A stretch of DNA of 64,000 bases from the NCBI GenBank assembly GCA_002307375.1, contig NTJI01000002.1, positions 496,001-560,000 of the forward strand. Direction: 5' to 3'. The position numbers and the translations under genes were made by a program. Shown piece by piece: positions 1-64,000 of the stretch (the first letter of the stretch is position 1; every line of letters starts with the position of its first letter). The notes beneath the pieces are model-generated. The model did no database searches. It had not been told where the DNA came from and worked only from the letters and a program-made list of their open reading frames with translations. This DNA is from Lysobacteraceae bacterium NML93-0399. Lineage in GTDB: Bacteria > Pseudomonadota > Gammaproteobacteria > Xanthomonadales > Xanthomonadaceae.

Positions 1-488
1 CCGGCGGCCGTCTTCGCATGCCGGATGACGCCGTGCGTCGAGGCCTGCGCGCGGTGCGCGGTGCCGAAGGCGTCCATGACGAACACATCGCACAAGGCCG
101 CGTACTGCTTCGACAGCGCCTCGTCGTCGTCCTTCTCACCGACGTTCATGCGGCAGTTCTCGAGCAGCACCAGCTGGCCGGGCGCGACGTCGACACCCTC
201 GACCCAGTCGCGTACCAGCGGCACCTCGATGCCCAGCAGTTCCGACAGGCGCCTGGCCACCGGCGCCAACGAATCGGCCTCGCTCCAGGCGCCTTCCTTC
301 GGCCGGCCGAGATGCGACATGACCATCACCGCCGCGCCGGCGTCCAAGGCCGCGCGCAGTGTCGGCAGGGACGCGGTGATGCGCTGGTCGGAGGTGACCT
401 TGCCCGCCTCGACGGGGACGTTGAGGTCCTGCCGGATCAGCACACGCTTGCCGGAAAGATCGAGGTCGGTCATGCGGACGATGGTCAT
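1..488 (-). CDS. pgk: Phosphoglycerate kinase, N-terminal part (runs off the window)
   Basis: Glycolytic kinase interconverting 1,3-bisphosphoglycerate and 3-phosphoglycerate in the cytoplasm. About 162 N-terminal residues are visible. They carry the PGK signature LIRQDLNVP near residue 17, SHLGRP near 59 and an ENCRMNVGE segment, all of the substrate-binding N-terminal domain. The start ATG (486-488) gives [11 protein letters not shown]; a second in-frame ATG five codons later is possible. The remaining C-terminal ATP-binding domain lies before base 1. gapA, the preceding glycolytic step, is upstream on the same strand with DUF2339 and DUF3999 genes between them. Confidence 0.95.
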
Positions 489-655
489 GGGCGCTGGGCT
501 CGCTGGAATGAAGGGAGACGCGTGCGCGTCAGCGTTCCATTGTCCGTTGCGCCCAGCACGCAGGCAAACTGGAGATCCGCGTGGATGATCGTCAGCGCGC
601 GTGGGACCGGAATCAGGCGAGCCTCCACGCCGGCGGGCGAATCCCGGATCACCTC

Positions 656-720
656 TGCAGGCGCGCCTGCGCGCGAAGGCTTCGCCGGGAATGCCATCGC
701 GCGCGAGCGCGCTCCTACAG
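656..720. repeat. Bipartite REP-like palindromic repeat
   Basis: Left arm TGCAGGCGCGCCTGCGCGCG, middle GAAGGCTTCGCCGGGAATGCC, right arm ATCGCGCGCGAGCGCGCTCC followed by TACAG. It matches the copies at 41045-42281, where the left arm is TGTAGGAGCGCGCTCGCGCG. The two arms are inverted relative to each other, so the unit can fold into paired hairpins. This is typical of REP/BIME elements in Xanthomonadaceae and Pseudomonas. No RAYT-type transposase is in the window. Confidence 0.75.
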
Positions 721-773
721 AGGTGTCACGCGGTCGGCCTGCCGGCATCGGAACCCGGTTGGTGTCGGCTCCG

Positions 774-798
774 TGTAGGAGCGCGCTTGCGCGCGAGG
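774..798. repeat. Single arm of the REP-like repeat
   Basis: TGTAGGAGCGCGCTTGCGCG followed by CGAGG matches the left arm of the full repeats. The right half is missing or degenerate, since the following bases (GGGCTTCCCCCGC) do not fit the usual middle segment. It lies about 50 bases downstream of the DUF3999 stop and could act as a transcript 3'-end hairpin. Confidence 0.65.
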
Positions 799-845
799 GG
801 CTTCCCCCGCAACGCCTCTCGTTCGCGCTCCCGCGGAGTCCCGCC

Positions 846-2195
846 TCACTCGGACTTTGGCGCCCGCAGCAGGCTCAGGGCGAAGCCGCCGATCAGCAGC
901 ACACCGAGCAGCAACACGCCCCACAACAGCCACGTGCCCCAATCGCGCGTCGGTGTGTCGTCCAGCGCAGTCGCGCCCGCCAGTTCGGTGCGCGCGCCGA
1001 GAGTGGCCGCGGCCGGTTGCCAGTCGGCGCCGTTGCGCGCGCGCAGATCGGCCAGCAGGGGCGCGACCGGGGCGTCGTTGCGCGTGGTCCGCGCACTGCC
1101 GGCGCGCAGCGCGAAGGGCCCCGGGCCTTCGGCGACGAACACCAGTCGCTCGGGGCGATACCCCAGCCGTAGTGCCGGCGGTGCGCCCGGTGAGGCGGCC
1201 TCCGCCTGCAGACGCCATTCCCGCATCCGCACCGGTGCGTCCAGCGCCAGCGGCGGCGTCGCATCCGCACCGACGCGGTAGACCAGCCAGTCGCCGGCGA
1301 GCGTCCGCCACGGCGTCTGCGCATCATCGCGGGCCGACAACGACCAGCGTGCCGTCGCGTTTCCGGCCAGGCCCAGGTCGACGTGGGTCACCGGCACGCG
1401 CGCATCGAGCCGATAGACGAAGCTTCCATCGGCCTGCGCATCGGCCTCCAGTGTCCGCCACTGCAGCTCGGCCGCCGCACCGGGCACCGTGGACTCGGCG
1501 GACACGCCGGTGATCGTCGGCATCGCGCCGACGCCGGCCCCGGGCGTCACGCGCAGATAGCGCTCGCGCACCGGCGTGTCGAAGACGATGCGGCGCTCGA
1601 CGAGGCGCGCGCCGTCACGTTGCAGATCGAGCAGGCGGGCGCCGGCCGGCAGCGGCCGCCATTGGCGCAGATCGTCGGAGCCTTCGACGCGGAGCGCACG
1701 CTCGAAAGGCGCCGCGCTTGGGTCCCAGGCCAGCGCGAGTGCGTCCACCGGTGCGTCCGCCGCAGTCGCATCGACCAGCAGCGCCACAGGCGCGGCATCG
1801 TCGCCGCCGGGTGCCCACTGGACCCGGCGCAGGCGGCCTTCGATGTCGAGCTCGCTGATCGAGGTGATGTCGCTGCCCGGCCGCGCCGCCGAAGCGGGCA
1901 GCGGAAACCACGACAGCGCGCGCGTGCGGCGCTCGGCCGCGGGCGGCGGCCCGGACTGCAGCAGCGCCGGCACCTGCCGGCCGTCGGCATTGACGATGAC
2001 CACGTCGCGCAGCTGCGGCGAGACCGCAGTGGCATAAACCGATGCGTCGAGTTCGACCTGATGGGCGCCGGCGTCTGCCGACTCCAGGGTCAGCGGCCAC
2101 TGCGCGACGAAGGCCGCATCGTCGGCTGCGGCCTGCGTGGCCATGCCCAGCGCGAGCAGGAGCACGCAGCGGACGCGTTGCGGACCGGTCCTCAT
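846..2195 (-). CDS. DUF3999 family exported membrane-anchored protein
   Basis: A 449-residue protein with a signal peptide (MRTGPQRVRCVLLLALGMAT then QAAADD) and one C-terminal membrane helix (WLLWGVLLLGVLLIGGFAL) ending in a short basic tail. Between them is a long beta-rich, presumably periplasmic region with discoidin-like repeats. The layout matches DUF3999, whose role is unknown. The start ATG overlaps the stop of the DUF2339 gene as ATGA, so the two are translationally coupled and their products likely work together at the membrane. Longer frames reading upstream from here run through the DUF2339 gene in another frame and were not used. Confidence 0.8.
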   Translation of the reverse strand: MRTGPQRVRCVLLLALGMATQAAADDAAFVAQWPLTLESADAGAHQVELDASVYATAVSPQLRDVVIVNADGRQVPALLQSGPPPAAERRTRALSWFPLPASAARPGSDITSISELDIEGRLRRVQWAPGGDDAAPVALLVDATAADAPVDALALAWDPSAAPFERALRVEGSDDLRQWRPLPAGARLLDLQRDGARLVERRIVFDTPVRERYLRVTPGAGVGAMPTITGVSAESTVPGAAAELQWRTLEADAQADGSFVYRLDARVPVTHVDLGLAGNATARWSLSARDDAQTPWRTLAGDWLVYRVGADATPPLALDAPVRMREWRLQAEAASPGAPPALRLGYRPERLVFVAEGPGPFALRAGSARTTRNDAPVAPLLADLRARNGADWQPAAATLGARTELAGATALDDTPTRDWGTWLLWGVLLLGVLLIGGFALSLLRAPKSE

Positions 2196-4903
2196 GCCGT
2201 GGCCTCCGAGGCTGTTTCGGGGGGCGCCGCGCGCGGTGGCGCGGGCGCGAAGAAGCCCACCACCGTGCACAGCAGTCCGTAGGCGATGAACGAACCGATG
2301 CCCCACAGATTGCCGAGATGCCCGCGGTCGACCAGCACCAGTTTCGCGAGCACGATGCCCATCAGCACCGCACCGGCCAGCCACAGCACGCGCTGGCTGC
2401 GGCGCGAGCCGATCACCCAGCCCAGCACGCCGAGCACGCTCCAGACCACGGTCAGGCTGGTCTGCGCGAGGCTGCTGCCGGCGAGCGACGCATCCCATGC
2501 CGCGCCGCCCCAGTGATGCGCGCCGCGCAGCGTGATCGCGGTGACCAGCAGGAACGCGCCGGCCGACAGCAGCGGCACGCGGGCACGCACGCCGACGGGC
2601 GCATCTCTGTGCCACAGCCAACGCGCGAGCAGCAGCAAGACCGCACTCTGCGCCAGATCCAGCGGATTGAGCACCGCGATCCACGGCAAGGGCGCGGCGT
2701 CGCCCGCACTGCGCAGCGCGATCAGCCACCACAGCGCAAGCAATGCGCAGCACACGGTGCGGAACGGGCCGCGCATCGGGTCGAAGGCCGCGCCCAGTGG
2801 CGGCGTGAGCCAAGGCCAGCGCAGCAGCGCGACCGCGGTGATCGCCATCCACGGCAGGATCGCCGCGACCATCCACCAGGCATCGCCGCCGACGGCACGA
2901 CCCACCACCTGCACAAGCAGCAGTGACAGCGCGAACGGCCACAGCAGCCACCAGGTGAACTGCGCGGCGCGCGCGAAACCGCCTTGACCCACGCGCAGGC
3001 ACATCAGGCTGCGCACGCCGAGCGCGGCGAACACTAGCCACGCCCAGACGCCGGAGCCCGCGAACGGATGCAGGTGCGCGGCGACCTGCCACAGCGCCAA
3101 GGGCAGCGCGGCGACCAGGGCGAGACAGCTCGTCGCGGCCAGCAGCGGGTCGAACACGCGACGGCTGCGCTCGGCTGCCAACCATCCGGTGACGGCGGCC
3201 AGTGCGAGCACAGCGTCGGGGAACGCGACGCCGGGCAGCACGCGCTGCAGTTCCAGCGTCCAGGCACCCAGCCACCACGCCAGGGCCCAGACATAAGCGG
3301 CGCGCGCGGGGCCTACCCGCTGCGCTCGCGCGTACGTCCACGCGATCGCGAGGCCCGCAACGACGAACAGCATCGCACCGACGAACAGACCGTGGACGAA
3401 GGGCGCATGGTCGATGACGGTATTGCCTGCCGCGAACGCATAGGCCACGACAGCCGCGCCCTGCAGACCGATGCCTGACCAGCGCGGCAATCGGCGCTGC
3501 TGGCGCAGACCCAGCCAGACCAGGGCAGCGCCTTCGAGCGCGAACACGGCCGCGGTTGCCTGCGCCGACAGCGCCAGCGGCACCGCCAGTGTCGCGAAGC
3601 CCGCGGCCAGCAAGGCGTACGACTGCTGCAGCGCTTCAAGACGGTCGCGCCGCCGCAACGCCCACGACAACGCTGCGTACACCGCCGCGATGCCCAGCGC
3701 ACACAACGCAAGGATCAGCGTGTTTTCGTGGAGCAGGCCGGCCTGCATCGAGAACGCGATCAGCGGCGTGCCGAACACCAGGCAGCCGTCGATCGGATCA
3801 CGCCGCCCCACCGGCCGGCGACGCGCATACAGCAGCGGTACGGCCAGATAGATCGCAAAGAACAGCGCGAGAAATGCCTGCGCCGAGCGGTAGTCGGCGG
3901 CCTGGTAATCGAGCACGCCCCACAGGGCCCCGATGCCGAACGTGAAAGCGAAACCCAGCAGGTTCAGCAGACGCCACGCCCGGAACCAGGCGATCGAGAC
4001 GATCGCCGCGTTGAGCACAGCGTAATAGCCGAACAGCGCGACGTGATTCCCACCACCGGTCGACAACCAGATCGGCGCGAGGAAGCCGGCCAGCACCGCG
4101 AACACCGCCAACGCGATCGCGCCCTGCAGCACCGCCAGCGTGCCTGCACCGAACACCAGGGCGATGCTGGCCGCGAAGGCGAAGGCCGGATCGACGAGGC
4201 CGAACATCCGCGAGGCCGCGAACACCACCAGCAGCAGAATGCCGATCATCCCGCCCTGCAGACTCAGGGCGAATGTGCGGTGGGAATCGCGCCGCATCCA
4301 TCCGAACACCAGGCCCGCCACCGCTGCCGCAGACACGCCGGCCAGCCGCAGCGATACCGGCACCTGCAGCAGGCCCTGGTCGCTGGCGTACTTGAGCAGT
4401 GCGGCGACGCCGGCGAACAGCACCAGCATGCCGATCTTCACCGGCACGTTGCCGCTGGTGAACCACTGCCGGATCAGGCGCAGGCCGCGTTCGAACACAT
4501 CGGGCTGCGACGACGCCGTCGGCGGCGGCATGCGCGGACCACGAGGGCGATCTCCCGAACCAGGCATGGCAGGCGGCGCCGAAGGCAATGGCGGCGGCGC
4601 GACCGCCGGCCTGCGCGTCGTGCTCGCGGCCGCCGCCCCGGGAGCGGGTTCGACGGCGGACGTCGGCAGTCCGTCACGCGTGCGATCCGGCGGCGAGACG
4701 GCAGGCATCGGCACGTCGGGCTGCGCCGGCGCCGCGTCCATGCGCGGCATCGTCCGCGCGGCGAGTTCGCCACGCAGCCGTTCGGTCAGCACTTCGAGTT
4801 CGCCGACGCGCCGGCGCAGGCCGAACAGCATCACCAGCGTGACGACCAGCAGGAGCGGCACTGCCAGCAGGGCCAGTCCGATCAGTACGAGCAGTTCTTC
4901 CAT
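2192..4903 (-). CDS. DUF2339 family polytopic membrane protein
   Basis: A 903-residue integral membrane protein. It starts with a membrane helix (LLVLIGLALLAVPLLLVVTL), then a short coiled coil (residues about 28-50), a proline/alanine-rich linker to about residue 125, and some twenty or more hydrophobic helices. This is the DUF2339 pattern; the biochemical role is unknown. The proline-rich linker may span the cell wall or periplasm. It lies between gapA (upstream) and the DUF3999 gene (overlapping), all on the minus strand, with the gapA terminator separating it from gapA. Confidence 0.8.
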   Translation of the reverse strand: MEELLVLIGLALLAVPLLLVVTLVMLFGLRRRVGELEVLTERLRGELAARTMPRMDAAPAQPDVPMPAVSPPDRTRDGLPTSAVEPAPGAAAASTTRRPAVAPPPLPSAPPAMPGSGDRPRGPRMPPPTASSQPDVFERGLRLIRQWFTSGNVPVKIGMLVLFAGVAALLKYASDQGLLQVPVSLRLAGVSAAAVAGLVFGWMRRDSHRTFALSLQGGMIGILLLVVFAASRMFGLVDPAFAFAASIALVFGAGTLAVLQGAIALAVFAVLAGFLAPIWLSTGGGNHVALFGYYAVLNAAIVSIAWFRAWRLLNLLGFAFTFGIGALWGVLDYQAADYRSAQAFLALFFAIYLAVPLLYARRRPVGRRDPIDGCLVFGTPLIAFSMQAGLLHENTLILALCALGIAAVYAALSWALRRRDRLEALQQSYALLAAGFATLAVPLALSAQATAAVFALEGAALVWLGLRQQRRLPRWSGIGLQGAAVVAYAFAAGNTVIDHAPFVHGLFVGAMLFVVAGLAIAWTYARAQRVGPARAAYVWALAWWLGAWTLELQRVLPGVAFPDAVLALAAVTGWLAAERSRRVFDPLLAATSCLALVAALPLALWQVAAHLHPFAGSGVWAWLVFAALGVRSLMCLRVGQGGFARAAQFTWWLLWPFALSLLLVQVVGRAVGGDAWWMVAAILPWMAITAVALLRWPWLTPPLGAAFDPMRGPFRTVCCALLALWWLIALRSAGDAAPLPWIAVLNPLDLAQSAVLLLLARWLWHRDAPVGVRARVPLLSAGAFLLVTAITLRGAHHWGGAAWDASLAGSSLAQTSLTVVWSVLGVLGWVIGSRRSQRVLWLAGAVLMGIVLAKLVLVDRGHLGNLWGIGSFIAYGLLCTVVGFFAPAPPRAAPPETASEATA

Positions 4904-4965
4904 GTCACTCCGCCGCGCCGGCGGGCGCTCCGCGCCACATTACCCGCGGGGGCCCCGAAAACAAC

Positions 4966-4992
4966 AAGCCCCGCATGTGCGGGGCTTGGGGG
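4966..4992 (-). terminator. Rho-independent terminator of gapA
   Basis: Perfect inverted repeat AAGCCCCGCA-TG-TGCGGGGCTT at 4966-4987, about 28 bases beyond the gapA stop. On the minus strand the stem is followed by TGTTGTTTTC, a usable U-rich tract. This would separate gapA from the downstream DUF2339 gene. Confidence 0.8.
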
Positions 4993-5015
4993 TATCGCTG
5001 GAATCGACGCGGCGG

Positions 5016-6188
<1,173 letters not shown>

Positions 6189-6235
6189 TCACGCCATCGC
6201 AACACTGGCGCCACCCCGGAACGACGGACATCCCG

Positions 6236-6853
6236 ATGCGCCCCACCCTTCTTGCCGCACTCGCCCTCGCCTGCGCCCTTCCCGCACTGCCCGCCGCCGC
6301 CCAGTCCGCAGGCGACTGGACCATCGCGCTCGGCGCCCATCACGTCGACCCCAAATCCGACAATGGCACCCTCGCCGACGGCACCTTGCCGCTGACGATC
6401 GGCGGCAGCACCCGGCCGACCATCGCGGCCGAGTACTTCATCCGTGACCGGCTGGGCATCGAACTGCTCGCCGCTACACCGTTCCGTCACGACCTCGACA
6501 TCGCAGGCCTCGGCCGTGTCGGCAGCACGAAGCACCTGCCGCCGACCCTCAGCCTGCAGTACCACTTCGCGCCGCAGGCACGCGTGGCTCCGTTCCTCGG
6601 CGCGGGCCTGAACTACACGACGTTCTTCGAAGAAGAAACCCGCGGCGCACTGGCAGGCAGCCGTCTCGACCTCGGCGACTCCTGGGGCCTGGCGCTCCAC
6701 GCCGGCATCGACATCCAGGCCGGCCCCGGCAAATTGCGCATCGATGCGCGCTGGATCGATATCGACAGCTCCGTGCGACTCGACGGCGAAAAGCTCGGCA
6801 GCGCACAGGTGGATCCGCTGGTGTATGGCGCGGCTTATGTCATACCGCTGTGA
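6236..6853 (+). CDS. OmpW family outer-membrane beta-barrel protein
   Basis: A 205-residue protein with a signal peptide (MRPTLLAALALACALPALPA then AAQ) and the pattern of the eight-stranded OmpW/OprG barrel: an early WTIALGAHHVDP strand, a central PPTLSLQYHF strand, a VAPFLGAGLNYTTFF strand and a C-terminal strand ending in hydrophobic residues. OmpW proteins form narrow channels for small hydrophobic molecules and are induced by low oxygen and stress. It stands alone, ending 8 bases before the convergent DUF4189 gene. An FNR/Anr-like box lies upstream. Confidence 0.88.
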   Translation: MRPTLLAALALACALPALPAAAQSAGDWTIALGAHHVDPKSDNGTLADGTLPLTIGGSTRPTIAAEYFIRDRLGIELLAATPFRHDLDIAGLGRVGSTKHLPPTLSLQYHFAPQARVAPFLGAGLNYTTFFEEETRGALAGSRLDLGDSWGLALHAGIDIQAGPGKLRIDARWIDIDSSVRLDGEKLGSAQVDPLVYGAAYVIPL

Positions 6854-6861
6854 CAAGAAGT

Positions 6862-7341
6862 TCAGGGCAGCGCGCACCCTTCGTGCAGCACGCGGCAATC
6901 TCGACCACACGCCGCCAGCGCTGCCTTACGCGCACGACGAAGCGGCCTCGCCTGCCTAATGCTACTTTTAGAGTCAGATGCAGCCACAACTGCACAGTTA
7001 TTCGCGAAAGCCAGCTCCACCGTGCACGCGTTCCCTCCCCTCTGCCGGCACATCGTGATAGCTGCGTCCCGAGCGTCTTGCTCATGCTCAAAGCCGACGC
7101 TAAAACCAGAAAGAGATACTCCAGAGGAATCAGGCTCGGAGACGGCAGACGCACCCCACACTCTTCGCCCTGTTATCTGTCGCGTATCCCCAACCCCGTG
7201 GGCAGGCAAGAAAACACGATGGTAATCGGGGGAGCTGGGATCCTGCGCTGACGTCGCTACTGCGAACACCGTACAAAATCCAGTGAGGAACAGGAGTCCA
7301 GGAATTTTTGCAGACTGCATAAAGCATCTCATCCAGTTCAT
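6862..7341 (-). CDS. DUF4189 domain protein at the distal end of the T4SS operon
   Basis: A 159-residue protein with an N-terminal hydrophobic export segment (about residues 12-32, IPGLLFLTGFCTVFAVAT then SAQ). Its C-terminal half resembles DUF4189: WGASAVSE, then a VGFEHEQDARDAAITMCRQR segment, then CTVELAFANNCAVVA, with paired cysteines. It is the last gene of the virB operon; its ATG overlaps the virB6 stop as ATGA, so it is translated with the secretion system. Base composition is clearly lower in GC than the neighbours (about 50 percent by hand count over 6961-7020), suggesting separate acquisition. In X. citri the gene after virB6 is also a small protein of unknown role, followed by an effector/immunity pair. 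A role in periplasmic protection or machine assembly is possible but unproven. Confidence 0.7.
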   Translation of the reverse strand: MNWMRCFMQSAKIPGLLFLTGFCTVFAVATSAQDPSSPDYHRVFLPAHGVGDTRQITGRRVWGASAVSEPDSSGVSLSGFSVGFEHEQDARDAAITMCRQRGGNACTVELAFANNCAVVAASDSKSSIRQARPLRRARKAALAACGRDCRVLHEGCALP

Positions 7342-8354
7342 CGACGCCCTCCTCCGTCGCTGCCACCCTTGGTAGGTTCGGCCTCGGAAACAGTCTTCTG
7401 TCGGTAATCTGAATCCTGCCCCGAACTATTACGCCCAACAGTACCAAAGCTCGAGTTCGCCACGAACTGCCCCAGCGTACCGCTGAAGAACATTGCCGCC
7501 ATCGGTGGTGCCATGACCATCAGCACCGACATCAGCAGGCCGATGCCGCCCTGCTGGATCGCAGCGGCATTGAGGCCACCCGGCGGGACGAGACCGGGAA
7601 TGCCGAAGCCGTCCTGGGTGATCAGCGTGTACTGCAGCAGCACGGCCGCGGCATTGATGGCCACCAGCTTGGTGGCGACCGACACCATGAAGGACAGCAC
7701 CGCGAGGCTGAACATGGTGCCGAGTCCGTACAGCAGCCACCGCTTGAACAGATCCTTGGTCTGGTCGAATACCAGGCACAGGATGAAGAGCGGGCCGAAC
7801 CCGACGAACAGCACCAGCGCGATCTTGTAGAGCAGCAGCATCGCCCCTCCGACGACGGATGGACCCGCGATGCCGACACCCAGCAGCGTGACGGTGCGGT
7901 CTTGGCTGACCTGGTTCTGGGGATCGTCGTCACTCATGCCCACCGTGTCGACCAGGGCGAAGAGCAGGCCCATGACCTTGAGGTTCTTGTCGATGGAGTC
8001 TTCCGGCTTTTCGTCGATGCCAGCGACGATGGTGTTGATCGAGCGCGGGAGTCCGTCGGCCAGGAAGCTGGTGAGGTTGGTGCCGGCGAACGACATGGCC
8101 GTGGCGGCCGAGACGATCAGGAAGACGCGCAGCGAGCCGACGACCAGACCCATCATCGACTCGCGACTGCGACCGGTGACGATCATGAAGCCTTGCATCG
8201 TAATCCACAGCGTGCACAGCACCAGGGCCATGCCACTGACGAACTGCGTCCCGCGATTGATCAGGCCGTTCTGGAACGAACTGATCTGGGAATCCAGGAA
8301 CTCGAAAATCAGCGCGAAGAACGCCCATTGGGCAAAGCTGGCCAGACTGTCCAT
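7338..8354 (-). CDS. virB6: VirB6-like polytopic inner-membrane T4SS protein
   Basis: A 338-residue TrbL/VirB6-type channel component. It has several hydrophobic segments (FVSGMALVLCTLWITMQGFM, VVGSLRVFLIVSAATAMSF, GGAMLLLYKIALVLFVGFGP, FSLAVLSFMVSVATKLVAI, LLMSVLMVMAPPMAAMFF), a central hydrophilic periplasmic-type loop at about residues 100-150, and a polar tail. VirB6 forms part of the inner-membrane substrate pathway. The start chosen is MDSLASFAQW; the upstream extension of the frame is a shadow of virB5. It follows virB5 after 17 bases and overlaps the DUF4189 start by ATGA. Confidence 0.85.
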   Translation of the reverse strand: MDSLASFAQWAFFALIFEFLDSQISSFQNGLINRGTQFVSGMALVLCTLWITMQGFMIVTGRSRESMMGLVVGSLRVFLIVSAATAMSFAGTNLTSFLADGLPRSINTIVAGIDEKPEDSIDKNLKVMGLLFALVDTVGMSDDDPQNQVSQDRTVTLLGVGIAGPSVVGGAMLLLYKIALVLFVGFGPLFILCLVFDQTKDLFKRWLLYGLGTMFSLAVLSFMVSVATKLVAINAAAVLLQYTLITQDGFGIPGLVPPGGLNAAAIQQGGIGLLMSVLMVMAPPMAAMFFSGTLGQFVANSSFGTVGRNSSGQDSDYRQKTVSEAEPTKGGSDGGGRR

Positions 8355-8371
8355 GTCGAAGTCCTCGAGCC

Positions 8372-9127
8372 TTAGATCGAGGTCGGCACGTCCACGCCGC
8401 CCCGCCCTCTGAAGACATTCCGTGTCAGCGCGATCTGCGTCTGACGGATGTGCGCCACCCGCGCCTCGTAGGCGCGCATGTAGGTCTGATAGCGATCGCG
8501 GTCGTTGTCCATCAGTGCGGTCAGGGCCAGCAGCTCGTTGGAATTGGACTGTAGATCGGCATAGTCCTCGGCGCCGAGCGCGCGGCGCCGCTGTTCGATG
8601 GCCTCCAGACGGGTGTGGTGTTCGGCCGCACGCTCGAACATGCGCATCGCGAACGCGTACTGCGCCAGCTCGGTCTGGATCATTTCCTGGCACAGCAGAC
8701 GCTGCTGCTGCCCGAGCGCATTCCGCACGCCTGTCGGGCAAAGCCGGCCGATGCTCAGCGCGCCCTTGGTGGGCTGGGTCGGGTGGAGTCGGGCCGTACC
8801 GGTCGGTGTGGGCAAGAGTTCTGCGGTGTCGCCAGCGGGTATGTGGCGGATCTGGAGCCGCGTGTTGACCTTCTGGAGTTCACCGACCACGGTTCGGCCG
8901 CCGCCACCGCCGATCCGGTCGCGCAGTTCCTGGACCTTCTGGTGCGTTTCGCGGTCGTGGACCTGCCAAGCGGCGGCCGCAACGCCAGTGGCCAGCACCG
9001 CCCATGCGGCGAGCACGACCGCATATCGCCGGCGTGCACGCGGCCACGATGGCCGCACGCCGAACGTGCGCTGCAGGCCGTCGGCTAAACAGGCCCGCGT
9101 GATGTGATGCGAGGTGGGGGTCGGCAT
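8372..9127 (-). CDS. virB5: VirB5-position T4SS protein (minor pilus subunit candidate)
   Basis: A 251-residue protein with one N-terminal membrane/signal-like helix (residues about 34-52, YAVVLAAWAVLATGVAAAAW) preceded by a basic stretch. A glycine run (GGGGG) follows near residue 75, then long alpha-helical segments rich in E, R and Q, as in VirB5 proteins, which are three-helix bundles at the pilus tip. The assignment rests mainly on position between virB4 and virB6 and on helix content, because VirB5 sequences diverge strongly. The start ATG has an excellent ribosome site, AGGAGGTGCCAC then ATG. Confidence 0.65.
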   Translation of the reverse strand: MPTPTSHHITRACLADGLQRTFGVRPSWPRARRRYAVVLAAWAVLATGVAAAAWQVHDRETHQKVQELRDRIGGGGGRTVVGELQKVNTRLQIRHIPAGDTAELLPTPTGTARLHPTQPTKGALSIGRLCPTGVRNALGQQQRLLCQEMIQTELAQYAFAMRMFERAAEHHTRLEAIEQRRRALGAEDYADLQSNSNELLALTALMDNDRDRYQTYMRAYEARVAHIRQTQIALTRNVFRGRGGVDVPTSI

Positions 9128-9159
9128 GTGGCACCTCCTGTGCATGGAGCCGGTTCGAA

Positions 9160-11640
9160 TCAGGACTGGGATCCGCTGCGCGGCCGATCCGCCGACGCCG
9201 CGTCTGCGACTGCGTCGGGCGGCGGGCGACCCGAGCCCCTGCGATGGGCATAGAACGCCGGAAGCCATTGCGGGGGTGCGAGCGCATCGGCTTCGACGCC
9301 CAGGGTGGCCGCCTGCTCGCGCAGCACGCGGTGCATCACCTCGATGTTGTCGGTGCTCGCCGAGATCACCGCCAGTGCATCGTCCATGCCGCGCAGGTCG
9401 AGCCTGCATACCGTCGATGCATGTCCCTGCTTGACCAGGAAACTGCGCGAGCGCTCATCCAGCGCGCGCACCACATCGAACTCGGCATCGGTGAGCTTGA
9501 GCCCCTCGACGTAGTCATCGCGCGCGGCATTGGGATTGGGCAACAGGATCAGCGTGGCGGTCTGCTCGACCAGTGCGGCGGAAATGTCGCTCGACAGTGC
9601 GTCTTCCGGGCTTTGGGTGGCGAAGATGCCCAGGCCGTTCTGCTTGCGGATCGTTTTCTGCTTGTTGCGGGCGAATTCCTTGAGCGCGCCGCCGCCGTCG
9701 AGGATCTTCCAGAACTCGTCCATGACGTAGATCAATGGCCGGCCATCGATCAGCGCCTCCAGCCGGTGCAGCAGGTAGTTGATGACCGGCACGCGCACTT
9801 CGGGATTGTCGATGACGTCGGTGTAGTCGAAGCCGATGATGTGGGCGCGCTCGAGGTCGATCAGATCGGCCGGGTTGTCGAAGACCCAGCCCAGGGTATG
9901 GCCGCAGGTCCATTTGCGCAGACGCGCGTAGAGACCGTCATCGCCCATGTTGGGCAGGCTCTTCTGGAAGTTCCCCATCGACCGCAGCGGCAGCGGCATG
10001 TCGAGGATGCTCTCGACGGCGCGATGGATGTCCTCGTCCTCGCGCGCGGTGTACTCGACCTTGCCGGCCAGGGTTTTCACCAGCCCGGCCAGGAACTGCA
10101 CGTTGGCGTCGGTACGCGCGCAGTGGAATGGATTGAAGCCGGTCGGCGCGCCGTTCTCCAGCGCGAGATAGGCCCCGCCGCAGGCGCGCACGAAGATCTC
10201 GGCGCCCCGGTCCTTGTCGAAGAAGAAGATCGTCGGCACCGGGTCGAACTTCTGTGCCTGGCTGAGCAGGAAGTTGATGAGCGCGGTCTTGCCGGTGCCG
10301 GACTTGCCGATGACCATGGTGTTGCCGATCGCCTTTTCACCCAGCGAATCCTCCGCCGGATGGGTCGCATGGAAGTTGAAGTAGTACGGCTGGCCGTTGG
10401 TGGTCTGCAGCACGGTGACCGCTTCGCCCCACGGGTTGCGGTCCGGCTTGCCGGTGGCGAAGTTGTGCAGCGGCGAGAGCCCCAGGAAGTTCAGCGAACT
10501 CACGTTCGCCAGCCGGGTGCGGTAGCGCCAGTTGCCTGGCAGCTGGGAATAGAACGAGGCCGCCACCGCCAGGTCTTCCTTGACCGATACGAAGCCCGCA
10601 TTCGACAGCTCCGCGCGTGCAGTGGCGATCTGCCGGGCCAGCGCCTGCTGGTCGGCGGCGTACAGCGCCATGATGAAATGGTATTCGCCGAGCACGAAGT
10701 TGCCCGAGGCGATCTCGTCCATGGCGTGGTCGAGCTCGGCGATCTGGCTGACGGCCTTGTCGCCCGAGGAAATCATCATGCCCTTGGTGCGGTCGAGCAC
10801 CTTGAGCGCGTCCTGCCGGCCCATCGGACTGAACGAATGGGTGATGACGTACTCGACGTCGAGATACTTGAGGTTGTTGAGGATGCCCGGATACGTGCCG
10901 TCCGTGTATTCCTTGATGTTGAGGATCGCGCCGTAACGATGCGCATGGCCAGGCGGGCTGACGACGAAATCGCCACTGCGTGCCGAGAACGTGTGCCGGC
11001 TGACCGCCAGGTAGTCGCACACCGGCGCGCGCAGGACCGGCACCGGTTCGTCGATGCGATTGAGCAGATAGGCGAACAGCTCCAGCGTACGCGAGAACAC
11101 CACGCCGTTGGCGCCTTCGTAGATGCCCAGGCGCTGGGGCGCGTAGTCCCGCAGCACGGCTTCGACATTGCCGGCCAGTTCCTCGACCTTGGCCAGTGCC
11201 TGGTCCTGCTCGGCCTGCAGACGCCCCAGATCGGCAGACTTCTCGACGAAGCGGCGGCCTCCCACGACCGGCCGGTAGAGCATCGTCAGGTACAGCTCGT
11301 TCTGCATGAGCTTCTGGGCCGAAAGGGTTTCGCTGTAGCGGTCGGACAAGGTCTGGTTGAAGGCCTGTGCGAAGCGCCCCGACATGTCGACTCGCCCCCG
11401 CCTGCGTACGTCGTGGACCCAGAACGCGACATTGACGAAGTCCGGCGCGCGCAGCGTCTGGAGCATGCGATTGAAGCTGCCGTGGCGATGCTCGAGCTCC
11501 CATGCCTCCCGCCCGACGAACGGCAGTCCCGCCATCCGCCAGGTGAGGAGGAAGTCCCCACCCGTCGTCTTGACCACGTGCGTGGAGACATGCGCCGACA
11601 GGGGCACGAACTCGGCGATGGGCGTGGCAGGCGCGGACAT
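9160..11640 (-). CDS. virB4: VirB4 family T4SS ATPase
   Basis: An 826-residue CagE/TrbE/VirB type ATPase, the largest energy-supplying subunit at the base of the secretion channel. Walker A GKSGTGKT is near residue 444 and Walker B IYVMDEFWKIL near 635. The RKQNGLGIFATQSPEDAL motif shared by VirB4 and VirD4 ATPases follows. The N-terminal half is the membrane-contacting CagE domain. It overlaps or abuts virB3 (3 bases apart), and virB5 follows after 32 bases. The 812-aa reading frame on the opposite strand is a codon-bias shadow. Confidence 0.95.
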   Translation of the reverse strand: MSAPATPIAEFVPLSAHVSTHVVKTTGGDFLLTWRMAGLPFVGREAWELEHRHGSFNRMLQTLRAPDFVNVAFWVHDVRRRGRVDMSGRFAQAFNQTLSDRYSETLSAQKLMQNELYLTMLYRPVVGGRRFVEKSADLGRLQAEQDQALAKVEELAGNVEAVLRDYAPQRLGIYEGANGVVFSRTLELFAYLLNRIDEPVPVLRAPVCDYLAVSRHTFSARSGDFVVSPPGHAHRYGAILNIKEYTDGTYPGILNNLKYLDVEYVITHSFSPMGRQDALKVLDRTKGMMISSGDKAVSQIAELDHAMDEIASGNFVLGEYHFIMALYAADQQALARQIATARAELSNAGFVSVKEDLAVAASFYSQLPGNWRYRTRLANVSSLNFLGLSPLHNFATGKPDRNPWGEAVTVLQTTNGQPYYFNFHATHPAEDSLGEKAIGNTMVIGKSGTGKTALINFLLSQAQKFDPVPTIFFFDKDRGAEIFVRACGGAYLALENGAPTGFNPFHCARTDANVQFLAGLVKTLAGKVEYTAREDEDIHRAVESILDMPLPLRSMGNFQKSLPNMGDDGLYARLRKWTCGHTLGWVFDNPADLIDLERAHIIGFDYTDVIDNPEVRVPVINYLLHRLEALIDGRPLIYVMDEFWKILDGGGALKEFARNKQKTIRKQNGLGIFATQSPEDALSSDISAALVEQTATLILLPNPNAARDDYVEGLKLTDAEFDVVRALDERSRSFLVKQGHASTVCRLDLRGMDDALAVISASTDNIEVMHRVLREQAATLGVEADALAPPQWLPAFYAHRRGSGRPPPDAVADAASADRPRSGSQS

Positions 11641-11642
11641 CG

Positions 11643-11960
11643 TCAGGGGGCGCCGCTACCGGGGGCGGGCCGGTCGCGGTAGGCATTGGCGGTGAAGACC
11701 CAGTCGCCGGCATGTCGACGCGCATCGCGCGCCTTGAGCCGGAACGACCAGTGCAGGCCCAACAGGCGGAAGATCATCTCGTCCCGACGCGCCATCTGAC
11801 GCATCACCATGATCACCACCGGCAACAGGGCCAGGAAGAACATGTCGATGTAGAAGGTCAGCAGCAGGCACGCGCCTGCAGCGGCCGCGAACGGCAGATA
11901 GGGCACGCCGAGAAACATTGGTGGTCGTGTGCAGCCGCGGAAGAGCACGTTCTTACGCAT
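11643..11960 (-). CDS. virB3: VirB3 inner-membrane T4SS protein
   Basis: A 105-residue protein with the VirB3 pattern: a short N terminus (VLFRGCTRPPMFLGVPYLPF), two closely spaced hydrophobic segments covering about residues 20-50, then a basic cytoplasmic tail. VirB3 works with VirB4 and is fused to it in some systems; here the two genes are 2 bases apart. It overlaps the end of virB2 by 8 bases. Confidence 0.9.
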   Translation of the reverse strand: MRKNVLFRGCTRPPMFLGVPYLPFAAAAGACLLLTFYIDMFFLALLPVVIMVMRQMARRDEMIFRLLGLHWSFRLKARDARRHAGDWVFTANAYRDRPAPGSGAP

Positions 11961-12333
11961 ACGTTGGCCAGAGCTGTGTCAACACCATGCCGAGGCCGCT
12001 GTCATCGGTCGATAGCAGCATCTGGGTCAGCTGTGCAGCCGCGCCGATCAGGAAGCCTCCGATGAGCACAGGCGCCACATCACCAATTCGTTTGTGATTG
12101 AACGCGATCTGGTAACCCGCAAAGATGATGGCGATCGTCACGACGGCGATCGATGCAACCTTCAGCAAGCCGGTTACATCATCGAAGAAACCACGGACAC
12201 GCTCCGTGGCCGCGCCGACGTTCTGTGCCCACACCAGCGCCGGCATTGCGAGCGAGGCGGCAGCGAACATGAGGCGTCCGGCGCGGCCGCGACGGCGTGC
12301 ACGAGTTTTCGAGTTTTTGGGCGTGGTCTGCAT
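11953..12333 (-). CDS. virB2: VirB2 major pilin
   Basis: A 126-residue precursor with a long basic leader (MQTTPKNSKTRARRRGRAGR), a signal segment ending near ALVWAQ, and a mature pilin with two hydrophobic helices (VASIAVVTIAIIFAGYQIAF and VLIGGFLIGAAAQL), which is the VirB2/TrbC fold. It polymerises into the T4SS pilus. I chose the MQTT start because GAGGATC precedes it at good spacing; a start 21 codons upstream (12396) would overlap the virB1 stop and is less likely. Confidence 0.85.
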   Translation of the reverse strand: MQTTPKNSKTRARRRGRAGRLMFAAASLAMPALVWAQNVGAATERVRGFFDDVTGLLKVASIAVVTIAIIFAGYQIAFNHKRIGDVAPVLIGGFLIGAAAQLTQMLLSTDDSGLGMVLTQLWPTYA

Positions 12334-12392
12334 TGAAAGATCCTCTGGTCGCGAATGTGAAACCGGAGCCCGCATATCGGACATCCGGGCAG

Positions 12393-13151
12393 TCAAAAAA
12401 CGAATGCCTCGTCATGAGATGTGCTGGACACGTTGCGTTTCTGAGGTGCCGCATTCGCGGCGGCAGCACCGGTGGGCTGCACGAGCACAGGACCCTCGCT
12501 GCCCTCAGGAGTCTGAATCGCGCGATTCACATGGGACGCTACGACCGCCCCGTCCGGCCCCTCGAGCGATACGGAGCGGGGCCCTGCAGGCGCTACCGCT
12601 CTGGGCGCAGCAACCGCCTCGTCGATACGTCGGGTCAGTCGCGACAGCGACGCCTTACCAGACGACTGTCCAGAGGACTCGGCTGAAATCCTTGGCGCGA
12701 CCGGAATTGCAGGCGCACCGGCCTGCCACGACGCCATCACCTTCTGTACGTAGCCGTGACGGAAGCCCGTCTCGAAGTTGCCCGAGTAGTAGCAGCTGAA
12801 GGCCTTGCCCCAGTCTCCGCCCGCGCGCCGATGGCAGTCGGCCAGAATCCGCGCACCTGCGCGCAGGTTGGCGCAGACATCGAACGCCCGTTCGTGCGAG
12901 TCCAGCCCTTGCGGCGTCAGATTGTGACGATTCACCTGGGCCAGTCCGAGCGAGAAGTTGTACCCCTCGCGCTCGAGCATCCGACTGGTCGACAGCGCTT
13001 CTTCGAGCGTGCGTGGCTGGCGCGCGAGACGCCCGCCGACCACGCCGATCGCGAACGGGTTGAAGGACGATTCGACGCCGACCACGTGGTGCATGACCTC
13101 GGCGGGCACCACCAGGTCGGTGCAACCCATCAGCTCCATACCGGGCAGCAT
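12393..13151 (-). CDS. virB1: VirB1 lytic transglycosylase
   Basis: A 252-residue protein with an SLT/VirB1 domain over about residues 10-150. The likely catalytic glutamate is Glu27 in VVGVESSFNPFAIGV. SLGLAQVNRHN and ILADCHRRAGGDWGKAFSCYYSGN complete the fold. It cuts peptidoglycan to let the secretion channel assemble. The C-terminal 100 residues are low-complexity and proline/alanine-rich, possibly the released VirB1*-type tail. No clear N-terminal signal peptide is present. GGGAGG precedes the chosen ATG; the longer frame to 13265 runs into virB11. Confidence 0.85.
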   Translation of the reverse strand: MLPGMELMGCTDLVVPAEVMHHVVGVESSFNPFAIGVVGGRLARQPRTLEEALSTSRMLEREGYNFSLGLAQVNRHNLTPQGLDSHERAFDVCANLRAGARILADCHRRAGGDWGKAFSCYYSGNFETGFRHGYVQKVMASWQAGAPAIPVAPRISAESSGQSSGKASLSRLTRRIDEAVAAPRAVAPAGPRSVSLEGPDGAVVASHVNRAIQTPEGSEGPVLVQPTGAAAANAAPQKRNVSSTSHDEAFVF

Positions 13152-13203
13152 CAGCGGCGTCCTCCCATGAAGGGTTTGTTGCGTGCGGCGGGCGTAAAGC
13201 ACG

Positions 13204-14250
13204 TCATGCCGCGAGTGCCCGTTCCGGATCGAAGTCGATGCCGGTGATGAAACGCCGCCCACCATGGGCCTTGATGTGGACGACGATCTCGATGGTCATC
13301 CGCAGCAAACGCTTGATCACCTCGAACTCGAGGCCCGTGCCTTCGGCCGATGCCTTCACCATCAGGGCAAGCTGGTCCCAGGCCTGCGTCGTGCTGCCTG
13401 CATGGCAGCTCGTGATCGAGCCCGGGTGCCCGGATGCGCAGTTGCGGATGAAGTAGAAGGACTCGTCACCGCGCAACTCGGCAAGGATGATCCGGTCGGG
13501 CTTCATGCGCAGGCACGCCTCCATGCAGCTCTTCGCGCTCACGTTGCCGGTGCTCTGCCCGCCCTTGGAATACAGTAGATGGACGACATTCGACTGGCGC
13601 AGGAAGAGTTCGCGCGCGTCCTCGATCGTCACCAGCCGTTCCTGGTCGGGAATGTGGTCGACCAGCGACTTCATGAAGGTGGTCTTGCCGCTGCCGGTCG
13701 CGCCGGCGACGACGATGTTCTTGCGGTAGCGCACCGCCTTGCGGAAGAAGTTTGCGTAGTCGCGGGCCCGCCGCAGCTCGAGCAGTTCCAGATCGTGGTC
13801 GCCCAGGCCGGTCGCCTGGTCGGGGATGTCGGCGAAAAAGCCGTCGCGCTCGTACTCGTCGAGCGTGCGGCCGGTACGCGAAGGCAGCCGGATGGTGATC
13901 GAGACCTTGCCCGCGTCGCAGGCGGGTGGGATCACGAACTGGGCACGCTGACCGGTCGGGAACGTCAGCGACACCATGGGGTCGGCATCGGTGATCCGCT
14001 GGCCGGTATTGCTCTCGTTGACAATGGCGGTGCAGAACTGGCGCGCACGTTCGAACGTCAGCGAAGGCACGGTGTCGCGCTGCCAGCCCTCCCGCGTTTC
14101 CAGGTACAGCTCGCCGGGGCGGTTGATGCAGATCTCGGTGACTTCCGGGGACTGGATGTGGTCGCCGATCCCGAGTACCGCGTACTGGTACTCCAGAAAG
14201 CGGTTCGACAATTGCGTGCCGGGGGAAGCGGAGGTCTCCATCGCGGTCAC
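13204..14250 (-). CDS. virB11: VirB11 hexameric T4SS ATPase
   Basis: A 348-residue secretion ATPase of the VirB11/PulE family. Walker A GATGSGKTT is near residue 180. The Asp box VTIEDARELFLRQ, Walker B region RMKPDRIILAELRGDE and the His box NCASGHPGSITSCHAGS follow. It switches the system between pilus building and substrate transfer. The ATG at 14250 overlaps the virB10 stop as ATGA, favouring this start over a second ATG three codons later. Confidence 0.95.
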   Translation of the reverse strand: MTAMETSASPGTQLSNRFLEYQYAVLGIGDHIQSPEVTEICINRPGELYLETREGWQRDTVPSLTFERARQFCTAIVNESNTGQRITDADPMVSLTFPTGQRAQFVIPPACDAGKVSITIRLPSRTGRTLDEYERDGFFADIPDQATGLGDHDLELLELRRARDYANFFRKAVRYRKNIVVAGATGSGKTTFMKSLVDHIPDQERLVTIEDARELFLRQSNVVHLLYSKGGQSTGNVSAKSCMEACLRMKPDRIILAELRGDESFYFIRNCASGHPGSITSCHAGSTTQAWDQLALMVKASAEGTGLEFEVIKRLLRMTIEIVVHIKAHGGRRFITGIDFDPERALAA

Positions 14251-15419
14251 CGCACCACGGCCGAGAAATCGACGTCCCGGGCCACGTAGACATTGACCAG
14301 GGTGCCCTGGTTGATGGTCACCGTCGGCGGCCGCGACATGTTGCGTTCCAGCGCGAGCGTCGCCATGCGCTCGAGCGTGCGGGCTGTGTTGCTCTCGTAG
14401 GGGCTCTGGACGACGAAGCCGTTGCCGTAGCTGGTCTCGCTGGGTCCGTACTCGGCGCCCGCGTACTTGAAGGCGTCGCTGAGCATACTGATCAGCAGCG
14501 CCGAGGTGATCCGCTGCCCCCAGTGCGCGGTGTAGTGCCCGGGCGAACCGGCGGCTCCGAGATTGTCGACGCCCGGGCTGCGCATGTTGACGTCGAGGCC
14601 GGTCGGCGTGGTGATGCGGTCCCAGACGATCGCCGCGCGGTCGCCGATGACGCTGTCGGCGTTGTAGAAGCCCATGACTTTCGAGCCGCGCGGCAGCAGC
14701 AGGCGACGGCCGTTCACCGAGTACACCGGCTCGGTCACCACACAGGAGGTGTAGCCGGGGAAGTCACTGACCACCCGCGACTGCAGCACGCAGCGGATGT
14801 AGGTGCCCCGCAGCAGCAGTGTGTCGGGACTGTAGAGCGGCTTGGCGCCCGTGGGGCCGTCGGCCGGCGCCTGCATGACCGACGCCGGGCCGGCCTCCTG
14901 CATGCCGGGGGCGCCGACCATGTCCGCCTCCCGTCCCCCGGGCGAGCTGACGCCTGCAACGTCCTGCATGCGGCGCTCGATCAGCGAGAGCGCGGAATCG
15001 CCAGGCAGCAGGCTGCCCGGGAGCGCGTTGATCCGACCGGGCGAGCTGGATCGCGCAGGCAGATCCTCGATCACCGGCAGGGGCGGCAGCTCCGGCACCT
15101 CGACAGGCTCGCGCGCCACCGGAAGTTCCGGAAGGTCGCGCGGCGCGCTCGGAATCACCACCCGTTCGGCCGCCTGCGGCGCCGGATTCGCGACGGGCGC
15201 AGTGCCCCTAGCGCTGAACAGCCAGAACGCAAGTGCGCCCAGCAGCAGGACGATGCCGGCGAGGAACAGCAGGGCCCGCCGATTGAGACGCTGCATCTCC
15301 GCCGACTGCAACACGGGCGCATCGGCATCCAGGTCGGCGGGGTGGGCACCGGCGCGCGCCTGGTAGGGATTCTCGGAACGATGCGGCGCGGCATCGTGTT
15401 CGGGCGGATGCGCGTTCAA
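14247..15419 (-). CDS. virB10: VirB10 T4SS envelope-spanning core protein
   Basis: A 390-residue bitopic protein: cytoplasmic N terminus, inner-membrane helix at about 48-68 (ALLFLAGIVLLLGALAFWLF), proline-rich periplasmic spacer at about 85-120 (LPELPVAREPVEVPELPP), and a C-terminal TrbI/VirB10 beta barrel with RGTYIRCVLQSRVVSDFPGY, the GSKVMGFYNA segment and an antenna-like region near TSALLISMLSDAF. VirB10 joins inner and outer membrane complexes and senses ATPase energy. Overlaps virB9 and virB11 by four bases on each side. Confidence 0.95.
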   Translation of the reverse strand: MNAHPPEHDAAPHRSENPYQARAGAHPADLDADAPVLQSAEMQRLNRRALLFLAGIVLLLGALAFWLFSARGTAPVANPAPQAAERVVIPSAPRDLPELPVAREPVEVPELPPLPVIEDLPARSSSPGRINALPGSLLPGDSALSLIERRMQDVAGVSSPGGREADMVGAPGMQEAGPASVMQAPADGPTGAKPLYSPDTLLLRGTYIRCVLQSRVVSDFPGYTSCVVTEPVYSVNGRRLLLPRGSKVMGFYNADSVIGDRAAIVWDRITTPTGLDVNMRSPGVDNLGAAGSPGHYTAHWGQRITSALLISMLSDAFKYAGAEYGPSETSYGNGFVVQSPYESNTARTLERMATLALERNMSRPPTVTINQGTLVNVYVARDVDFSAVVR

Positions 15420-16195
15420 GGCTCGGCACTCCTGCGCAGGCCGACCACGTGCGCGCCATGGCGCACGAGCAGGTAGGGATAGGTGCCGTGGACGACGATC
15501 ACATCGCCTTCCACCGTCGAGTTGACGACGAATTCCTCGCCATCCTCGCTGTCACGGGCGAACACGGCCGGGAAGTTGCCGCTGGGAAAGCGGCTGCGAT
15601 CGCCCATTCGGATATAGGTGAAGCGACGGTCGTCGTAGACCGTCGTAGGCACCAGCCAGTGCGGCGTGCGCCGGTGCTGGGTGTAGTCGTAGGCGAAGTG
15701 ATAATGGCGGTCGGGATGGACAGCGGTGCTGAGTTCGCCGCCGGCATCCGCATCGGCATCAGCGTCCGGCGCCGTCGTGAACCGTGTGTCACCCGGGTAG
15801 CTGAAGCGGATCTTGTACTGCACACCCGCCCGCCGGGCCTGATCGAGCGAACGCCAGTCAGTGGCGACCACTTTCAGTTCGAAGATGTAGGCGTGCGCGG
15901 CGGTGCGGACGAGCAGGTTGGTGTCGACGTCGACATTCCGCGGCTTGACGTAGAAAACGTTGTCGCGGCGGCTGATCTCCCAGCCGCCACTGAAGCCGCT
16001 GCTGTAGTCGAGGATCTGCTCGTGTGCGCTGAGCTCGATCTGGGTGGTGATGCCCAGACCGGTTCGCACCTGGTAGACGGCGTCGGCCTGGTAGGCATAT
16101 TCCTCCACCACCTGGGCGGCCGCCCGCGGAGACCACATCGAGGCGGCCAGCAACCAGTACATCAACGCAAGAGCCGGACGCGACCGACGGATCAT
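15416..16195 (-). CDS. virB9: VirB9 T4SS outer-membrane core protein
   Basis: A 259-residue periplasmic protein with a signal peptide (LALMYWLLAASMWSPRAAAQ) and the CagX/VirB9 fold: the AHEQILDYSSGFSGGWEISR and NVFYVKPRNVDVDTNLLV blocks, then a C-terminal domain with VYDDRRFTYIRM. It forms the outer-membrane core complex with VirB7 and VirB10. An Asp-Ala repeat (PDADADADAGG, near residue 145-155) forms a flexible acidic linker between domains. The ATG overlaps the virB8 stop (ATGA). The much longer upstream frame is a shadow of virB8. Confidence 0.93.
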   Translation of the reverse strand: MIRRSRPALALMYWLLAASMWSPRAAAQVVEEYAYQADAVYQVRTGLGITTQIELSAHEQILDYSSGFSGGWEISRRDNVFYVKPRNVDVDTNLLVRTAAHAYIFELKVVATDWRSLDQARRAGVQYKIRFSYPGDTRFTTAPDADADADAGGELSTAVHPDRHYHFAYDYTQHRRTPHWLVPTTVYDDRRFTYIRMGDRSRFPSGNFPAVFARDSEDGEEFVVNSTVEGDVIVVHGTYPYLLVRHGAHVVGLRRSAEP

Positions 16196-17070
16196 GGCAG
16201 CGCTCCTGTCGTCAAAGAGGGCTCGACGGCATCGGCGTCTTCCTCGAACTCGGACACCGGCAATGCGGCCGCGGGCTGCGTGCGCGACGTCCGGACGGGC
16301 ACTTCGTCCGCCCGTAGTGCGGGAAAGGCCCGGTCGGGCACCGGCGCTGCGGCGAAATCGAGGTCGACGCGGTAATTGGTGACCCGGAAGCCGAGCGGAT
16401 TGAGCAGCCGGTCCTCTTCGCTGAGGCGGAGGTCGGCGTTGTAGGTGAATTCCATCGTCGCAATCCGGCTGTCGATCGGCTCGCTGCGTCCGTTGGACTT
16501 GTCGTACAGACTGCGCTGGAAGCGCACCGTGGCGCCGGTCGGCCGGCGCCCCTCGCCGCCGCCGATCAGCACGATGCTCAGAATCCGCGTCCGGACCGAA
16601 CGGCCGTTGCCATAGAGGCGGAACGGGCGCTCGGGATTGTGTTCGGCGTGCAGCGCGATGTACGCCGGCGCGACCGCAGGCCCTGCCATCGACAGCGTCG
16701 TGCGCCAGTTGCGCTGACCGATCAGCCCCGAATCGTAGGATTCGCGCGCGAGTACGAACTGGGCGACGTTGCTCTTGTTGATGGCTTCCTCCATCGTGAC
16801 GTCGCGGTCGTTGAAGTTGCCGGTCAGGCGCGCGACGCTCGCCGTGCCGGTGTAGGGATCGGCCATCACCAGGTAGGGCACGCGTTCCTTGAGCGGCAGG
16901 AGCAAGGCGTAGCCCACCGCCAGCAGTACCGCCATGACCAACGCGCAGGCCGCGACCTGCCAGGCACGACGCTCGCTTCGGCGCATCTGCTCGGTGAGCG
17001 TGAGTTCGAAGTGCACGCCGTGCGCGATGGCGCGTTCGACTCCCGGCGTTTCGCGGCGTTTGCTGAACAT
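16192..17070 (-). CDS. virB8: VirB8 T4SS inner-membrane assembly protein
   Basis: A 292-residue bitopic protein with a cytoplasmic N terminus, one membrane helix at about residues 36-58 (WQVAACALVMAVLLAVGYAL) and a periplasmic NTF2-like VirB8 domain containing VPYLVMADPYTG and NKSNVAQFVLARESYD. The C terminus is extended and acidic (SEFEEDADAVEPS) compared with classic VirB8 of about 230 residues. It nucleates assembly of the inner-membrane complex. virB7 lies 5 bases upstream and virB9 overlaps. Confidence 0.93.
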   Translation of the reverse strand: MFSKRRETPGVERAIAHGVHFELTLTEQMRRSERRAWQVAACALVMAVLLAVGYALLLPLKERVPYLVMADPYTGTASVARLTGNFNDRDVTMEEAINKSNVAQFVLARESYDSGLIGQRNWRTTLSMAGPAVAPAYIALHAEHNPERPFRLYGNGRSVRTRILSIVLIGGGEGRRPTGATVRFQRSLYDKSNGRSEPIDSRIATMEFTYNADLRLSEEDRLLNPLGFRVTNYRVDLDFAAAPVPDRAFPALRADEVPVRTSRTQPAAALPVSEFEEDADAVEPSLTTGALP

Positions 17071-17075
17071 CGACG

Positions 17076-17579
17076 TCAGTGACTGTCGGCGCCCGCGCCC
17101 GGTGCTGGCGCAATCTGGCGCTGGCTGACCACGAGCGTGCCGCGCTCGGCCGACACCAGCACGCCCTGCGCCGCGTAAGCGTTCGACAATGCCGCCGCGG
17201 CCTGTTCCAGGCTGGTGGTCCGCACCTGCGCAACCGGTCCATGCAAGGTGTAGTCGTTGCCGTGCTGATAGGACAGCGTGATGCCCGCATCGGCCGACCA
17301 GCGCGTCAGCAAGGCCTTGAGCGTCTGATCGGAGGGGAACGCCTGGAAGACGTAGGCCTGGTGCAACGGCAGTGCCCGCGGCGCCTCGGCGAACTGGTGG
17401 ACCGGTCGCCACTTGCCACGGGGATCGGCGGCCTCCGGTGTCGCGCATCCGCCAAGTGCGGCCAGCCCGACACAGCACAGCCATGCCCGCAGGTGCCGGC
17501 GTATCCGCGTTCCCCTCGTGTTCGTGCTGGCGTCCAAGGTTTCCGTCCCCTGATAGACCATCTCGCTCGCCATCCGCAT
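17076..17579 (-). CDS. virB7: VirB7 lipoprotein with C-terminal N0-like domain
   Basis: First gene of the virB operon. The lipobox LAALGGC follows an arginine-rich n-region, so the mature protein is an outer-membrane lipoprotein. Unlike the ~50-residue VirB7 of Agrobacterium it carries about 110 more residues (VFQAFPSDQTLKALLTRWSA through GVLVSAERGTLVVSQ) resembling the N0/TcpQ-type domain known in Xanthomonas VirB7, which forms an extra ring in the core complex. The ATG at 17579 gives an unusually long leader; a TTG at 17535-17537 preceded by CAGGGGACGG is a better start (about 153 residues). Confidence 0.82.
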   Translation of the reverse strand: MRMASEMVYQGTETLDASTNTRGTRIRRHLRAWLCCVGLAALGGCATPEAADPRGKWRPVHQFAEAPRALPLHQAYVFQAFPSDQTLKALLTRWSADAGITLSYQHGNDYTLHGPVAQVRTTSLEQAAAALSNAYAAQGVLVSAERGTLVVSQRQIAPAPGAGADSH

Positions 17580-17960
17580 GACCGCGGACGACGCATCGCA
17601 TCCCTGCTCACACGAGCGCCCAGGCTTCGGCGCCCCGCACTCGATGACGGGGCGACGCTATCGACGACCCGAAAACGCGTCAACGCGCCCGTCTGCGATG
17701 CGCAGGCGCATTTCCGGCTTCACCGCGACGCGGCAGCCTTCCCGGTCGATCACGCGATTCTCCCGGCGAAAACCGTGGTTCGCGGTGCGCCCGCGTGGAA
17801 GAGTGGCAACCGGAGACACCACTCGCCCGACAGCGCACTGGACCGGAATGCCGATTGCCGCAAGGTCATTTCCTGACCCGTCACTCCGGCAAACCACGCC
17901 GCGCCAACGGCACTCGAGCCCGCATGCTTCCAACCCATGCACGGGGAGCGCGAGAGGTTC
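17580..17960. other. Divergent control region between virB7 and the virD4-side genes
   Basis: About 380 bases (about 420 if virB7 starts at the TTG) between two divergent T4SS transcription units. It must carry both promoters. I see no convincing -10/-35 pair, palindrome or ribosome site other than those mentioned for the flanking genes, and no credible small gene; frames through it lack ribosome sites and sensible composition. Confidence 0.5.
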
Positions 17961-18530
17961 ATGGATCGGGACCGGATGGACGAATTCGTGGCCAGCGCCG
18001 CCCTGCTGGCCGCCCACCTCAGCCGTCAGTGCGAGCAGGCCGCCACCGCGCAACGCGCGAGCGCCGAGGCCCTGCAGGAGGCCGCGACCGGCCTCGCCAC
18101 GCGGGTGGATTCCGATCACGAAACCCTGCTGCGTATGGCCGGCCGCGCGATCCGGGACGCACTCGATGACGGACTCGATGCCGCGACCGCACGCGCCGAT
18201 ACCGCAACGCAGCGGCTTGAACGTGTGAGCGCTGCGCTCGAACGCGCGCAGGCGGGGCTGGGCGCACGCACGCGCATGCTCGGCGGTGGCGCGCTGCTGG
18301 CCCTGGGTCTGACCGCGGCCGCCATCCTCGGCGTCACCGCGCATATCGCCCAGCGCAATCTCGATCGCGCCGAGCGCGCTGCGGTGCGCGCGGAGGTTCT
18401 CGAAGCACTGCAGCAGGTCGCGATCACCGCCTGCGACGGCGCGCCCTGCATCAAACTCGAAGACGGTCTGCGTCGCTGGCCGGCCAACGACGAGTACGTG
18501 CTCGTCGACACCGGTCAGGTGGCGCCGTGA
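17961..18530 (+). CDS. Membrane-anchored coiled-coil protein encoded just before virD4
   Basis: A 189-residue protein I do not recognise as a named family. Residues about 5-105 are an alanine/glutamate/arginine-rich coiled coil, followed by one membrane helix (MLGGGALLALGLTAAAILGV, about 109-128). A second short coiled coil (about 130-152) and a polar tail with two cysteines (ITACDGAPCIKLEDG) complete it. The predicted topology is a cytoplasmic coil with a small periplasmic domain. It lies 52 bases upstream of virD4 on the same strand, so it likely acts with the coupling protein, for example in substrate docking. Start uncertain: GAGAGG is very close to this ATG; 17937 and 17976 are alternatives. 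Confidence 0.72.
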   Translation: MDRDRMDEFVASAALLAAHLSRQCEQAATAQRASAEALQEAATGLATRVDSDHETLLRMAGRAIRDALDDGLDAATARADTATQRLERVSAALERAQAGLGARTRMLGGGALLALGLTAAAILGVTAHIAQRNLDRAERAAVRAEVLEALQQVAITACDGAPCIKLEDGLRRWPANDEYVLVDTGQVAP

Positions 18531-18582
18531 ACGCGACCGCGCGCAACTCGCCATCCCGCGTCCGCATCATCGGAGACACCCT

Positions 18583-20349
18583 GTGTCCAGTCCCCGCCTG
18601 ATCGCCGCTGCGATCTGCACGGTCGCAGCGATCGTGGCCGCCCTCTATCTCGCAGGCTTCGGTGTGCGTGCACTGCTGGGAGTGGACACCGCCGGGTTCG
18701 GCGTCGGCACCTGGATCGCTTACGTGCGCGTCGTCGACCATCCGCAGGTCGCGCCGTACGCATGGCGGATCTGGTTGGCGGGCGGTCTTGCCGGCGCGCT
18801 GATGCTGCTGGTGTGGCTGGCGATGATGGTGATGCTGTTCAAACTCCGCAGCCATCGGAACCTGCATGGCCGCGCACGGTTCGCCGGGCTGCTGGACCTG
18901 GCCCGGGCGGGATTCCTGCGCCGGCGCGACGACGGCATCATCGTCGGCCGCCACTGGGGACGGCTGTTGCGGCTGTCGGGGCAGCAGTTCGTCGTGCTCG
19001 CCGCGCCCACGCGTTCGGGCAAGGGCGTGGGCGTGGTGATTCCCAACCTGCTCGACTACCGCGAGTCGGCGGTGGTGCTGGACATCAAGCAGGAGAATTT
19101 CGAACTCACCTCTGGCTGGCGCGCGTCGATCGGGCACGAGATCCATCTGTTCAATCCGTTCGCCGAGGACCGGCGCACGCATCGCTGGAATCCGCTGACC
19201 TACGTGTCCGCCGATCCGGACTTTCGCGTGTCGGACCTGCAGGCCATCGCCGCGATGCTCTACCCCGACGGCGACGACAAGGACCGGTTCTGGATCGGCC
19301 AGGCGCGCAACGCGTTCCTCGCGTTCGCGCTCTACCTGTTCGAGCGGGCCGACCGCGATGCCGAGTCCGAACGGCCGACGCTCGGCGCGATCCTGCGTCT
19401 GGTGTCCGGCGATGGCGGCGAGCTGCGCGCGCATCTGCAGACGCTCGCCGCCGCGCCCTTTCTCGGTGCGCAGGCACGCACTGCGTTCGCCGGTCTGCTG
19501 TCGCAGGCGGATGTGACCTTCGCCTCGATCATCGGCACCTTCCGCGAGCCGCTCAATCCCTGGCTCAACCCCGTGCTCGATGTCGCCACCAGCGGCGACG
19601 ACTTCGACCTGCGCGACGTGCGACGCCGGCGGATGACGATCTACGTCGGCATCCAGCCCAACAAGCTGGCCGAAGCGCGGCTGATCGTGAACCTGTTCTT
19701 CAGCCAGCTGATCAACGTCAACACCCGGGTGCTGCCGCAGAACGATGCCGGCCTGCGTCACCAGTGCCTGCTGCTGATGGACGAGTTCACCGCAATCGGC
19801 CGGGTCGACATCATCGCCAGCGCCGTCGCCTACATGGCCGGCTACAACCTGCGGTTGCTGCCGATCGTGCAGTCGATGGCCCAGCTCGACGCGGTCTACG
19901 GCAAGGAGGTTTCGCGCACCATCCTCACCAATCACGCGCTGCAGGTCGTCTATGCGCCGCGCGAGCAGCAGGACGCGAACGACTATTCGGAAATGCTGGG
20001 TTACACCACGGTGCGTCGGCGCGCCCGCACGCGGGCCCATGGTCGAGGCCGCGGCGTGTCCGACAACGAGGTGCTCGAAAAACGCGCATTGATGCTCCCG
20101 CAGGAACTCAAGGCAATGGGGCCCAAGCGCCAGATCGTGCTCTATGAAGGGCTCGCCTGCCCCGTGCGCTGCCGCAAGATCCGCTACTACGAGGACGGCT
20201 ACTTCACCCGCCGACGGCTGCCGGCCGTCGCCATCCGCGTTCTCGACATCGCACCCGCGCCGGCCGCGTCTGCGCCCCATGATGCAGGTCGCATGACTTC
20301 CGCGCGCGCATCGCCCGCGGCGCCAACGCCGCTGCCGACATCGGGCTGA
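18583..20349 (+). CDS. virD4: VirD4 type IV coupling ATPase
   Basis: A 588-residue TraG/VirD4 coupling protein that recruits substrates to the secretion channel. It has two N-terminal membrane helices (about residues 6-32 and 62-86), Walker A APTRSGKG near 141 and Walker B LLLMDEFTAIG near 396, and the LPIVQSMAQLDAVYG motif. An all-alpha domain lies between the Walker motifs (in X. citri this domain binds the XVIPCD tails of antibacterial effectors). The start is GTG, with CGGAG 8 bases upstream. A proline/alanine-rich tail ends the protein. No relaxase is encoded nearby. Confidence 0.95.
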   Translation: MSSPRLIAAAICTVAAIVAALYLAGFGVRALLGVDTAGFGVGTWIAYVRVVDHPQVAPYAWRIWLAGGLAGALMLLVWLAMMVMLFKLRSHRNLHGRARFAGLLDLARAGFLRRRDDGIIVGRHWGRLLRLSGQQFVVLAAPTRSGKGVGVVIPNLLDYRESAVVLDIKQENFELTSGWRASIGHEIHLFNPFAEDRRTHRWNPLTYVSADPDFRVSDLQAIAAMLYPDGDDKDRFWIGQARNAFLAFALYLFERADRDAESERPTLGAILRLVSGDGGELRAHLQTLAAAPFLGAQARTAFAGLLSQADVTFASIIGTFREPLNPWLNPVLDVATSGDDFDLRDVRRRRMTIYVGIQPNKLAEARLIVNLFFSQLINVNTRVLPQNDAGLRHQCLLLMDEFTAIGRVDIIASAVAYMAGYNLRLLPIVQSMAQLDAVYGKEVSRTILTNHALQVVYAPREQQDANDYSEMLGYTTVRRRARTRAHGRGRGVSDNEVLEKRALMLPQELKAMGPKRQIVLYEGLACPVRCRKIRYYEDGYFTRRRLPAVAIRVLDIAPAPAASAPHDAGRMTSARASPAAPTPLPTSG

Positions 20350-20385
20350 GGCCGGCCACGCGGGCGCGCGCCGGCCCGCGGCGAT

Positions 20386-20391
20386 TACAAT
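20386..20391 (+). promoter_or_regulatory. Possible -10 element giving a leaderless nuclease transcript
   Basis: TACAAT in the context ATTACAATGCGC, placed so that transcription would begin at about the ATG at 20398. The gene has no Shine-Dalgarno sequence, which fits a leaderless message. No good -35 hexamer is visible. The same ATTACAATGCGC string precedes the ferredoxin gene on the minus strand at 44655. Confidence 0.4.
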
Positions 20392-20397
20392 GCGCGC

Positions 20398-21216
20398 ATG
20401 CTGCGTCGAATCCTCCTGTGCGCCGGCCTGCTGGCCGCCTGTCTTCCCGCCCTGCCCGCCCACGCCTGGGGCAAGCTCGGCCACCGTCTGGTGGCACAGA
20501 TTGCCGAAGCCGAGCTGAGCCCGGCCGCCCGTGCTGAAGTGGACCGCCTGCTGGCCGGCGAGCCCGACCCCACCCTCGCCGGTGTCGCCACCTGGGCCGA
20601 CGAACTGCGCGAGCACGACCCGGATCTGGGTCGGCGTTCGGCCAAGTGGCACTACGTCAACATCGGTGAATCCAATTGCCGTTACGAGGCGCGCCGCGAC
20701 TGCCCCGACGGCGACTGCGTCATCGAAGCCCTGAAGACACAGACCGCGATCCTCGCCGACCCGGACGCGCCGCGCGCCGAACGCGCACAGGCGCTGAAGT
20801 TCGTCGTGCATTTCGTCGGCGACGTCCACCAGCCGATGCATGCCGGCTACGGGCACGACCGCGGCGGCAACACCGAACAGATCAGCTTCCGCGGCCGCGG
20901 CACCAACCTCCATGCGTTCTGGGACAGCGGCATGCTCAACAGCCAGCGTCTGTCCGGCGATGCGTGGCTGGCGCGCATCGGTGCCCGAGCGCCTTCGTCG
21001 GACGCCGTTGGCGCGGTACGCCTGCCGCCGCCCGCAGCGCAGTGGGCGGTCTCGGCCTGTCGCGTCGCGGTTGCACCGGGCGTTTACCCGCCGCGCGCGC
21101 GCATCGACGAGACGTATGTGCAGGCCCAGCTGCCGCGCGTCGAACAGCAGCTCCGCGACGCCGGTGCGCGTCTGGCGGCATTGCTCAACACCGCACTCGC
21201 GCCGCCGCGCCACTGA
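20398..21216 (+). CDS. Secreted S1/P1-type nuclease
   Basis: A 272-residue zinc-dependent phospholipase C / S1-P1 nuclease family member. A 23-residue signal peptide ends at HA, leaving Trp24 as the mature N terminus (WGKLGHR), the feature of the family in which the N-terminal Trp coordinates the zinc cluster. Further zinc ligands appear in TWADEL, KWHYVN, VVHFVGDVHQPMH and GGNTEQ...NLHAFWDSGML. It hydrolyses single-stranded nucleic acids and 3'-nucleotides outside the cytoplasm. It starts 48 bases after virD4 but probably has its own promoter. Confidence 0.9.
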   Translation: MLRRILLCAGLLAACLPALPAHAWGKLGHRLVAQIAEAELSPAARAEVDRLLAGEPDPTLAGVATWADELREHDPDLGRRSAKWHYVNIGESNCRYEARRDCPDGDCVIEALKTQTAILADPDAPRAERAQALKFVVHFVGDVHQPMHAGYGHDRGGNTEQISFRGRGTNLHAFWDSGMLNSQRLSGDAWLARIGARAPSSDAVGAVRLPPPAAQWAVSACRVAVAPGVYPPRARIDETYVQAQLPRVEQQLRDAGARLAALLNTALAPPRH

Positions 21217-21254
21217 CGGCGACGCGGCCGCGCGCCCTGACCGCAGAGACCGCC

Positions 21255-22121
21255 ATGCCGCAGCCGCACGTCACGCCGTTCCACCACCCGCCCAGCGGCA
21301 CCTGGAGCTACGTCGTCCGCGACCCCGCCTCGCGCGCCGCGGCGCTCATCGATCCGGTGCTCGACTTCGACATGGCCTCGGCGCGCACGTCCACGCTGTC
21401 GGCCATGGCGGTGCTCGAACACGTCCGCGCGTACGGGCTGGACGTGCAATGGATTCTGGAAACCCACGCCCATGCCGATCACCTGTCGGCCGGTGACTGG
21501 CTGCGCACGCAGCTGCCGGGCGCGAAGCTGGCGATCGGCGAAGGCATCCGCACGGTGCAGAAGACCTTCCGGCCGATCTTCAATCTCGGCGACCACGTCC
21601 CCACCGATGGCGCGCAGTTCGACCGACTGTTCGAAGCCGACGCGCGCTTCACTATCGGCAGCCTGTCAGCGCGCGTGCTCCCCGTGCCCGGCCACACCAG
21701 TGACAGCAACGCCTACCTGATCGGCGATGCGCTGTTCACCGGCGACTCGCTGTTCATGCCCGACGGCGGCACCGCGCGCTGCGATTTCCCGGGCGGCGAT
21801 GCGGCCACCCTCTACCGCTCGATCCGGCGCCTGTTCGCCCTGCCCGATGCCACACGCGTGTTCGTCTGCCACGACTACGGCCCGAATGGGCGCGCCGTGG
21901 CCTGCGAAACCACGATCGGCGCGCAGAAGGCCGACAATATCCATGTTGGCGGCGACATCGACGAGGCCACGTTCGTCGCACTGCGCGAGGCCCGCGATGC
22001 GACGCTGGCGATGCCTGCGCTGCTGTTGCCGGCCGTGCAGACCAATCTGCGCGGCGGCGCCCTGCCCGAGCCCGAGGCTAATGGCGTGCGCTACCTGAAA
22101 CTGCCGATCGACACGCTCTGA
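21255..22121 (+). CDS. ETHE1-like metallo-beta-lactamase-fold hydrolase
   Basis: A 288-residue cytoplasmic metallo-hydrolase. The metal motif THAHADH has ligands His71, His73, Asp75 and His76; further ligands are in VPGHTSDSNAY, GDSLF and FVCHDYGP. The order and the GTARCDFPGGDAATLYRS segment match the persulfide dioxygenase/Blh branch (ETHE1-like), which oxidises glutathione persulfide using mononuclear iron. Substrate is inferred from family. It is separate from the flanking nuclease and molybdate genes; the ribosome site is weak (GCAGAGA). Confidence 0.82.
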   Translation: MPQPHVTPFHHPPSGTWSYVVRDPASRAAALIDPVLDFDMASARTSTLSAMAVLEHVRAYGLDVQWILETHAHADHLSAGDWLRTQLPGAKLAIGEGIRTVQKTFRPIFNLGDHVPTDGAQFDRLFEADARFTIGSLSARVLPVPGHTSDSNAYLIGDALFTGDSLFMPDGGTARCDFPGGDAATLYRSIRRLFALPDATRVFVCHDYGPNGRAVACETTIGAQKADNIHVGGDIDEATFVALREARDATLAMPALLLPAVQTNLRGGALPEPEANGVRYLKLPIDTL

Positions 22122-22154
22122 CGCGGCTGCGTGATTGTCGACTGAACGCCCCCA

Positions 22155-22180
22155 TCGTTATGCTCCGCCGTTCATAACGA
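22155..22180. promoter_or_regulatory. ModE-like operator of the molybdate operon
   Basis: Perfect inverted repeat TCGTTATG - 10 bases - CATAACGA, ending 9 bases before the start codon of the first gene of the mod operon. It resembles the E. coli modA operator, in which CGTTATAT and ACATAACG arms flank a 7-base spacer. The position over the ribosome-site/start region suits repression by molybdate-bound ModE. No modE gene is in the window. Confidence 0.65.
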
Positions 22181-22189
22181 AGGCGCGCC

Positions 22190-22687
22190 ATGGTCCGCAT
22201 CCGTTTCTGTCTGCCGCTGTTGCTGCTGGGCCTGCCGGCCGTCCATGCGCACGATCACGGCACGCACGCACGCGCCTCGGCGCCGGCCGATGCCTCGCCG
22301 CGTGTCGTGTCGCTGGAGCCGGCGGCCCGGGCCACGCTGACCCGCCACCAGGTCGAAGCCAGCGTGCATGGCGCGACACTGCGCTGCGAAGGCGTGTCGC
22401 TGGCCGCGCTGCTGCAGGCCACCGGCGCGATGCCGGATACCCCGCTGCGCGGCGCGCACCTCGACCGCTACGTTCTGGTGACCGCTCGCGACGACTACCG
22501 CGCGGTGTTCTCGCTCGGTGAACTCGACGCGACGCTCGGCAACCGGGGCGTCTACCTGGTCGACCGCTGCGACGACGCCCCGCTCGATGACAGCAGCGGC
22601 CCGCTGCGCCTGCTGGTGCCGGACGACTCACGCGCTGCGCGCAGCGTGCGCCAGGTCGAGCGCATCACCGTCGTGGCCGCGCCCTGA
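22190..22687 (+). CDS. Exported molybdopterin-oxidoreductase-fold protein in the mod operon
   Basis: A 165-residue protein with a 20-residue signal peptide (ending AVHA, before HDHGTHA). The rest resembles the oxidoreductase molybdopterin-binding (sulfite-oxidase-like) domain in short form: an [19 protein letters not shown] segment, [20 protein letters not shown], and a C-terminal [11 protein letters not shown] strand. It precedes modA by 20 bases and shares the ModE-like operator, so a link to molybdenum use is likely. Whether it binds cofactor is unclear. The N terminus HDHGTHA is metal-ligand rich. Confidence 0.72.
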
Positions 22688-22707
22688 TCCCTCTGCCTGG
22701 AATCCCG

Positions 22708-23502
22708 ATGCCCCGCTTCCGTCTCGCGCCCCTGTCGCTGCACCGTGCCGCTGCGTTGCTGCTTTGCGTCCTTGCCGCATTGCCGGTCATCGCACAGGCG
22801 CGCGCACCGGTCACCGTGTTCGCCGCCGCCAGCCTCAAGGAGTCGATGGATGCCGCGGCCGCGCAGTACCAGCGCCAGACCGGCCAGCGCGTACGCGTGT
22901 CGTATGCGGCCAGTTCGGCACTGGCACGGCAGATCGAACAGCGCGCGCCGGCCGACGTCTTCATCTCGGCCGACCTGGCGTGGATGGACTGGCTGCAGGG
23001 CCGCGGCCTCATCGACGCGAGTTCCCGCCGCGACCTGCTCGGCAACACCTTGGTGCTCGTGGCGCCGGCCGATGCACCGACACCGCCTTTGACGCTGGCA
23101 CGCGGCACCGATCTGCGCCCGTTGCTCGGCGCGCGCGGTCGGCTGTCGCTGGCGCTCACCGCCAGCGTGCCGGCGGGCAAATACGCGAAGGCGGCGTTCG
23201 AACAGCTTGGCCAGTGGTCGGCGCTGCAGCCGCGCATCGCCGAATCCGACAGCGTGCGCTCGGCGCTGAACCTCGTCGCGCGCGGTGAAGCGCCGCTCGG
23301 CGTGGTGTACGGCAGCGATGCGAAAGCCGAGCCGCGGGTGCGGGTGCTGGCGACGTTTCCGGCCGACAGCCATCCGCCGATCGTCTACCCGGTCGCGCGC
23401 GTGGCCGCGAGCCGCAACGGCCAGGCGGATGAATTCGTGCGCTGGCTCGACAGCGACGCCGCCGCGGCGATCTTCCGCCGGCACGGCTTCTCGATCCGCT
23501 GA
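22708..23502 (+). CDS. modA: Molybdate ABC transporter substrate-binding protein
   Basis: A 264-residue periplasmic binding protein. The signal peptide covers about residues 1-31. The mature start [19 protein letters not shown] is the ModA signature binding the oxyanion, followed by [20 protein letters not shown] and VYGSDA. It captures molybdate (or tungstate) for ModBC. It lies in a compact operon, three bases before modB. Confidence 0.95.
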
Positions 23503-23505
23503 TCG

Positions 23506-24213
23506 ATGACGCTGTCCTCGTTCTTCGCATTCGGGCCCGACGAACTCGTCGCGATCCGCCTGAGTCTGAAGGTCGCCGCGGTGGCGGCGCTGTGCAGCCT
23601 GCCGTTCGGCATCGCGGTGGCCTGGCTGCTCGCGCGGCGGCGCTTCGTCGGCAAGTCGCTGATCGATGCACTGGTGCATCTGCCGCTGGTGCTGCCGCCG
23701 GTGGTGGTGGGCTATGCGCTGCTGGTGCTGCTGGGCGGCAATGGCGTGATCGGCCGCTGGCTGGAGAACACCTTCGGCCTCACGCTCGCCTTCCGCTGGA
23801 CCGGCGCGGCGCTGGCCAGCGCGATCATGGGCTTTCCGCTGCTGGTGCGCACCATCCGTCTGTCGATCGAGAACGTCGACCGCCGTCTCGAGCAGGCCGC
23901 CGCCACGCTCGGCGCCAGTCCGCTGCGCGTGTTCTGCACCATCACCCTGCCGCTGGCGTGGCCCGGCGTGGTGGCCGGCGCAGTGCTGGCGTTTGCGAAG
24001 GCGCTGGGCGAGTTCGGCGCCACGATCACGTTCGTGTCGAACATTCCCGGCGAAACCCAGACCGTTTCGTCGGCGATCTACGGCCTGATGCAGGTGCCCG
24101 ATGGCGAGGCCGGCATCTGGCGGCTGGCCGCAGTGTCGGTGGCGATCTCGCTGGCCGCGCTGCTCGCCAGCGAATGGCTGGTGCGGCGCCAGCGCGGCGA
24201 GGTGCAGGACTGA
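23506..24213 (+). CDS. modB: Molybdate ABC transporter permease
   Basis: A 235-residue inner-membrane permease with about five helices. The cytoplasmic EAA loop that docks the ATPase reads EQAAATLGASPLRVF...LPLAWPGVVAG, followed by the conserved AFAKALGEFGATITFVSNIP stretch typical of ModB. It starts 3 bases after modA; its stop overlaps the modC start (TGATG). Confidence 0.95.
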   Translation: MTLSSFFAFGPDELVAIRLSLKVAAVAALCSLPFGIAVAWLLARRRFVGKSLIDALVHLPLVLPPVVVGYALLVLLGGNGVIGRWLENTFGLTLAFRWTGAALASAIMGFPLLVRTIRLSIENVDRRLEQAAATLGASPLRVFCTITLPLAWPGVVAGAVLAFAKALGEFGATITFVSNIPGETQTVSSAIYGLMQVPDGEAGIWRLAAVSVAISLAALLASEWLVRRQRGEVQD

Positions 24214-24827
24214 TGCTGCACGTCGACATCGACCTGCGCCGCGGCAGTTTCGCCCGGCATGTCCGCATCGACGCCACGCAGCGCGTGGTCGCGCTGACCG
24301 GGCCGTCGGGCGCGGGCAAGACCAGCGTGCTCAATGCCATAGCCGGCCTGGTGAAGCCGCGCGCCGGGCGCATCGAGATCGACGGCCGCGTGCTGTTCGA
24401 CAGCGCGGCGCGCATCGACGTGCCCGCACACCGGCGCCGGGTCGGCTACGTGTTCCAGGACGCACGCCTGTTCCCGCACTTCGACGTGCTGCGCAACCTG
24501 CGTTACGGCCGGCATCACGACGGCGCGGACACGTTCGCGCTCGACCAGGTGGTCCAGCTGCTCGGCATCGGCCGCCTGCTGCGGCGGCGCACCGCCAATC
24601 TGTCGGGCGGTGAAGCGCAACGTGTGGCGATCGGCCGCGCGCTGCTGTCGCAACCTGCGCTGCTGCTGTTCGACGAACCGCTGTCGGCGCTGGACGAGGC
24701 GCGGCGCGAGGAGCTGATCCCGTGGCTGCAGCGCGTTCGCGACGAGGTGCGGCTGCCGATGCTCTATGTCAGCCACACCACCGACGACGTGCGTCGCCTG
24801 GCCGACGTGGTGCACACGCTGGCCTGA
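24213..24827 (+). CDS. modC: Molybdate ABC transporter ATPase, short form without TOBE domain
   Basis: A 204-residue ABC ATPase. Walker A GPSGAGKT is at residues 30-37, the Q-loop is in GYVFQDARLFPHFDV, the signature is LSGGEAQRVAIGRAL, Walker B LLLFDEP follows and the H-loop is VSHTTDDV. ModC proteins usually have about 350 residues with a C-terminal TOBE/Mop domain that senses molybdate; here translation stops right after the ATPase core, so that control domain is absent. The stop region shows no sign of a frameshift. Confidence 0.92.
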   Translation: MLHVDIDLRRGSFARHVRIDATQRVVALTGPSGAGKTSVLNAIAGLVKPRAGRIEIDGRVLFDSAARIDVPAHRRRVGYVFQDARLFPHFDVLRNLRYGRHHDGADTFALDQVVQLLGIGRLLRRRTANLSGGEAQRVAIGRALLSQPALLLFDEPLSALDEARREELIPWLQRVRDEVRLPMLYVSHTTDDVRRLADVVHTLA

Positions 24828-24890
24828 GGCGACGCGACGTTCACCGACCGGGTGCGGCAATCGCGACAACACCGCCGACACCGACACGCG

Positions 24891-25442
24891 ATGCCGCGAC
24901 TCCATCCGATTCCCGTCGAGCAGACCCGGGCCCATCTCGAGCCGGGCCCGGTGGTGCTGCTGTCCACCGCGCACCGGAGCACGCGCGGCATCATGACCCT
25001 CGGCTGGCACATGATGCTCGGCTACGACCTCGTCGGTACCTACATCTGGGCGGCCAACGCCAGCCACGCCCTGGCACGCGGCAGCCGCCAGTGCGTCATC
25101 AACGTGCCGGGTGAGGATCTGCTCGACACCGTGGTGCGCATCGGCAACTGCAGCAGCGCCGAAGCCGACAAGTTCGAGCGTTTCGGACTGACCGCGGTCG
25201 AGGGCAGCGCGGTCGACGCCCCCGGCATCGGCGAATGCCATGCGCGGTTCGAATGCGAGCTGCACGAGACGCGCATCACTGCCGACTATCCGCTGTTCGT
25301 CTGGCGCGTGCGGGCCGCGCACGCGGTGAAGCGGCCCCGATGGCCATCGACGGTGCATTACCGCGGCGACGGGGCCTTCAAGATCGGCGAGCGAAACGTC
25401 TCGCGCCGACGCCTGTTCCGTCCCGACATGCTCGAGTCGTGA
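24891..25442 (+). CDS. Flavin reductase-like (FMN-binding split-barrel) protein
   Basis: A 183-residue protein of the DIM6/NTAB flavoprotein family: PGPVVLLSTAHRSTRGIMTL at the N terminus, SHALARGSRQCVINVP in the FMN-binding region, then ADKFERFGLT and the ARFECELHETRI strand. Such proteins bind FMN and serve as flavin reductases or oxygenase partners; the substrate here is unknown. It starts about 63 bases after modC, so may be read with the mod operon. A GTG start 13 codons upstream (24852) adds only an arginine/histidine-rich stretch and was rejected. Confidence 0.75.
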   Translation: MPRLHPIPVEQTRAHLEPGPVVLLSTAHRSTRGIMTLGWHMMLGYDLVGTYIWAANASHALARGSRQCVINVPGEDLLDTVVRIGNCSSAEADKFERFGLTAVEGSAVDAPGIGECHARFECELHETRITADYPLFVWRVRAAHAVKRPRWPSTVHYRGDGAFKIGERNVSRRRLFRPDMLES

Positions 25443-25590
25443 CCCACGCCGTGCGTCCGAGGGCCTGCGTCCGGCTCCGATGGATCGCATGGCACCAGCG
25501 TGTCCGGCTCGCGCAGATTCAGTCCGCCCCGCCAAGTCCGGCGCGACCGTCTTGAGCGCGCCTTCATCGCACATCGCAGATAAGAGCCGC

Positions 25591-26049
25591 ATGCCCCGCA
25601 TTTCCATCCTGCTGCCGTGCCTGTGCCTGGTCGCCTGCGGGGGTTACCCGCGCGACACGCACGACAGCAGCGAACGCGCGCACGCCGCGATGCGCGTCGG
25701 CGTCAGTCACGATCCGCCGTATGTCGTGGCCGCGGCCGGGCAAGCGCCAAGCGGGCCCGAACCGGCGCTCATCGAGGCATTCGCCCGCGCCCACCATCTG
25801 CAAGTGGAGTGGGTCGTCGACGGCCACGAGCCGCTGATGACGGCGCTGCTCGACCATCGCCTGCACATGGTGGTGGGCGGGCATTCCGCAGCGTCCCCGT
25901 GGAAGGATGTCAGCTGGTCGCGTCGCTACGTCGTGCCCGACGCGCGCGGCCGGCCGACGACGCGGCGCCTGGCCTTGCCGCCGGCGGAGAACGCCTGGCA
26001 GTTGCAGGTCGATCACTGGCTGCACGCGCACGACGGCGTGCCGCGATGA
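25591..26049 (+). CDS. Short substrate-binding-like lipoprotein
   Basis: A 152-residue lipoprotein (lipobox LVAC at residues about 11-14). The mature part MRVGVSHDPPYVV...PEPALIEAFARAHHLQVEWV...HRLHMVVGG is the first lobe of a family 3 amino-acid-type binding protein. Full members are about 230 residues or more; here only one lobe and a short tail remain, so it is either a degenerate sensor-like form or a natural single-lobe variant. Its TGA stop overlaps the start of the CDF transporter gene (ATGA), suggesting they function together. Confidence 0.65.
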   Translation: MPRISILLPCLCLVACGGYPRDTHDSSERAHAAMRVGVSHDPPYVVAAAGQAPSGPEPALIEAFARAHHLQVEWVVDGHEPLMTALLDHRLHMVVGGHSAASPWKDVSWSRRYVVPDARGRPTTRRLALPPAENAWQLQVDHWLHAHDGVPR

Positions 26050-27029
26050 GCGACCCCACACTCGCGCCGCGCGACGTGCATCCCCTGCAGGACGCACAGG
26101 AGCGCGAGCTGCGGCGCGCGGCGCGGCTGTGCTGGTGGTCGATCGCGCTGCTGGGCGCGGTGACGGTGATGATGGCGGTCACCATGGGCGGCTCGCAGGC
26201 CATGCTGACCGCGCTGGTCGAGGACGTGCTGAGCCTGCTGCCGCCGATCGCCTTCCTTATCGCGCTGCGTTTCCGGCGCCGGGGTGTCGATGGCACCTAC
26301 ATCAACGGACGCGAGCGCGCGTTCGACATCACCTTCCTGGCCTCGTCGGTCGCGTTGACCGCGGTGGGTGCGCTGCTGGTGTTCGACGGCCTGCACGTGC
26401 TGGCCACGCGGACCCACCCGGTCGTCGGCACCGTGGTGCTCGGCGACACCGTGGTCTGGCAGGGCTGGGTGATGATGGCGGCGCTGGCCGTGTCGTGCGT
26501 GCCGCCGGTGATTCTCGGACGCCTGAAGCTGCGTCTGGCGCGCACGCTCGATTCCAAGCCGCTGCACACCGATGCCGACATGAACAAGGCGGACTGGCTG
26601 ACCGCAGTGGCGGGCATCGTCGGCGTGGCCGGCATCGGTTTCGGCCTGTGGTGGGCGGATGCGGCGGCCGCGATCTTCATTGCCGTCGAGGTGCTGCGCG
26701 ACGGCGTGCGCAACCTGCGCAATGCGGTGCGCGACATGCATGATGCGCGCCCGCAACGCGTGGACCGCAGCGATCACGACCCGATACCCGCTGCAGTCGT
26801 CGATGCGGTGCGCGCACTGCCCGGCGTCGCCGACTGCCGGCTGCGCTTTCACGAAGAGGGCCTGCGGTTGTCGGGCGTGGTCTATGTGACGCTGCACGAC
26901 GGCGCGCTCACGCCCGATGCCGTCCGCTCGATCCGGGACGCGGCGCATGCGGTGCACTGGCGTGTCGACGCGGTGGATGTGGCGCTGGACACGATGCGGG
27001 ACGGGGACACTTCAGCGCCGCGCGGGTAG
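26046..27029 (+). CDS. Cation diffusion facilitator family transporter
   Basis: A 327-residue inner-membrane metal/proton antiporter with six predicted helices. Metal-site candidates are Glu/Asp in the second helix region (TALVEDVLSLLPP) and the HTDADMNKADW motif before helix five; the C-terminal cytoplasmic domain (PAAVVDAVRALPGVADCRLR) is the usual ferredoxin-like dimer domain. Metal specificity (zinc, iron, manganese) cannot be told from sequence alone. It is translationally coupled to the preceding lipoprotein. Confidence 0.85.
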   Translation: MSDPTLAPRDVHPLQDAQERELRRAARLCWWSIALLGAVTVMMAVTMGGSQAMLTALVEDVLSLLPPIAFLIALRFRRRGVDGTYINGRERAFDITFLASSVALTAVGALLVFDGLHVLATRTHPVVGTVVLGDTVVWQGWVMMAALAVSCVPPVILGRLKLRLARTLDSKPLHTDADMNKADWLTAVAGIVGVAGIGFGLWWADAAAAIFIAVEVLRDGVRNLRNAVRDMHDARPQRVDRSDHDPIPAAVVDAVRALPGVADCRLRFHEEGLRLSGVVYVTLHDGALTPDAVRSIRDAAHAVHWRVDAVDVALDTMRDGDTSAPRG

Positions 27030-27039
27030 GCTTTGCCGC

Positions 27040-29028
27040 ATGACCGTTTTTCTCGATGATGTCGAAGCCGCAGCCGCGCATGTGCGCGGCCATGTCACCG
27101 GTGCCCTGCACATCGGTGCGCCCCTGGGCATCGGCAAGCCGCACAGGCTGCTCAACGCGCTTTACGATGCCGCCGTCGCCGACCCGACGCGACCGTTCAC
27201 GCTCTACACCGCGCTGTCTCTGGACCCGCCGTCGGGCGGCGACGATCTCGAAGGCCGCTTCATCGGCCCGTTCGCGGCGCGTCACTTCGGCGAGGACTTC
27301 GTGCGCCTGAAGTACGTCGATGCACTGCGTCGCAATGCGCTGCCGCCGCACGTCGAAATCGAAGAGTTCTACATGCAGTCCGGCGCGATGCTCGGTTCGC
27401 GACAGGCGCAAGCCCGCTACGCCAGCCTCAACTACACGCACGTGGCGCGCGCGCTCGCAGACCGCGGCGTCAATGTACTGGTGCAGAAGGTCGCGGCCAA
27501 TGACGACGGCACGCGCTTCTCGCTGTCGTCCAATACCGATCTGACGTTCGACGCGATCGACGCGCTGGTGGCGGCCGGCCATCCGCGGCCGCTGATCGTC
27601 GGCGAGGTCGACCCCGCCCTGCCCTGGCTCGACGGCACGGCGGCAGTGGAAACGGCGTTCTTCGATGTCGTCATCGCGCCACCGCCGCCGTATCCGCGCC
27701 TGTTCGGCCTGCCGCGCCAGCCGGTCTCGGATGCCGACTACGCGATCGGCTTCTATGCCAGCACCCTGGTGCGCGACGGCGGAACGCTGCAGATCGGCAT
27801 CGGCGCGCTGGCCGATGCGCTGTGCCATGCCCTTGCGCTGCGCCATACCGACAACGCCGCCTACCGCCGCGTGCTGCATGCGCTCGACCCCGACCTCGCC
27901 ACCCACCCGACCGTGCAGGCGGTCGGCGGGCTCGATCCGTTCGAGACCGGCCTCTACGGCTGCAGCGAGATGATCAACGAGGGCTTCAAGCGGCTGGTCG
28001 AGGTCGGCGTGATCAAGCGCCGCGTCGTCGACAAGGCCAGCCTGATGCGGCGCGCCAATGCCGGCACACTCAGCGCGCTCGATGCCGACCTGATCGAGCG
28101 CGACGGCGAGTTCCTGCACGGCGCGTTCTATCTCGGCTCGCCGGACTTCTACGCCTGGCTGCGCGGTCTCGACCCCGACACCCGGCGCGGCATCGGCATG
28201 AAGCGCGTCGGCGAGGTCAACGAGCTCTATGGCCTGGACGAAGGTCTCGAGCGCCTGCAGCGCCGCGACGCGCGTTTCTTCAACAGCTGCATGATGGCGA
28301 CCGCGCTTGGCGCCGCGGTCTCGGATGGACTCGACGACGGGCGCGTGGTGTCGGGCGTCGGCGGCCAGTACAACTTCGTCGCGATGGGGCATGCGCTGCC
28401 CGACGCGCGTTCGGTGCTGCTGTTGCGCGCTGCACGCGATGCCGGCGGTGGCCGCGAAGGCAACATCCGCTGGAACTACGGCCACACCACGATTCCGCGC
28501 CATCTGCGCGACGTCTACATCACCGAGTACGGCATCGCCGACCTCCGCGGCGCGACCGACGAGGATTGCGTGCGCGCGATGGTGCGCATTGCCGAAGCGC
28601 CGCACCAGGCAGAACTGCTCGATCGCGCGCGCGCGGTCGGCAAGCTCGGCACGCGCTTCGTGGCGCCGGATGTGTGGCCGCAACGCAACACACCGGACGC
28701 CCTGCGCGCGGCGCTCGCACCGCTGCGGCGCGACGGCAGCCTGCCGGACTATCCGCTGGGCAGCGATTTCGATGCCGTCGAGCAGCGCCTGCTGCGTGCA
28801 CTGGCCTGGCTGCGTGGCCGCACCGCCACGCGCGGCGGCAAACTGGCGACGATCTGGGCGGCGCTGCGCGCAGGTGCCGCGCGTGACGCCGAGGCCATGG
28901 CCCGCATGCGCCTCGACGATCCATCCGGCATCGGCGAGCACCTGATGGCACGCCTGCTCGCGCTGGGCCTGCAGCAGACCGCGCGCAGCACGCCGGAAGA
29001 CGCCGTGGCGCCGACGTCGGCGAGCTGA
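27040..29028 (+). CDS. Acetyl-CoA hydrolase/transferase family protein (long form)
   Basis: A 662-residue protein with the acetyl-CoA hydrolase/CoA-transferase C-terminal domain: IGIGALADALCHAL, INEGFKRLVEVGVIKRR, then VSGVGGQYNFVAMGHALP, INIRWN-like EGNIRWNYGHTTIPRHLRDVY and ITEYGIADLRG, the family motif. Members normally have about 430-540 residues; this one has a roughly 100-residue insert in the middle and a C-terminal helical extension. It probably moves CoA between acetate or other acids, but the acyl substrate is unknown. The CDF gene ends 10 bases upstream; no good ribosome site is seen. Confidence 0.8.
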   Translation: MTVFLDDVEAAAAHVRGHVTGALHIGAPLGIGKPHRLLNALYDAAVADPTRPFTLYTALSLDPPSGGDDLEGRFIGPFAARHFGEDFVRLKYVDALRRNALPPHVEIEEFYMQSGAMLGSRQAQARYASLNYTHVARALADRGVNVLVQKVAANDDGTRFSLSSNTDLTFDAIDALVAAGHPRPLIVGEVDPALPWLDGTAAVETAFFDVVIAPPPPYPRLFGLPRQPVSDADYAIGFYASTLVRDGGTLQIGIGALADALCHALALRHTDNAAYRRVLHALDPDLATHPTVQAVGGLDPFETGLYGCSEMINEGFKRLVEVGVIKRRVVDKASLMRRANAGTLSALDADLIERDGEFLHGAFYLGSPDFYAWLRGLDPDTRRGIGMKRVGEVNELYGLDEGLERLQRRDARFFNSCMMATALGAAVSDGLDDGRVVSGVGGQYNFVAMGHALPDARSVLLLRAARDAGGGREGNIRWNYGHTTIPRHLRDVYITEYGIADLRGATDEDCVRAMVRIAEAPHQAELLDRARAVGKLGTRFVAPDVWPQRNTPDALRAALAPLRRDGSLPDYPLGSDFDAVEQRLLRALAWLRGRTATRGGKLATIWAALRAGAARDAEAMARMRLDDPSGIGEHLMARLLALGLQQTARSTPEDAVAPTSAS

Positions 29029-29101
29029 GCGTGGCTTGCGAAAGCCCGCCTCCATCGCCATCTGACCAGACACGTACCCGGACCCGTTCGCAGGAAAGAC
29101 C

Positions 29102-29419
29102 ATGACCACCCGCGCCGAACAGCTTCGCGCCGCGCTCGCCGCGCTCGCACCCACCCACCTCGATGTGGAGGACGAGAGCCACATGCACAGCCGCGGGCTG
29201 GAGACGCATTACAAGGCCGTCGTGGTCAGCGCCGTCTTCGACGGCAAACGCGCGCTGCAGCGCCATCAGGCGGTCTACCGGGCGCTGGGCGAACAGATGC
29301 AGCAGATCCATGCCCTGGCGCTGCACACCTTCACGCCCGCGGAATGGGCGGCCGAAGTGCAGGTGCCCGATTCCCCGCATTGCCGCGGCGGCAGCAAGCA
29401 CGACAAGCCCGCGCACTGA
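29102..29419 (+). CDS. bolA: BolA family protein
   Basis: A 105-residue BolA-type protein. The hallmark block RHQAVYRALGEQMQQIHALA followed by LHTFTPAEW is present, with HYKAVVVSAVFDGK as the central strand. BolA proteins bind [2Fe-2S] clusters with monothiol glutaredoxins and affect envelope stress responses. The start has AGGAAAGACC upstream. The extra polar C terminus (SPHCRGGSKHDKPAH) adds a cysteine and histidines. A second, IbaG-type paralogue is encoded at 60406-60654. Confidence 0.88.
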   Translation: MTTRAEQLRAALAALAPTHLDVEDESHMHSRGLETHYKAVVVSAVFDGKRALQRHQAVYRALGEQMQQIHALALHTFTPAEWAAEVQVPDSPHCRGGSKHDKPAH

Positions 29420-29490
29420 GCGCCGAGGGCGCGCCGTCACGACGTGCCCGATGCCCGCGCATGGCCCTGCATGCGGGGACGCGGCAGTCG

Positions 29491-29922
29491 CTAGCGCTCG
29501 AACTTGGTCGACAGGATGATCGACGAGGTCGTCCGCTCCACGCCCTCGATGCAGCCGATGCGGTCGGTCAGGGCGTCCATGTCCGACACGGTCGGCACCA
29601 CGCCCATGGCGATGAGGTCGTAGGGCCCGCTGACCGAATGCAGCGCACGTACCGCGTCGATCGCCCGCAGGGCCGTCACCACCGGCGTGGTCTGGCGCGG
29701 CCGCACGGTGATCATGATGTGCGCGCGGATGTGGCCCTGTTCGAAGTCGTCGCGCACGCGCACGGTGTAGCCGCCGATCACGCCTTCGCGCTCGAGCCGC
29801 TCGATGCGGCTCTGCACGGTGGTGCGCGACAGGCCCAGGCGCCGGGCGATCTCGGCGGTGGACAGCCGGGCGTTCTCACGCAGCAGGGTCAGCAGGCGAA
29901 CGTCGGCGGACTCGACAGGCAT
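29491..29922 (-). CDS. Lrp/AsnC family transcriptional regulator
   Basis: A 143-residue regulator with an N-terminal winged helix-turn-helix (LLTLLRENARLSTAEIARRL, then GLSRTTVQSRIERLEREGVI) and a C-terminal RAM ligand-binding domain (AHIMITVRPRQTTPVVTALR, LHSVSGPYDLIAMG). Such proteins sense amino acids and assemble into octamers. It is divergent from the class III aminotransferase gene, its likely target, with a palindromic site 13 bases upstream of its own start. Confidence 0.92.
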   Translation of the reverse strand: MPVESADVRLLTLLRENARLSTAEIARRLGLSRTTVQSRIERLEREGVIGGYTVRVRDDFEQGHIRAHIMITVRPRQTTPVVTALRAIDAVRALHSVSGPYDLIAMGVVPTVSDMDALTDRIGCIEGVERTTSSIILSTKFER

Positions 29923-29934
29923 ATGGGGCTCGGG

Positions 29935-29975
29935 TTTCGGCGATCTGCCGAAATTCTAGGCCGTCTTCGGCGATC
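29935..29975. promoter_or_regulatory. Palindromic Lrp-type operator with a phased half repeat
   Basis: TTTCGGC-GATCT-GCCGAAA at 29935-29953 is a perfect inverted repeat (7-base arms, 5-base spacer) 13 bases upstream of the regulator ATG. TTCGGCGATC recurs exactly 30 bases further (29966-29975), about three helical turns away, as expected for cooperative binding of a multimeric Lrp protein. Binding is inferred from position and symmetry. Confidence 0.6.
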
Positions 29976-30085
29976 CGTCGCTTCCGCCCGACGGAATCGT
30001 CCAGATAATGGAATGTCCGCCGGCGTTGCACCGCGTTCACGCGCAGCGGCGCCTGCCCTCCCCGTTGTTCAAAGGAGCGATACGC

Positions 30086-31582
30086 ATGTCCGTGATCCAG
30101 ACTCTCGCGCCGCTGCGCGCCCACGCTGGCACCCGCCGCACCGCCGGCCTGTCCGACGAGGTGCTCACGCGCTTCGAGGCCTCGCATCCCGAACTGGTGG
30201 AGGCCGCGCGCGCGGCTGCCCAGGCGCATGCGTCGCTCCAGGCCGAGTTCGCCGATCTGCTCGACCTCGACGAGGACGCCCAGGCACGCGCGGTCCAGGC
30301 CGGCTACGTGAATTTCTACCCCAGTGACGGTGTGAACCCGTACGTTGCGCTCGCCGCGCGCGGCCCCTGGATCGTGACCTTGAAGGGCGCGGTGCTGCAT
30401 GACTCGGGCGGCTACGGCATGCTCGGTTTCGGCCACACGCCCGAGGCGGTGATCGAGGCGATGGCGCGGCCGGTGCCGATGGCCAATATCATGACGCCGA
30501 GCCTGTCGCAGCTGCGACTCGAGCGCGCCCTGCGCCGCGAGATCGGCCACACCCGCGGCGGCTGCCCCTTCAGCCATTTCCTGTGCCTCAATTCCGGCTC
30601 CGAGTCGGTCGGCCTGGCCGCACGCATCGCCGACATCAACACCCGCACCCAGACAGATCCGGGCGGGCGTCATGCCGGACGCACGGTCAAGCGTGTCGTC
30701 GTCAAGGGCAGCTTCCACGGCCGTACCGAACGTCCGGCGCTGTATTCCGATTCCACGCGCGCGACCTACAAGAAGTTCCTCGCCAGCTTCCGCGACGAGG
30801 ATTCGCTGATCGCCGTCGCGCCCTACGATGCCGACGCGCTGCGCCAGGCGTTCGCCGATGCCGATGCCAATGGCTGGTTCATCGAGGCTGTGTTCCTGGA
30901 GCCCGTGATGGGCGAAGGTGACCCCGGCCGCGCCCTGCCGCCCGAGTTCTACGCGGCGGCGCGCCAGCTGACCCGCGACCACGGCAGCCTGCTGCTGGTC
31001 GATTCCATCCAGGCCGGCCTGCGCGCGCACGGCGTGCTGTCGGTGGTCGATTACCCGGGTTTCGAAGGCCTCGACGCGCCGGACATGGAGACCTACTCCA
31101 AGGCGCTCAACGCCGGCCAGTACCCGTTGTCGGTGCTCGCGGTGACCGAGAACGCCGCGCAGCTCTACCGCAGTGGCGTCTACGGCAACACCATGACCGC
31201 CAACCCGCGTGCGCTCGACGTCGCCTGCGCGGTGCTCGGCCAGCTCACCCCGCAGGTGCGCGCCAACATCCGCAACGCCGGCGCCAGGTCGGTGCAGAAG
31301 CTCGAAGCGCTGAAGCGCGAACTCGGCGGCCTGATCACCAAGGTCCAGGGCACCGGCCTGCTGTTCTCGTGCGAGCTCGCGCCGCAGTTCAAATGCTACG
31401 GCGCCGGGTCCACCGAGGAATGGCTGCGCGAACAGGGGGTCGGCGTCATCCACGGCGGCGCCAACTCGCTGCGCTTCACTCCGCACTTCAACATCGGCGA
31501 CGACGAAATCGAGCTGCTGGTGTCGATGGTCGGCAAGGCCTTGCGCGAAGGGCCCCGTCGCAGCGAGGCCGAAGCGGCCTGA
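30086..31582 (+). CDS. Class III PLP-dependent aminotransferase
   Basis: A 498-residue pyridoxal-phosphate aminotransferase of the acetylornithine/GABA/lysine-transaminase superfamily. Visible family elements are DSGGYGMLGFGHTPE, FLCLNSGSESVGLAARIADI, VVKGSFHGRTERPALYSDS (PLP contacts), LLLVDSIQAGLRAHG and the Schiff-base lysine in TYSKALNAGQYPLSV. The amino donor cannot be fixed from sequence; control by the adjacent divergent Lrp-type regulator suggests amino-acid breakdown. AAAGGAG precedes the ATG. The frame from 30008 lacks a ribosome site. Confidence 0.85.
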   Translation: MSVIQTLAPLRAHAGTRRTAGLSDEVLTRFEASHPELVEAARAAAQAHASLQAEFADLLDLDEDAQARAVQAGYVNFYPSDGVNPYVALAARGPWIVTLKGAVLHDSGGYGMLGFGHTPEAVIEAMARPVPMANIMTPSLSQLRLERALRREIGHTRGGCPFSHFLCLNSGSESVGLAARIADINTRTQTDPGGRHAGRTVKRVVVKGSFHGRTERPALYSDSTRATYKKFLASFRDEDSLIAVAPYDADALRQAFADADANGWFIEAVFLEPVMGEGDPGRALPPEFYAAARQLTRDHGSLLLVDSIQAGLRAHGVLSVVDYPGFEGLDAPDMETYSKALNAGQYPLSVLAVTENAAQLYRSGVYGNTMTANPRALDVACAVLGQLTPQVRANIRNAGARSVQKLEALKRELGGLITKVQGTGLLFSCELAPQFKCYGAGSTEEWLREQGVGVIHGGANSLRFTPHFNIGDDEIELLVSMVGKALREGPRRSEAEAA

Positions 31583-31888
31583 CCACGCAGACAGCCTGCG
31601 CGGTTGCCGCTGTGCGCATCCACGCGTCTCCCGCTCCGGCGGGAGGCGCTGGCGATCTGCAATGATTCTGCAGACGTCTGCATCTGCACGCCGCACCGGG
31701 ATCGCGCGCGAGCGCGCTCCTGCAGGGCACCGGGCATATCGGCCCGAGGTGTAGCGGCCACCTGCACGCTGGGAGCGGTTTTGTCCCGCTGACGGCGTCG
31801 CCTGCATCGGTATGTCCACCGCCGCGCACATGCCGCACGGCGCGCGGCATCGGTGAATTATGCTGCCGCCTCATGGATGGAGATCGGC
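31583..31888. other. Intergenic region with a solitary repeat arm
   Basis: About 300 bases after the aminotransferase gene. It contains a single arm of the REP-like repeat (31701-31724) and no recognisable gene. A GTG-initiated extension of the next gene (from 31853) is possible but lacks a ribosome site. Confidence 0.5.
31701..31724. repeat. Single arm of the REP-like repeat
   Basis: ATCGCGCGCGAGCGCGCTCC followed by TGCA matches the right arm of the full repeats at 41045-42281. No left arm is found within 100 bases. Confidence 0.6.
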
Positions 31889-32560
31889 ATGGACAGCCTT
31901 TCCGCGTCAGACGGACGCAGCTTCCGACCGCGCCGCGACGTCCACTCGGTGGGCGTCGATGGCATCGCCCGCGGAATAGCCGCAGGCCTCACCCTGGGCA
32001 TCATGCTGCTGGTGGCGCACTGGCTTGTGGCGACGTCACAGACGCGTGCGTACCTGCCCCGGGCCGCGTTGGCGGTGACCTGGATCGCACCGCCACCGCA
32101 GGCTCGGCCTGCCCCGCCCGCGCCGCCGACTCCGCTTCCGACTCCGACTGCGCCGCGGCCTGCCGCCAGCATCTCGGCCACCACGATCTCGGCCGCGCCT
32201 TCGATCGACGACGATCCCCCGCCCGAACCCGCCGGTGACGACCCGCGGCGCCTGGACTACGGCGCGCTGATGGGAGCGGGCGAACCGATCAGGTTCGCCG
32301 AACGTCTTCCGGGTCAGCGCGACCGCTACCGCACTGCGTTCGATTCATCGCCAGAGCGATTCCGCATGCGTCGCTCCGTCACGCCGGAGGATGTCGTCCG
32401 CGGCTTCGCGCAACTCGTCGGCCTGTGGCCGCCCGGCTACACGGACAGCCCCTGCCCCGCCATCCACGGCCTCATCGAGACGACGCCGGAGATACCGTCT
32501 GCACGGGAGCTGGCGCTGCTGCAGGACGCCGTGCTTGCCCGCGAGCAGTTCTGCACCTGA
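31889..32560 (+). CDS. Uncharacterised single-pass membrane protein with proline-rich spacer
   Basis: A 223-residue protein, family not recognised. It has a short basic cytoplasmic N terminus, one membrane helix (about residues 26-48, GIAAGLTLGIMLLVAHWLVA), a proline/alanine-rich spacer (about 68-105) and a folded-looking C-terminal region with ERFRMRRSVTPEDVVRGFAQ and a C-P-x5-I segment. The layout recalls TonB-like energy transducers but the TonB C-terminal domain is not evident. GGAG precedes the chosen ATG. It converges with the pyrophosphatase gene, ending 14 bases before it. Confidence 0.6.
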   Translation: MDSLSASDGRSFRPRRDVHSVGVDGIARGIAAGLTLGIMLLVAHWLVATSQTRAYLPRAALAVTWIAPPPQARPAPPAPPTPLPTPTAPRPAASISATTISAAPSIDDDPPPEPAGDDPRRLDYGALMGAGEPIRFAERLPGQRDRYRTAFDSSPERFRMRRSVTPEDVVRGFAQLVGLWPPGYTDSPCPAIHGLIETTPEIPSARELALLQDAVLAREQFCT

Positions 32561-32574
32561 GGTACTGCAGGCGA

Positions 32575-33177
32575 TCAGTCGGTGTCGAACGCGTCGATCG
32601 TGGCCCGGATCAGCGCCTGCGCCTCGTCGGCGTCGCCCCAGCCGTGCAGTTCCACACGTTTTCCACCGGCGGGCAGTTCCTTGTAGACGCGAAAGAATGC
32701 CTCGATGCGATCGCGTTCGATCGCGGGCAGGTCGTCGATGGTGCGGATGGCGGCGTAGGTCGGATCGACCTCGTCGGCAGGCACGCCGACGATCTTCTCG
32801 TCCGCCTCGCCGCCGTCGACCATGCGCAGCACGCCGATCGCGCGGAAGCGGATGTACACACCCGGATGCAGCGGCGCGCGCGTGAGCACCAGCGCGTCGA
32901 GCGGATCGCCGTCGCCGGCCAGCGTGCCGGGCATCGAGCCGTAGTTGGCCGGATAGGCCATCGGCATCGACAGGAAACGGTCGACGAAGACGTGTCCTGC
33001 CTCGTCGATTTCGTACTTGGTGAAGCTGCCGGCCGGAATCTCGACCTGCAGCATCGCGTGGGCCGGCGCATCGGCCGGCTGGCGCTCGTACGCCGATGGC
33101 GTGGCCGCGAACGCGGTGGACGACAGCGCACACAGCATCGCCGCCGACAGGAACATCCCCGCCATTCGGATGCGCAT
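32575..33177 (-). CDS. ppa: Exported inorganic pyrophosphatase
   Basis: A 200-residue family I soluble pyrophosphatase hydrolysing PPi to two phosphates. The core has EIPAGSFTKYEID, PMAYPANYGSMPGTLAGDGDPLDALVL with the metal-binding Asp triad, and VGVPADEVDPTY. Unlike the normal cytosolic enzyme it begins with a signal peptide (MRIRMAGMFLSAAMLCALSS then TAFA), so it probably acts in the periplasm. It is the last gene of an operon with two metallophosphatases and a phytase, 5 bases after the preceding stop, which fits phosphate release from exported substrates. Confidence 0.88.
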   Translation of the reverse strand: MRIRMAGMFLSAAMLCALSSTAFAATPSAYERQPADAPAHAMLQVEIPAGSFTKYEIDEAGHVFVDRFLSMPMAYPANYGSMPGTLAGDGDPLDALVLTRAPLHPGVYIRFRAIGVLRMVDGGEADEKIVGVPADEVDPTYAAIRTIDDLPAIERDRIEAFFRVYKELPAGGKRVELHGWGDADEAQALIRATIDAFDTD

Positions 33178-33182
33178 CCCGA

Positions 33183-34616
33183 TCACTCCCAGCACCGGTC
33201 GGCGCGGCCCTTGAGCGAGGCATCGCGCGGACACCAGCGCGTGTCGATGCGTCCGTCCTCGCGTTCCACCAGGCGCTTGCGGCCGTTCTCGTCGTGCAGC
33301 TCGAACGCGTCGTAGAGCTTGCCGGTCGCCGTCCGCGCCTCGTAACGCAGCACCGGCCCGTCGAAGCGCAGCACCTGGAACAGTTGCGTGTCCTCGGCGA
33401 TCGGCGCCATCGAGGCCCGCGCCTGCGGCCCGGTGCGGTACTGCTTGGCGCCCACCACGCTCAGCGTCAGCACCGGCGTATCGGTGCCCGGATCGAGCGG
33501 CCGACGCCCGTAGGCGTGATCATGTCCTTGCAGCACCAGATCGACACGATGCCTGCGCAACACATCGGACAGGTGCGTGCGCAGCGGCGCGTAGTCGCGA
33601 TCGAAGCGCATCGCATACAGCGGCTGGTGGATCTGCACGACGCTCCAGCGATGCGGGTTGTCGGCGAGCACCCGGTCCATCCATTCCGCCTGCGCCGGGC
33701 CGGCCTCGAGATCGAGGATCGCGGTACCGTCGAGCACCACCACGCGCACGCCCTGGTAGTCGAACCAGTAGCTGGTGCGCTCGACACCCGGCGCGCCGTT
33801 GTCCGGGAGCGCGAAACTCACCGGCCAGTGCGGCGACAGCGCGCGGGTTTCCTGCGGCGTGTCCACGTGCAGCTTGTGGTACTCGTGGTTGCCGGCCGCC
33901 GGCGCGGTCGCGATGTCCTCGGGCAGACCGCTGGCGGCCTCGAACCACTCGGCCCATTCGTCATCGTCGGCGCCCATGCCGGCACCGCCGCCGGACACCA
34001 GATCGCCCGCGAACAGGGCCAGGCGCGCATCCGGCGCCCAGCGTCGTGATTCGCGGACCACGCGGGTCACCAGCGAGGTGTTCTGGTTCTGGGTGTCGCC
34101 GAAATACAGCAGCGTCAGCGGCGCGTCGGCCGCGGCCGCGGTGCGGTAGTGGAACCACGGACTCCAGGTGCCGGCGCCCTGCACGCGCCAGGCATACAGC
34201 GTGTCGGGCTGGAGACCGTCGATGTCGGCGCGATGGTGGTGCGAGCGCCCGTTGCGGGTGTCGAGCGGACGCGTCGTGGCCTGCACCACGCGCGGCGCGC
34301 CATTGCCGATGTCCGGTGCGTCGTCGGCAACGGCGATCTGGAGCGTCGGCGCGTCGACGCTCGCCTCGGTCCGCCAGGCGACCGCGAAGGCCGTCGCGGC
34401 GTCCTGCGCCGGCGATGCCGCAATGCGGTCTGGATAGACGCTGGCCGCGTGGCCGCGATGGCCGTCGGGCACGCGGGTGTTCGGCTCGGCCTTGCGCGCC
34501 GGCTGGGCGACCACCGGTGGCGCAACGAGGCCGGCGACGACGAGCGCCAGTGCGAGGAATACGAACCGCCGGGCGCCGCAGGCGGCACGGGGCGCTGACG
34601 CATGCGGGACGCCCAT
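33183..34616 (-). CDS. Exported purple-acid-phosphatase-like metallophosphatase (copy 1)
   Basis: A 477-residue secreted phosphoesterase. After a signal segment (FVFLALALVVAGLVAPPVVA) comes a fibronectin-like N-terminal domain (DGLQPDTLYAWRVQG), then the metallophosphatase core: LYFGDTQNQN, LFAGDLVSGG, AAGNHEYHK, VVQIHQPLYA and LQGHDHAYGRR supply the metal ligands. It releases phosphate from organic esters. It is a tandem paralogue of the next gene and starts 4 bases after that gene's stop. The longer frame to 34721 was rejected because it overlaps the upstream gene without a ribosome site. Confidence 0.87.
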   Translation of the reverse strand: MGVPHASAPRAACGARRFVFLALALVVAGLVAPPVVAQPARKAEPNTRVPDGHRGHAASVYPDRIAASPAQDAATAFAVAWRTEASVDAPTLQIAVADDAPDIGNGAPRVVQATTRPLDTRNGRSHHHRADIDGLQPDTLYAWRVQGAGTWSPWFHYRTAAAADAPLTLLYFGDTQNQNTSLVTRVVRESRRWAPDARLALFAGDLVSGGGAGMGADDDEWAEWFEAASGLPEDIATAPAAGNHEYHKLHVDTPQETRALSPHWPVSFALPDNGAPGVERTSYWFDYQGVRVVVLDGTAILDLEAGPAQAEWMDRVLADNPHRWSVVQIHQPLYAMRFDRDYAPLRTHLSDVLRRHRVDLVLQGHDHAYGRRPLDPGTDTPVLTLSVVGAKQYRTGPQARASMAPIAEDTQLFQVLRFDGPVLRYEARTATGKLYDAFELHDENGRKRLVEREDGRIDTRWCPRDASLKGRADRCWE

Positions 34617-34620
34617 CGCC

Positions 34621-35994
34621 CTACTCCCAGCAACGATCGGTGCGGCCCTTGAGCGTCGCCGCGCGTTCGCAGTCGCGTTGCGGGATCCGGCCGTCCTCGA
34701 TCTCGCGCAGGCGACGCGCACCCGGCGTGCCGGACAGCTCGAAGGCGTCGTAGAGACGGCCGGTCACGGTGCGCGCCTCGAAATGCAGCGTGTCGCCGTC
34801 GATGCGGATCACCTGGAACAGCTGGGTGTCCTCGGCCGTCGGATCCATGTCGCGCCGCGCGCCGTCCGAGAGCCGGTACTGTTTGGCACCGGCCACCGAG
34901 AGCACGTACTGCGGCGTCGCCTGTCCGGCGACTTCACCGCCGCGGCGGCCGTAGACATGGTCGTGGCCCTGCAGCACCAGATCCACGCGGTGGCGTTCGA
35001 GCACCGGCAGCACGTGGGTTCGCAGTTCGACGTTGTCGCGATCCTGGCGCGGCGAATACATCGGCTGGTGGACGACGACGATGTTCCAGGGCTTGCGGCT
35101 GGCCGAGAGCGTGGCGTCCAGCCATGCCGCCTGCGCCTGCGCGGTGCCCAGGTCCAGCGCCGAGGTGCCGTCGAGCATCACCACGCGCACGTCCTGGTGT
35201 TCGAACCAGTAAGTGGTGGATTCGGCGCCCGGCGCGCCGTTGGCGGGCAGCGCGAAGGTCCGCGTCCAGTGGTCGCCGAGCACGCGACGCTCCTGCGGGG
35301 TGTCCTCGAACTCTTCCCAGTACTCGTGATTGCCGGTGGCCGGCGCGTTGAGGACCATCGTCGACAGCGGACCCATGGCATCGAACCATTCGCCCCATTC
35401 GATGTCGTCCTGGCAGTCGCCGCCGCTGACCAGATCGCCGGCATGCAGGGCCAGCGTGGCATCGGGCGCATGACGCTGCGCTTCGCGCAGCACGCGCGTC
35501 GACAGGCTGGCGTTCTTGTTCTGGGTGTCGCCGAAGTACAGCAGTGTCAGCGGCGCGCCCGGTGCCGGCGCGGTCCGGGTCTGCATCCACGGGCTCCAGG
35601 TGTCATCGCCGGCGACGCGCCAGACGTACAGCGTGTCGGGCTGCAGACCGTCGATGTCGGCGCGGTGCGTCGCCGCCGGGCCGTTGTCGCTGTCGAGCGC
35701 GGCGCTGCGCGCGACGATGCGGCGGCGATCGGTGATGTCGGGCGAATCGGTGGCCGGCGCAATCTCCAGCACCGGGGCCTCGACACCGGGCGCGGTGCGC
35801 CAGGCGACGGAGAAACCGGTCGCGGCGTCCTGCGCGGGCGAGGCGACGATGCGGTCGGGGAAGGCGTCGGCGACATAGCGCACCTGGCCCGCGCCGACGA
35901 GCGTGTTCGGCTCGACGTCGCCCTTGGCGAATGCCGGCCCTGCCAGCGCCAGCGTGACCGCCAGCGCCAGGCCCATCAGACGGGGCGCGCTCAT
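34621..35994 (-). CDS. Exported purple-acid-phosphatase-like metallophosphatase (copy 2)
   Basis: A 457-residue paralogue of the downstream gene with identical layout: signal peptide (LMGLALAVTLALAGPAFA), fibronectin-like domain (DGLQPDTLYVWRVAG), then LYFGDTQNKN, LHAGDLVSGGD, ATGNHEYWE, VVHQPMYSPR and LQGHDHVYGRR. Both copies end in nearly the same KGRTDRCWE/KGRADRCWE peptide. The MSAP start overlaps the phytase stop by ATGA; MRTRR 15 bases upstream is an alternative. Confidence 0.87.
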   Translation of the reverse strand: MSAPRLMGLALAVTLALAGPAFAKGDVEPNTLVGAGQVRYVADAFPDRIVASPAQDAATGFSVAWRTAPGVEAPVLEIAPATDSPDITDRRRIVARSAALDSDNGPAATHRADIDGLQPDTLYVWRVAGDDTWSPWMQTRTAPAPGAPLTLLYFGDTQNKNASLSTRVLREAQRHAPDATLALHAGDLVSGGDCQDDIEWGEWFDAMGPLSTMVLNAPATGNHEYWEEFEDTPQERRVLGDHWTRTFALPANGAPGAESTTYWFEHQDVRVVMLDGTSALDLGTAQAQAAWLDATLSASRKPWNIVVVHQPMYSPRQDRDNVELRTHVLPVLERHRVDLVLQGHDHVYGRRGGEVAGQATPQYVLSVAGAKQYRLSDGARRDMDPTAEDTQLFQVIRIDGDTLHFEARTVTGRLYDAFELSGTPGARRLREIEDGRIPQRDCERAATLKGRTDRCWE

Positions 35995-37133
35995 GCGCCG
36001 CGTCCGCATGCCGGCAGGCCGGCGGCCTGCGCGATCTGCGCCCAGTCGAAGGCGACCAGGCCCTGGTCGTCGTGCACGGCGTACAGCACGCCGTCGGGGA
36101 AGCGCGTGCCGGCCACGTCGTGCAGCCAGATACCGTCGGTATTGGCGACCTTGGCGCCCGTGACCGCCGCGGTCTGCGCGAGCGTCTGCCGGTCGAAGAG
36201 ATGGAACACCGTGCGGCCCTTGCCCTGCTCGGTGGTGATCCACCAGCCGCCACCGCCGTTGCAGGTCTTGAGCGCAATGCCCTCGGCCTGTGCGGCGAAC
36301 ACGTCGCGCCCGATCGTGGTGCCGGCAAAGCGCCCCTCGAGGTCGTAGACCTTGATCTCGTTGGCGTAGGTTTCGTCCTCCTCGGCGATCAGCAGGCGGT
36401 CGTGGGCCGGGTCGCCCCAGATCGACTCGACCACGCGCAGCGCGCCCTCGGGCGTCGCGTCGCCGAATGCGCCCAGCGCCTCGACCTGGAAGCCGGCACC
36501 GTCGGCGCGCATCGCATAGCGGTGCACGCGGCGGTCGAGCCGCTCCAGCGCGGGCAGGATGTCGTTGCCCTGCGCGTCCTCGCCGTCGTCGTAGGAATCG
36601 GTGACATAGAGCGTGTAGCCGTCGTCGACCTTGTGTACCCACAGGCCGTAGGGCTTGACGAGGTCGTCGGCGGCGAAGGTGACGACATGGTCGAAATCCG
36701 GCAGGCGCAACACCTGTACGCGATGGTTGTCGCGTTCGACGACGAACACCAGATCGTCGGCCACGGCCACGCCGTTAGGACGATCGAACTCGCCTTCGCC
36801 CGCGCCGGCCGTGCCGACGGTGCGCAGCGTCTCGCCGGTCGCCCCGTCGTAGATCACCAGCCGGTCGGTGGACTTGGCCGTCGCGATGACCCAGGTCGCG
36901 CCATCGGGCGCGGTCCAGGCGGCCGGGGAATCGATGTTGTCCTCGGGTGTCAGGGCAGACACGAAGGCCTCTTCGATCACCGGCACATCGGAGGCATCGG
37001 CATCGACCGTCGCCGCGGCAGCAGGCGAAGCCGTATCGGCCGGTGCATTCGCGGTCTCGGCGCACGCGCCGAGCAGCATCAGCATCGATGCGATCGCCAG
37101 CGGCCTGAAAGAAAGTGCGGTGCGGTTTGTCAT
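35991..37133 (-). CDS. Beta-propeller phytase lipoprotein
   Basis: A 380-residue 3-phytase (BPP class). Lipobox MLLGAC near residues 19-24 follows a hydrophobic signal, so it is a lipoprotein in the envelope. Six-bladed propeller blades can be followed: DSPAAWTAPDGATWVIATAK, FDRPNGVAVADDLVFVVERD, LYVTDSYDD, LIAEEDETYANEIKVYDLEG, AEGIALKTC and NTDGIWLHDVAGTRFPDGVL; these carry the calcium-binding Asp/Glu residues. It removes phosphates from inositol hexakisphosphate. First gene of the minus-strand phosphatase operon and divergent from a TonB-dependent receptor. Confidence 0.9.
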   Translation of the reverse strand: MTNRTALSFRPLAIASMLMLLGACAETANAPADTASPAAAATVDADASDVPVIEEAFVSALTPEDNIDSPAAWTAPDGATWVIATAKSTDRLVIYDGATGETLRTVGTAGAGEGEFDRPNGVAVADDLVFVVERDNHRVQVLRLPDFDHVVTFAADDLVKPYGLWVHKVDDGYTLYVTDSYDDGEDAQGNDILPALERLDRRVHRYAMRADGAGFQVEALGAFGDATPEGALRVVESIWGDPAHDRLLIAEEDETYANEIKVYDLEGRFAGTTIGRDVFAAQAEGIALKTCNGGGGWWITTEQGKGRTVFHLFDRQTLAQTAAVTGAKVANTDGIWLHDVAGTRFPDGVLYAVHDDQGLVAFDWAQIAQAAGLPACGRGA

Positions 37134-37213
37134 GTCTTCCTCGGGAAGTACTGGCTCGGATGATCACGCACGCCGGCATGCCGGAGCGCCGAAGTGCGGA
37201 AGCCGCGCATGAT

Positions 37214-37231
37214 GTGGACGTTCGGTGACAG
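37214..37231 (-). promoter_or_regulatory. Weak Pho-box candidate upstream of the phytase gene
   Basis: On the minus strand CTGTCAC-CGAA-CGTCCAC: the first half fits the PhoB half-site CTGTCAY exactly, the second (11-base period) matches only 4 of 7. It lies about 80 bases upstream of the phytase start. Suggestive only because the genes handle phosphate. The same divergent region also has a 12-base palindrome CCGGCATGCCGG at 37173-37184. Confidence 0.25.
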
Positions 37232-37395
37232 CCACGTTGCATGTGCGGCATTTCGAAACAGCGCCGTCATCATCATGATTCCGCAACAAATCCTCCCGAG
37301 ACTGCGCGGGCTTTCCCGCGGCCGTCGCGAAAGATCGGTGTTGCCATGCACTCGCATGGTCCGGCGACGCGCCACCGTCCATCTCCGGAGTTCCC

Positions 37396-40242
37396 ATGAA
37401 GTCGAACCACACCGTCATCGCGATGGCGATCGCTGCAGCGCTGCTCGTCCCCGCAACGCCCGTCCTGGCGCAGGCCACGAGCGCCGACAGTCTGGCCGTG
37501 ATGGCGAGCAGCGTCGTCGGCCAGGTCCGTGAGGCCTCGCGCGGCGTTTCGCTCGAAGGCGCCATCGTCACCGTCGACGGCCGGCAGGTCAGCACCGACC
37601 GCGAAGGCATCTTCCGCGTCACCGGCCTCGAGCCCGGCCGCTACACGCTGCAGGTCGACTACCTGGGTTACATCCGCCACCAGTCGGACGTGGTCGTGGG
37701 CGACACCCGCGGCGCACAGGTGGAGGTGACCCTGCGCAGCACGGTGTCGGCAAAGGACATGGACATGGTCGAGGTGCGCGCGAGCCGCGACGCGCAGGCC
37801 ATGGCGCTCAACCAGCAGCGCGCGTCCACCAACTACGTCAACGTGGTTTCGGCCGACCTGCTGGGCCAGTTTCCGGACAACAACATCGCCGAATCCACGC
37901 AGCGCATTCCCGGCGTGTCGATCGAGCGCGACCAGGGCGAAGGCCGCTACGTCACCATGCGCGGCGCGCCCAAGGAATTCACCACCGTCACCATCGACGG
38001 TGTGCAGCTGGCCAACCCGGATGCATCGAGCCGCGGTGTCGAACTCGACACTATTCCCGCCGACGTCATCGCCGCGCTCGAAGTCACCAAGGCCATCACG
38101 CCCGACATGGACGGCGACGCGATCGCCGGCAACATCAACATCCGCACCCAGAGCGCGCTCGACCGCGAAGACCTGACCCTGCGTGCCTCGCTCGCGAACG
38201 GCCGCTACCAGCTCGGCGACGGCGCCAACGAGCGCTACAACGCGACCGTCGGTCACCGTTTCGGCCCCGAGGGCAACTTCGGCGTGCTGATCGCCGGTTC
38301 GCTGAGCAAGCAGGAACGCTTCACCGACAACGTCGAAGCCTTGTACGAAGACGTGGACGGCGACATCCTGCCGACCGTCGTCGAGATCAAGGACTACGAG
38401 GGCACGCGCACCCGCAGCGGCCTGACCGGCCGCTTCGACTACCGCATCAACCCCGACCACCTGCTGTACTTCGTCGCCTCCGATGCCAACTTCGAGGATC
38501 GCGAGTTCCGCGACACGCTCGCCATCGAACTCGAGCGCCACGAGACCGGCTCGGACGAAATCACGGGTGTCGCCGGCCGTGCGACCTTCGACAAGGAACT
38601 GCGCGAGCGCACCTACGACAAGTCGATCCGCACCTACAACCTCGGCGGCGAGCATTACATCGGTGATGCCTGGCGCGTCGACTGGCAGGCCGCGCAGAGC
38701 AAGGCCACCAAGACCACCGACCCGCGCGACCAGTACGTGTTCCGTTCGTCGGTGCGCCCGCGCATGGCCTACGACTACAGCAATCCGGACTTCCCGGTGT
38801 GGACGATCCTCGACCAGGCCGATGCGCCGGCATCGGGCGTCAATCTGCCCGAGGACTGGTACCGGTTCCGCCGCCTCAACGAACGCTACGAGTACAGCGA
38901 GGAAACCGAAGACAGCGTGCGCGTCGACTTCTCTCGCGCGCAGGCTTTCGTGGGCGACACCGGCGACCTGAAATTCGGGCTGCGCGCACGCCTGCGCGAC
39001 AAGCGCTTCGACGACGAGCGCTACCGCAACGGCAATGCCGACGACTTCGCCGCGCTCGGCATCGGCTACTCGGACATGCTGTGCGAGAGCGTGTCCAACA
39101 ACTTCGATTACTTCCTGACCGGCCGGCGCTTCTGCCGTGACATCTTCAACAAGTACACCGGCCCGCTCCGCGACAGTGCCGACTACGCACGCCTCGAGGC
39201 CGACTCGATCACCGCCGACTATTCGGCATCCGAAGACGTCTACGCCGCCTACGCGCGCCTGGATGCCACCTGGGGCAACCTGACGATGGTGGCCGGCGCA
39301 CGCTACGAGCGCACCGAGCTCGAAGGCACGGCCAACCTGCTGCGCATGGACGAGGACGACGAGATCCTCGAAATCACGCCGCAGACCGCCAGCCGCACCT
39401 ACGGCCACATCCTGCCCAGCCTGCACGCACGCTACGAGTTCACGCCCGACAGCATCCTGCGCGCGTCCTACTCGACCGGCCTCAACCGTCCGGACTTCAT
39501 GCACACCGCGCCCTACCGGATCGGCGGCGAGAACCCCTGGAACGACATCCAGGTGGGCAACCCGCAGGTCAAGGCCGCCTACGCGCACAACTTCGACGTC
39601 TCGTTCGAGCATTACCTGCGCCCGCTGGGCCTGCTCTCGGCCGCGCTGTTCTACAAACGCATCGAGAATCCGCTGTTCGTCGCCAACAGCACCGAGCTGT
39701 GGCCGGACGTGCCACAGGAAGACGGCAGCCTGGAAGACGTCCGCCAGCGCATCACCCGCGCCGAGAACGGCGACAGCGGCCGCATCTTCGGCGCCGAGCT
39801 GACCTGGCAGCAGACCTTCGACATGCTGCCCGGCGCGCTCGACGGCCTGGGCGTCTATGCGAACTTCACCTATGCAGATTCGGAAGCCGAGCTGCCGTTC
39901 GGCCTGGGCAAGACCGAGCTGCCGGGCACCTCGCGCACCAACTACAACGTCGCCCTGACCTACGAGAAGTACGGCCTCAACGCGCGCCTGGCCTACAACT
40001 ACCGCTCGAAGTTCATCCAGGCCTTCGATGTCAGCAACCCCGCGCTCAACGTGTACTGGGACGGCCGCGCCAGCCTCGACCTGTCGGCCAGCTACCAGCT
40101 CGGCGCAGGCTGGGCGGTGTTCGGCGAAGCCAACAACCTGCAGGACACCCGCCAGGTGCGCTACCAGGGCCAGCGCAACCGCGTGCTGGAAATGGAAGGC
40201 TTCGGCCGCTCCTGGCTGGCCGGCGTGCGCTACCAGTTCTGA
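37396..40242 (+). CDS. TonB-dependent outer-membrane receptor (phytate-locus type)
   Basis: A 948-residue receptor. After a signal peptide (ending VLAQA) comes a carboxypeptidase-regulatory-like domain ([20 protein letters not shown] through [20 protein letters not shown]), then the plug with a TonB-box-like region, [40 protein letters not shown] and [16 protein letters not shown], then the 22-strand barrel ending in Phe ([10 protein letters not shown]). It imports a substrate with energy from TonB. Divergent pairing with a phytase suggests a phosphorylated inositol or related ligand; this is inference. A strong terminator follows. Confidence 0.92.
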
Positions 40243-40264
40243 TCGGTCCGATCGCGATCCCCGA

Positions 40265-40289
40265 GGGGCCGGCCTGTCCGGCCCCTTTT
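40265..40289 (+). terminator. Rho-independent terminator of the TonB-dependent receptor gene
   Basis: GGGGCCGG-CCTGT-CCGGCCCC followed by TTTT, 23 bases after the receptor stop. An 8-bp perfect GC stem and U-tract; it insulates upp downstream. Confidence 0.88.
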
Positions 40290-40360
40290 CGTTGGTGATC
40301 GTCGGGGCGATGCGGGTGTGCGTGCGATCCTATGCCCATCGTTTCCGCATGGCCCCCGAC

Positions 40361-40993
40361 ATGAAGACCATCGAAGTCCGCCACCCGCTGGTACAGCACA
40401 AGCTCGGCCTGATGCGCCGCGCCGACAACAGCACCAAGACCTTCCGCGAACTCTCGGCCGAAGTGGCGACGCTGCTGACCTACGAGGCCACGGCAGACCT
40501 TGAAACCGAGGACGCCTCCGTCGACGGCTGGGCCGGCCCGGTGCAGGTGCGCCGCATCAAGGGCCGCAAGATCACCCTCGTGCCGATCCTGCGCGCGGGC
40601 ATCGGCATGCTGCCGGGCGTGCTGGAACTCATTCCCGCGGCCAAGGTCAGCGTGGTTGGCATCAAGCGCGACGAAGATTCGCTCGAAGCGGTGCCCTACT
40701 ATGAGAACCTGGTCGGCGACATGGCCGACCGCACCGCGCTGATCCTCGACCCGATGCTGGCCACCGGCGGCACGCTGATCGCCACGGTCTCGATGCTCAA
40801 GGCCGCCGGCGCGAGCCGGATCAAGGGCCTGTTCCTGGTGGCGGCGCCGGAGGGACTGAAGGCGCTGGAAGCCGTGCATCCCGACGTCGAGGTGTATACC
40901 GCTTCGATCGACGAGCGCCTCAACGAGAAGGGCTACATCCTCCCCGGCCTCGGCGATGCCGGCGACAAGATCTTCGGCACGCGCGTCGACTGA
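40361..40993 (+). CDS. upp: Uracil phosphoribosyltransferase
   Basis: A 210-residue pyrimidine-salvage enzyme making UMP from uracil and PRPP. Present are [13 protein letters not shown] at the start, [20 protein letters not shown], the PRPP-binding loop [20 protein letters not shown], and the uracil-binding [22 protein letters not shown] at the C terminus. Length is standard (about 208-210). MKTIEVRHP is chosen as start; an ATG four codons upstream (40349) is possible. Monocistronic, with a repeat array downstream. Confidence 0.95.
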
Positions 40994-41044
40994 CCTGCGA
41001 CGCGCGAGGTCCCAACGCGCCTTGCACGGCCCCCGTCGCCTCCC

Positions 41045-41425
41045 TGTAGAAGCACGCTCGCGCGCGATGAATCCTTGCCAGGAATGCCCATCGCGCGCAA
41101 GCGGCTCCTACACGCCGCAGCACGCGCATCGCAACGGAAGTCCGAACAACGCACAGCGCGCAATCGCCAGCCGCCAAGGACACGAGCCGCACGTCTCCCC
41201 TGTAGGAGCGCGCTCGCGCGCGATGAAGCCTTACCGGGAATGCCCCATCGCGCGCAAGCGCGCTCCTACACGCCACGGCACGCGCATCGCGCAAGAGAAG
41301 ACCGGCCAACTCGCAGCGCGCAATCGCCAGGCCGCCAAGGACACGAGCCGCGCGTCTCCCCTGTAGAAGCGCGCTCGCGCGCGATGAGCCCTACCCGGAA
41401 TGCCTCATCGCGCAAACCCGCTCCA
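41045..41425. repeat. Array of three REP-like elements with conserved spacers (array 1)
   Basis: Three bipartite palindromic units at 41045-41112, 41201-41270 and 41362-41425, starting 156 and 161 bases apart. Each reads TGTAG(A/G)AGC(A/G)CGCTCGCG...GGAATGCC...GCGCGCAAGCGCGCTCCTAC. The intervening spacers are also related (AGCGCGCAATCGCCAG, then GGACACGAGCCGC in each). The third unit has a degenerate right arm that abuts the MAPEG stop codon. REP/BIME-type; probably mRNA 3'-end hairpins. Confidence 0.85.
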
Positions 41426-41427
41426 TG

Positions 41428-41835
41428 TCACGCCCCGAGCATCGCCCCGGCAACGAAGCGCCAGATGCCGACGCCCGCCATGGCCGCGAGCGTGACGAAG
41501 GTCAGCAACGCGCCGCTGAAGCGGCCGAACGAGTAACCCGCCGATCCGCCGAGCCCGATCGCATGCAGCACGCGCGCGAGCAACAACGCGATGCCGAACG
41601 TCCACAGCAGCTTGGTGTGGATCGCCGCCAGTTCCAGAAGCGCGAGCATCAGCAGCGCCAGCGGCACGTACTCGCCGAAATTGCCGTGTACGCGCATCTT
41701 GCGGGTCAGCACGGCATCGCCCCCGGTTCCGACGCCGATCTTGTGCACATTGCGGTGCAGAACTACGCGCAGGGAGAGCACCAGGTAAAGCAGCACATGC
41801 AGGGCGGCGATCAGCAGCGAGATGCGGGGCGTCAT
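41428..41835 (-). CDS. MAPEG family membrane protein
   Basis: A 135-residue, four-helix membrane protein of the MAPEG family (membrane-associated proteins in eicosanoid and glutathione metabolism). Diagnostic features are KIGVGTGGDAVLTRKMRVHG in the first loop, NFGEYVPLALLMLALLELAA, and ALLLARVLHAIGLGG. Bacterial members may have glutathione-dependent activity; here the function is unknown. It sits between two arrays of palindromic repeats, and a decayed copy of its 3' end lies at 42284-42372. Confidence 0.88.
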   Translation of the reverse strand: MTPRISLLIAALHVLLYLVLSLRVVLHRNVHKIGVGTGGDAVLTRKMRVHGNFGEYVPLALLMLALLELAAIHTKLLWTFGIALLLARVLHAIGLGGSAGYSFGRFSGALLTFVTLAAMAGVGIWRFVAGAMLGA

Positions 41836-41967
41836 CGTGGTGGACCTGAGCAGCGGGAATGTCGCGGAGTGTGCAGCAATCCGGCGCGTCGCCGCACGAA
41901 AACCGCGGCAGAAACCCGACCGTCAAGCAGCGCGCAACCCGCCTCAGACACGAACCGCGCGACATCC

Positions 41968-42281
41968 TGTAGGAGCGCGCTTGCGCGCGATGAGGCCCTG
42001 CCGGGAATGCCCGACCGCGCGCAAGCGCGCTCCTACATGCGTGGCACGTGCATCGCGCGAGACCACTGGACCGAAGCGCAGCGCGCAACCTTTAGCCCGC
42101 AACGAATACGAACCGCGACATCCCTGTAGGAGCAAGCATCGCGCGAGACACTTGACCGAAACACAGCGCGCAATCCTTAGCCCGCCCCGGACACGAACCG
42201 CGCGACATCCCTGTAGGAGCGCGCTCGCGCGCGATGAAGCCTTGCCGGGAATGCCCGATCGCGCGCAAGCGCGCTCCTACA
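41968..42281. repeat. Second array of REP-like elements (array 2)
   Basis: Complete units at 41968-42036 and 42212-42281 with a truncated unit between them (42125-42148, TGTAGGAGCAAGCATCGCGC followed by GAGA). The truncated copy keeps the left arm and jumps directly into spacer-type sequence. The spacers (CAGCGCGCAA...TTAGCCCGC...ACACGAACCGCG) are shared within this array and related to array 1. The final unit abuts the decayed MAPEG fragment in the same way that the last unit of array 1 abuts the intact gene. Confidence 0.85.
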
Positions 42282-42283
42282 TG

Positions 42284-42372
42284 TCACCCGCGAGCATCAA
42301 CCTGGCGAGGAAGCGACAGATATCCACGACGGCCGACAAGGTCAGCAGCGCCTCCAAAGTGGCCGACCGGGC
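42284..42372 (-). pseudogene. Decayed duplicate of the MAPEG gene 3' end
   Basis: The + strand CATGTCAC...GAGCATC...AAGCG.CAGAT...AAGGTCAGCA.CGC...GGCCGA follows 41424-41530 base for base with scattered substitutions and about 15 deleted bases. Translated on the minus strand the fragment gives ALLTLSAVVDICRF...LARLML, matching ALLTFVTLAAM...IWRFVAGAML of the intact protein. Homology stops near 42372, so only the last ~30 codons remain, and the stop codon is shifted out of frame. It is a remnant of a duplicated repeat-plus-gene block, not a functional gene. Confidence 0.72.
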
Positions 42373-42480
42373 TTGGCACGCCTGAAGGCTCGAATTTCGA
42401 GAACGAAAAAGCCAGGCAACAGGAACGGCGGAGCAGAGCAAGAGCAACGGCAGCAACGCATCAGGTCGATGCCGAAGAAT

Positions 42481-42565
42481 CGTCATTCCCGCGAAAGCGG
42501 GAATCCAGTGCCTTGCCGACGACCAAACGTAAAGACGCTGGCTTCCCGCTTTCGCGGGAATGACG
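42481..42565. repeat. Inverted pair of CGTCATTCCCGCG-type repeats
   Basis: A 28-base sequence at 42481-42508 beginning CGTCATTCCCGCGAAAGCGG is repeated in inverse orientation at 42538-42565 (starting CTGGCTTCCCGC) with a single mismatch, separated by 29 bases. Each copy is itself a near palindrome (TTCCCGCGAAAGCGGGAA). This TCATTCCCGCGAAAGCGGGA type is a common dispersed repeat in several beta- and gammaproteobacteria and may form a large hairpin or a small non-autonomous mobile element. Confidence 0.8.
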
Positions 42566-42625
42566 GTGCGGCGGTTCTCGAAAGACCGGCCGATTCCCCG
42601 GTGCGTCTAACGCACACCGGAAGCC

Positions 42626-44404
42626 TCAGCGCGCAGTCGCCTCCACCTTCGCCGACCCCACCGAATTGCGCGGGTCACTGCCACCGGTCAGCGTACCGGC
42701 CGCGCGGTTCCATTCGATCGTCTGCAGATTGCCCCAGACGTGGCTGGAGCCACGTCCACCCGCGGCACGGTCGCCCGGCAGGTCGACGGTGTGGCCCAGC
42801 GCACGCAGCCTGGCTGCAGTGTCGGGCGAAAACGCATCCGACTCGGCCTGGATCCGGTCGGGCATCCACTGGTGGTGATAGCGCGGCAACGCGGCAACGC
42901 TTTGCGCGTCGAGGCCGGCGTCGTAGCCGAGGATGCCCAGCAGCACCATCGTGATGATGCGGCTGCCGCCGGGCGTGCCGAGCACGGCGACGCGGTCGTC
43001 GGAGACGAGGAAGGTCGGCGTCATCGAACTCAGCGGACGCTTGCCGGGCTTGGGCGCGTTGGCGTCGAACCCCATCACGCCGAACGCATTCGGCACGCCG
43101 GGCTGCAGCGCGAAGTCGTCCATTTCGTTGTTGAGCAGTACGCCGGTGCCGGGCGCGACCAGGCCGCTGCCGAACAACAGGTTGACCGTCTGCGTGACCG
43201 CAGCGCGGTTGCCGGCGGCATCGACGATCGAGAAGTGCGTGGTCTCCTCGTCCTCGAGCGGCGTCGGGTCGCCCGACAGCAGGTCGCTCGGCGTCGCCTT
43301 TGCAGGATTGATCGTCGCGCGCAGGCCGGCCGCATAGTCCGGGCTCAGCAGCGTGCGCTGCGGAATCTTCACGAAGTCCGGATCGCCCAGATAGAAGGTG
43401 CGGTCGCGGAACGCGCGACGCATCGATTCGACGACCAGGTGCGTACGCGCGGCATCGTCGAGCTTGCTCAGGTCATACGGCTCGAGGATCTGCAGCATCT
43501 GCGCCATCGCGATGCCGCCCGACGACGGCGGCGGCGCGGTGACCACGTCCCAGTCGTGATAGCGGAAGCGGATCGGCGCGCGCTCGGCCACCCGGTAGCC
43601 GGCCAGATCGGCGAGCGTCCACTCGCCGCCTTCGGCATTGACCCCGGCAACGAGCTTCTCGCCGGTCTCGCCGCCGTAGAAGCCGTCGAAGCCACGCTCG
43701 GCCAGCAGCCGTAGCGTGTGCGCCAGTTCCGGTTGGCGGAAGATGTCGCCCTCTTCCGGCGCGCGGCCGTTGGCGAGAAACACCGCGCGAGTGCCCGGGT
43801 AACGCTCCATCACCTCGCGACGCGACTGGTAGCCACGCGCGAAACGCGCATAGACCGGAAAGCCTTCCTCGGCGATGCGGATCGCCGGCGCCAGCGACTG
43901 CGACAGCGGCAGCGCGCCGTACGTCTCGGCGATGTGCACGAACGCCGCCGGCAGGCCGGGAATGCCCGCAGACCACGGACCGTTCTCGGCGCGGTCGCGG
44001 TCGAAGCTGCCATCGGCCTTGCGATAGCGGTCCGAGTGCGCGCTGGCCGCCGCGGTCTCGCGCGCGTCGACGAAAATGTCGCGGCCGGACTTCGCGTCGT
44101 GCAGCAGGAAGAAACCGCCGCCGCCCAGGCCCGAGGAAATGGGTTCGACCACCGACAGCACGGCCGAGGTCGCGATTGCCGCGTCGAAGGCGTTGCCGCC
44201 TTCGCGCATCACCTGCAGGCCGGCCTCGGTGGCCAGCGCATGCGCCGATGCCACCGCATTGCCCGGCGGCGTGGTCTGGGCCGTCGTCGCGACCGGGGCC
44301 TCGGCAGGCCGCACCTCGCGCGCGCACGAGGGCGCGACGGCCAGCAACAACAACGACAGCAGCAGCGCAGATGCGCCGCTGAACGCAGAACGGAAGCGCG
44401 TCAT
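42626..44404 (-). CDS. ggt: Gamma-glutamyltransferase
   Basis: A 592-residue periplasmic/secreted Ntn-hydrolase that cleaves gamma-glutamyl bonds such as in glutathione. After an export signal (ALLLSLLLLAVAPSCA, possibly a lipobox) comes the large subunit (GGNAFDAAIATSAVLSVVEP, ISSGLGGGGFFLLHD). The self-cleavage site TTHFSIVD near residue 388 supplies the catalytic Thr of the small subunit, followed by VLLNNEMDDF and RPLSSMTPTF, and GTPGGSRIITMVL. Its ATG overlaps the ferredoxin stop (ATGA). Frames reaching 44737 run through the ferredoxin gene. Confidence 0.93.
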   Translation of the reverse strand: MTRFRSAFSGASALLLSLLLLAVAPSCAREVRPAEAPVATTAQTTPPGNAVASAHALATEAGLQVMREGGNAFDAAIATSAVLSVVEPISSGLGGGGFFLLHDAKSGRDIFVDARETAAASAHSDRYRKADGSFDRDRAENGPWSAGIPGLPAAFVHIAETYGALPLSQSLAPAIRIAEEGFPVYARFARGYQSRREVMERYPGTRAVFLANGRAPEEGDIFRQPELAHTLRLLAERGFDGFYGGETGEKLVAGVNAEGGEWTLADLAGYRVAERAPIRFRYHDWDVVTAPPPSSGGIAMAQMLQILEPYDLSKLDDAARTHLVVESMRRAFRDRTFYLGDPDFVKIPQRTLLSPDYAAGLRATINPAKATPSDLLSGDPTPLEDEETTHFSIVDAAGNRAAVTQTVNLLFGSGLVAPGTGVLLNNEMDDFALQPGVPNAFGVMGFDANAPKPGKRPLSSMTPTFLVSDDRVAVLGTPGGSRIITMVLLGILGYDAGLDAQSVAALPRYHHQWMPDRIQAESDAFSPDTAARLRALGHTVDLPGDRAAGGRGSSHVWGNLQTIEWNRAAGTLTGGSDPRNSVGSAKVEATAR

Positions 44405-44655
44405 GATGATTCCTGCTGCAGCCGCGCCAGCTTGGCGAGCAGCTGGCTCTCGGTTTCCTGGATGTCGGGATCGGGATCGATGCATTCGACCGGACAGACG
44501 ACCACGCACTGGGGTTCGTCGAAATGGCCCACGCATTCGGTGCAGCGCGCCGGGTCGATGACGTAGATCGTCTCGCCCTGCGAAATCGCCTGGTTCGGGC
44601 AGGCCGGCTCGCAGACGTCGCAGTTGACGCAAAGCTCGTTGATCTTCAGCGACAT
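44401..44655 (-). CDS. YfhL-type 2[4Fe-4S] ferredoxin
   Basis: An 84-residue ferredoxin. First cluster motif CVNCDVCEPACP at about residues 9-20; second cluster CTECVGHFDEPQCVVVCPVE, with the extra eight-residue insert typical of YfhL/Alvin-type low-potential ferredoxins; and a helical C-terminal tail (SQLLAKLARLQQ). It carries electrons in the cytoplasm; the partner is not evident. No Shine-Dalgarno is seen; TACAAT on the minus strand 6 bases upstream suggests a leaderless transcript. Coupled to ggt downstream. Confidence 0.92.
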   Translation of the reverse strand: MSLKINELCVNCDVCEPACPNQAISQGETIYVIDPARCTECVGHFDEPQCVVVCPVECIDPDPDIQETESQLLAKLARLQQESS

Positions 44656-44661
44656 GTGCGC

Positions 44662-44667
44662 ATTGTA
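44662..44667 (-). promoter_or_regulatory. Possible -10 element giving a leaderless ferredoxin transcript
   Basis: On the minus strand ATTACAATGCGCAC leads directly into the ferredoxin ATG, so a start about seven bases after TACAAT would fall at the initiation codon. The same string precedes the S1/P1 nuclease gene. No -35 hexamer is visible. Confidence 0.4.
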
Positions 44668-44728
44668 ATGCGGGCCTGCGCCCGTCGGCGTTCCATCCGT
44701 GGAACTCGCCCCGCCGCCCCGGATACGA

Positions 44729-44793
44729 CGACGCCACCGGGCCGGGGCCGCGGTGGCGTCGGGGGCAAGGGCCGACCGGCGATGCCGGTCGGC
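44729..44793. terminator. Two tandem GC hairpins between the lipoprotein and ferredoxin genes
   Basis: CGACGCCACCG (44729-44739) pairs perfectly with CGGTGGCGTCG (44751-44761), and GCCGACCGGC (44771-44780) pairs perfectly with GCCGGTCGGC (44784-44793). The second lies 13 bases beyond the stop of the lipoprotein gene. Neither has a U-tract on the minus strand, so they are likely transcript-end or attenuating structures rather than classical terminators. Confidence 0.5.
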
Positions 44794-44806
44794 GTCTGGC
44801 GATGGA

Positions 44807-45385
44807 TCAGGCCGCGTTGTCGACGAACACGTACTCGACGCCCGCCGGCTCGACGGCCGCCTTGACGCGCTCGTTGTCCGCGGCCGCGCCGATGAACAGC
44901 ACGCGCACGCCCTTCATGCTGCCTTCCGGCACGTCGGCGAACGAGGCCACGGTGAGGTTGGCGGTGCGGGTCGAATCCAGGCCGGCGAAGATCAGCAGGT
45001 TGCCGCGGGTGATGCCGCGCGACACGTCGGTCTTGGCCTTGTCGAGCAGGCGCTCGTAGTCCCCGTCCATCGGCTCCATGGTCGGGCCGGTATCGCCGGC
45101 GGGCGCAGCGGCGGTTTCGGTGCCGGCTTCGGTTTCGGCCGGCGCGGACGCGGCGTCGCTGGCTGCAGCCGGCGGCACCAGGTAGACGTACGGCGAGTTG
45201 TTGATGCCGTCCATGTGGCGGCCGGCGACGTCGTTGAGATAGGCGTTCCAGGCGGTCTTGTCCTGGGTGGTCGGCACCGCAACCGGCGCGGCTTCGACCT
45301 GCTGGGTCTCTTCTTCCTTGTTGCCACAGGCGACGACCGGCACGACAAGGCAGGCGATCAGCAGCGCACGGGTGATGGACTTCAT
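44807..45385 (-). CDS. Uncharacterised lipoprotein
   Basis: A 192-residue protein; family not recognised. The signal ends with lipobox VVAC (residues about 17-20), so it is anchored in the membrane. The segment after it (WNAYLNDVAGRHMDGINNSP then YVYLVPP) is followed by an alanine/threonine/glutamate-rich linker (about residues 80-100). A C-terminal alpha/beta domain (LLIFAGLDSTRTANLTVASF, GVRVLFIGAAADNERVKAAV, VEYVFVDNAA) follows. AGAGGGAAACCC precedes the ATG. It lies between coaD and the ferredoxin gene on the same strand, with hairpins at its 3' end. Confidence 0.7.
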   Translation of the reverse strand: MKSITRALLIACLVVPVVACGNKEEETQQVEAAPVAVPTTQDKTAWNAYLNDVAGRHMDGINNSPYVYLVPPAAASDAASAPAETEAGTETAAAPAGDTGPTMEPMDGDYERLLDKAKTDVSRGITRGNLLIFAGLDSTRTANLTVASFADVPEGSMKGVRVLFIGAAADNERVKAAVEPAGVEYVFVDNAA

Positions 45386-45422
45386 GGGTTTCCCTCTTGG
45401 TAAGGCGTGTTGGAGCGCAACG

Positions 45423-45983
<561 letters not shown>

Positions 45984-46568
45984 TCAGCCGGCGCGCCGGT
46001 ACAGGGCGCAGTGCGTCTCGCGCGTGCGCAGTTCGCGATGCAGCCGCCACTCCGCGTCGGGCGTGGCCGGCCGGTCGCTTTCCGATTCGACATACAGCCA
46101 GGCCTGTGGCGCGAGCGCCGCCGCCAGCGCGGCGAGCGCCGCGTCCCACAGACCGGCAGCGAACGGAGGATCCACGAATGCGATGTCGATGCTGCCCGCG
46201 GGCAACGCGGCCGCGACCTGCAGGGCATCGCCGCGGCGCACCTGGAGCACGTCTCCGCCGGGCAGGCGCGCGGCCGTCGCCGCGAGCGCCGCGGCCAGGC
46301 GTGCGTCACGCTCGACCAGCACCGCCGATGCGGCGCCGCGCGACACCGATTCGAACCCCAGCGCGCCGGTGCCCGCGAACAGATCGAGCACGCGCGCGCC
46401 CGGCAGCGCAGGCTGCAGCCAGTTGAAGAGCGTTTCGCGGACACGGTCGGACGTCGGCCGCAAGCCATCGACATCGGGCACGTCCAGACGCGTGCCGCGC
46501 CAGCGTCCGCCGACGATGCGCACGCGTCCCGGCGCGCCTTCGCGCGGCGCATTCCTGGGCTTGTTCAC
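45984..46568 (-). CDS. rsmD: 16S rRNA guanine(966)-N2 methyltransferase
   Basis: A 194-residue SAM-dependent methyltransferase modifying 16S rRNA G966. Motifs are GGRWRGTRLDVPD, GLRPTSDRVRETLFNWL (substrate region), VLDLFAGTGALGFESVSRG (motif I) and the catalytic DPPF in IAFVDPPFAAG. The likely start is GTG at 46566-46568 (VNKPRNAPRE); the frame continues upstream for hundreds of codons antisense to ftsY, which is a shadow. Divergent from ftsY, followed by coaD. Confidence 0.92.
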   Translation of the reverse strand: MNKPRNAPREGAPGRVRIVGGRWRGTRLDVPDVDGLRPTSDRVRETLFNWLQPALPGARVLDLFAGTGALGFESVSRGAASAVLVERDARLAAALAATAARLPGGDVLQVRRGDALQVAAALPAGSIDIAFVDPPFAAGLWDAALAALAAALAPQAWLYVESESDRPATPDAEWRLHRELRTRETHCALYRRAG

Positions 46569-46649
46569 AGGCGTGCGTCCACACAGGACGCCTGAAAGGC
46601 GGGTGCTACCATGCGCGCCATTCTCCCCCATCCCCGTCCCGACCGCCGC

Positions 46650-47938
<1,289 letters not shown>

Positions 47939-47942
<4 letters not shown>

Positions 47943-49237
47943 GCGCCGATGCACCGGCGCCGGCCGCTCGGGTGCCGAGGCGGCAGCGCTGGCTGCGCCT
48001 GTTGCTGATCGCGCTGGTGGCGCTCGTGGCGCTGGCGTTGCTGGTGCAGATCCTGCTGCAGCCCGAGCGCGCGTTGCGCCTGCTTCTGGGACGGCTCGAA
48101 CCCACGCTGGGCGTGCGGATCGAGTTCACAGGCGATGTCGAATACCGCCTGCGCGGCACGCCGCAGCTGGTGGTGCGCGATGTCACGGTGGCCGCGGCGG
48201 GCGCCCACGCCCCGCTGCTGCAGGCCGAACGCGTACTGCTGTCGCTGCCGTGGCAGACCATCCGCAGTCGCGGTGCGGATCTCTCGGTCACGCGCATCGA
48301 GCTCGACGCGCCGCATGTGCAGCTGCCCGCGCTGCTCGACTGGCTCGATTCACGCCCCCCCGGCGATGGCAAGATGCCGCCGATCACCGACGGGGTCCGC
48401 ATCGTGCGCGGGCGACTCGATGGCGGCAGCTGGCGCGTCGATGACCTGCGTCTCGACCTGCCCGCCCTGCACGCCGGGCGCGCGATCGACGCGCAGCTCG
48501 CCGGCACCGCGCATCTCCAAGCCCTGCAATTGCCGTTCGATCTGCACGTGCACGCCGATCGCGCCGTCGACGCACGTGCACTGCAGGCGCGCGGAACGCT
48601 GGCACTGCTCCACGCATCCGGTCGTCTGGACACGACGCTGCAGGCCGATGGCACGCGCATCGACGCCGACATGCCGGGATTCGCACTCGCGCCGTTGCGC
48701 ATCGCCGCCCAGGCCCGCTGGCAGGGTGCGGACGCCGCACCGGTGCCGTTCGTGCTCGGCCTGCACGGCGCGCTGCGCGTCGGCGAAGGTCCCGACATGC
48801 TGCGCTTCGCTCCGCTAGGCATCGCCGTTCGCGGCGAAGGCGTGGTGCCCGACGTGCTGGCGGCCGGCCACGCGCGCTACGGCGGCGACGCTGTCGACGC
48901 CGCACTCGAGGGCAGGCTCGCGCATTGGCCGCAGGCCTGGCCGCCCCTGCCTGCGCCGCTGGACGTCGCGGACGTACCGATGCCGTTCTCGCTGCGCTAC
49001 GACGGCCCGGCCGACGCCTCGGCGCCGCTCGCGCTGCACATCGCGCATCCGCAGGCCCGTTTCGAGGGCGAGGCGCGCATCGCAGCAATGCTGGCATGGC
49101 TGGACGACATCGCCACCGGCTCGCCGGTGCCGCCGCTGCGCGGACAGCTGACGGCCGAGCGCGTGGAGGTCGCCGGCGCCGTGCTCGAAGGCGTCGAGAT
49201 CGAATTCGACGACGGCAGCGCAGAGGCGGCGCCTTGA
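47939..49237 (+). CDS. AsmA-like envelope protein
   Basis: A 432-residue protein with one N-terminal membrane helix (about residues 19-39, LRLLLIALVALVALALLVQI) and a long beta-strand-rich periplasmic region (LLGRLEPTLGVRIEFTGDVE, LVVRDVTVAAAG, LLQAERVLLSLPW) as in AsmA/DUF748-like proteins, which bridge membranes and help move lipids. The C-terminal AsmA motif is not clear, so the family call is tentative. GTG start overlapping the ftsY stop (GTGA), and its TGA overlaps the TTG start of mutY. Confidence 0.68.
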
Positions 49238-50313
49238 TCGCACACCCGGACTACGCAACGCGCCTGCTGGCCTGGTTCGACGTGCACGGCCGGCACGACC
49301 TGCCCTGGCAGCACCCGCGCACGCCGTACCGCGTGTGGCTGTCGGAGATCATGCTGCAGCAGACCCAGGTGCGGGTCGTGATTCCGTACTTCGAACGTTT
49401 CGTCGCCGCGCTTCCCGACGTACGCGCCCTGGCCGCCGCGCCGCAGGATGACGTCCTCGCGCTGTGGTCGGGCCTGGGCTACTACGCACGCGCGCGCAAT
49501 CTGCATGCGGCGGCAAAGGCCTGCGTCGAGTTGCACGACGGCGATCTGCCGCGGGATCCCGGCGCCCTGCTTGCCCTGCCCGGCATCGGTCGCAGCACTG
49601 CCGGTGCGATCCTGTCGCAGGCCTGGGGCGATGCGTTTCCGATTCTCGACGGCAACGTCAAACGCGTGCTCGCGCGGCGTCACGCCGTCGAAGGCTGGCC
49701 TGCGCAGCCCAAGATCGAGAAGCAGTTGTGGGCGATCGCGGAAACGTTGCTCCCGGCCACGCGTCTGGCCGACTACACCCAGGCGCAGATGGATTTCGGC
49801 GCGACCCTGTGCACGCGCCACAGCCCGGCCTGCCTGCTGTGCCCGGTGAATGCCGACTGCGCCGCGTTCGCGCAGGGCCGTGTCGACGAGCTGCCGACAC
49901 CACGTCCGACCAAGGCCCTGCCCGAGCGCGAGGCCAGCGTGCTGCTGCTCGAAGACCGCGACGGCCGGGTGCTGCTGGAAAAGCGCCCTCCGACCGGCAT
50001 CTGGGCCTCGCTGTGGTCATTGCCGCAGGTTGACGACGACGCGCTTGCCGTCGACTGGTTGCGCACGCAGATGCCGAGCCTGGTCGACGCAGCGGATCTG
50101 GACATGCCGCGTCGCTTGCTGCCCGTGCAGCACGGTTTCACCCATTTCCGCCTGCGCCTGCAGCCGCTGCACTGGGCCGGCCTCGCCGCGTGTCACCACG
50201 TGCGCGACAATGACGCCCTACGCTGGGTGGCACGCGAAGACCTCGCGACGCTCGGCATTCCCGCCCCGATCCGCACGCTGCTGCTCGCGCCGCGTATCGC
50301 CCTGGAGGATTGA
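49234..50313 (+). CDS. mutY: A/G-specific adenine glycosylase
   Basis: A 359-residue base-excision enzyme that removes adenine opposite 8-oxoguanine. Catalytic Glu38 is in [11 protein letters not shown], the helix-hairpin-helix is [15 protein letters not shown], and Asp139 is in [13 protein letters not shown]. The iron-sulfur loop [17 protein letters not shown] has C-x6-C-x2-C-x5-C spacing. A C-terminal NUDIX-like domain ([20 protein letters not shown]) recognises the oxidised guanine. The start is TTG overlapping the preceding stop (TTGA); no closer ATG fits. Confidence 0.95.
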
Positions 50314-50315
50314 TC

Positions 50316-50591
50316 ATGAGCCGACGCGTCTTCTGCGTCCACGACCAGACCGAAACCGATGGTCTGGATTTCATTCCCTGGCCGGGCGACCTGGGCAAGC
50401 AGGTCTTCGCCGAAATCGGCAAGCCGGCCTGGGCGCGCTGGCTGGCCCACCAGACCATGCTGATCAACGAGAACCGGCTTTCGCCGCTCGACCCCAAGCA
50501 CCGCGCGTTCCTCGAAACCCAGATGCGCGCGTACCTGTTCGACCGGCAGACCGACCGTGTCGCCGGTTACGTGCCCGAATCGGACGGCTGA
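50316..50591 (+). CDS. yggX: Fe(II)-trafficking protein YggX
   Basis: A 91-residue protein that protects iron-sulfur clusters from oxidation. Cys7 is in the conserved SRRVFC start, followed by [16 protein letters not shown] and [25 protein letters not shown] lies 7 bases before the ATG. It sits directly after mutY, another Fe-S protein, as in many gammaproteobacteria. Its 3' end overlaps the convergent lipoprotein gene by 25 bases. Confidence 0.94.
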
Positions 50592-51040
50592 TCCATCGGC
50601 GGCGCGTCGGCGGCGTTCTGTCGCTCTGCCGCGCGCACGGCCTTGACGTCGAGGGCGCGGATCTGCCGGATGTGGCAGGGAATGCTGATCGATCCGCGAT
50701 TGCGCACCAGCACCTTGTCGAAACGTGCGTTGACCCGGCTCATGCTGCTGGTCAGGCCGATCGCGTTGGTGAAGGCGAGATCCTGGCAGGGACCGGCCAG
50801 GTCGAGCAGCCAGGCCTCGCTTGGCCGGGTCCAGACCGCGAGCGCGCTGTCGCCCAGTGGTGTCCAGCCGTTGATCGAACCGAAATAGCGGAAGTGGTCG
50901 ACCGCCTCGCCGGCGTGCGCGTCATAGAGCGCGTACTTGTCTGCATCGCTCATGCGGGGTGTGGAGCTGCAGGCGGCGAACAGGGCGCCCAGCGCGACGC
51001 AGGCGGTCAGAACAGTACGACGAAGCAACGACTGGGCCAC
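50567..51040 (-). CDS. DUF6491-like lipoprotein
   Basis: A 157-residue protein with a signal ending in lipobox LFAAC, then [52 protein letters not shown] and a C-terminal [20 protein letters not shown]. The arrangement (short lipoprotein, two Cys near GPCQ and IPCHI) resembles DUF6491 proteins of unknown role. I chose a GTG start at 51038-51040 because GGAGG precedes it; the ATG at 51079 lacks a ribosome site. Convergent overlap with yggX. Confidence 0.72.
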
Positions 51041-51184
51041 GGCGGCCTCCGGCGATTCGCAGTCGGGGCGTCCGATCATGCGCCAGCCGCCGTCATCCCG
51101 ACGCCCCGCACTGCAGGACGTTCAGTCGCCGGCGGGCCGCGCAGCGTTTAGGCTGTCGCGCCCAGCCGCGCAGGACCGCCCGAC

Positions 51185-51919
51185 ATGTCGTCATCGCCAA
51201 CCGGTCACCGGCAGGCCCTGATCTTCGCCGCAGGTCTGGGCGAGCGCATGCGCCCGCTCACCGACGCCACGCCCAAACCATTACTGGTCGCAGGCGGCAA
51301 GCCGCTGATCGTCTGGCACCTGGAGAAGCTCGCCGCATGCGGCGTGCGCGACGTGGTGGTCAACATTTCCTGGCTCGCCGGCATGTTCGCGCCGGCGCTC
51401 GGCGACGGCAGCCGCTGGGGATTGCGCCTGCACTGGTCGCACGAGGGCGCGCCGCCGCTGGAAACCGGGGGCGGCATGCTGCATGCGCTGCACGAACTCG
51501 ACGATGCGCCCTTCATCGCGGTCAATGGCGACATCTGGACCGATTTCGATTTCGCGCGCCTGCCGGCCGCACCTACGGGCGATGCGCACCTGGTGCTGGT
51601 CGACAACCCCGCGCACAACCCTGGCGGCGACTTCGCGCTCGACGGCGCGCGCGTACAGGGCGAAGCTGCGGACCGGCTGACGTTCTCGGGCATCGGCGTC
51701 TATCGCCCGGGTCTGCTCCAGGGCTGGCGCGAGGTCGTCGGCAACGTGCCCGGCGTCGATGCCGAACCTCCGCGTTTCAAGCTTGCCCCGCTGCTGCGCG
51801 CGGCGATGGCGCGCGGTCGCGTCAGTGGCGAGCACCATGCCGGACGCTGGACGGATGTCGGCACGCCGGAGCGGCTTGCCCGACTCGATGCGACGCTGGG
51901 TTCCCCAGCCCGGCGTTGA
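51185..51919 (+). CDS. murU: N-acetylmuramate 1-phosphate uridylyltransferase-type nucleotidyltransferase
   Basis: A 244-residue sugar-phosphate nucleotidyltransferase. The N-terminal signature FAAGLGERMRPLTDATPKPL (about residues 14-33), INGDIW-type VNGDIWTDFDF, ETGGGMLHAL and a C-terminal WTDVGTPERLARLD match MurU, which makes UDP-MurNAc in the peptidoglycan recycling route that bypasses fosfomycin-sensitive MurA. The partner kinase gene amgK usually lies next to murU but is not here. A glucose-1-phosphate transferase is the alternative reading. Confidence 0.8.
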   Translation: MSSSPTGHRQALIFAAGLGERMRPLTDATPKPLLVAGGKPLIVWHLEKLAACGVRDVVVNISWLAGMFAPALGDGSRWGLRLHWSHEGAPPLETGGGMLHALHELDDAPFIAVNGDIWTDFDFARLPAAPTGDAHLVLVDNPAHNPGGDFALDGARVQGEAADRLTFSGIGVYRPGLLQGWREVVGNVPGVDAEPPRFKLAPLLRAAMARGRVSGEHHAGRWTDVGTPERLARLDATLGSPARR

Positions 51920-52018
51920 CGGGCCGGACGGCTTCAGGCGCCGGGCGCTGGCGGCCGCGCCATCGCGACATCACCCAAGGCGCTCACGCCCGGCGGTTCG
52001 ACTGCCGCGCATCGCGGT

Positions 52019-52720
52019 TCAATCCAGCGACAGCACCTGGCGCACGAAGGGCACAGTGAGACGCCGTTGCGAGGCCAGCGACGCGTGGTCCAGCCGGTCG
52101 AGCAAGGCGGTCAGCGCCGGCAAGTCGCGGTCGACCCGACGCAACAGCCAGTCGATCGTCGCGGCATCGACCTGCAGGCCACGGCGTTCGGCGCGCAGGC
52201 GCAGCAGTTCGTGGCGGCCGGCATCGTCGAGTGCGGGCAACGGCACGCGCACGCACTGGCCCAGCCGCGAACGCAGGTCCGGCAGCGCCAGCGTCAGTGC
52301 GTCGGGCGCCGCGGACGCGGTGTAGAACACGCTGCGCCCCGCATCGTGCAGACGATTGTGCAGATCGAACAGCGCGATCTCGTCGTCGCGATCGCCGGCG
52401 ATCGCATCGATATCGTCGACCGCCACCAGATCGTGCGCCTCCAGGCCCTGGACCGCATCGCGCAGGCGCCCGGCAACGCTGCGCAGCGGCAGATAGACCG
52501 CGCGCCGACCGAGCCGGTCGGCTTCGGCGCACAGCCCGATCGCCAGATGGGTCTTGCCGGTACCCGGGCCGCCCTCGACATAAAGACCGCGCCGCGCGCC
52601 GGCGAGGGCGAAGTCGCGCAATTGCGGCAGCAGCGCCGGCGCGTCGGCGACGAAGGTGTCCAGCCGCTGGTCCGGCGGATACCGGAGCGCCAGCGGCAGC
52701 TGGGGAGACGGACTGCTCAT
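52019..52720 (-). CDS. hda: DnaA regulatory inactivator Hda
   Basis: A 233-residue AAA+ protein related to the DnaA ATPase domain but lacking its DNA-binding C terminus. The N-terminal clamp-binding-like motif QLPLALRYP, Walker A EGGPGTGKTH near residue 52, Walker B LVAVDDIDAIAG and the DLRSRLGQC segment are visible. It works with the sliding clamp to convert DnaA-ATP to DnaA-ADP and prevents re-initiation. The permease gene lies just upstream on the same strand (8 bases). Confidence 0.9.
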   Translation of the reverse strand: MSSPSPQLPLALRYPPDQRLDTFVADAPALLPQLRDFALAGARRGLYVEGGPGTGKTHLAIGLCAEADRLGRRAVYLPLRSVAGRLRDAVQGLEAHDLVAVDDIDAIAGDRDDEIALFDLHNRLHDAGRSVFYTASAAPDALTLALPDLRSRLGQCVRVPLPALDDAGRHELLRLRAERRGLQVDAATIDWLLRRVDRDLPALTALLDRLDHASLASQRRLTVPFVRQVLSLD

Positions 52721-52728
52721 GCGGAAGA

Positions 52729-53907
52729 TCAGGTCGCGTCCGCGCCCTTGGTCGCGTCGGTGAGGATGACCGACGGACGATGCGCGGTCCCGGTGATCTC
52801 GATTTCCGGCTTGTCGCCTGCGTACAGGCGACTGTGCGTGTAGCGCTCGTGGGCGAAGCGCAGCAGCACGTTGGCCACCGCCGCCACGGGCAAGGCCAGC
52901 AACATGCCGAGGAAGCCGAACAGCTGACCACCGGCGAGCACGGCGAAGATCACCGCGACCGGATGCAGGCCGATGCGGTCGCCGACCAGGCGCGGCGTGA
53001 GCACGTAGCTTTCGACCAGCTGGCCGATGGTGAACACCACGCCGATCAGGATCAGCAGCTGCCAGTCGAAGCCCTGCGCCTGCACGATCGCCGCGATCAG
53101 CGCCAACGCGATGCCGACCGTCGCGCCCAGATAGGGAATGAAACTGATCAGACCGGCGACCATGCCGATGAGCAGACCCAGCCGCAGGCCAACCAACGAC
53201 ATGCCCACCGCGTAGATCGCGCCCTGCCCCAGCATCACCAGGAACTGGCCGCGCAGGAATCCGCCCAGCGATTCGCTGGTTTCACGCGCCAGGCGTGTCG
53301 CGGTGTCGATGTGGTCGCGCGGGATCAGTGCGGCGACGCGCTCGACCAACAGGTCCCAGTCGCGCATGAAATAGAACGCCAGGATCGGCACCAGCACCAG
53401 ATTGATGACCAGCGTGAGAATCGCGAAACCCGAACGCGACGCGTAGGCCAGCACGGTCGCTGCCACCCCACCGGCCTGCTGCCAGTGCTCGCGCACCAGC
53501 TGGATCAGGCGTTCGGTGTCCAGCCACGACACCACCTCGTAACCGGTGCGCTGTTCGACCCACGGCAGCGCCGTTCCGATCACCCAGTCGCGGTACTGCG
53601 GCAGGCTGTCGATCAGGGTCACGATCTGCCGCTCGATCATCGGCACCAGGATGATCAGCACCAATGCCAGCAGCAGTGTCATCAGCGCGAACACCAGCGT
53701 CACCGCCACGGCGCGCGAGCGGCCGCGGCGTTCGAGGCGATCGACCAGGGGGTCCCCCAGCCAGCCGAGCAGCAGAGCGAGCACGAACGGCGTGAGGATC
53801 GGTCCCAGCAGCCAGATCACCCAGCCGACCGCGAAGGCCACCAGACCCCATTGCAGGCGCTTGAGAAAACGCGCGACGTCGGCGTTCGCGGGATCGGTCT
53901 GGAGCAT
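52729..53907 (-). CDS. AI-2E family (PerM-like) permease
   Basis: A 392-residue polytopic membrane protein of the AI-2E transporter/PerM family, with about eight hydrophobic segments. Characteristic are FVLALLLGWLGDPLVDRLER, a long hydrophilic loop with SLPQYRDWVIGTALPWVEQ and the ENP-like C-terminal half (GMSLVGLRLGLLIGMVAGLI, PYLGATVGIALALIAAIVQA, LTPRLVGDRIGLHPVAVIFA). The transported substrate is not known. Co-transcribed with hda. Confidence 0.88.
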   Translation of the reverse strand: MLQTDPANADVARFLKRLQWGLVAFAVGWVIWLLGPILTPFVLALLLGWLGDPLVDRLERRGRSRAVAVTLVFALMTLLLALVLIILVPMIERQIVTLIDSLPQYRDWVIGTALPWVEQRTGYEVVSWLDTERLIQLVREHWQQAGGVAATVLAYASRSGFAILTLVINLVLVPILAFYFMRDWDLLVERVAALIPRDHIDTATRLARETSESLGGFLRGQFLVMLGQGAIYAVGMSLVGLRLGLLIGMVAGLISFIPYLGATVGIALALIAAIVQAQGFDWQLLILIGVVFTIGQLVESYVLTPRLVGDRIGLHPVAVIFAVLAGGQLFGFLGMLLALPVAAVANVLLRFAHERYTHSRLYAGDKPEIEITGTAHRPSVILTDATKGADAT

Positions 53908-53941
53908 CGGCAGGTCCGCAAAAAGGACGGCGTGGACGGGA

Positions 53942-55036
53942 TCAGCGCAGGTGGAACACGGGCGTGACGCCCTCGAGATTGCCGTCCGCTTCGACCAGGA
54001 CGTTCTCGTCGGCCATGCGGCGGAAGCCGCTCAGGCCGGTCAGCAGGTCCAGTTGCACTTCCAGGCCCTTCGGGGTCGCCCGTACCGGGCGGATGCCGCG
54101 CACCACCGACATGCGCTGCAGCTGCGCAGACAGGCGGATGTAGTCGGCGCCGCTGTTGATGCCGGAGAACACGATGTTCTGGGTCGACGGCTCGCCTGCC
54201 GGGCTGGTCCGCGCATAGCGCTTGACCAGCGCATCGGCAGCACCGTCGGCGCCGCTGGCGAGCGTGCGGCGTGCGTCCTCGCCGGTCTCGCTCCAGCGCG
54301 CGAGCACGCGGCCGTCGTCGACGAAGATCCAGTCGGCCTTCCAGCCGGCGCCGTCGCGGTAGAGCTTGCCGATCAGCTGCATCGGCGGGTTGTAGCGGGC
54401 CGAGATGCGGGCGATTGACGCAGTGTCACCGCGCCAGATCGCGCCGACTGCGGCCTGCTCGGCGGCGTTGCCGGTCGGCAGACCCAGGCGGTAGCCGCGT
54501 TCGACCGCGCGATCGAGCGTGGGACGGGCGACATTGTTGTGCTGCAGGGCCACCAGGCGCGGACCGGAACCGTCGTCGATCGCCAGCCACATCACGGGCT
54601 TGGGACGCGGGTCGGGCCATACCGGCAGACCGAGCGCACCGGCGACGGCGTCGACATCGTCCTGGCGGAAGCGCACCACGAGCTTGGTGGTGAAGGTCGG
54701 CGAACCGCGTGAGGACACGCCCTCGTCCTGGCGGTAGTCGTAGCCCTCGACGTACTGGCCGGCGCGGCGCAGCTCCTGCGACACACCCGGACGCTGGGCG
54801 GCATTGCGGTCGCCCGACAGCTTGCCCAGCACCTGCGCCAGCGCGCGGGCAAAGCCCGCTTCACGCTCGGCCTCGCTCTGGCTGCGCACGGTGATCTCGG
54901 CGGCATACATACCCGCAGCCTCGGCGCGATCGCCTTCGACGCGCTGCGCGAACGCCGCGCCGGAGACGGCCATCAGCCCCAGCAATGCGGCCAGCAGCCA
55001 CGTCGACATTCCCAACAAGCGCGTCTGGCGGTGCAT
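53942..55036 (-). CDS. DUF2066 exported protein
   Basis: A 364-residue protein with a signal peptide (STWLLAALLGLMAVSGAAFA). The mature N terminus YAAEITVRSQSEAEREAGFA...LAQVLGKLSGDRNA is the DUF2066 signature, followed by PTFTTKLVVRFRQDDVDAVA and an extended C-terminal region. Function unknown. The start MHRQTR was chosen for its signal peptide; the longer frame to 55411 runs antisense to purM. It is 34 bases upstream of the permease gene, and divergent from purM. Confidence 0.8.
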   Translation of the reverse strand: MHRQTRLLGMSTWLLAALLGLMAVSGAAFAQRVEGDRAEAAGMYAAEITVRSQSEAEREAGFARALAQVLGKLSGDRNAAQRPGVSQELRRAGQYVEGYDYRQDEGVSSRGSPTFTTKLVVRFRQDDVDAVAGALGLPVWPDPRPKPVMWLAIDDGSGPRLVALQHNNVARPTLDRAVERGYRLGLPTGNAAEQAAVGAIWRGDTASIARISARYNPPMQLIGKLYRDGAGWKADWIFVDDGRVLARWSETGEDARRTLASGADGAADALVKRYARTSPAGEPSTQNIVFSGINSGADYIRLSAQLQRMSVVRGIRPVRATPKGLEVQLDLLTGLSGFRRMADENVLVEADGNLEGVTPVFHLR

Positions 55037-55135
55037 CCGGTGAGTCCTGGATCGGGGCGGCAACGAGGCGCGATGGTGCCACAAACGACGTGGCCGTTCC
55101 GCCGCGACGCGCACGACTGCGGGCCGGACGGCTGC

Positions 55136-55141
55136 TAAAAT
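55136..55141 (+). promoter_or_regulatory. -10-like element upstream of purM
   Basis: TAAAAT in the sequence CTGCTAAAATCGCC, 30 bases before the purM GTG, in an otherwise very GC-rich stretch. No good -35 is visible. A likely but unproven purM promoter. Confidence 0.35.
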
Positions 55142-55171
55142 CGCCGGTCTTCCCGCCTTGCGAAGGCCACC

Positions 55172-56215
55172 GTGACCGCTCCCACTCCCCTGACCTACCG
55201 CGATGCAGGCGTCGACATCGACGCGGGCAACGAACTCGTCGAACGCATCAAGCCGCTGGTCAAGCGCAGCTTCCGGCCCGAGGTGATGGGCGGGCTGGGC
55301 GGCTTCGGCGCACTGTTCGACCTGTCGGGCAAGTACCGCGAGCCGGTGCTGGTTTCGGGCACCGACGGCGTGGGCACCAAGCTCAAGCTGGCCCAGCAGC
55401 TGGGCCGCCACGACACGATCGGCATCGACCTGGTCGCGATGTGCGTCAACGACGTGCTGGTGCAGGGCGCCGAACCGCTGTTCTTTCTCGACTACTTCGC
55501 CACCGGCAAGCTCGACCTCGACACCACGGCCGCGGTCATCGGCGGCATCGCGCGCGGCTGCGAGCTATCGGGCTGCGCACTGATCGGCGGCGAAACCGCC
55601 GAGATGCCCGACATGTACGCGATCGGCGAATACGACCTGGCCGGGTTCACCGTCGGTGCGGTCGAGAAATCCGAGCTGCGCGACGGCAGCAAGGTGCAGG
55701 CCGGCGACGTGCTGATCGGCATCGCGTCGAGCGGCCCGCATTCGAACGGTTACTCGCTGATCCGCCGCATCTTCGATCGCGCCGGGCGCCCGACCGATGT
55801 CGAGGTCGGCGGCGTGAACCTGATCGATGCGCTGATGGCGCCGACCACGCTCTACGTCAAGCCGGTGCTGGAGCTGCTGCGCGGCGAACTCGGCCCGCAG
55901 CTGCACGCAATGGCGCACGTCACCGGCGGCGGCCTGACCGAGAACATCATCCGCGTGATTCCCGAAGGTCTCGGCCTCACGATCGACGCGCAGGCCTGGC
56001 CGCAGCCGCCGGTATTCGAATGGCTGCAGCGCGAAGGCGCGGTGGCCGACCACGAGATGTGGCGCACCTTCAACTGCGGCATCGGCTTCGTGCTGGTCGT
56101 ACCGGCCGACAGCGTCGCCGCATTCGGCGGCGCGCTCGAGGGTCTGGGCCTGGCGCACTGGACGATCGGCGAAGTCGTGGGCGCCGGCGAAGTCGACCGT
56201 GTCCGCATCGCTTGA
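55172..56215 (+). CDS. purM: Phosphoribosylformylglycinamidine cyclo-ligase
   Basis: A 347-residue ATP-dependent enzyme closing the imidazole ring in purine synthesis (AIR synthase). Family motifs are [80 protein letters not shown] and HSNGYSLIR. The start is GTG, with GCGAAGG upstream. It begins a purM - membrane protein - purN operon, overlapping the next gene by 17 bases. Confidence 0.96.
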
Positions 56216-56618
56216 GGACGCGCTCGTCGCCGCGCGCGACGACGAGCATCTGCGCCTGCTCGCGATCTTCCATTACGTGCTGGCCGCGTTCACGGCGCTG
56301 TTCGCGCTCCTGCCAACGCTGCACCTGCTGATGGGCATCGGCATGCTGAGCGGTCACCTGTCGCCCGGCGATTCGGATGCGCGCTTCGTTGGCGGGATTC
56401 TGGTCGGCATTGCCTTGGTGTTCATCCTCGGCGGGCTCGGCATGGCGGCGCTGCTCGCCTGGACGGGGCGCAACCTGTCGAAGCGGCGGCACCACCTGGC
56501 CTGCCTGATTGTCGCCGGCCTGTGCTGTGCGATCGCGCCGTTCGGCACGGTGCTGGGCGTGTGCTCGCTGATTGTCCTGCTGCGGCCGGCCGTGAAAGCC
56601 CGTTTCGCGACGGCCTGA
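56199..56618 (+). CDS. Small four-helix membrane protein between purM and purN
   Basis: A 139-residue integral membrane protein with about four hydrophobic helices ([40 protein letters not shown], and AALLAWTG / [19 protein letters not shown]) after an acidic N terminus. I do not recognise the family. It starts with GTG inside the last codons of purM (17-base overlap) and its stop touches purN, so it is translationally tied to purine synthesis genes without an obvious functional link. Confidence 0.7.
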
Positions 56619-56619
56619 C

Positions 56620-57276
56620 ATGACGTTGCGTCTTGCGGTCCTCGCCTCCGGCCGCGGCAGCAACCTGCAGGCGATTCTCGACGCGATCAGCGCGGGTACG
56701 CTCGATGCGGATGTGGTCGGCGTGTGGTCGGACCGCAGCGACGCGCAGGCGCTCGTGCGCGCCCGCGATGCCGGCATTCCCACGCGTGCGGTCCGCCCGC
56801 GCGACTTCGCGGACCGCGCCGCGCACGACTTCGCCCTGTTCGACGCCATCGACGCGGCCAAGCCCGACGTGATCGTCTGCGCCGGCTACATGCGCCTGAT
56901 CGGCGCAGCCGTGCTCGAAACGCGTGCCGGGCGACTGGTGAACATCCATCCTTCGCTGCTGCCGGCGTTCAAGGGCCTGCACACGCACCAGCGTGCGATC
57001 GACGCCGGCGTCGCCGAGCACGGCTGCAGCGTGCATTACGTCACCGCCGAGCTCGACGGCGGCCCGGTGATCGCGCAGGCGCGCGTGCCGGTGCTGGCCG
57101 GAGACGATGCATCGACGCTTGCTGGGCGCGTGCTCGCGCGCGAACATCCGTTGCTGCTCGAAACCCTGCGCCGGCTCGCCTCGGGGCGGGTGCGCTGGGA
57201 TGAAGAAGGCGTTCATGCGGACGGTCGTCTGATGGCCGCCCCGCTTCAGCTGACAGCCACCGATCGCTTCGCATGA
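56620..57276 (+). CDS. purN: Phosphoribosylglycinamide formyltransferase
   Basis: A 218-residue enzyme transferring a formyl group from 10-formyl-tetrahydrofolate to GAR in purine synthesis. ASGRGSNLQAILDAI (phosphate loop) is at the N terminus, then VCAGYMRLIG, the catalytic NIHPSLLPAFKGLHTHQRAI with Asn/His, and VHYVTAELDGGPVIAQ with the catalytic Asp. It starts directly after the preceding small membrane gene; a DUF3108 gene follows 10 bases later. Confidence 0.95.
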   Translation: MTLRLAVLASGRGSNLQAILDAISAGTLDADVVGVWSDRSDAQALVRARDAGIPTRAVRPRDFADRAAHDFALFDAIDAAKPDVIVCAGYMRLIGAAVLETRAGRLVNIHPSLLPAFKGLHTHQRAIDAGVAEHGCSVHYVTAELDGGPVIAQARVPVLAGDDASTLAGRVLAREHPLLLETLRRLASGRVRWDEEGVHADGRLMAAPLQLTATDRFA

Positions 57277-57286
57277 TGGCGGCCCT

Positions 57287-58006
57287 ATGCGCCTGCTCAC
57301 CCTGATTGCAGTCCTCCTGGTCCCCGCCGCCTGGCAGGCGCCCGCGCGCGCAGCCGAACTCGAGCCGTTCGTGGCGACCTACGACGCCTGGTACGAGGGC
57401 AAGCAGGCCGGCACGGCGACGATGCGCCTGCAGCCGCAGGGCGCGCAGTGGCAGGTGGATCTGGGCATCCGCGGCAACCGCGGCTTTGCCGGCATCCTCG
57501 GCCTGAACATCGAACAGGACACGGTGTTCGACGTCGTCGGTGACACGTATCGCCCCTTGCGACAGAGCACGACGCGCAAGGCGGCGGTGTTCTTCAACCG
57601 CAAGGTCGAGGGTGTCTACGACTGGAATGCCGGCACCGCGCGCTGGACCGGCGACATCAGCAAGCGCCGCCGCGACCCGGTGCCGCTTCAGGCCGGCGAC
57701 ATGAGCGCACTGCTGATCAACCTGGCAGTGATGCGCGATGCCGCGCCGGATGCCGCTCTGCAGTACCGCTTCGTCGACGGTGGACGCGTGCGCGATCACG
57801 CCTACCAGGCGGCCTCGGAACCCGAACTGGTGCAGGTCGGCGAGATCAGCTACTCGGCCCTGCGCGTTTCACGGACCAATGGTGGCAACGACGAGATGAT
57901 CATCTGGGTCGCGGACGGTGTTCCCACGCCCGTGCGCATCCTGCAACGCGAAAACGGCGAGGACGCAGTGGACCTGCGCCTGGTCGAATACCAAGGAGTT
58001 CCATGA
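57287..58006 (+). CDS. DUF3108 exported protein (copy 1)
   Basis: A 239-residue protein with a signal peptide (LTLIAVLLVPAAWQAPARA). The mature part starts LEPFVATYDAWYEGKQAGTA, a DUF3108 hallmark, and continues as a predicted beta barrel-like periplasmic fold (LNIEQDTVFDVVGDTYRPLR, QAGDMSALLINLAVM). Function unknown. It overlaps the second DUF3108 gene by 4 bases and shares its domain layout. Confidence 0.82.
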   Translation: MRLLTLIAVLLVPAAWQAPARAAELEPFVATYDAWYEGKQAGTATMRLQPQGAQWQVDLGIRGNRGFAGILGLNIEQDTVFDVVGDTYRPLRQSTTRKAAVFFNRKVEGVYDWNAGTARWTGDISKRRRDPVPLQAGDMSALLINLAVMRDAAPDAALQYRFVDGGRVRDHAYQAASEPELVQVGEISYSALRVSRTNGGNDEMIIWVADGVPTPVRILQRENGEDAVDLRLVEYQGVP

Positions 58007-58722
58007 TGAAGACCCGTTTCTCCATGCCCCGCATGTTTGCCACCGCCGGCGCCGCTCTGCTCGCGGTTGCCGCCTTGCCGGCGCTCGCGCTCGAGCCCTT
58101 CAGTGCGACCTACCAGGCCAACTACATGGGCCTGCGCGCACAGGCCAACATGCAGCTGGCCCAGGAAAGCGGCAATCGCTGGAAGTACGGGCTGGAAGTT
58201 GCCGGCGCCGGCGCGCGCCTGGAGCAGAACACCGTCTTCGAGGCCAATGGCGAGCAGTGGCGCCCGGTGTCGAGCAGCGATTCGCAGCGCGGAGAATCGG
58301 GCATCGCGGCGATGCTGATGAAGAACCGCGAGCTCAACACGACCTACGACTGGAACAGCGGCGAGGCGCGTTTCTCCGGCGATGTCCGCGACGGCCAGAG
58401 TGGCCCGGTCACACTGCAGGCCGGCGACCTGGACGGCATGCTGATGAATCTTGTGCTGGTGCGCGACGTGCAGGCGGGCAAGTCGCCGCTGCGTTATCGC
58501 CTCGTCGAGGACGGCCGTGCCAAGCGTCAGGTGTTCGAGCGCCAGGGCACCGAGCAGGTGACCGTGGGCGGGCAGACGATGGAAGCCACCAAGGTCGTGC
58601 GCACCGACGGCCGCCGCCAGATCGTCGCATGGATCGTCGACGACCTTCCGGTCCCCGCGCGCCTGCTGCAGCGCCGCGACGGCAAGGACCACATCGACAT
58701 GCGGTTGCAGTCGGTGAACTGA
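58003..58722 (+). CDS. DUF3108 exported protein (copy 2)
   Basis: A 239-residue paralogue of the preceding gene: signal peptide (FATAGAALLAVAALPALA), then LEPFSATYQANYMGLRAQAN, LEQNTVFEANGEQWRPVSSS, TLQAGDLDGMLMNLVLV and ARLLQRRDGKDHIDMRLQ. Sequence identity to copy 1 is moderate but the block order is the same, indicating an old tandem duplication. Last gene of the purM operon; a strong terminator follows 31 bases later. Confidence 0.82.
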   Translation: MMKTRFSMPRMFATAGAALLAVAALPALALEPFSATYQANYMGLRAQANMQLAQESGNRWKYGLEVAGAGARLEQNTVFEANGEQWRPVSSSDSQRGESGIAAMLMKNRELNTTYDWNSGEARFSGDVRDGQSGPVTLQAGDLDGMLMNLVLVRDVQAGKSPLRYRLVEDGRAKRQVFERQGTEQVTVGGQTMEATKVVRTDGRRQIVAWIVDDLPVPARLLQRRDGKDHIDMRLQSVN

Positions 58723-58753
58723 TCCATCGGCGAAGTCGATGCACAAGGGAAAG

Positions 58754-58776
58754 GCCCCGCATTGCGGGGCTTTTTT
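58754..58776 (+). terminator. Rho-independent terminator of the purM-DUF3108 operon
   Basis: GCCCCGC-ATT-GCGGGGC followed by six T residues on the plus strand. Classical intrinsic terminator. Confidence 0.92.
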
Positions 58777-58848
58777 AGATGCATTGCCGGACGCGGCCGG
58801 GCTCGTCAGGACGACGCACGCGGCGTCGGAACGTGCGTCGGGCGTGCC

Positions 58849-59145
58849 TTACGGCGCGGCCTCGGTCCGGCATTCGACCCGGATCGACTCGCCCGAGCCG
58901 CGCCGGCGGTAGTCGACGCAGCTGCGGTTGCCGTCCCGGGTGCGCACCGCGCGCACGGTGAAGAAGCCCTGCAGGATTTCGGTGCGGGTCAGTTCGCCGT
59001 CGTCATTCCAGTCCATCTCGCGGAACTCCATGCCGCTGAGCGCGGCCGCGCCGGTGTAACGCATCCAGCCCAGCGCGAGCAGCACCAGCGCCAGGGTCAC
59101 GAACAGCGCAATGCGCCGGTTGGAGAGTCGGCCGCGGAACGCCAT
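58849..59145 (-). CDS. Small membrane-anchored EF-hand protein downstream of murA
   Basis: A 98-residue protein with a basic N terminus, one membrane helix (about residues 11-28, IALFVTLALVLLALGWM) and an outside domain with a single EF-hand-type loop DWNDDGELTRTE (about residues 45-56), matching D-x-N-x-D-G-x-x-T-x-x-E, followed by cysteine-containing VDYRRRG...VECRTE. Calcium binding is likely but a lone EF-hand normally pairs with a second one. Starts 1 base after the murA stop, so it is in the murA operon. Confidence 0.7.
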   Translation of the reverse strand: MAFRGRLSNRRIALFVTLALVLLALGWMRYTGAAALSGMEFREMDWNDDGELTRTEILQGFFTVRAVRTRDGNRSCVDYRRRGSGESIRVECRTEAAP

Positions 59146-59146
59146 G

Positions 59147-60790
<1,644 letters not shown>

Positions 60791-60806
60791 CTAACGGAAA
60801 AGCCCT

Positions 60807-61817
60807 GTGCCGGATATGCACGCGACCGCCTCCAACCCCCTCGCCACGCCGCCCGGTTTCGCCGAAAGCGGCCGTCGCGTGTTCGAAGTGGAGGCCCAGG
60901 CGCTGCAGGCGGTTGCCGCGCGTCTGGATGGCGATTTCTCCGCCGCCTGCGCGCGCATGCTCGAGTGCCGGGGGCGCGTTGTGTGCACCGGCATGGGCAA
61001 GTCCGGACATGTGGCCCGCAAGATCGCCGCCACCCTCGCCTCCACCGGCACGCCGGCGTTCTACGTGCATCCGGGCGAGGCCGGCCATGGCGATCTGGGC
61101 ATGATCACCGATGCCGATGTAGTGCTGGCGCTGTCGTACTCGGGCGAGTCGGACGAGATCCTGATGCTGCTGCCGGTGCTCAAGCGTCAGGGCAATCCGC
61201 TGATCGCGATGACCGGCCGCGCGACGTCGACGATGGCCGCGGCGGCCGACATCCATCTCGACATCAGCGTACCCGCCGAGGCCTGCCCACTGGCCCTGGC
61301 GCCGACGTCGAGCACCACCGCATCCCTGGCGATGGGCGATGCGCTGGCGGTCGCCCTGCTCGAGGCGCGCGGCTTCACCGCCGACGATTTTGCGCGTTCG
61401 CACCCGGCCGGCGCGCTCGGCCGTCGGCTGCTGCTGCACATCCGCGACGTCATGCATGGCGGCCAGGAGATCCCTGCGGTAGCGGCGGATGCGTCGCTGG
61501 CCGATGCGCTGCTGGAGATGAGCCGCAAGCGCCTGGGCATGACCGTGGTCGTCGATGGCGAGCAGCGGCTGATCGGCCTGTACACCGACGGCGACTTGCG
61601 CCGGACGCTGACCGATCCGGCCATCGACGTGCGCAATGCGCGCATCGCCGACGTCATGACACGTGACCCGATCGCGATTCCCGCCGACGCCCTGGCCGTC
61701 GAGGCCGCGCGCCTGATGGAGACACGCAAGATCACCATGCTGCCGGTCATCGACGAGGCGCGACGCGTCGTCGGCGCGCTGAACGTCCAGGACCTCTTGC
61801 GCGCCCGCGTGGTCTGA
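60807..61817 (+). CDS. kdsD: D-arabinose-5-phosphate isomerase
   Basis: A 336-residue KpsF/GutQ-type enzyme converting ribulose 5-phosphate to arabinose 5-phosphate for KDO synthesis. It has an SIS domain with VCTGMGKSGHVARKIAATLA, LALSYSGESDEILMLLPVLK and LALAPTSSTTASLAMGDALA, then two CBS domains (IRDVMHGGQEIPAVAADASL, VMTRDPIAIPADALAVEAAR). GTG start as the most upstream credible codon; ATG at 60816 is an alternative. Begins the KDO/LPS-export operon. Confidence 0.94.
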   Translation: MPDMHATASNPLATPPGFAESGRRVFEVEAQALQAVAARLDGDFSAACARMLECRGRVVCTGMGKSGHVARKIAATLASTGTPAFYVHPGEAGHGDLGMITDADVVLALSYSGESDEILMLLPVLKRQGNPLIAMTGRATSTMAAAADIHLDISVPAEACPLALAPTSSTTASLAMGDALAVALLEARGFTADDFARSHPAGALGRRLLLHIRDVMHGGQEIPAVAADASLADALLEMSRKRLGMTVVVDGEQRLIGLYTDGDLRRTLTDPAIDVRNARIADVMTRDPIAIPADALAVEAARLMETRKITMLPVIDEARRVVGALNVQDLLRARVV

Positions 61818-61837
61818 AGCAGGCGCCCATTCATTCC

Positions 61838-62416
61838 ATGCCCGATACTTTCGCCCACATGCCGGCCTCCCCCCTACCCTTCGCCGACGTCCCCGACGCC
61901 GTCCACGCACGCGCCGCCCGTGTGCGCCTGGCCTGCTTCGATGTCGACGGCACCCTGACCGACGGCAGCCTGGTGTTCGACGCCGAAGGCCGCGAGCTCA
62001 AGACCTTCCATGTGCACGACGGTCAGGGCCTGGTGCTGCTGCGCAAGGTCGGCATCGCCGTCGCGCTGATCACCGCGCGCAAGGGCGGCATCGTCGAGCG
62101 CCGCGCCGCCGACCTCGGTGTCCAGGCGCACGTGCACGTCGCCGACAAGCGCGCCCAGGTACAAACGCTGTGCGGCACCCTTGGCATCGGTCTGGACGAA
62201 GTGGCGTTCATGGGCGACGACCTGGCCGACGTGGGCGCGATGCGCGCGGTCGGCTTTGCGGTGGCGCCGGCGGATGCGCACGCCTGCGCCGGCGACAGCG
62301 CGCACTGGCGCACGCGCGCCAGTGGCGGACGGGGTGCAGGCCGTGAACTGTGCGACCTGATCCTGCATGCGCAGGGGCGGCTGGCCGGCATCCATGCCGA
62401 CGGGCGGGTCTCGTGA
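61838..62416 (+). CDS. kdsC: KDO-8-phosphate phosphatase
   Basis: A 192-residue HAD-superfamily phosphatase producing KDO. Nucleophile Asp in ACFDVDGTLTDGSLVF, then LKTFHVHDGQGLVLL, ALITARKGGIVERRAADLG and the metal-binding FMGDDLADVGAM. An ATG seven codons later (61859) could also be the start; neither has a strong ribosome site. It is between kdsD and lptC; its stop overlaps lptC by four bases (GTGA). Confidence 0.93.
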   Translation: MPDTFAHMPASPLPFADVPDAVHARAARVRLACFDVDGTLTDGSLVFDAEGRELKTFHVHDGQGLVLLRKVGIAVALITARKGGIVERRAADLGVQAHVHVADKRAQVQTLCGTLGIGLDEVAFMGDDLADVGAMRAVGFAVAPADAHACAGDSAHWRTRASGGRGAGRELCDLILHAQGRLAGIHADGRVS

Positions 62417-62979
62417 ACTGGCGCGTGATCCTGACCGTCGTTCTGCTGGTCGGCGCCCTGGTCTCTGGCTGGTCGGCGTGGCGGCAGCAGGACAACATCG
62501 TCGCCACCGACCCTGCCGACGGCCGCACCGACTACCTGCTGCGTGATTTCGATATCGTCGCGCTCGACAGCGAAGGCCGTGAAGCCTTCTCGCTGCAGGC
62601 GCCCGAACTGCAGCAGACCCCCGGGGCGCGCACGCTCGAACTGGTGACGCCGCTGTTCCACATCCCCGAAACCGAGGGCGATGGCCGCTGGCAGGTGCGC
62701 GCGAGCACCGGCTGGGTGTCGGAGGACAACGAGGAAGTGCGCCTGCGCGGCGACGTCGTGGCCGACAGTCCGGAGGGCAGTCCCCGTCCGACGCGCATGC
62801 GTACCGACGCACTGAACGTATTCCCGCAACGCAACCAGGCCACGTCCGACGCCCTGGTCGATGTCGAACAGCCCGGCTCTACAATGCAGGGCACCGGCAT
62901 GCGTGCCGACCTCGATTCGGGACGGATCGAGCTTCTCTCGAAGGTGAGACTCCGCAATGAACCGACTGCCCGCCGCTAG
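62413..62979 (+). CDS. lptC: LPS export protein LptC
   Basis: A 188-residue bitopic inner-membrane protein passing lipopolysaccharide from the LptBFG transporter to LptA. One N-terminal helix (about 4-22, WRVILTVVLLVGALVSGWSA) precedes a periplasmic jelly roll (TDYLLRDFDIVALDSEGREA, FSLQAPELQQTPGARTLELV). Start GTG at 62413 overlaps the kdsC stop. Overlaps lptA by 23 bases. Confidence 0.92.
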   Translation: MNWRVILTVVLLVGALVSGWSAWRQQDNIVATDPADGRTDYLLRDFDIVALDSEGREAFSLQAPELQQTPGARTLELVTPLFHIPETEGDGRWQVRASTGWVSEDNEEVRLRGDVVADSPEGSPRPTRMRTDALNVFPQRNQATSDALVDVEQPGSTMQGTGMRADLDSGRIELLSKVRLRNEPTARR

Positions 62980-63504
62980 TCTGCTCCTCGCCGCCGCGCT
63001 CGTCGCGCCGCTGGGCGTGGCCGCGAAATCGTCCGATCGCAACCAGCCCATCGATGTGGAGGCCGGCAGCAGCGACTGCTCGGTCAGCAACGAGCAGCTG
63101 CCGTGCCTGCTGACGCAGGGGGTCACGATCACCCAGGGCACACTGGAGATCCAGGCCACACGTGCCGATCTGCGCCGTCGCGGCGGCGAGTTCCAGCGCG
63201 TGATCCTCAACGGTGGCCCGGTGCGGATGAAGCAGCAGATGGACGACGGCGGCTGGGTGGATGCGAGCGCGACACAGGCCGACTACACCATGCAGGACGA
63301 CACCGTCGTGCTGACCGGCAACGCGGTGGTCAACCAGCCCGGCCAGGGCAAGATCGAAGGCCAGCGCATCGTCTACAACATGTCCACCGGCCGGGTTCAG
63401 GGCGGCGGCGAAGGCCAGGGCCGCGTGCGCATGCAGTTCCAGCCGCGCAACCAGGGCCAGCAGCCCGCGCAGCCGCAGCGCCCGGCATCGCAGGGCGGCC
63501 GCTG

Positions 63505-63505
<1 letters not shown>
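62957..63505 (+). CDS. lptA: LPS transport periplasmic bridge protein LptA
   Basis: A 182-residue periplasmic protein forming the beta-jelly-roll bridge that carries lipopolysaccharide to the outer membrane. After a signal peptide ([20 protein letters not shown]) come [40 protein letters not shown] and the [20 protein letters not shown] strand repeat. The tail is glutamine/proline-rich ([20 protein letters not shown]). Two cysteines in the N-terminal strand could form a disulfide. Overlaps lptC and touches lptB. Confidence 0.92.

Positions 63506-64000
<495 letters not shown>

Follow-up and report, generated by a model that had tools for sequence, protein, structure and literature searches.

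REPIN arrays on both sides of a MAPEG-family gene and a probable history of their amplification and duplication

Analysis of a 64,000-nucleotide stretch of contig NTJI01000002.1 (hereafter the window) revealed two short tandem arrays of REPINs, inverted pairs of repetitive extragenic palindromic (REP) sequences, located on either side of a MAPEG-family gene. The arrays are of a well-known, previously described kind that is common in this genome. They can probably be explained as ordinary REPIN arrays formed by insertion, tandem reiteration, a larger duplication and separate changes of the units, and this explanation needs no locus-specific function. The new element is the duplication history of the two arrays, as best read from the sequence. 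Spacers that these two arrays share with each other and with no other locus sampled, together with a remnant of the MAPEG gene end, point to a segmental duplication rather than independent amplifications. The gene would thus be bracketed because one array and the adjoining gene end were apparently copied to its other side, and the bracketing would reflect the history of the locus rather than the design of a module.

Structure of the two arrays

The upp and MAPEG genes are convergent; the left array lies between them, and the right array lies upstream of MAPEG. The features of the locus, in window coordinates, are as follows:

40361-40993, + strand: upp
41045-41112: REPIN L1, a pair of inverted GTAG-type REPs whose right arm lacks one base; RNA fold -38.4 kcal/mol, z -6.4
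41113-41200: left-array spacer 1 (Lsp1), 86% identity with left spacer 2
41201-41270: REPIN L2, intact; fold z -8.4
41271-41361: left-array spacer 2 (Lsp2), related to the other spacers
41362-~41430: REPIN L3, decayed right arm, abuts the MAPEG 3' end; fold z -1.2
41428-41835, - strand: MAPEG-family gene between the arrays (PF01124, 71.8 bits, cut-off 23.4)
41885-41967: right spacer 0, spacer-like sequence ahead of R1; matches both left spacers better than any of 2000 controls when anchored at its 3' end
41968-42037: REPIN R1, intact; fold z -8.4
42038-42124: right-array spacer 1, from spacer alignments
42125-42139: R2, 9 nt from the start of a REPIN arm fused to spacer, hairpin lost; z +0.4
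42140-42211: right-array spacer 2, from spacer alignments
42212-42281: REPIN R3, intact; fold z -7.8 on one strand and -9.0 on the other
42282-42385, - strand: putative decayed copy of the MAPEG 3' end, with weaker collinear similarity to about 42480
end at 42626, - strand: ggt

The interval from the MAPEG remnant to the end of ggt also contains a CGTC-type palindrome pair resembling dRS3 (ATTCCC-N8-GGGAAT; 42481-42565).

The element measures about 70 bases and consists of TGTAGGAGCGCGCT(C/T)GCGCGCGATG, an asymmetric middle and then an inverted copy; it has the GTAG head and GC-rich palindrome of a GTAG-type REP. With up to 3 mismatches allowed, the core GTAGGAGCGCGCTCGCGCGCGA occurs 11 times in the window, 8 of them in the two arrays, against 0.02 expected from shuffles. 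Inverted pairs able to form one long hairpin are present in L1, L2, R1 and R3 (-38 to -54 kcal/mol, z -6.4 to -8.4) and absent from L3 and R2. A search profile derived from the strict 60-70-base copies in the fetched loci identified five elements in the array region, and Rfam at the gathering threshold gave no matches in the window. A previous reading of the sequence without database searches (the sequence-only reading) had counted six palindromes, three per side; the repeats are real, but five were recovered by profile and four fold strongly, L3 being decayed and the hairpin of R2 gone. The period of about 156-161 bases reported there agrees with the steps of the left array (156 and 161) and with the R1-R2 step (157) and fails for R2-R3 (87). 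By arithmetic on the steps, the right array falls short by 70 bases, the length of one REPIN. Three further sites in the window had been taken for dispersed single REPs. Those near 656 and 774 are in fact a close pair of REPIN-like elements (661-718 and 775-824, 114 apart), whereas 31702-31723 is indeed a lone REP half.

The spacers are related to each other. Global identity is 86% between Lsp1 and Lsp2, 66-75% among the three right spacers and 61-70% between left and right spacers. As a cross-locus null we used 3000 random spacer pairs of unmatched lengths (mean 0.41, 99% point 0.62, maximum 0.66); four of the six left/right pairs lie above its 99% point, the other two (62 and 61%) falling on it and slightly below, so that global identity alone would not single out these two. 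With the alignment anchored at the next element, all six left/right pairs scored above all 2000 controls. In the all-versus-all comparison of 94 spacers of 30-260 bases, 56 of the 65 within-array pairs matched at E <= 1e-3, and the only three between-array matches were all between the left and right arrays of the window. Because the spacers inside each array are related, the repeated unit is the REPIN plus its spacer, as the sequence-only reading had held; its alternative outcome, spacers that prove unrelated on full alignment, was not what we found. A CRISPR array was rejected as a candidate, since its spacers would be mutually unrelated and those within the arrays are related copies.

Origin of the bracketing

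On its right side, the right array is followed by 100 bases similar to the MAPEG 3' end, in a place and orientation that fit a duplicated array-plus-gene segment. Aligned with the MAPEG end, this remnant scored 26, a value reached by 0 of 828 and 0 of 7474 controls (best 25). The reciprocal test against the remnant gave 25-28 from three nearby starts, with none of 4970 controls as good (best 17). By blastn against the fetched loci, the first 53 bp of the remnant are 75.9% identical to the window's own MAPEG gene (E 7e-4), and 32 bases further along it match the MAPEG gene of a relative (L013) at 82% (E 0.009). The remnant is separable only by alignment anchored at the array edge, an anchor picked after the similarity had been noticed. 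Unanchored alignment with the whole MAPEG gene gave a score of 33, above 2000 shuffles (best 30), with 5 of 1268 window controls higher (best 36), and the protein profile gave 2.3 bits on the remnant, chance pieces of the window reaching up to 6.9 bits. The remnant is short and no complete second MAPEG copy was seen to the right of the array; the duplication is thus documented for the gene end only.

The spacers themselves were also considered as copies of the MAPEG end. This first looked possible (score 17, threshold 13), and larger controls gave it no support: 62 to 207 of 4970 controls were equally good for the left spacers, and 661 to 1450 of 4970 for right spacer 1.

Relatives retain the order ferredoxin-ggt-(MBL-like ORF)-MAPEG-upp, whole or in part. 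In 13 relative loci with ggt, MAPEG and upp, the REP arm motif of the window's family was not found between ggt and upp; two of these loci (L012 and L019) probably represent one genome, and upp lies about 2 to 3 kb from MAPEG in L013, L014 and L017. The additional ORF, which we take to be metallo-beta-lactamase-like (MBL-like) from a motif spotted by eye, was observed between ggt and MAPEG in L011, L012, L013, L014, L019, L020, L023 and L024; it is absent from this place in the window, L018, L021, L022 and L025. As a source of the MAPEG-ggt interval of the window, the relatives' gene was unconvincing (best match E 0.056).

An alternative, in line with the sequence-only reading, is that two independent REPIN insertions flank the MAPEG gene, each tandemly amplified. 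Many loci of this genome have indeed been amplified independently, each with a spacer of its own. The alternative is strongly disfavoured already by the shared spacers, as judged from their alignment: left and right spacers are related and account for the sole between-array matches among the 94. The MAPEG-end remnant to the right of R3 also speaks against it, and we consider independent insertions very improbable.

The preferred reading, a segmental duplication, suggests the following history: (i) a REPIN of the family that adjoins the gene for a REP-associated tyrosine transposase (RAYT) would have landed between the convergent upp and MAPEG genes, probably in this lineage, as the REPIN is present here and no such pair occurs at the same place in the relatives examined, (ii) the REPIN with about 90 bases of adjoining DNA would have been reiterated in tandem, as indicated by the related spacers, possibly by slippage, unequal recombination or RAYT-primed copying, (iii) a larger duplication, which took in at least ~100 bases of the MAPEG 3' end, would have put a second array on the far side of the MAPEG gene, and (iv) the units would have diverged separately, with R2 losing its hairpin and one arm of L3 decaying. 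For the third step, the shared spacers and the remnant are best read as a sign that the right array arose together with the MAPEG-end copy, most simply through tandem duplication of array and gene, the second gene then decaying. In enteric bacteria, recombination mediated by REPs can produce duplications. Our literature search found nothing that connects repetitive extragenic palindromes with gene duplication and unequal crossing.

REPIN arrays in the genome and genus, and formation of the units

The full-REPIN pattern has 130 matches in the genome, and its reversed control has none. We fetched 60 loci as a non-random sample, which covers all pattern matches of contig 1 up to base 1,790,057, plus loci L078 and L105, and, for the other contigs, loci picked from the best matches of a separate search. 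The family thus has many copies, mainly intergenic (56 of the 60 sampled loci lie outside heuristically called genes). Of the sources, the window's left array among them, 51 contain one spacer or more and 32 contain two or more; in 28 of these 32, that array included, at least one pair of neighbouring spacers is related (above the cross-locus 99% point). Among adjacent spacer pairs with lengths of 12-260 bases, 44 of 49 lie above the cross-locus 99% point. The period is locus-specific: five elements are spaced at 85 bases, five at 118-120, five at 178-191 and four at 216-217. Tandem amplification of REPIN plus spacer, as proposed by the sequence-only reading, is supported by these comparisons for the window and for most of the sampled loci that have several REPINs. 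The accompanying claim that the locus is unlike the other REPs of the genome did not survive, because, of the 65 strict elements in the contig-1 loci, 38 lie no more than 300 bases from another strict one. Tandem REPIN-plus-flank units appear to be the usual form among the sampled loci of this genome, which would make it convenient for testing array growth and a possible source of strain-typing loci.

Within the genus, which we assign to Luteimonas from the named relatives, the REPIN pattern is present in 24 of 41 genomes, and the window's genome has the most matches (130, followed by 96 and 92); the pattern is specific for GTAGGAGC arms, and these counts consequently miss other kinds of REP. 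A strict neighbour within 300 bases was found for 11 of 50 elements in genome G047 and for 11 of 50 in G015, in each case among the matches listed (92 and 96 in all, respectively), and for 0 of 42 in G019. The 42 REPINs of G019 mainly have a different core (GTAGGAGCAGCTAYAGCTGC), and a RAYT-family match lies beside one of them. In another species of the genus (L117, 1898-3171), long, related spacers lie between three REPINs that are about 600 bases apart. Among the matches listed by our literature search, no title concerned Luteimonas REPs, and the search found nothing on REPIN with Xanthomonadaceae.

A candidate for the cognate RAYT gene, which the sequence-only reading had proposed to look for, was found by a genome-wide search. 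PF01797 gave a single match at E <= 0.01, within an ORF of 190 aa; this ORF scores 129.1 bits (cut-off 80) against NF047646, the NCBIfam equivalog for REP-associated tyrosine transposases. The gene is flanked by REPs of the same family: five REPINs of period 118-120 on one side and two partial, low-scoring ones on the other. A RAYT-family match in G015 (contig 16, 52212-52448) is flanked by four REPINs, two per side (region 51880-52793).

To characterize the unit further, we searched for a copy of the spacer outside an outer REPIN (99% threshold, spacers of 30-160 bases, which leaves short-spacer arrays such as L049, L050, L066 and L067 outside the set). Such a copy was found on at least one side in 22 of 48 arrays and on neither side in 26; about 1 of 48 would be expected to pass by chance, and some copies are near the threshold. 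The window's own flank match failed larger controls, and the remaining 21 arrays have 24 flank copies. When set against heuristic gene calls, 12 of these copies share at least 20 bases with the 3' end of a neighbouring gene, three overlap a gene start and nine overlap no gene. The clearest case is L103 (1440-2155), with four REPINs of period 216-217, where the spacers repeat the last codons and stop of a DNA-polymerase-IV-like (dinB-like) gene with IMS domains whose ORF ends at the array edge. An amplified unit can thus include the tail of a gene.

The 26 arrays with no outer spacer copy are not predicted by simple slippage of a REPIN plus its flank. They are what REP-bounded modules would predict, and such modules are the basis of a model proposed for BIMEs (PMC2817692), by which RAYT would cut at REPs and the module would be copied by rolling circle and re-ligated. 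The presence of a RAYT gene with adjoining REPs of the same family also fits this model. However, 22 of the 48 arrays pass the outer-copy test on at least one side, where about one false pass is expected (the window's own was not upheld), and two genomes with RAYT-family matches, G004 and G020, have no match to the REPIN pattern. G019, too, has a RAYT-family match, yet none of its 42 REPINs of different core has a neighbour within 300 bases. RAYT-family matches are therefore not coupled to tandem arrays of this REP in every genome. We regard RAYT-driven copying as a possible, although rather doubtful, route; it concerns the mechanism of array growth and not the history of the locus, and it can hold alongside the segmental duplication preferred here.

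A more far-reaching proposal is that REPIN arrays act as an active duplication engine, in which RAYT-dependent copying of REP-bounded modules carries gene ends and occasionally a whole neighbouring gene. If so, arrays would seed gene duplicates, for example of array plus MAPEG. We consider this improbable.

Gene context and relation to known REP systems

By gene context, the 60 REPIN loci comprise 40 between convergent genes, 15 between tandem genes, four inside an ORF and one between divergent genes. Convergent placement is in excess (40 of 56 loci against 9 of the 31 window gene pairs with a gap of at least 60; Fisher p 1.5e-4), with gene orientation taken from a rough codon-composition heuristic that missed upp itself. 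As a by-product of the proposed history, strong RNA hairpins would lie past the 3' ends of upp and MAPEG and, judging from their position, could limit read-through or protect the messages.

One may go further and suppose that the arrays are kept because they act in both directions on the transcript ends of upp, MAPEG and ggt, as terminators or by protecting the mRNA. The mostly convergent placement of the REPIN loci and the strong hairpins are in line with this, as is the position of REPs mostly downstream of genes in the literature (PMC3733652). On the other hand, the gene calls are heuristic and missed upp, and the same placement would result if REPINs did no more than avoid promoters. A scan of 40900-42700 for promoters and terminators gave none of either, with no terminator-like site followed by a T run; moreover, the right array is upstream of MAPEG, and the relatives examined manage without this REP here. 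The placement agrees with that of published REPs and allows a putative transcript-end role, but retention of the arrays for that role is unlikely.

REP pairs reiterated in tandem with flanking DNA are known in Stenotrophomonas, Pseudomonas and other bacteria (PMC2613905; PMC3116915; PMC3733652). The arrays described here, with direct-orientation reiteration of REPIN and flanking DNA, belong to this class. The SMAG elements of Stenotrophomonas maltophilia (PMC2613905) are similarly mono- or dimeric GTAG palindromes tandemly reiterated with flanking tracts, and their unit length also differs between loci (e.g. 50 and 103 bp); they differ in REP sequence and in that unit number was compared across 38 strains, whereas the unit counts of the present arrays come from a single strain. 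GTAG REP families in general (PMC3733652) share the GTAG tag, inverted dimers, tandem reiteration with flank and a location mostly downstream of genes, and REPs are placed there mainly between unidirectional and convergent genes.

In Pseudomonas fluorescens SBW25, REPIN clusters adjoin RAYT genes, as here, and REPIN excisions were observed in sequencing reads; most REPINs of SBW25 are single, in contrast to the 38 of 65 strict elements (contig-1 loci) with a neighbour within 300 bases found here (PMC3116915). Xanthomonas campestris (PMC2817692) is a further close parallel: a REP core listed in its Table 1 is letter-identical to GTAGGAGCGCGCTCGCGCGCGA of the window, the REPs and BIMEs are associated with RAYT, and the great majority of the REPs lie in large, regularly spaced clusters. 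Four BIMEs are reported there with 3' ends of rayt genes captured between REPs, and RAYT-primed rolling-circle copying was modelled for BIMEs. Unlike those rayt ends, the gene ends associated with the present arrays belong to other host genes, MAPEG beside an array in the window and the dinB-like gene in the spacers of L103.
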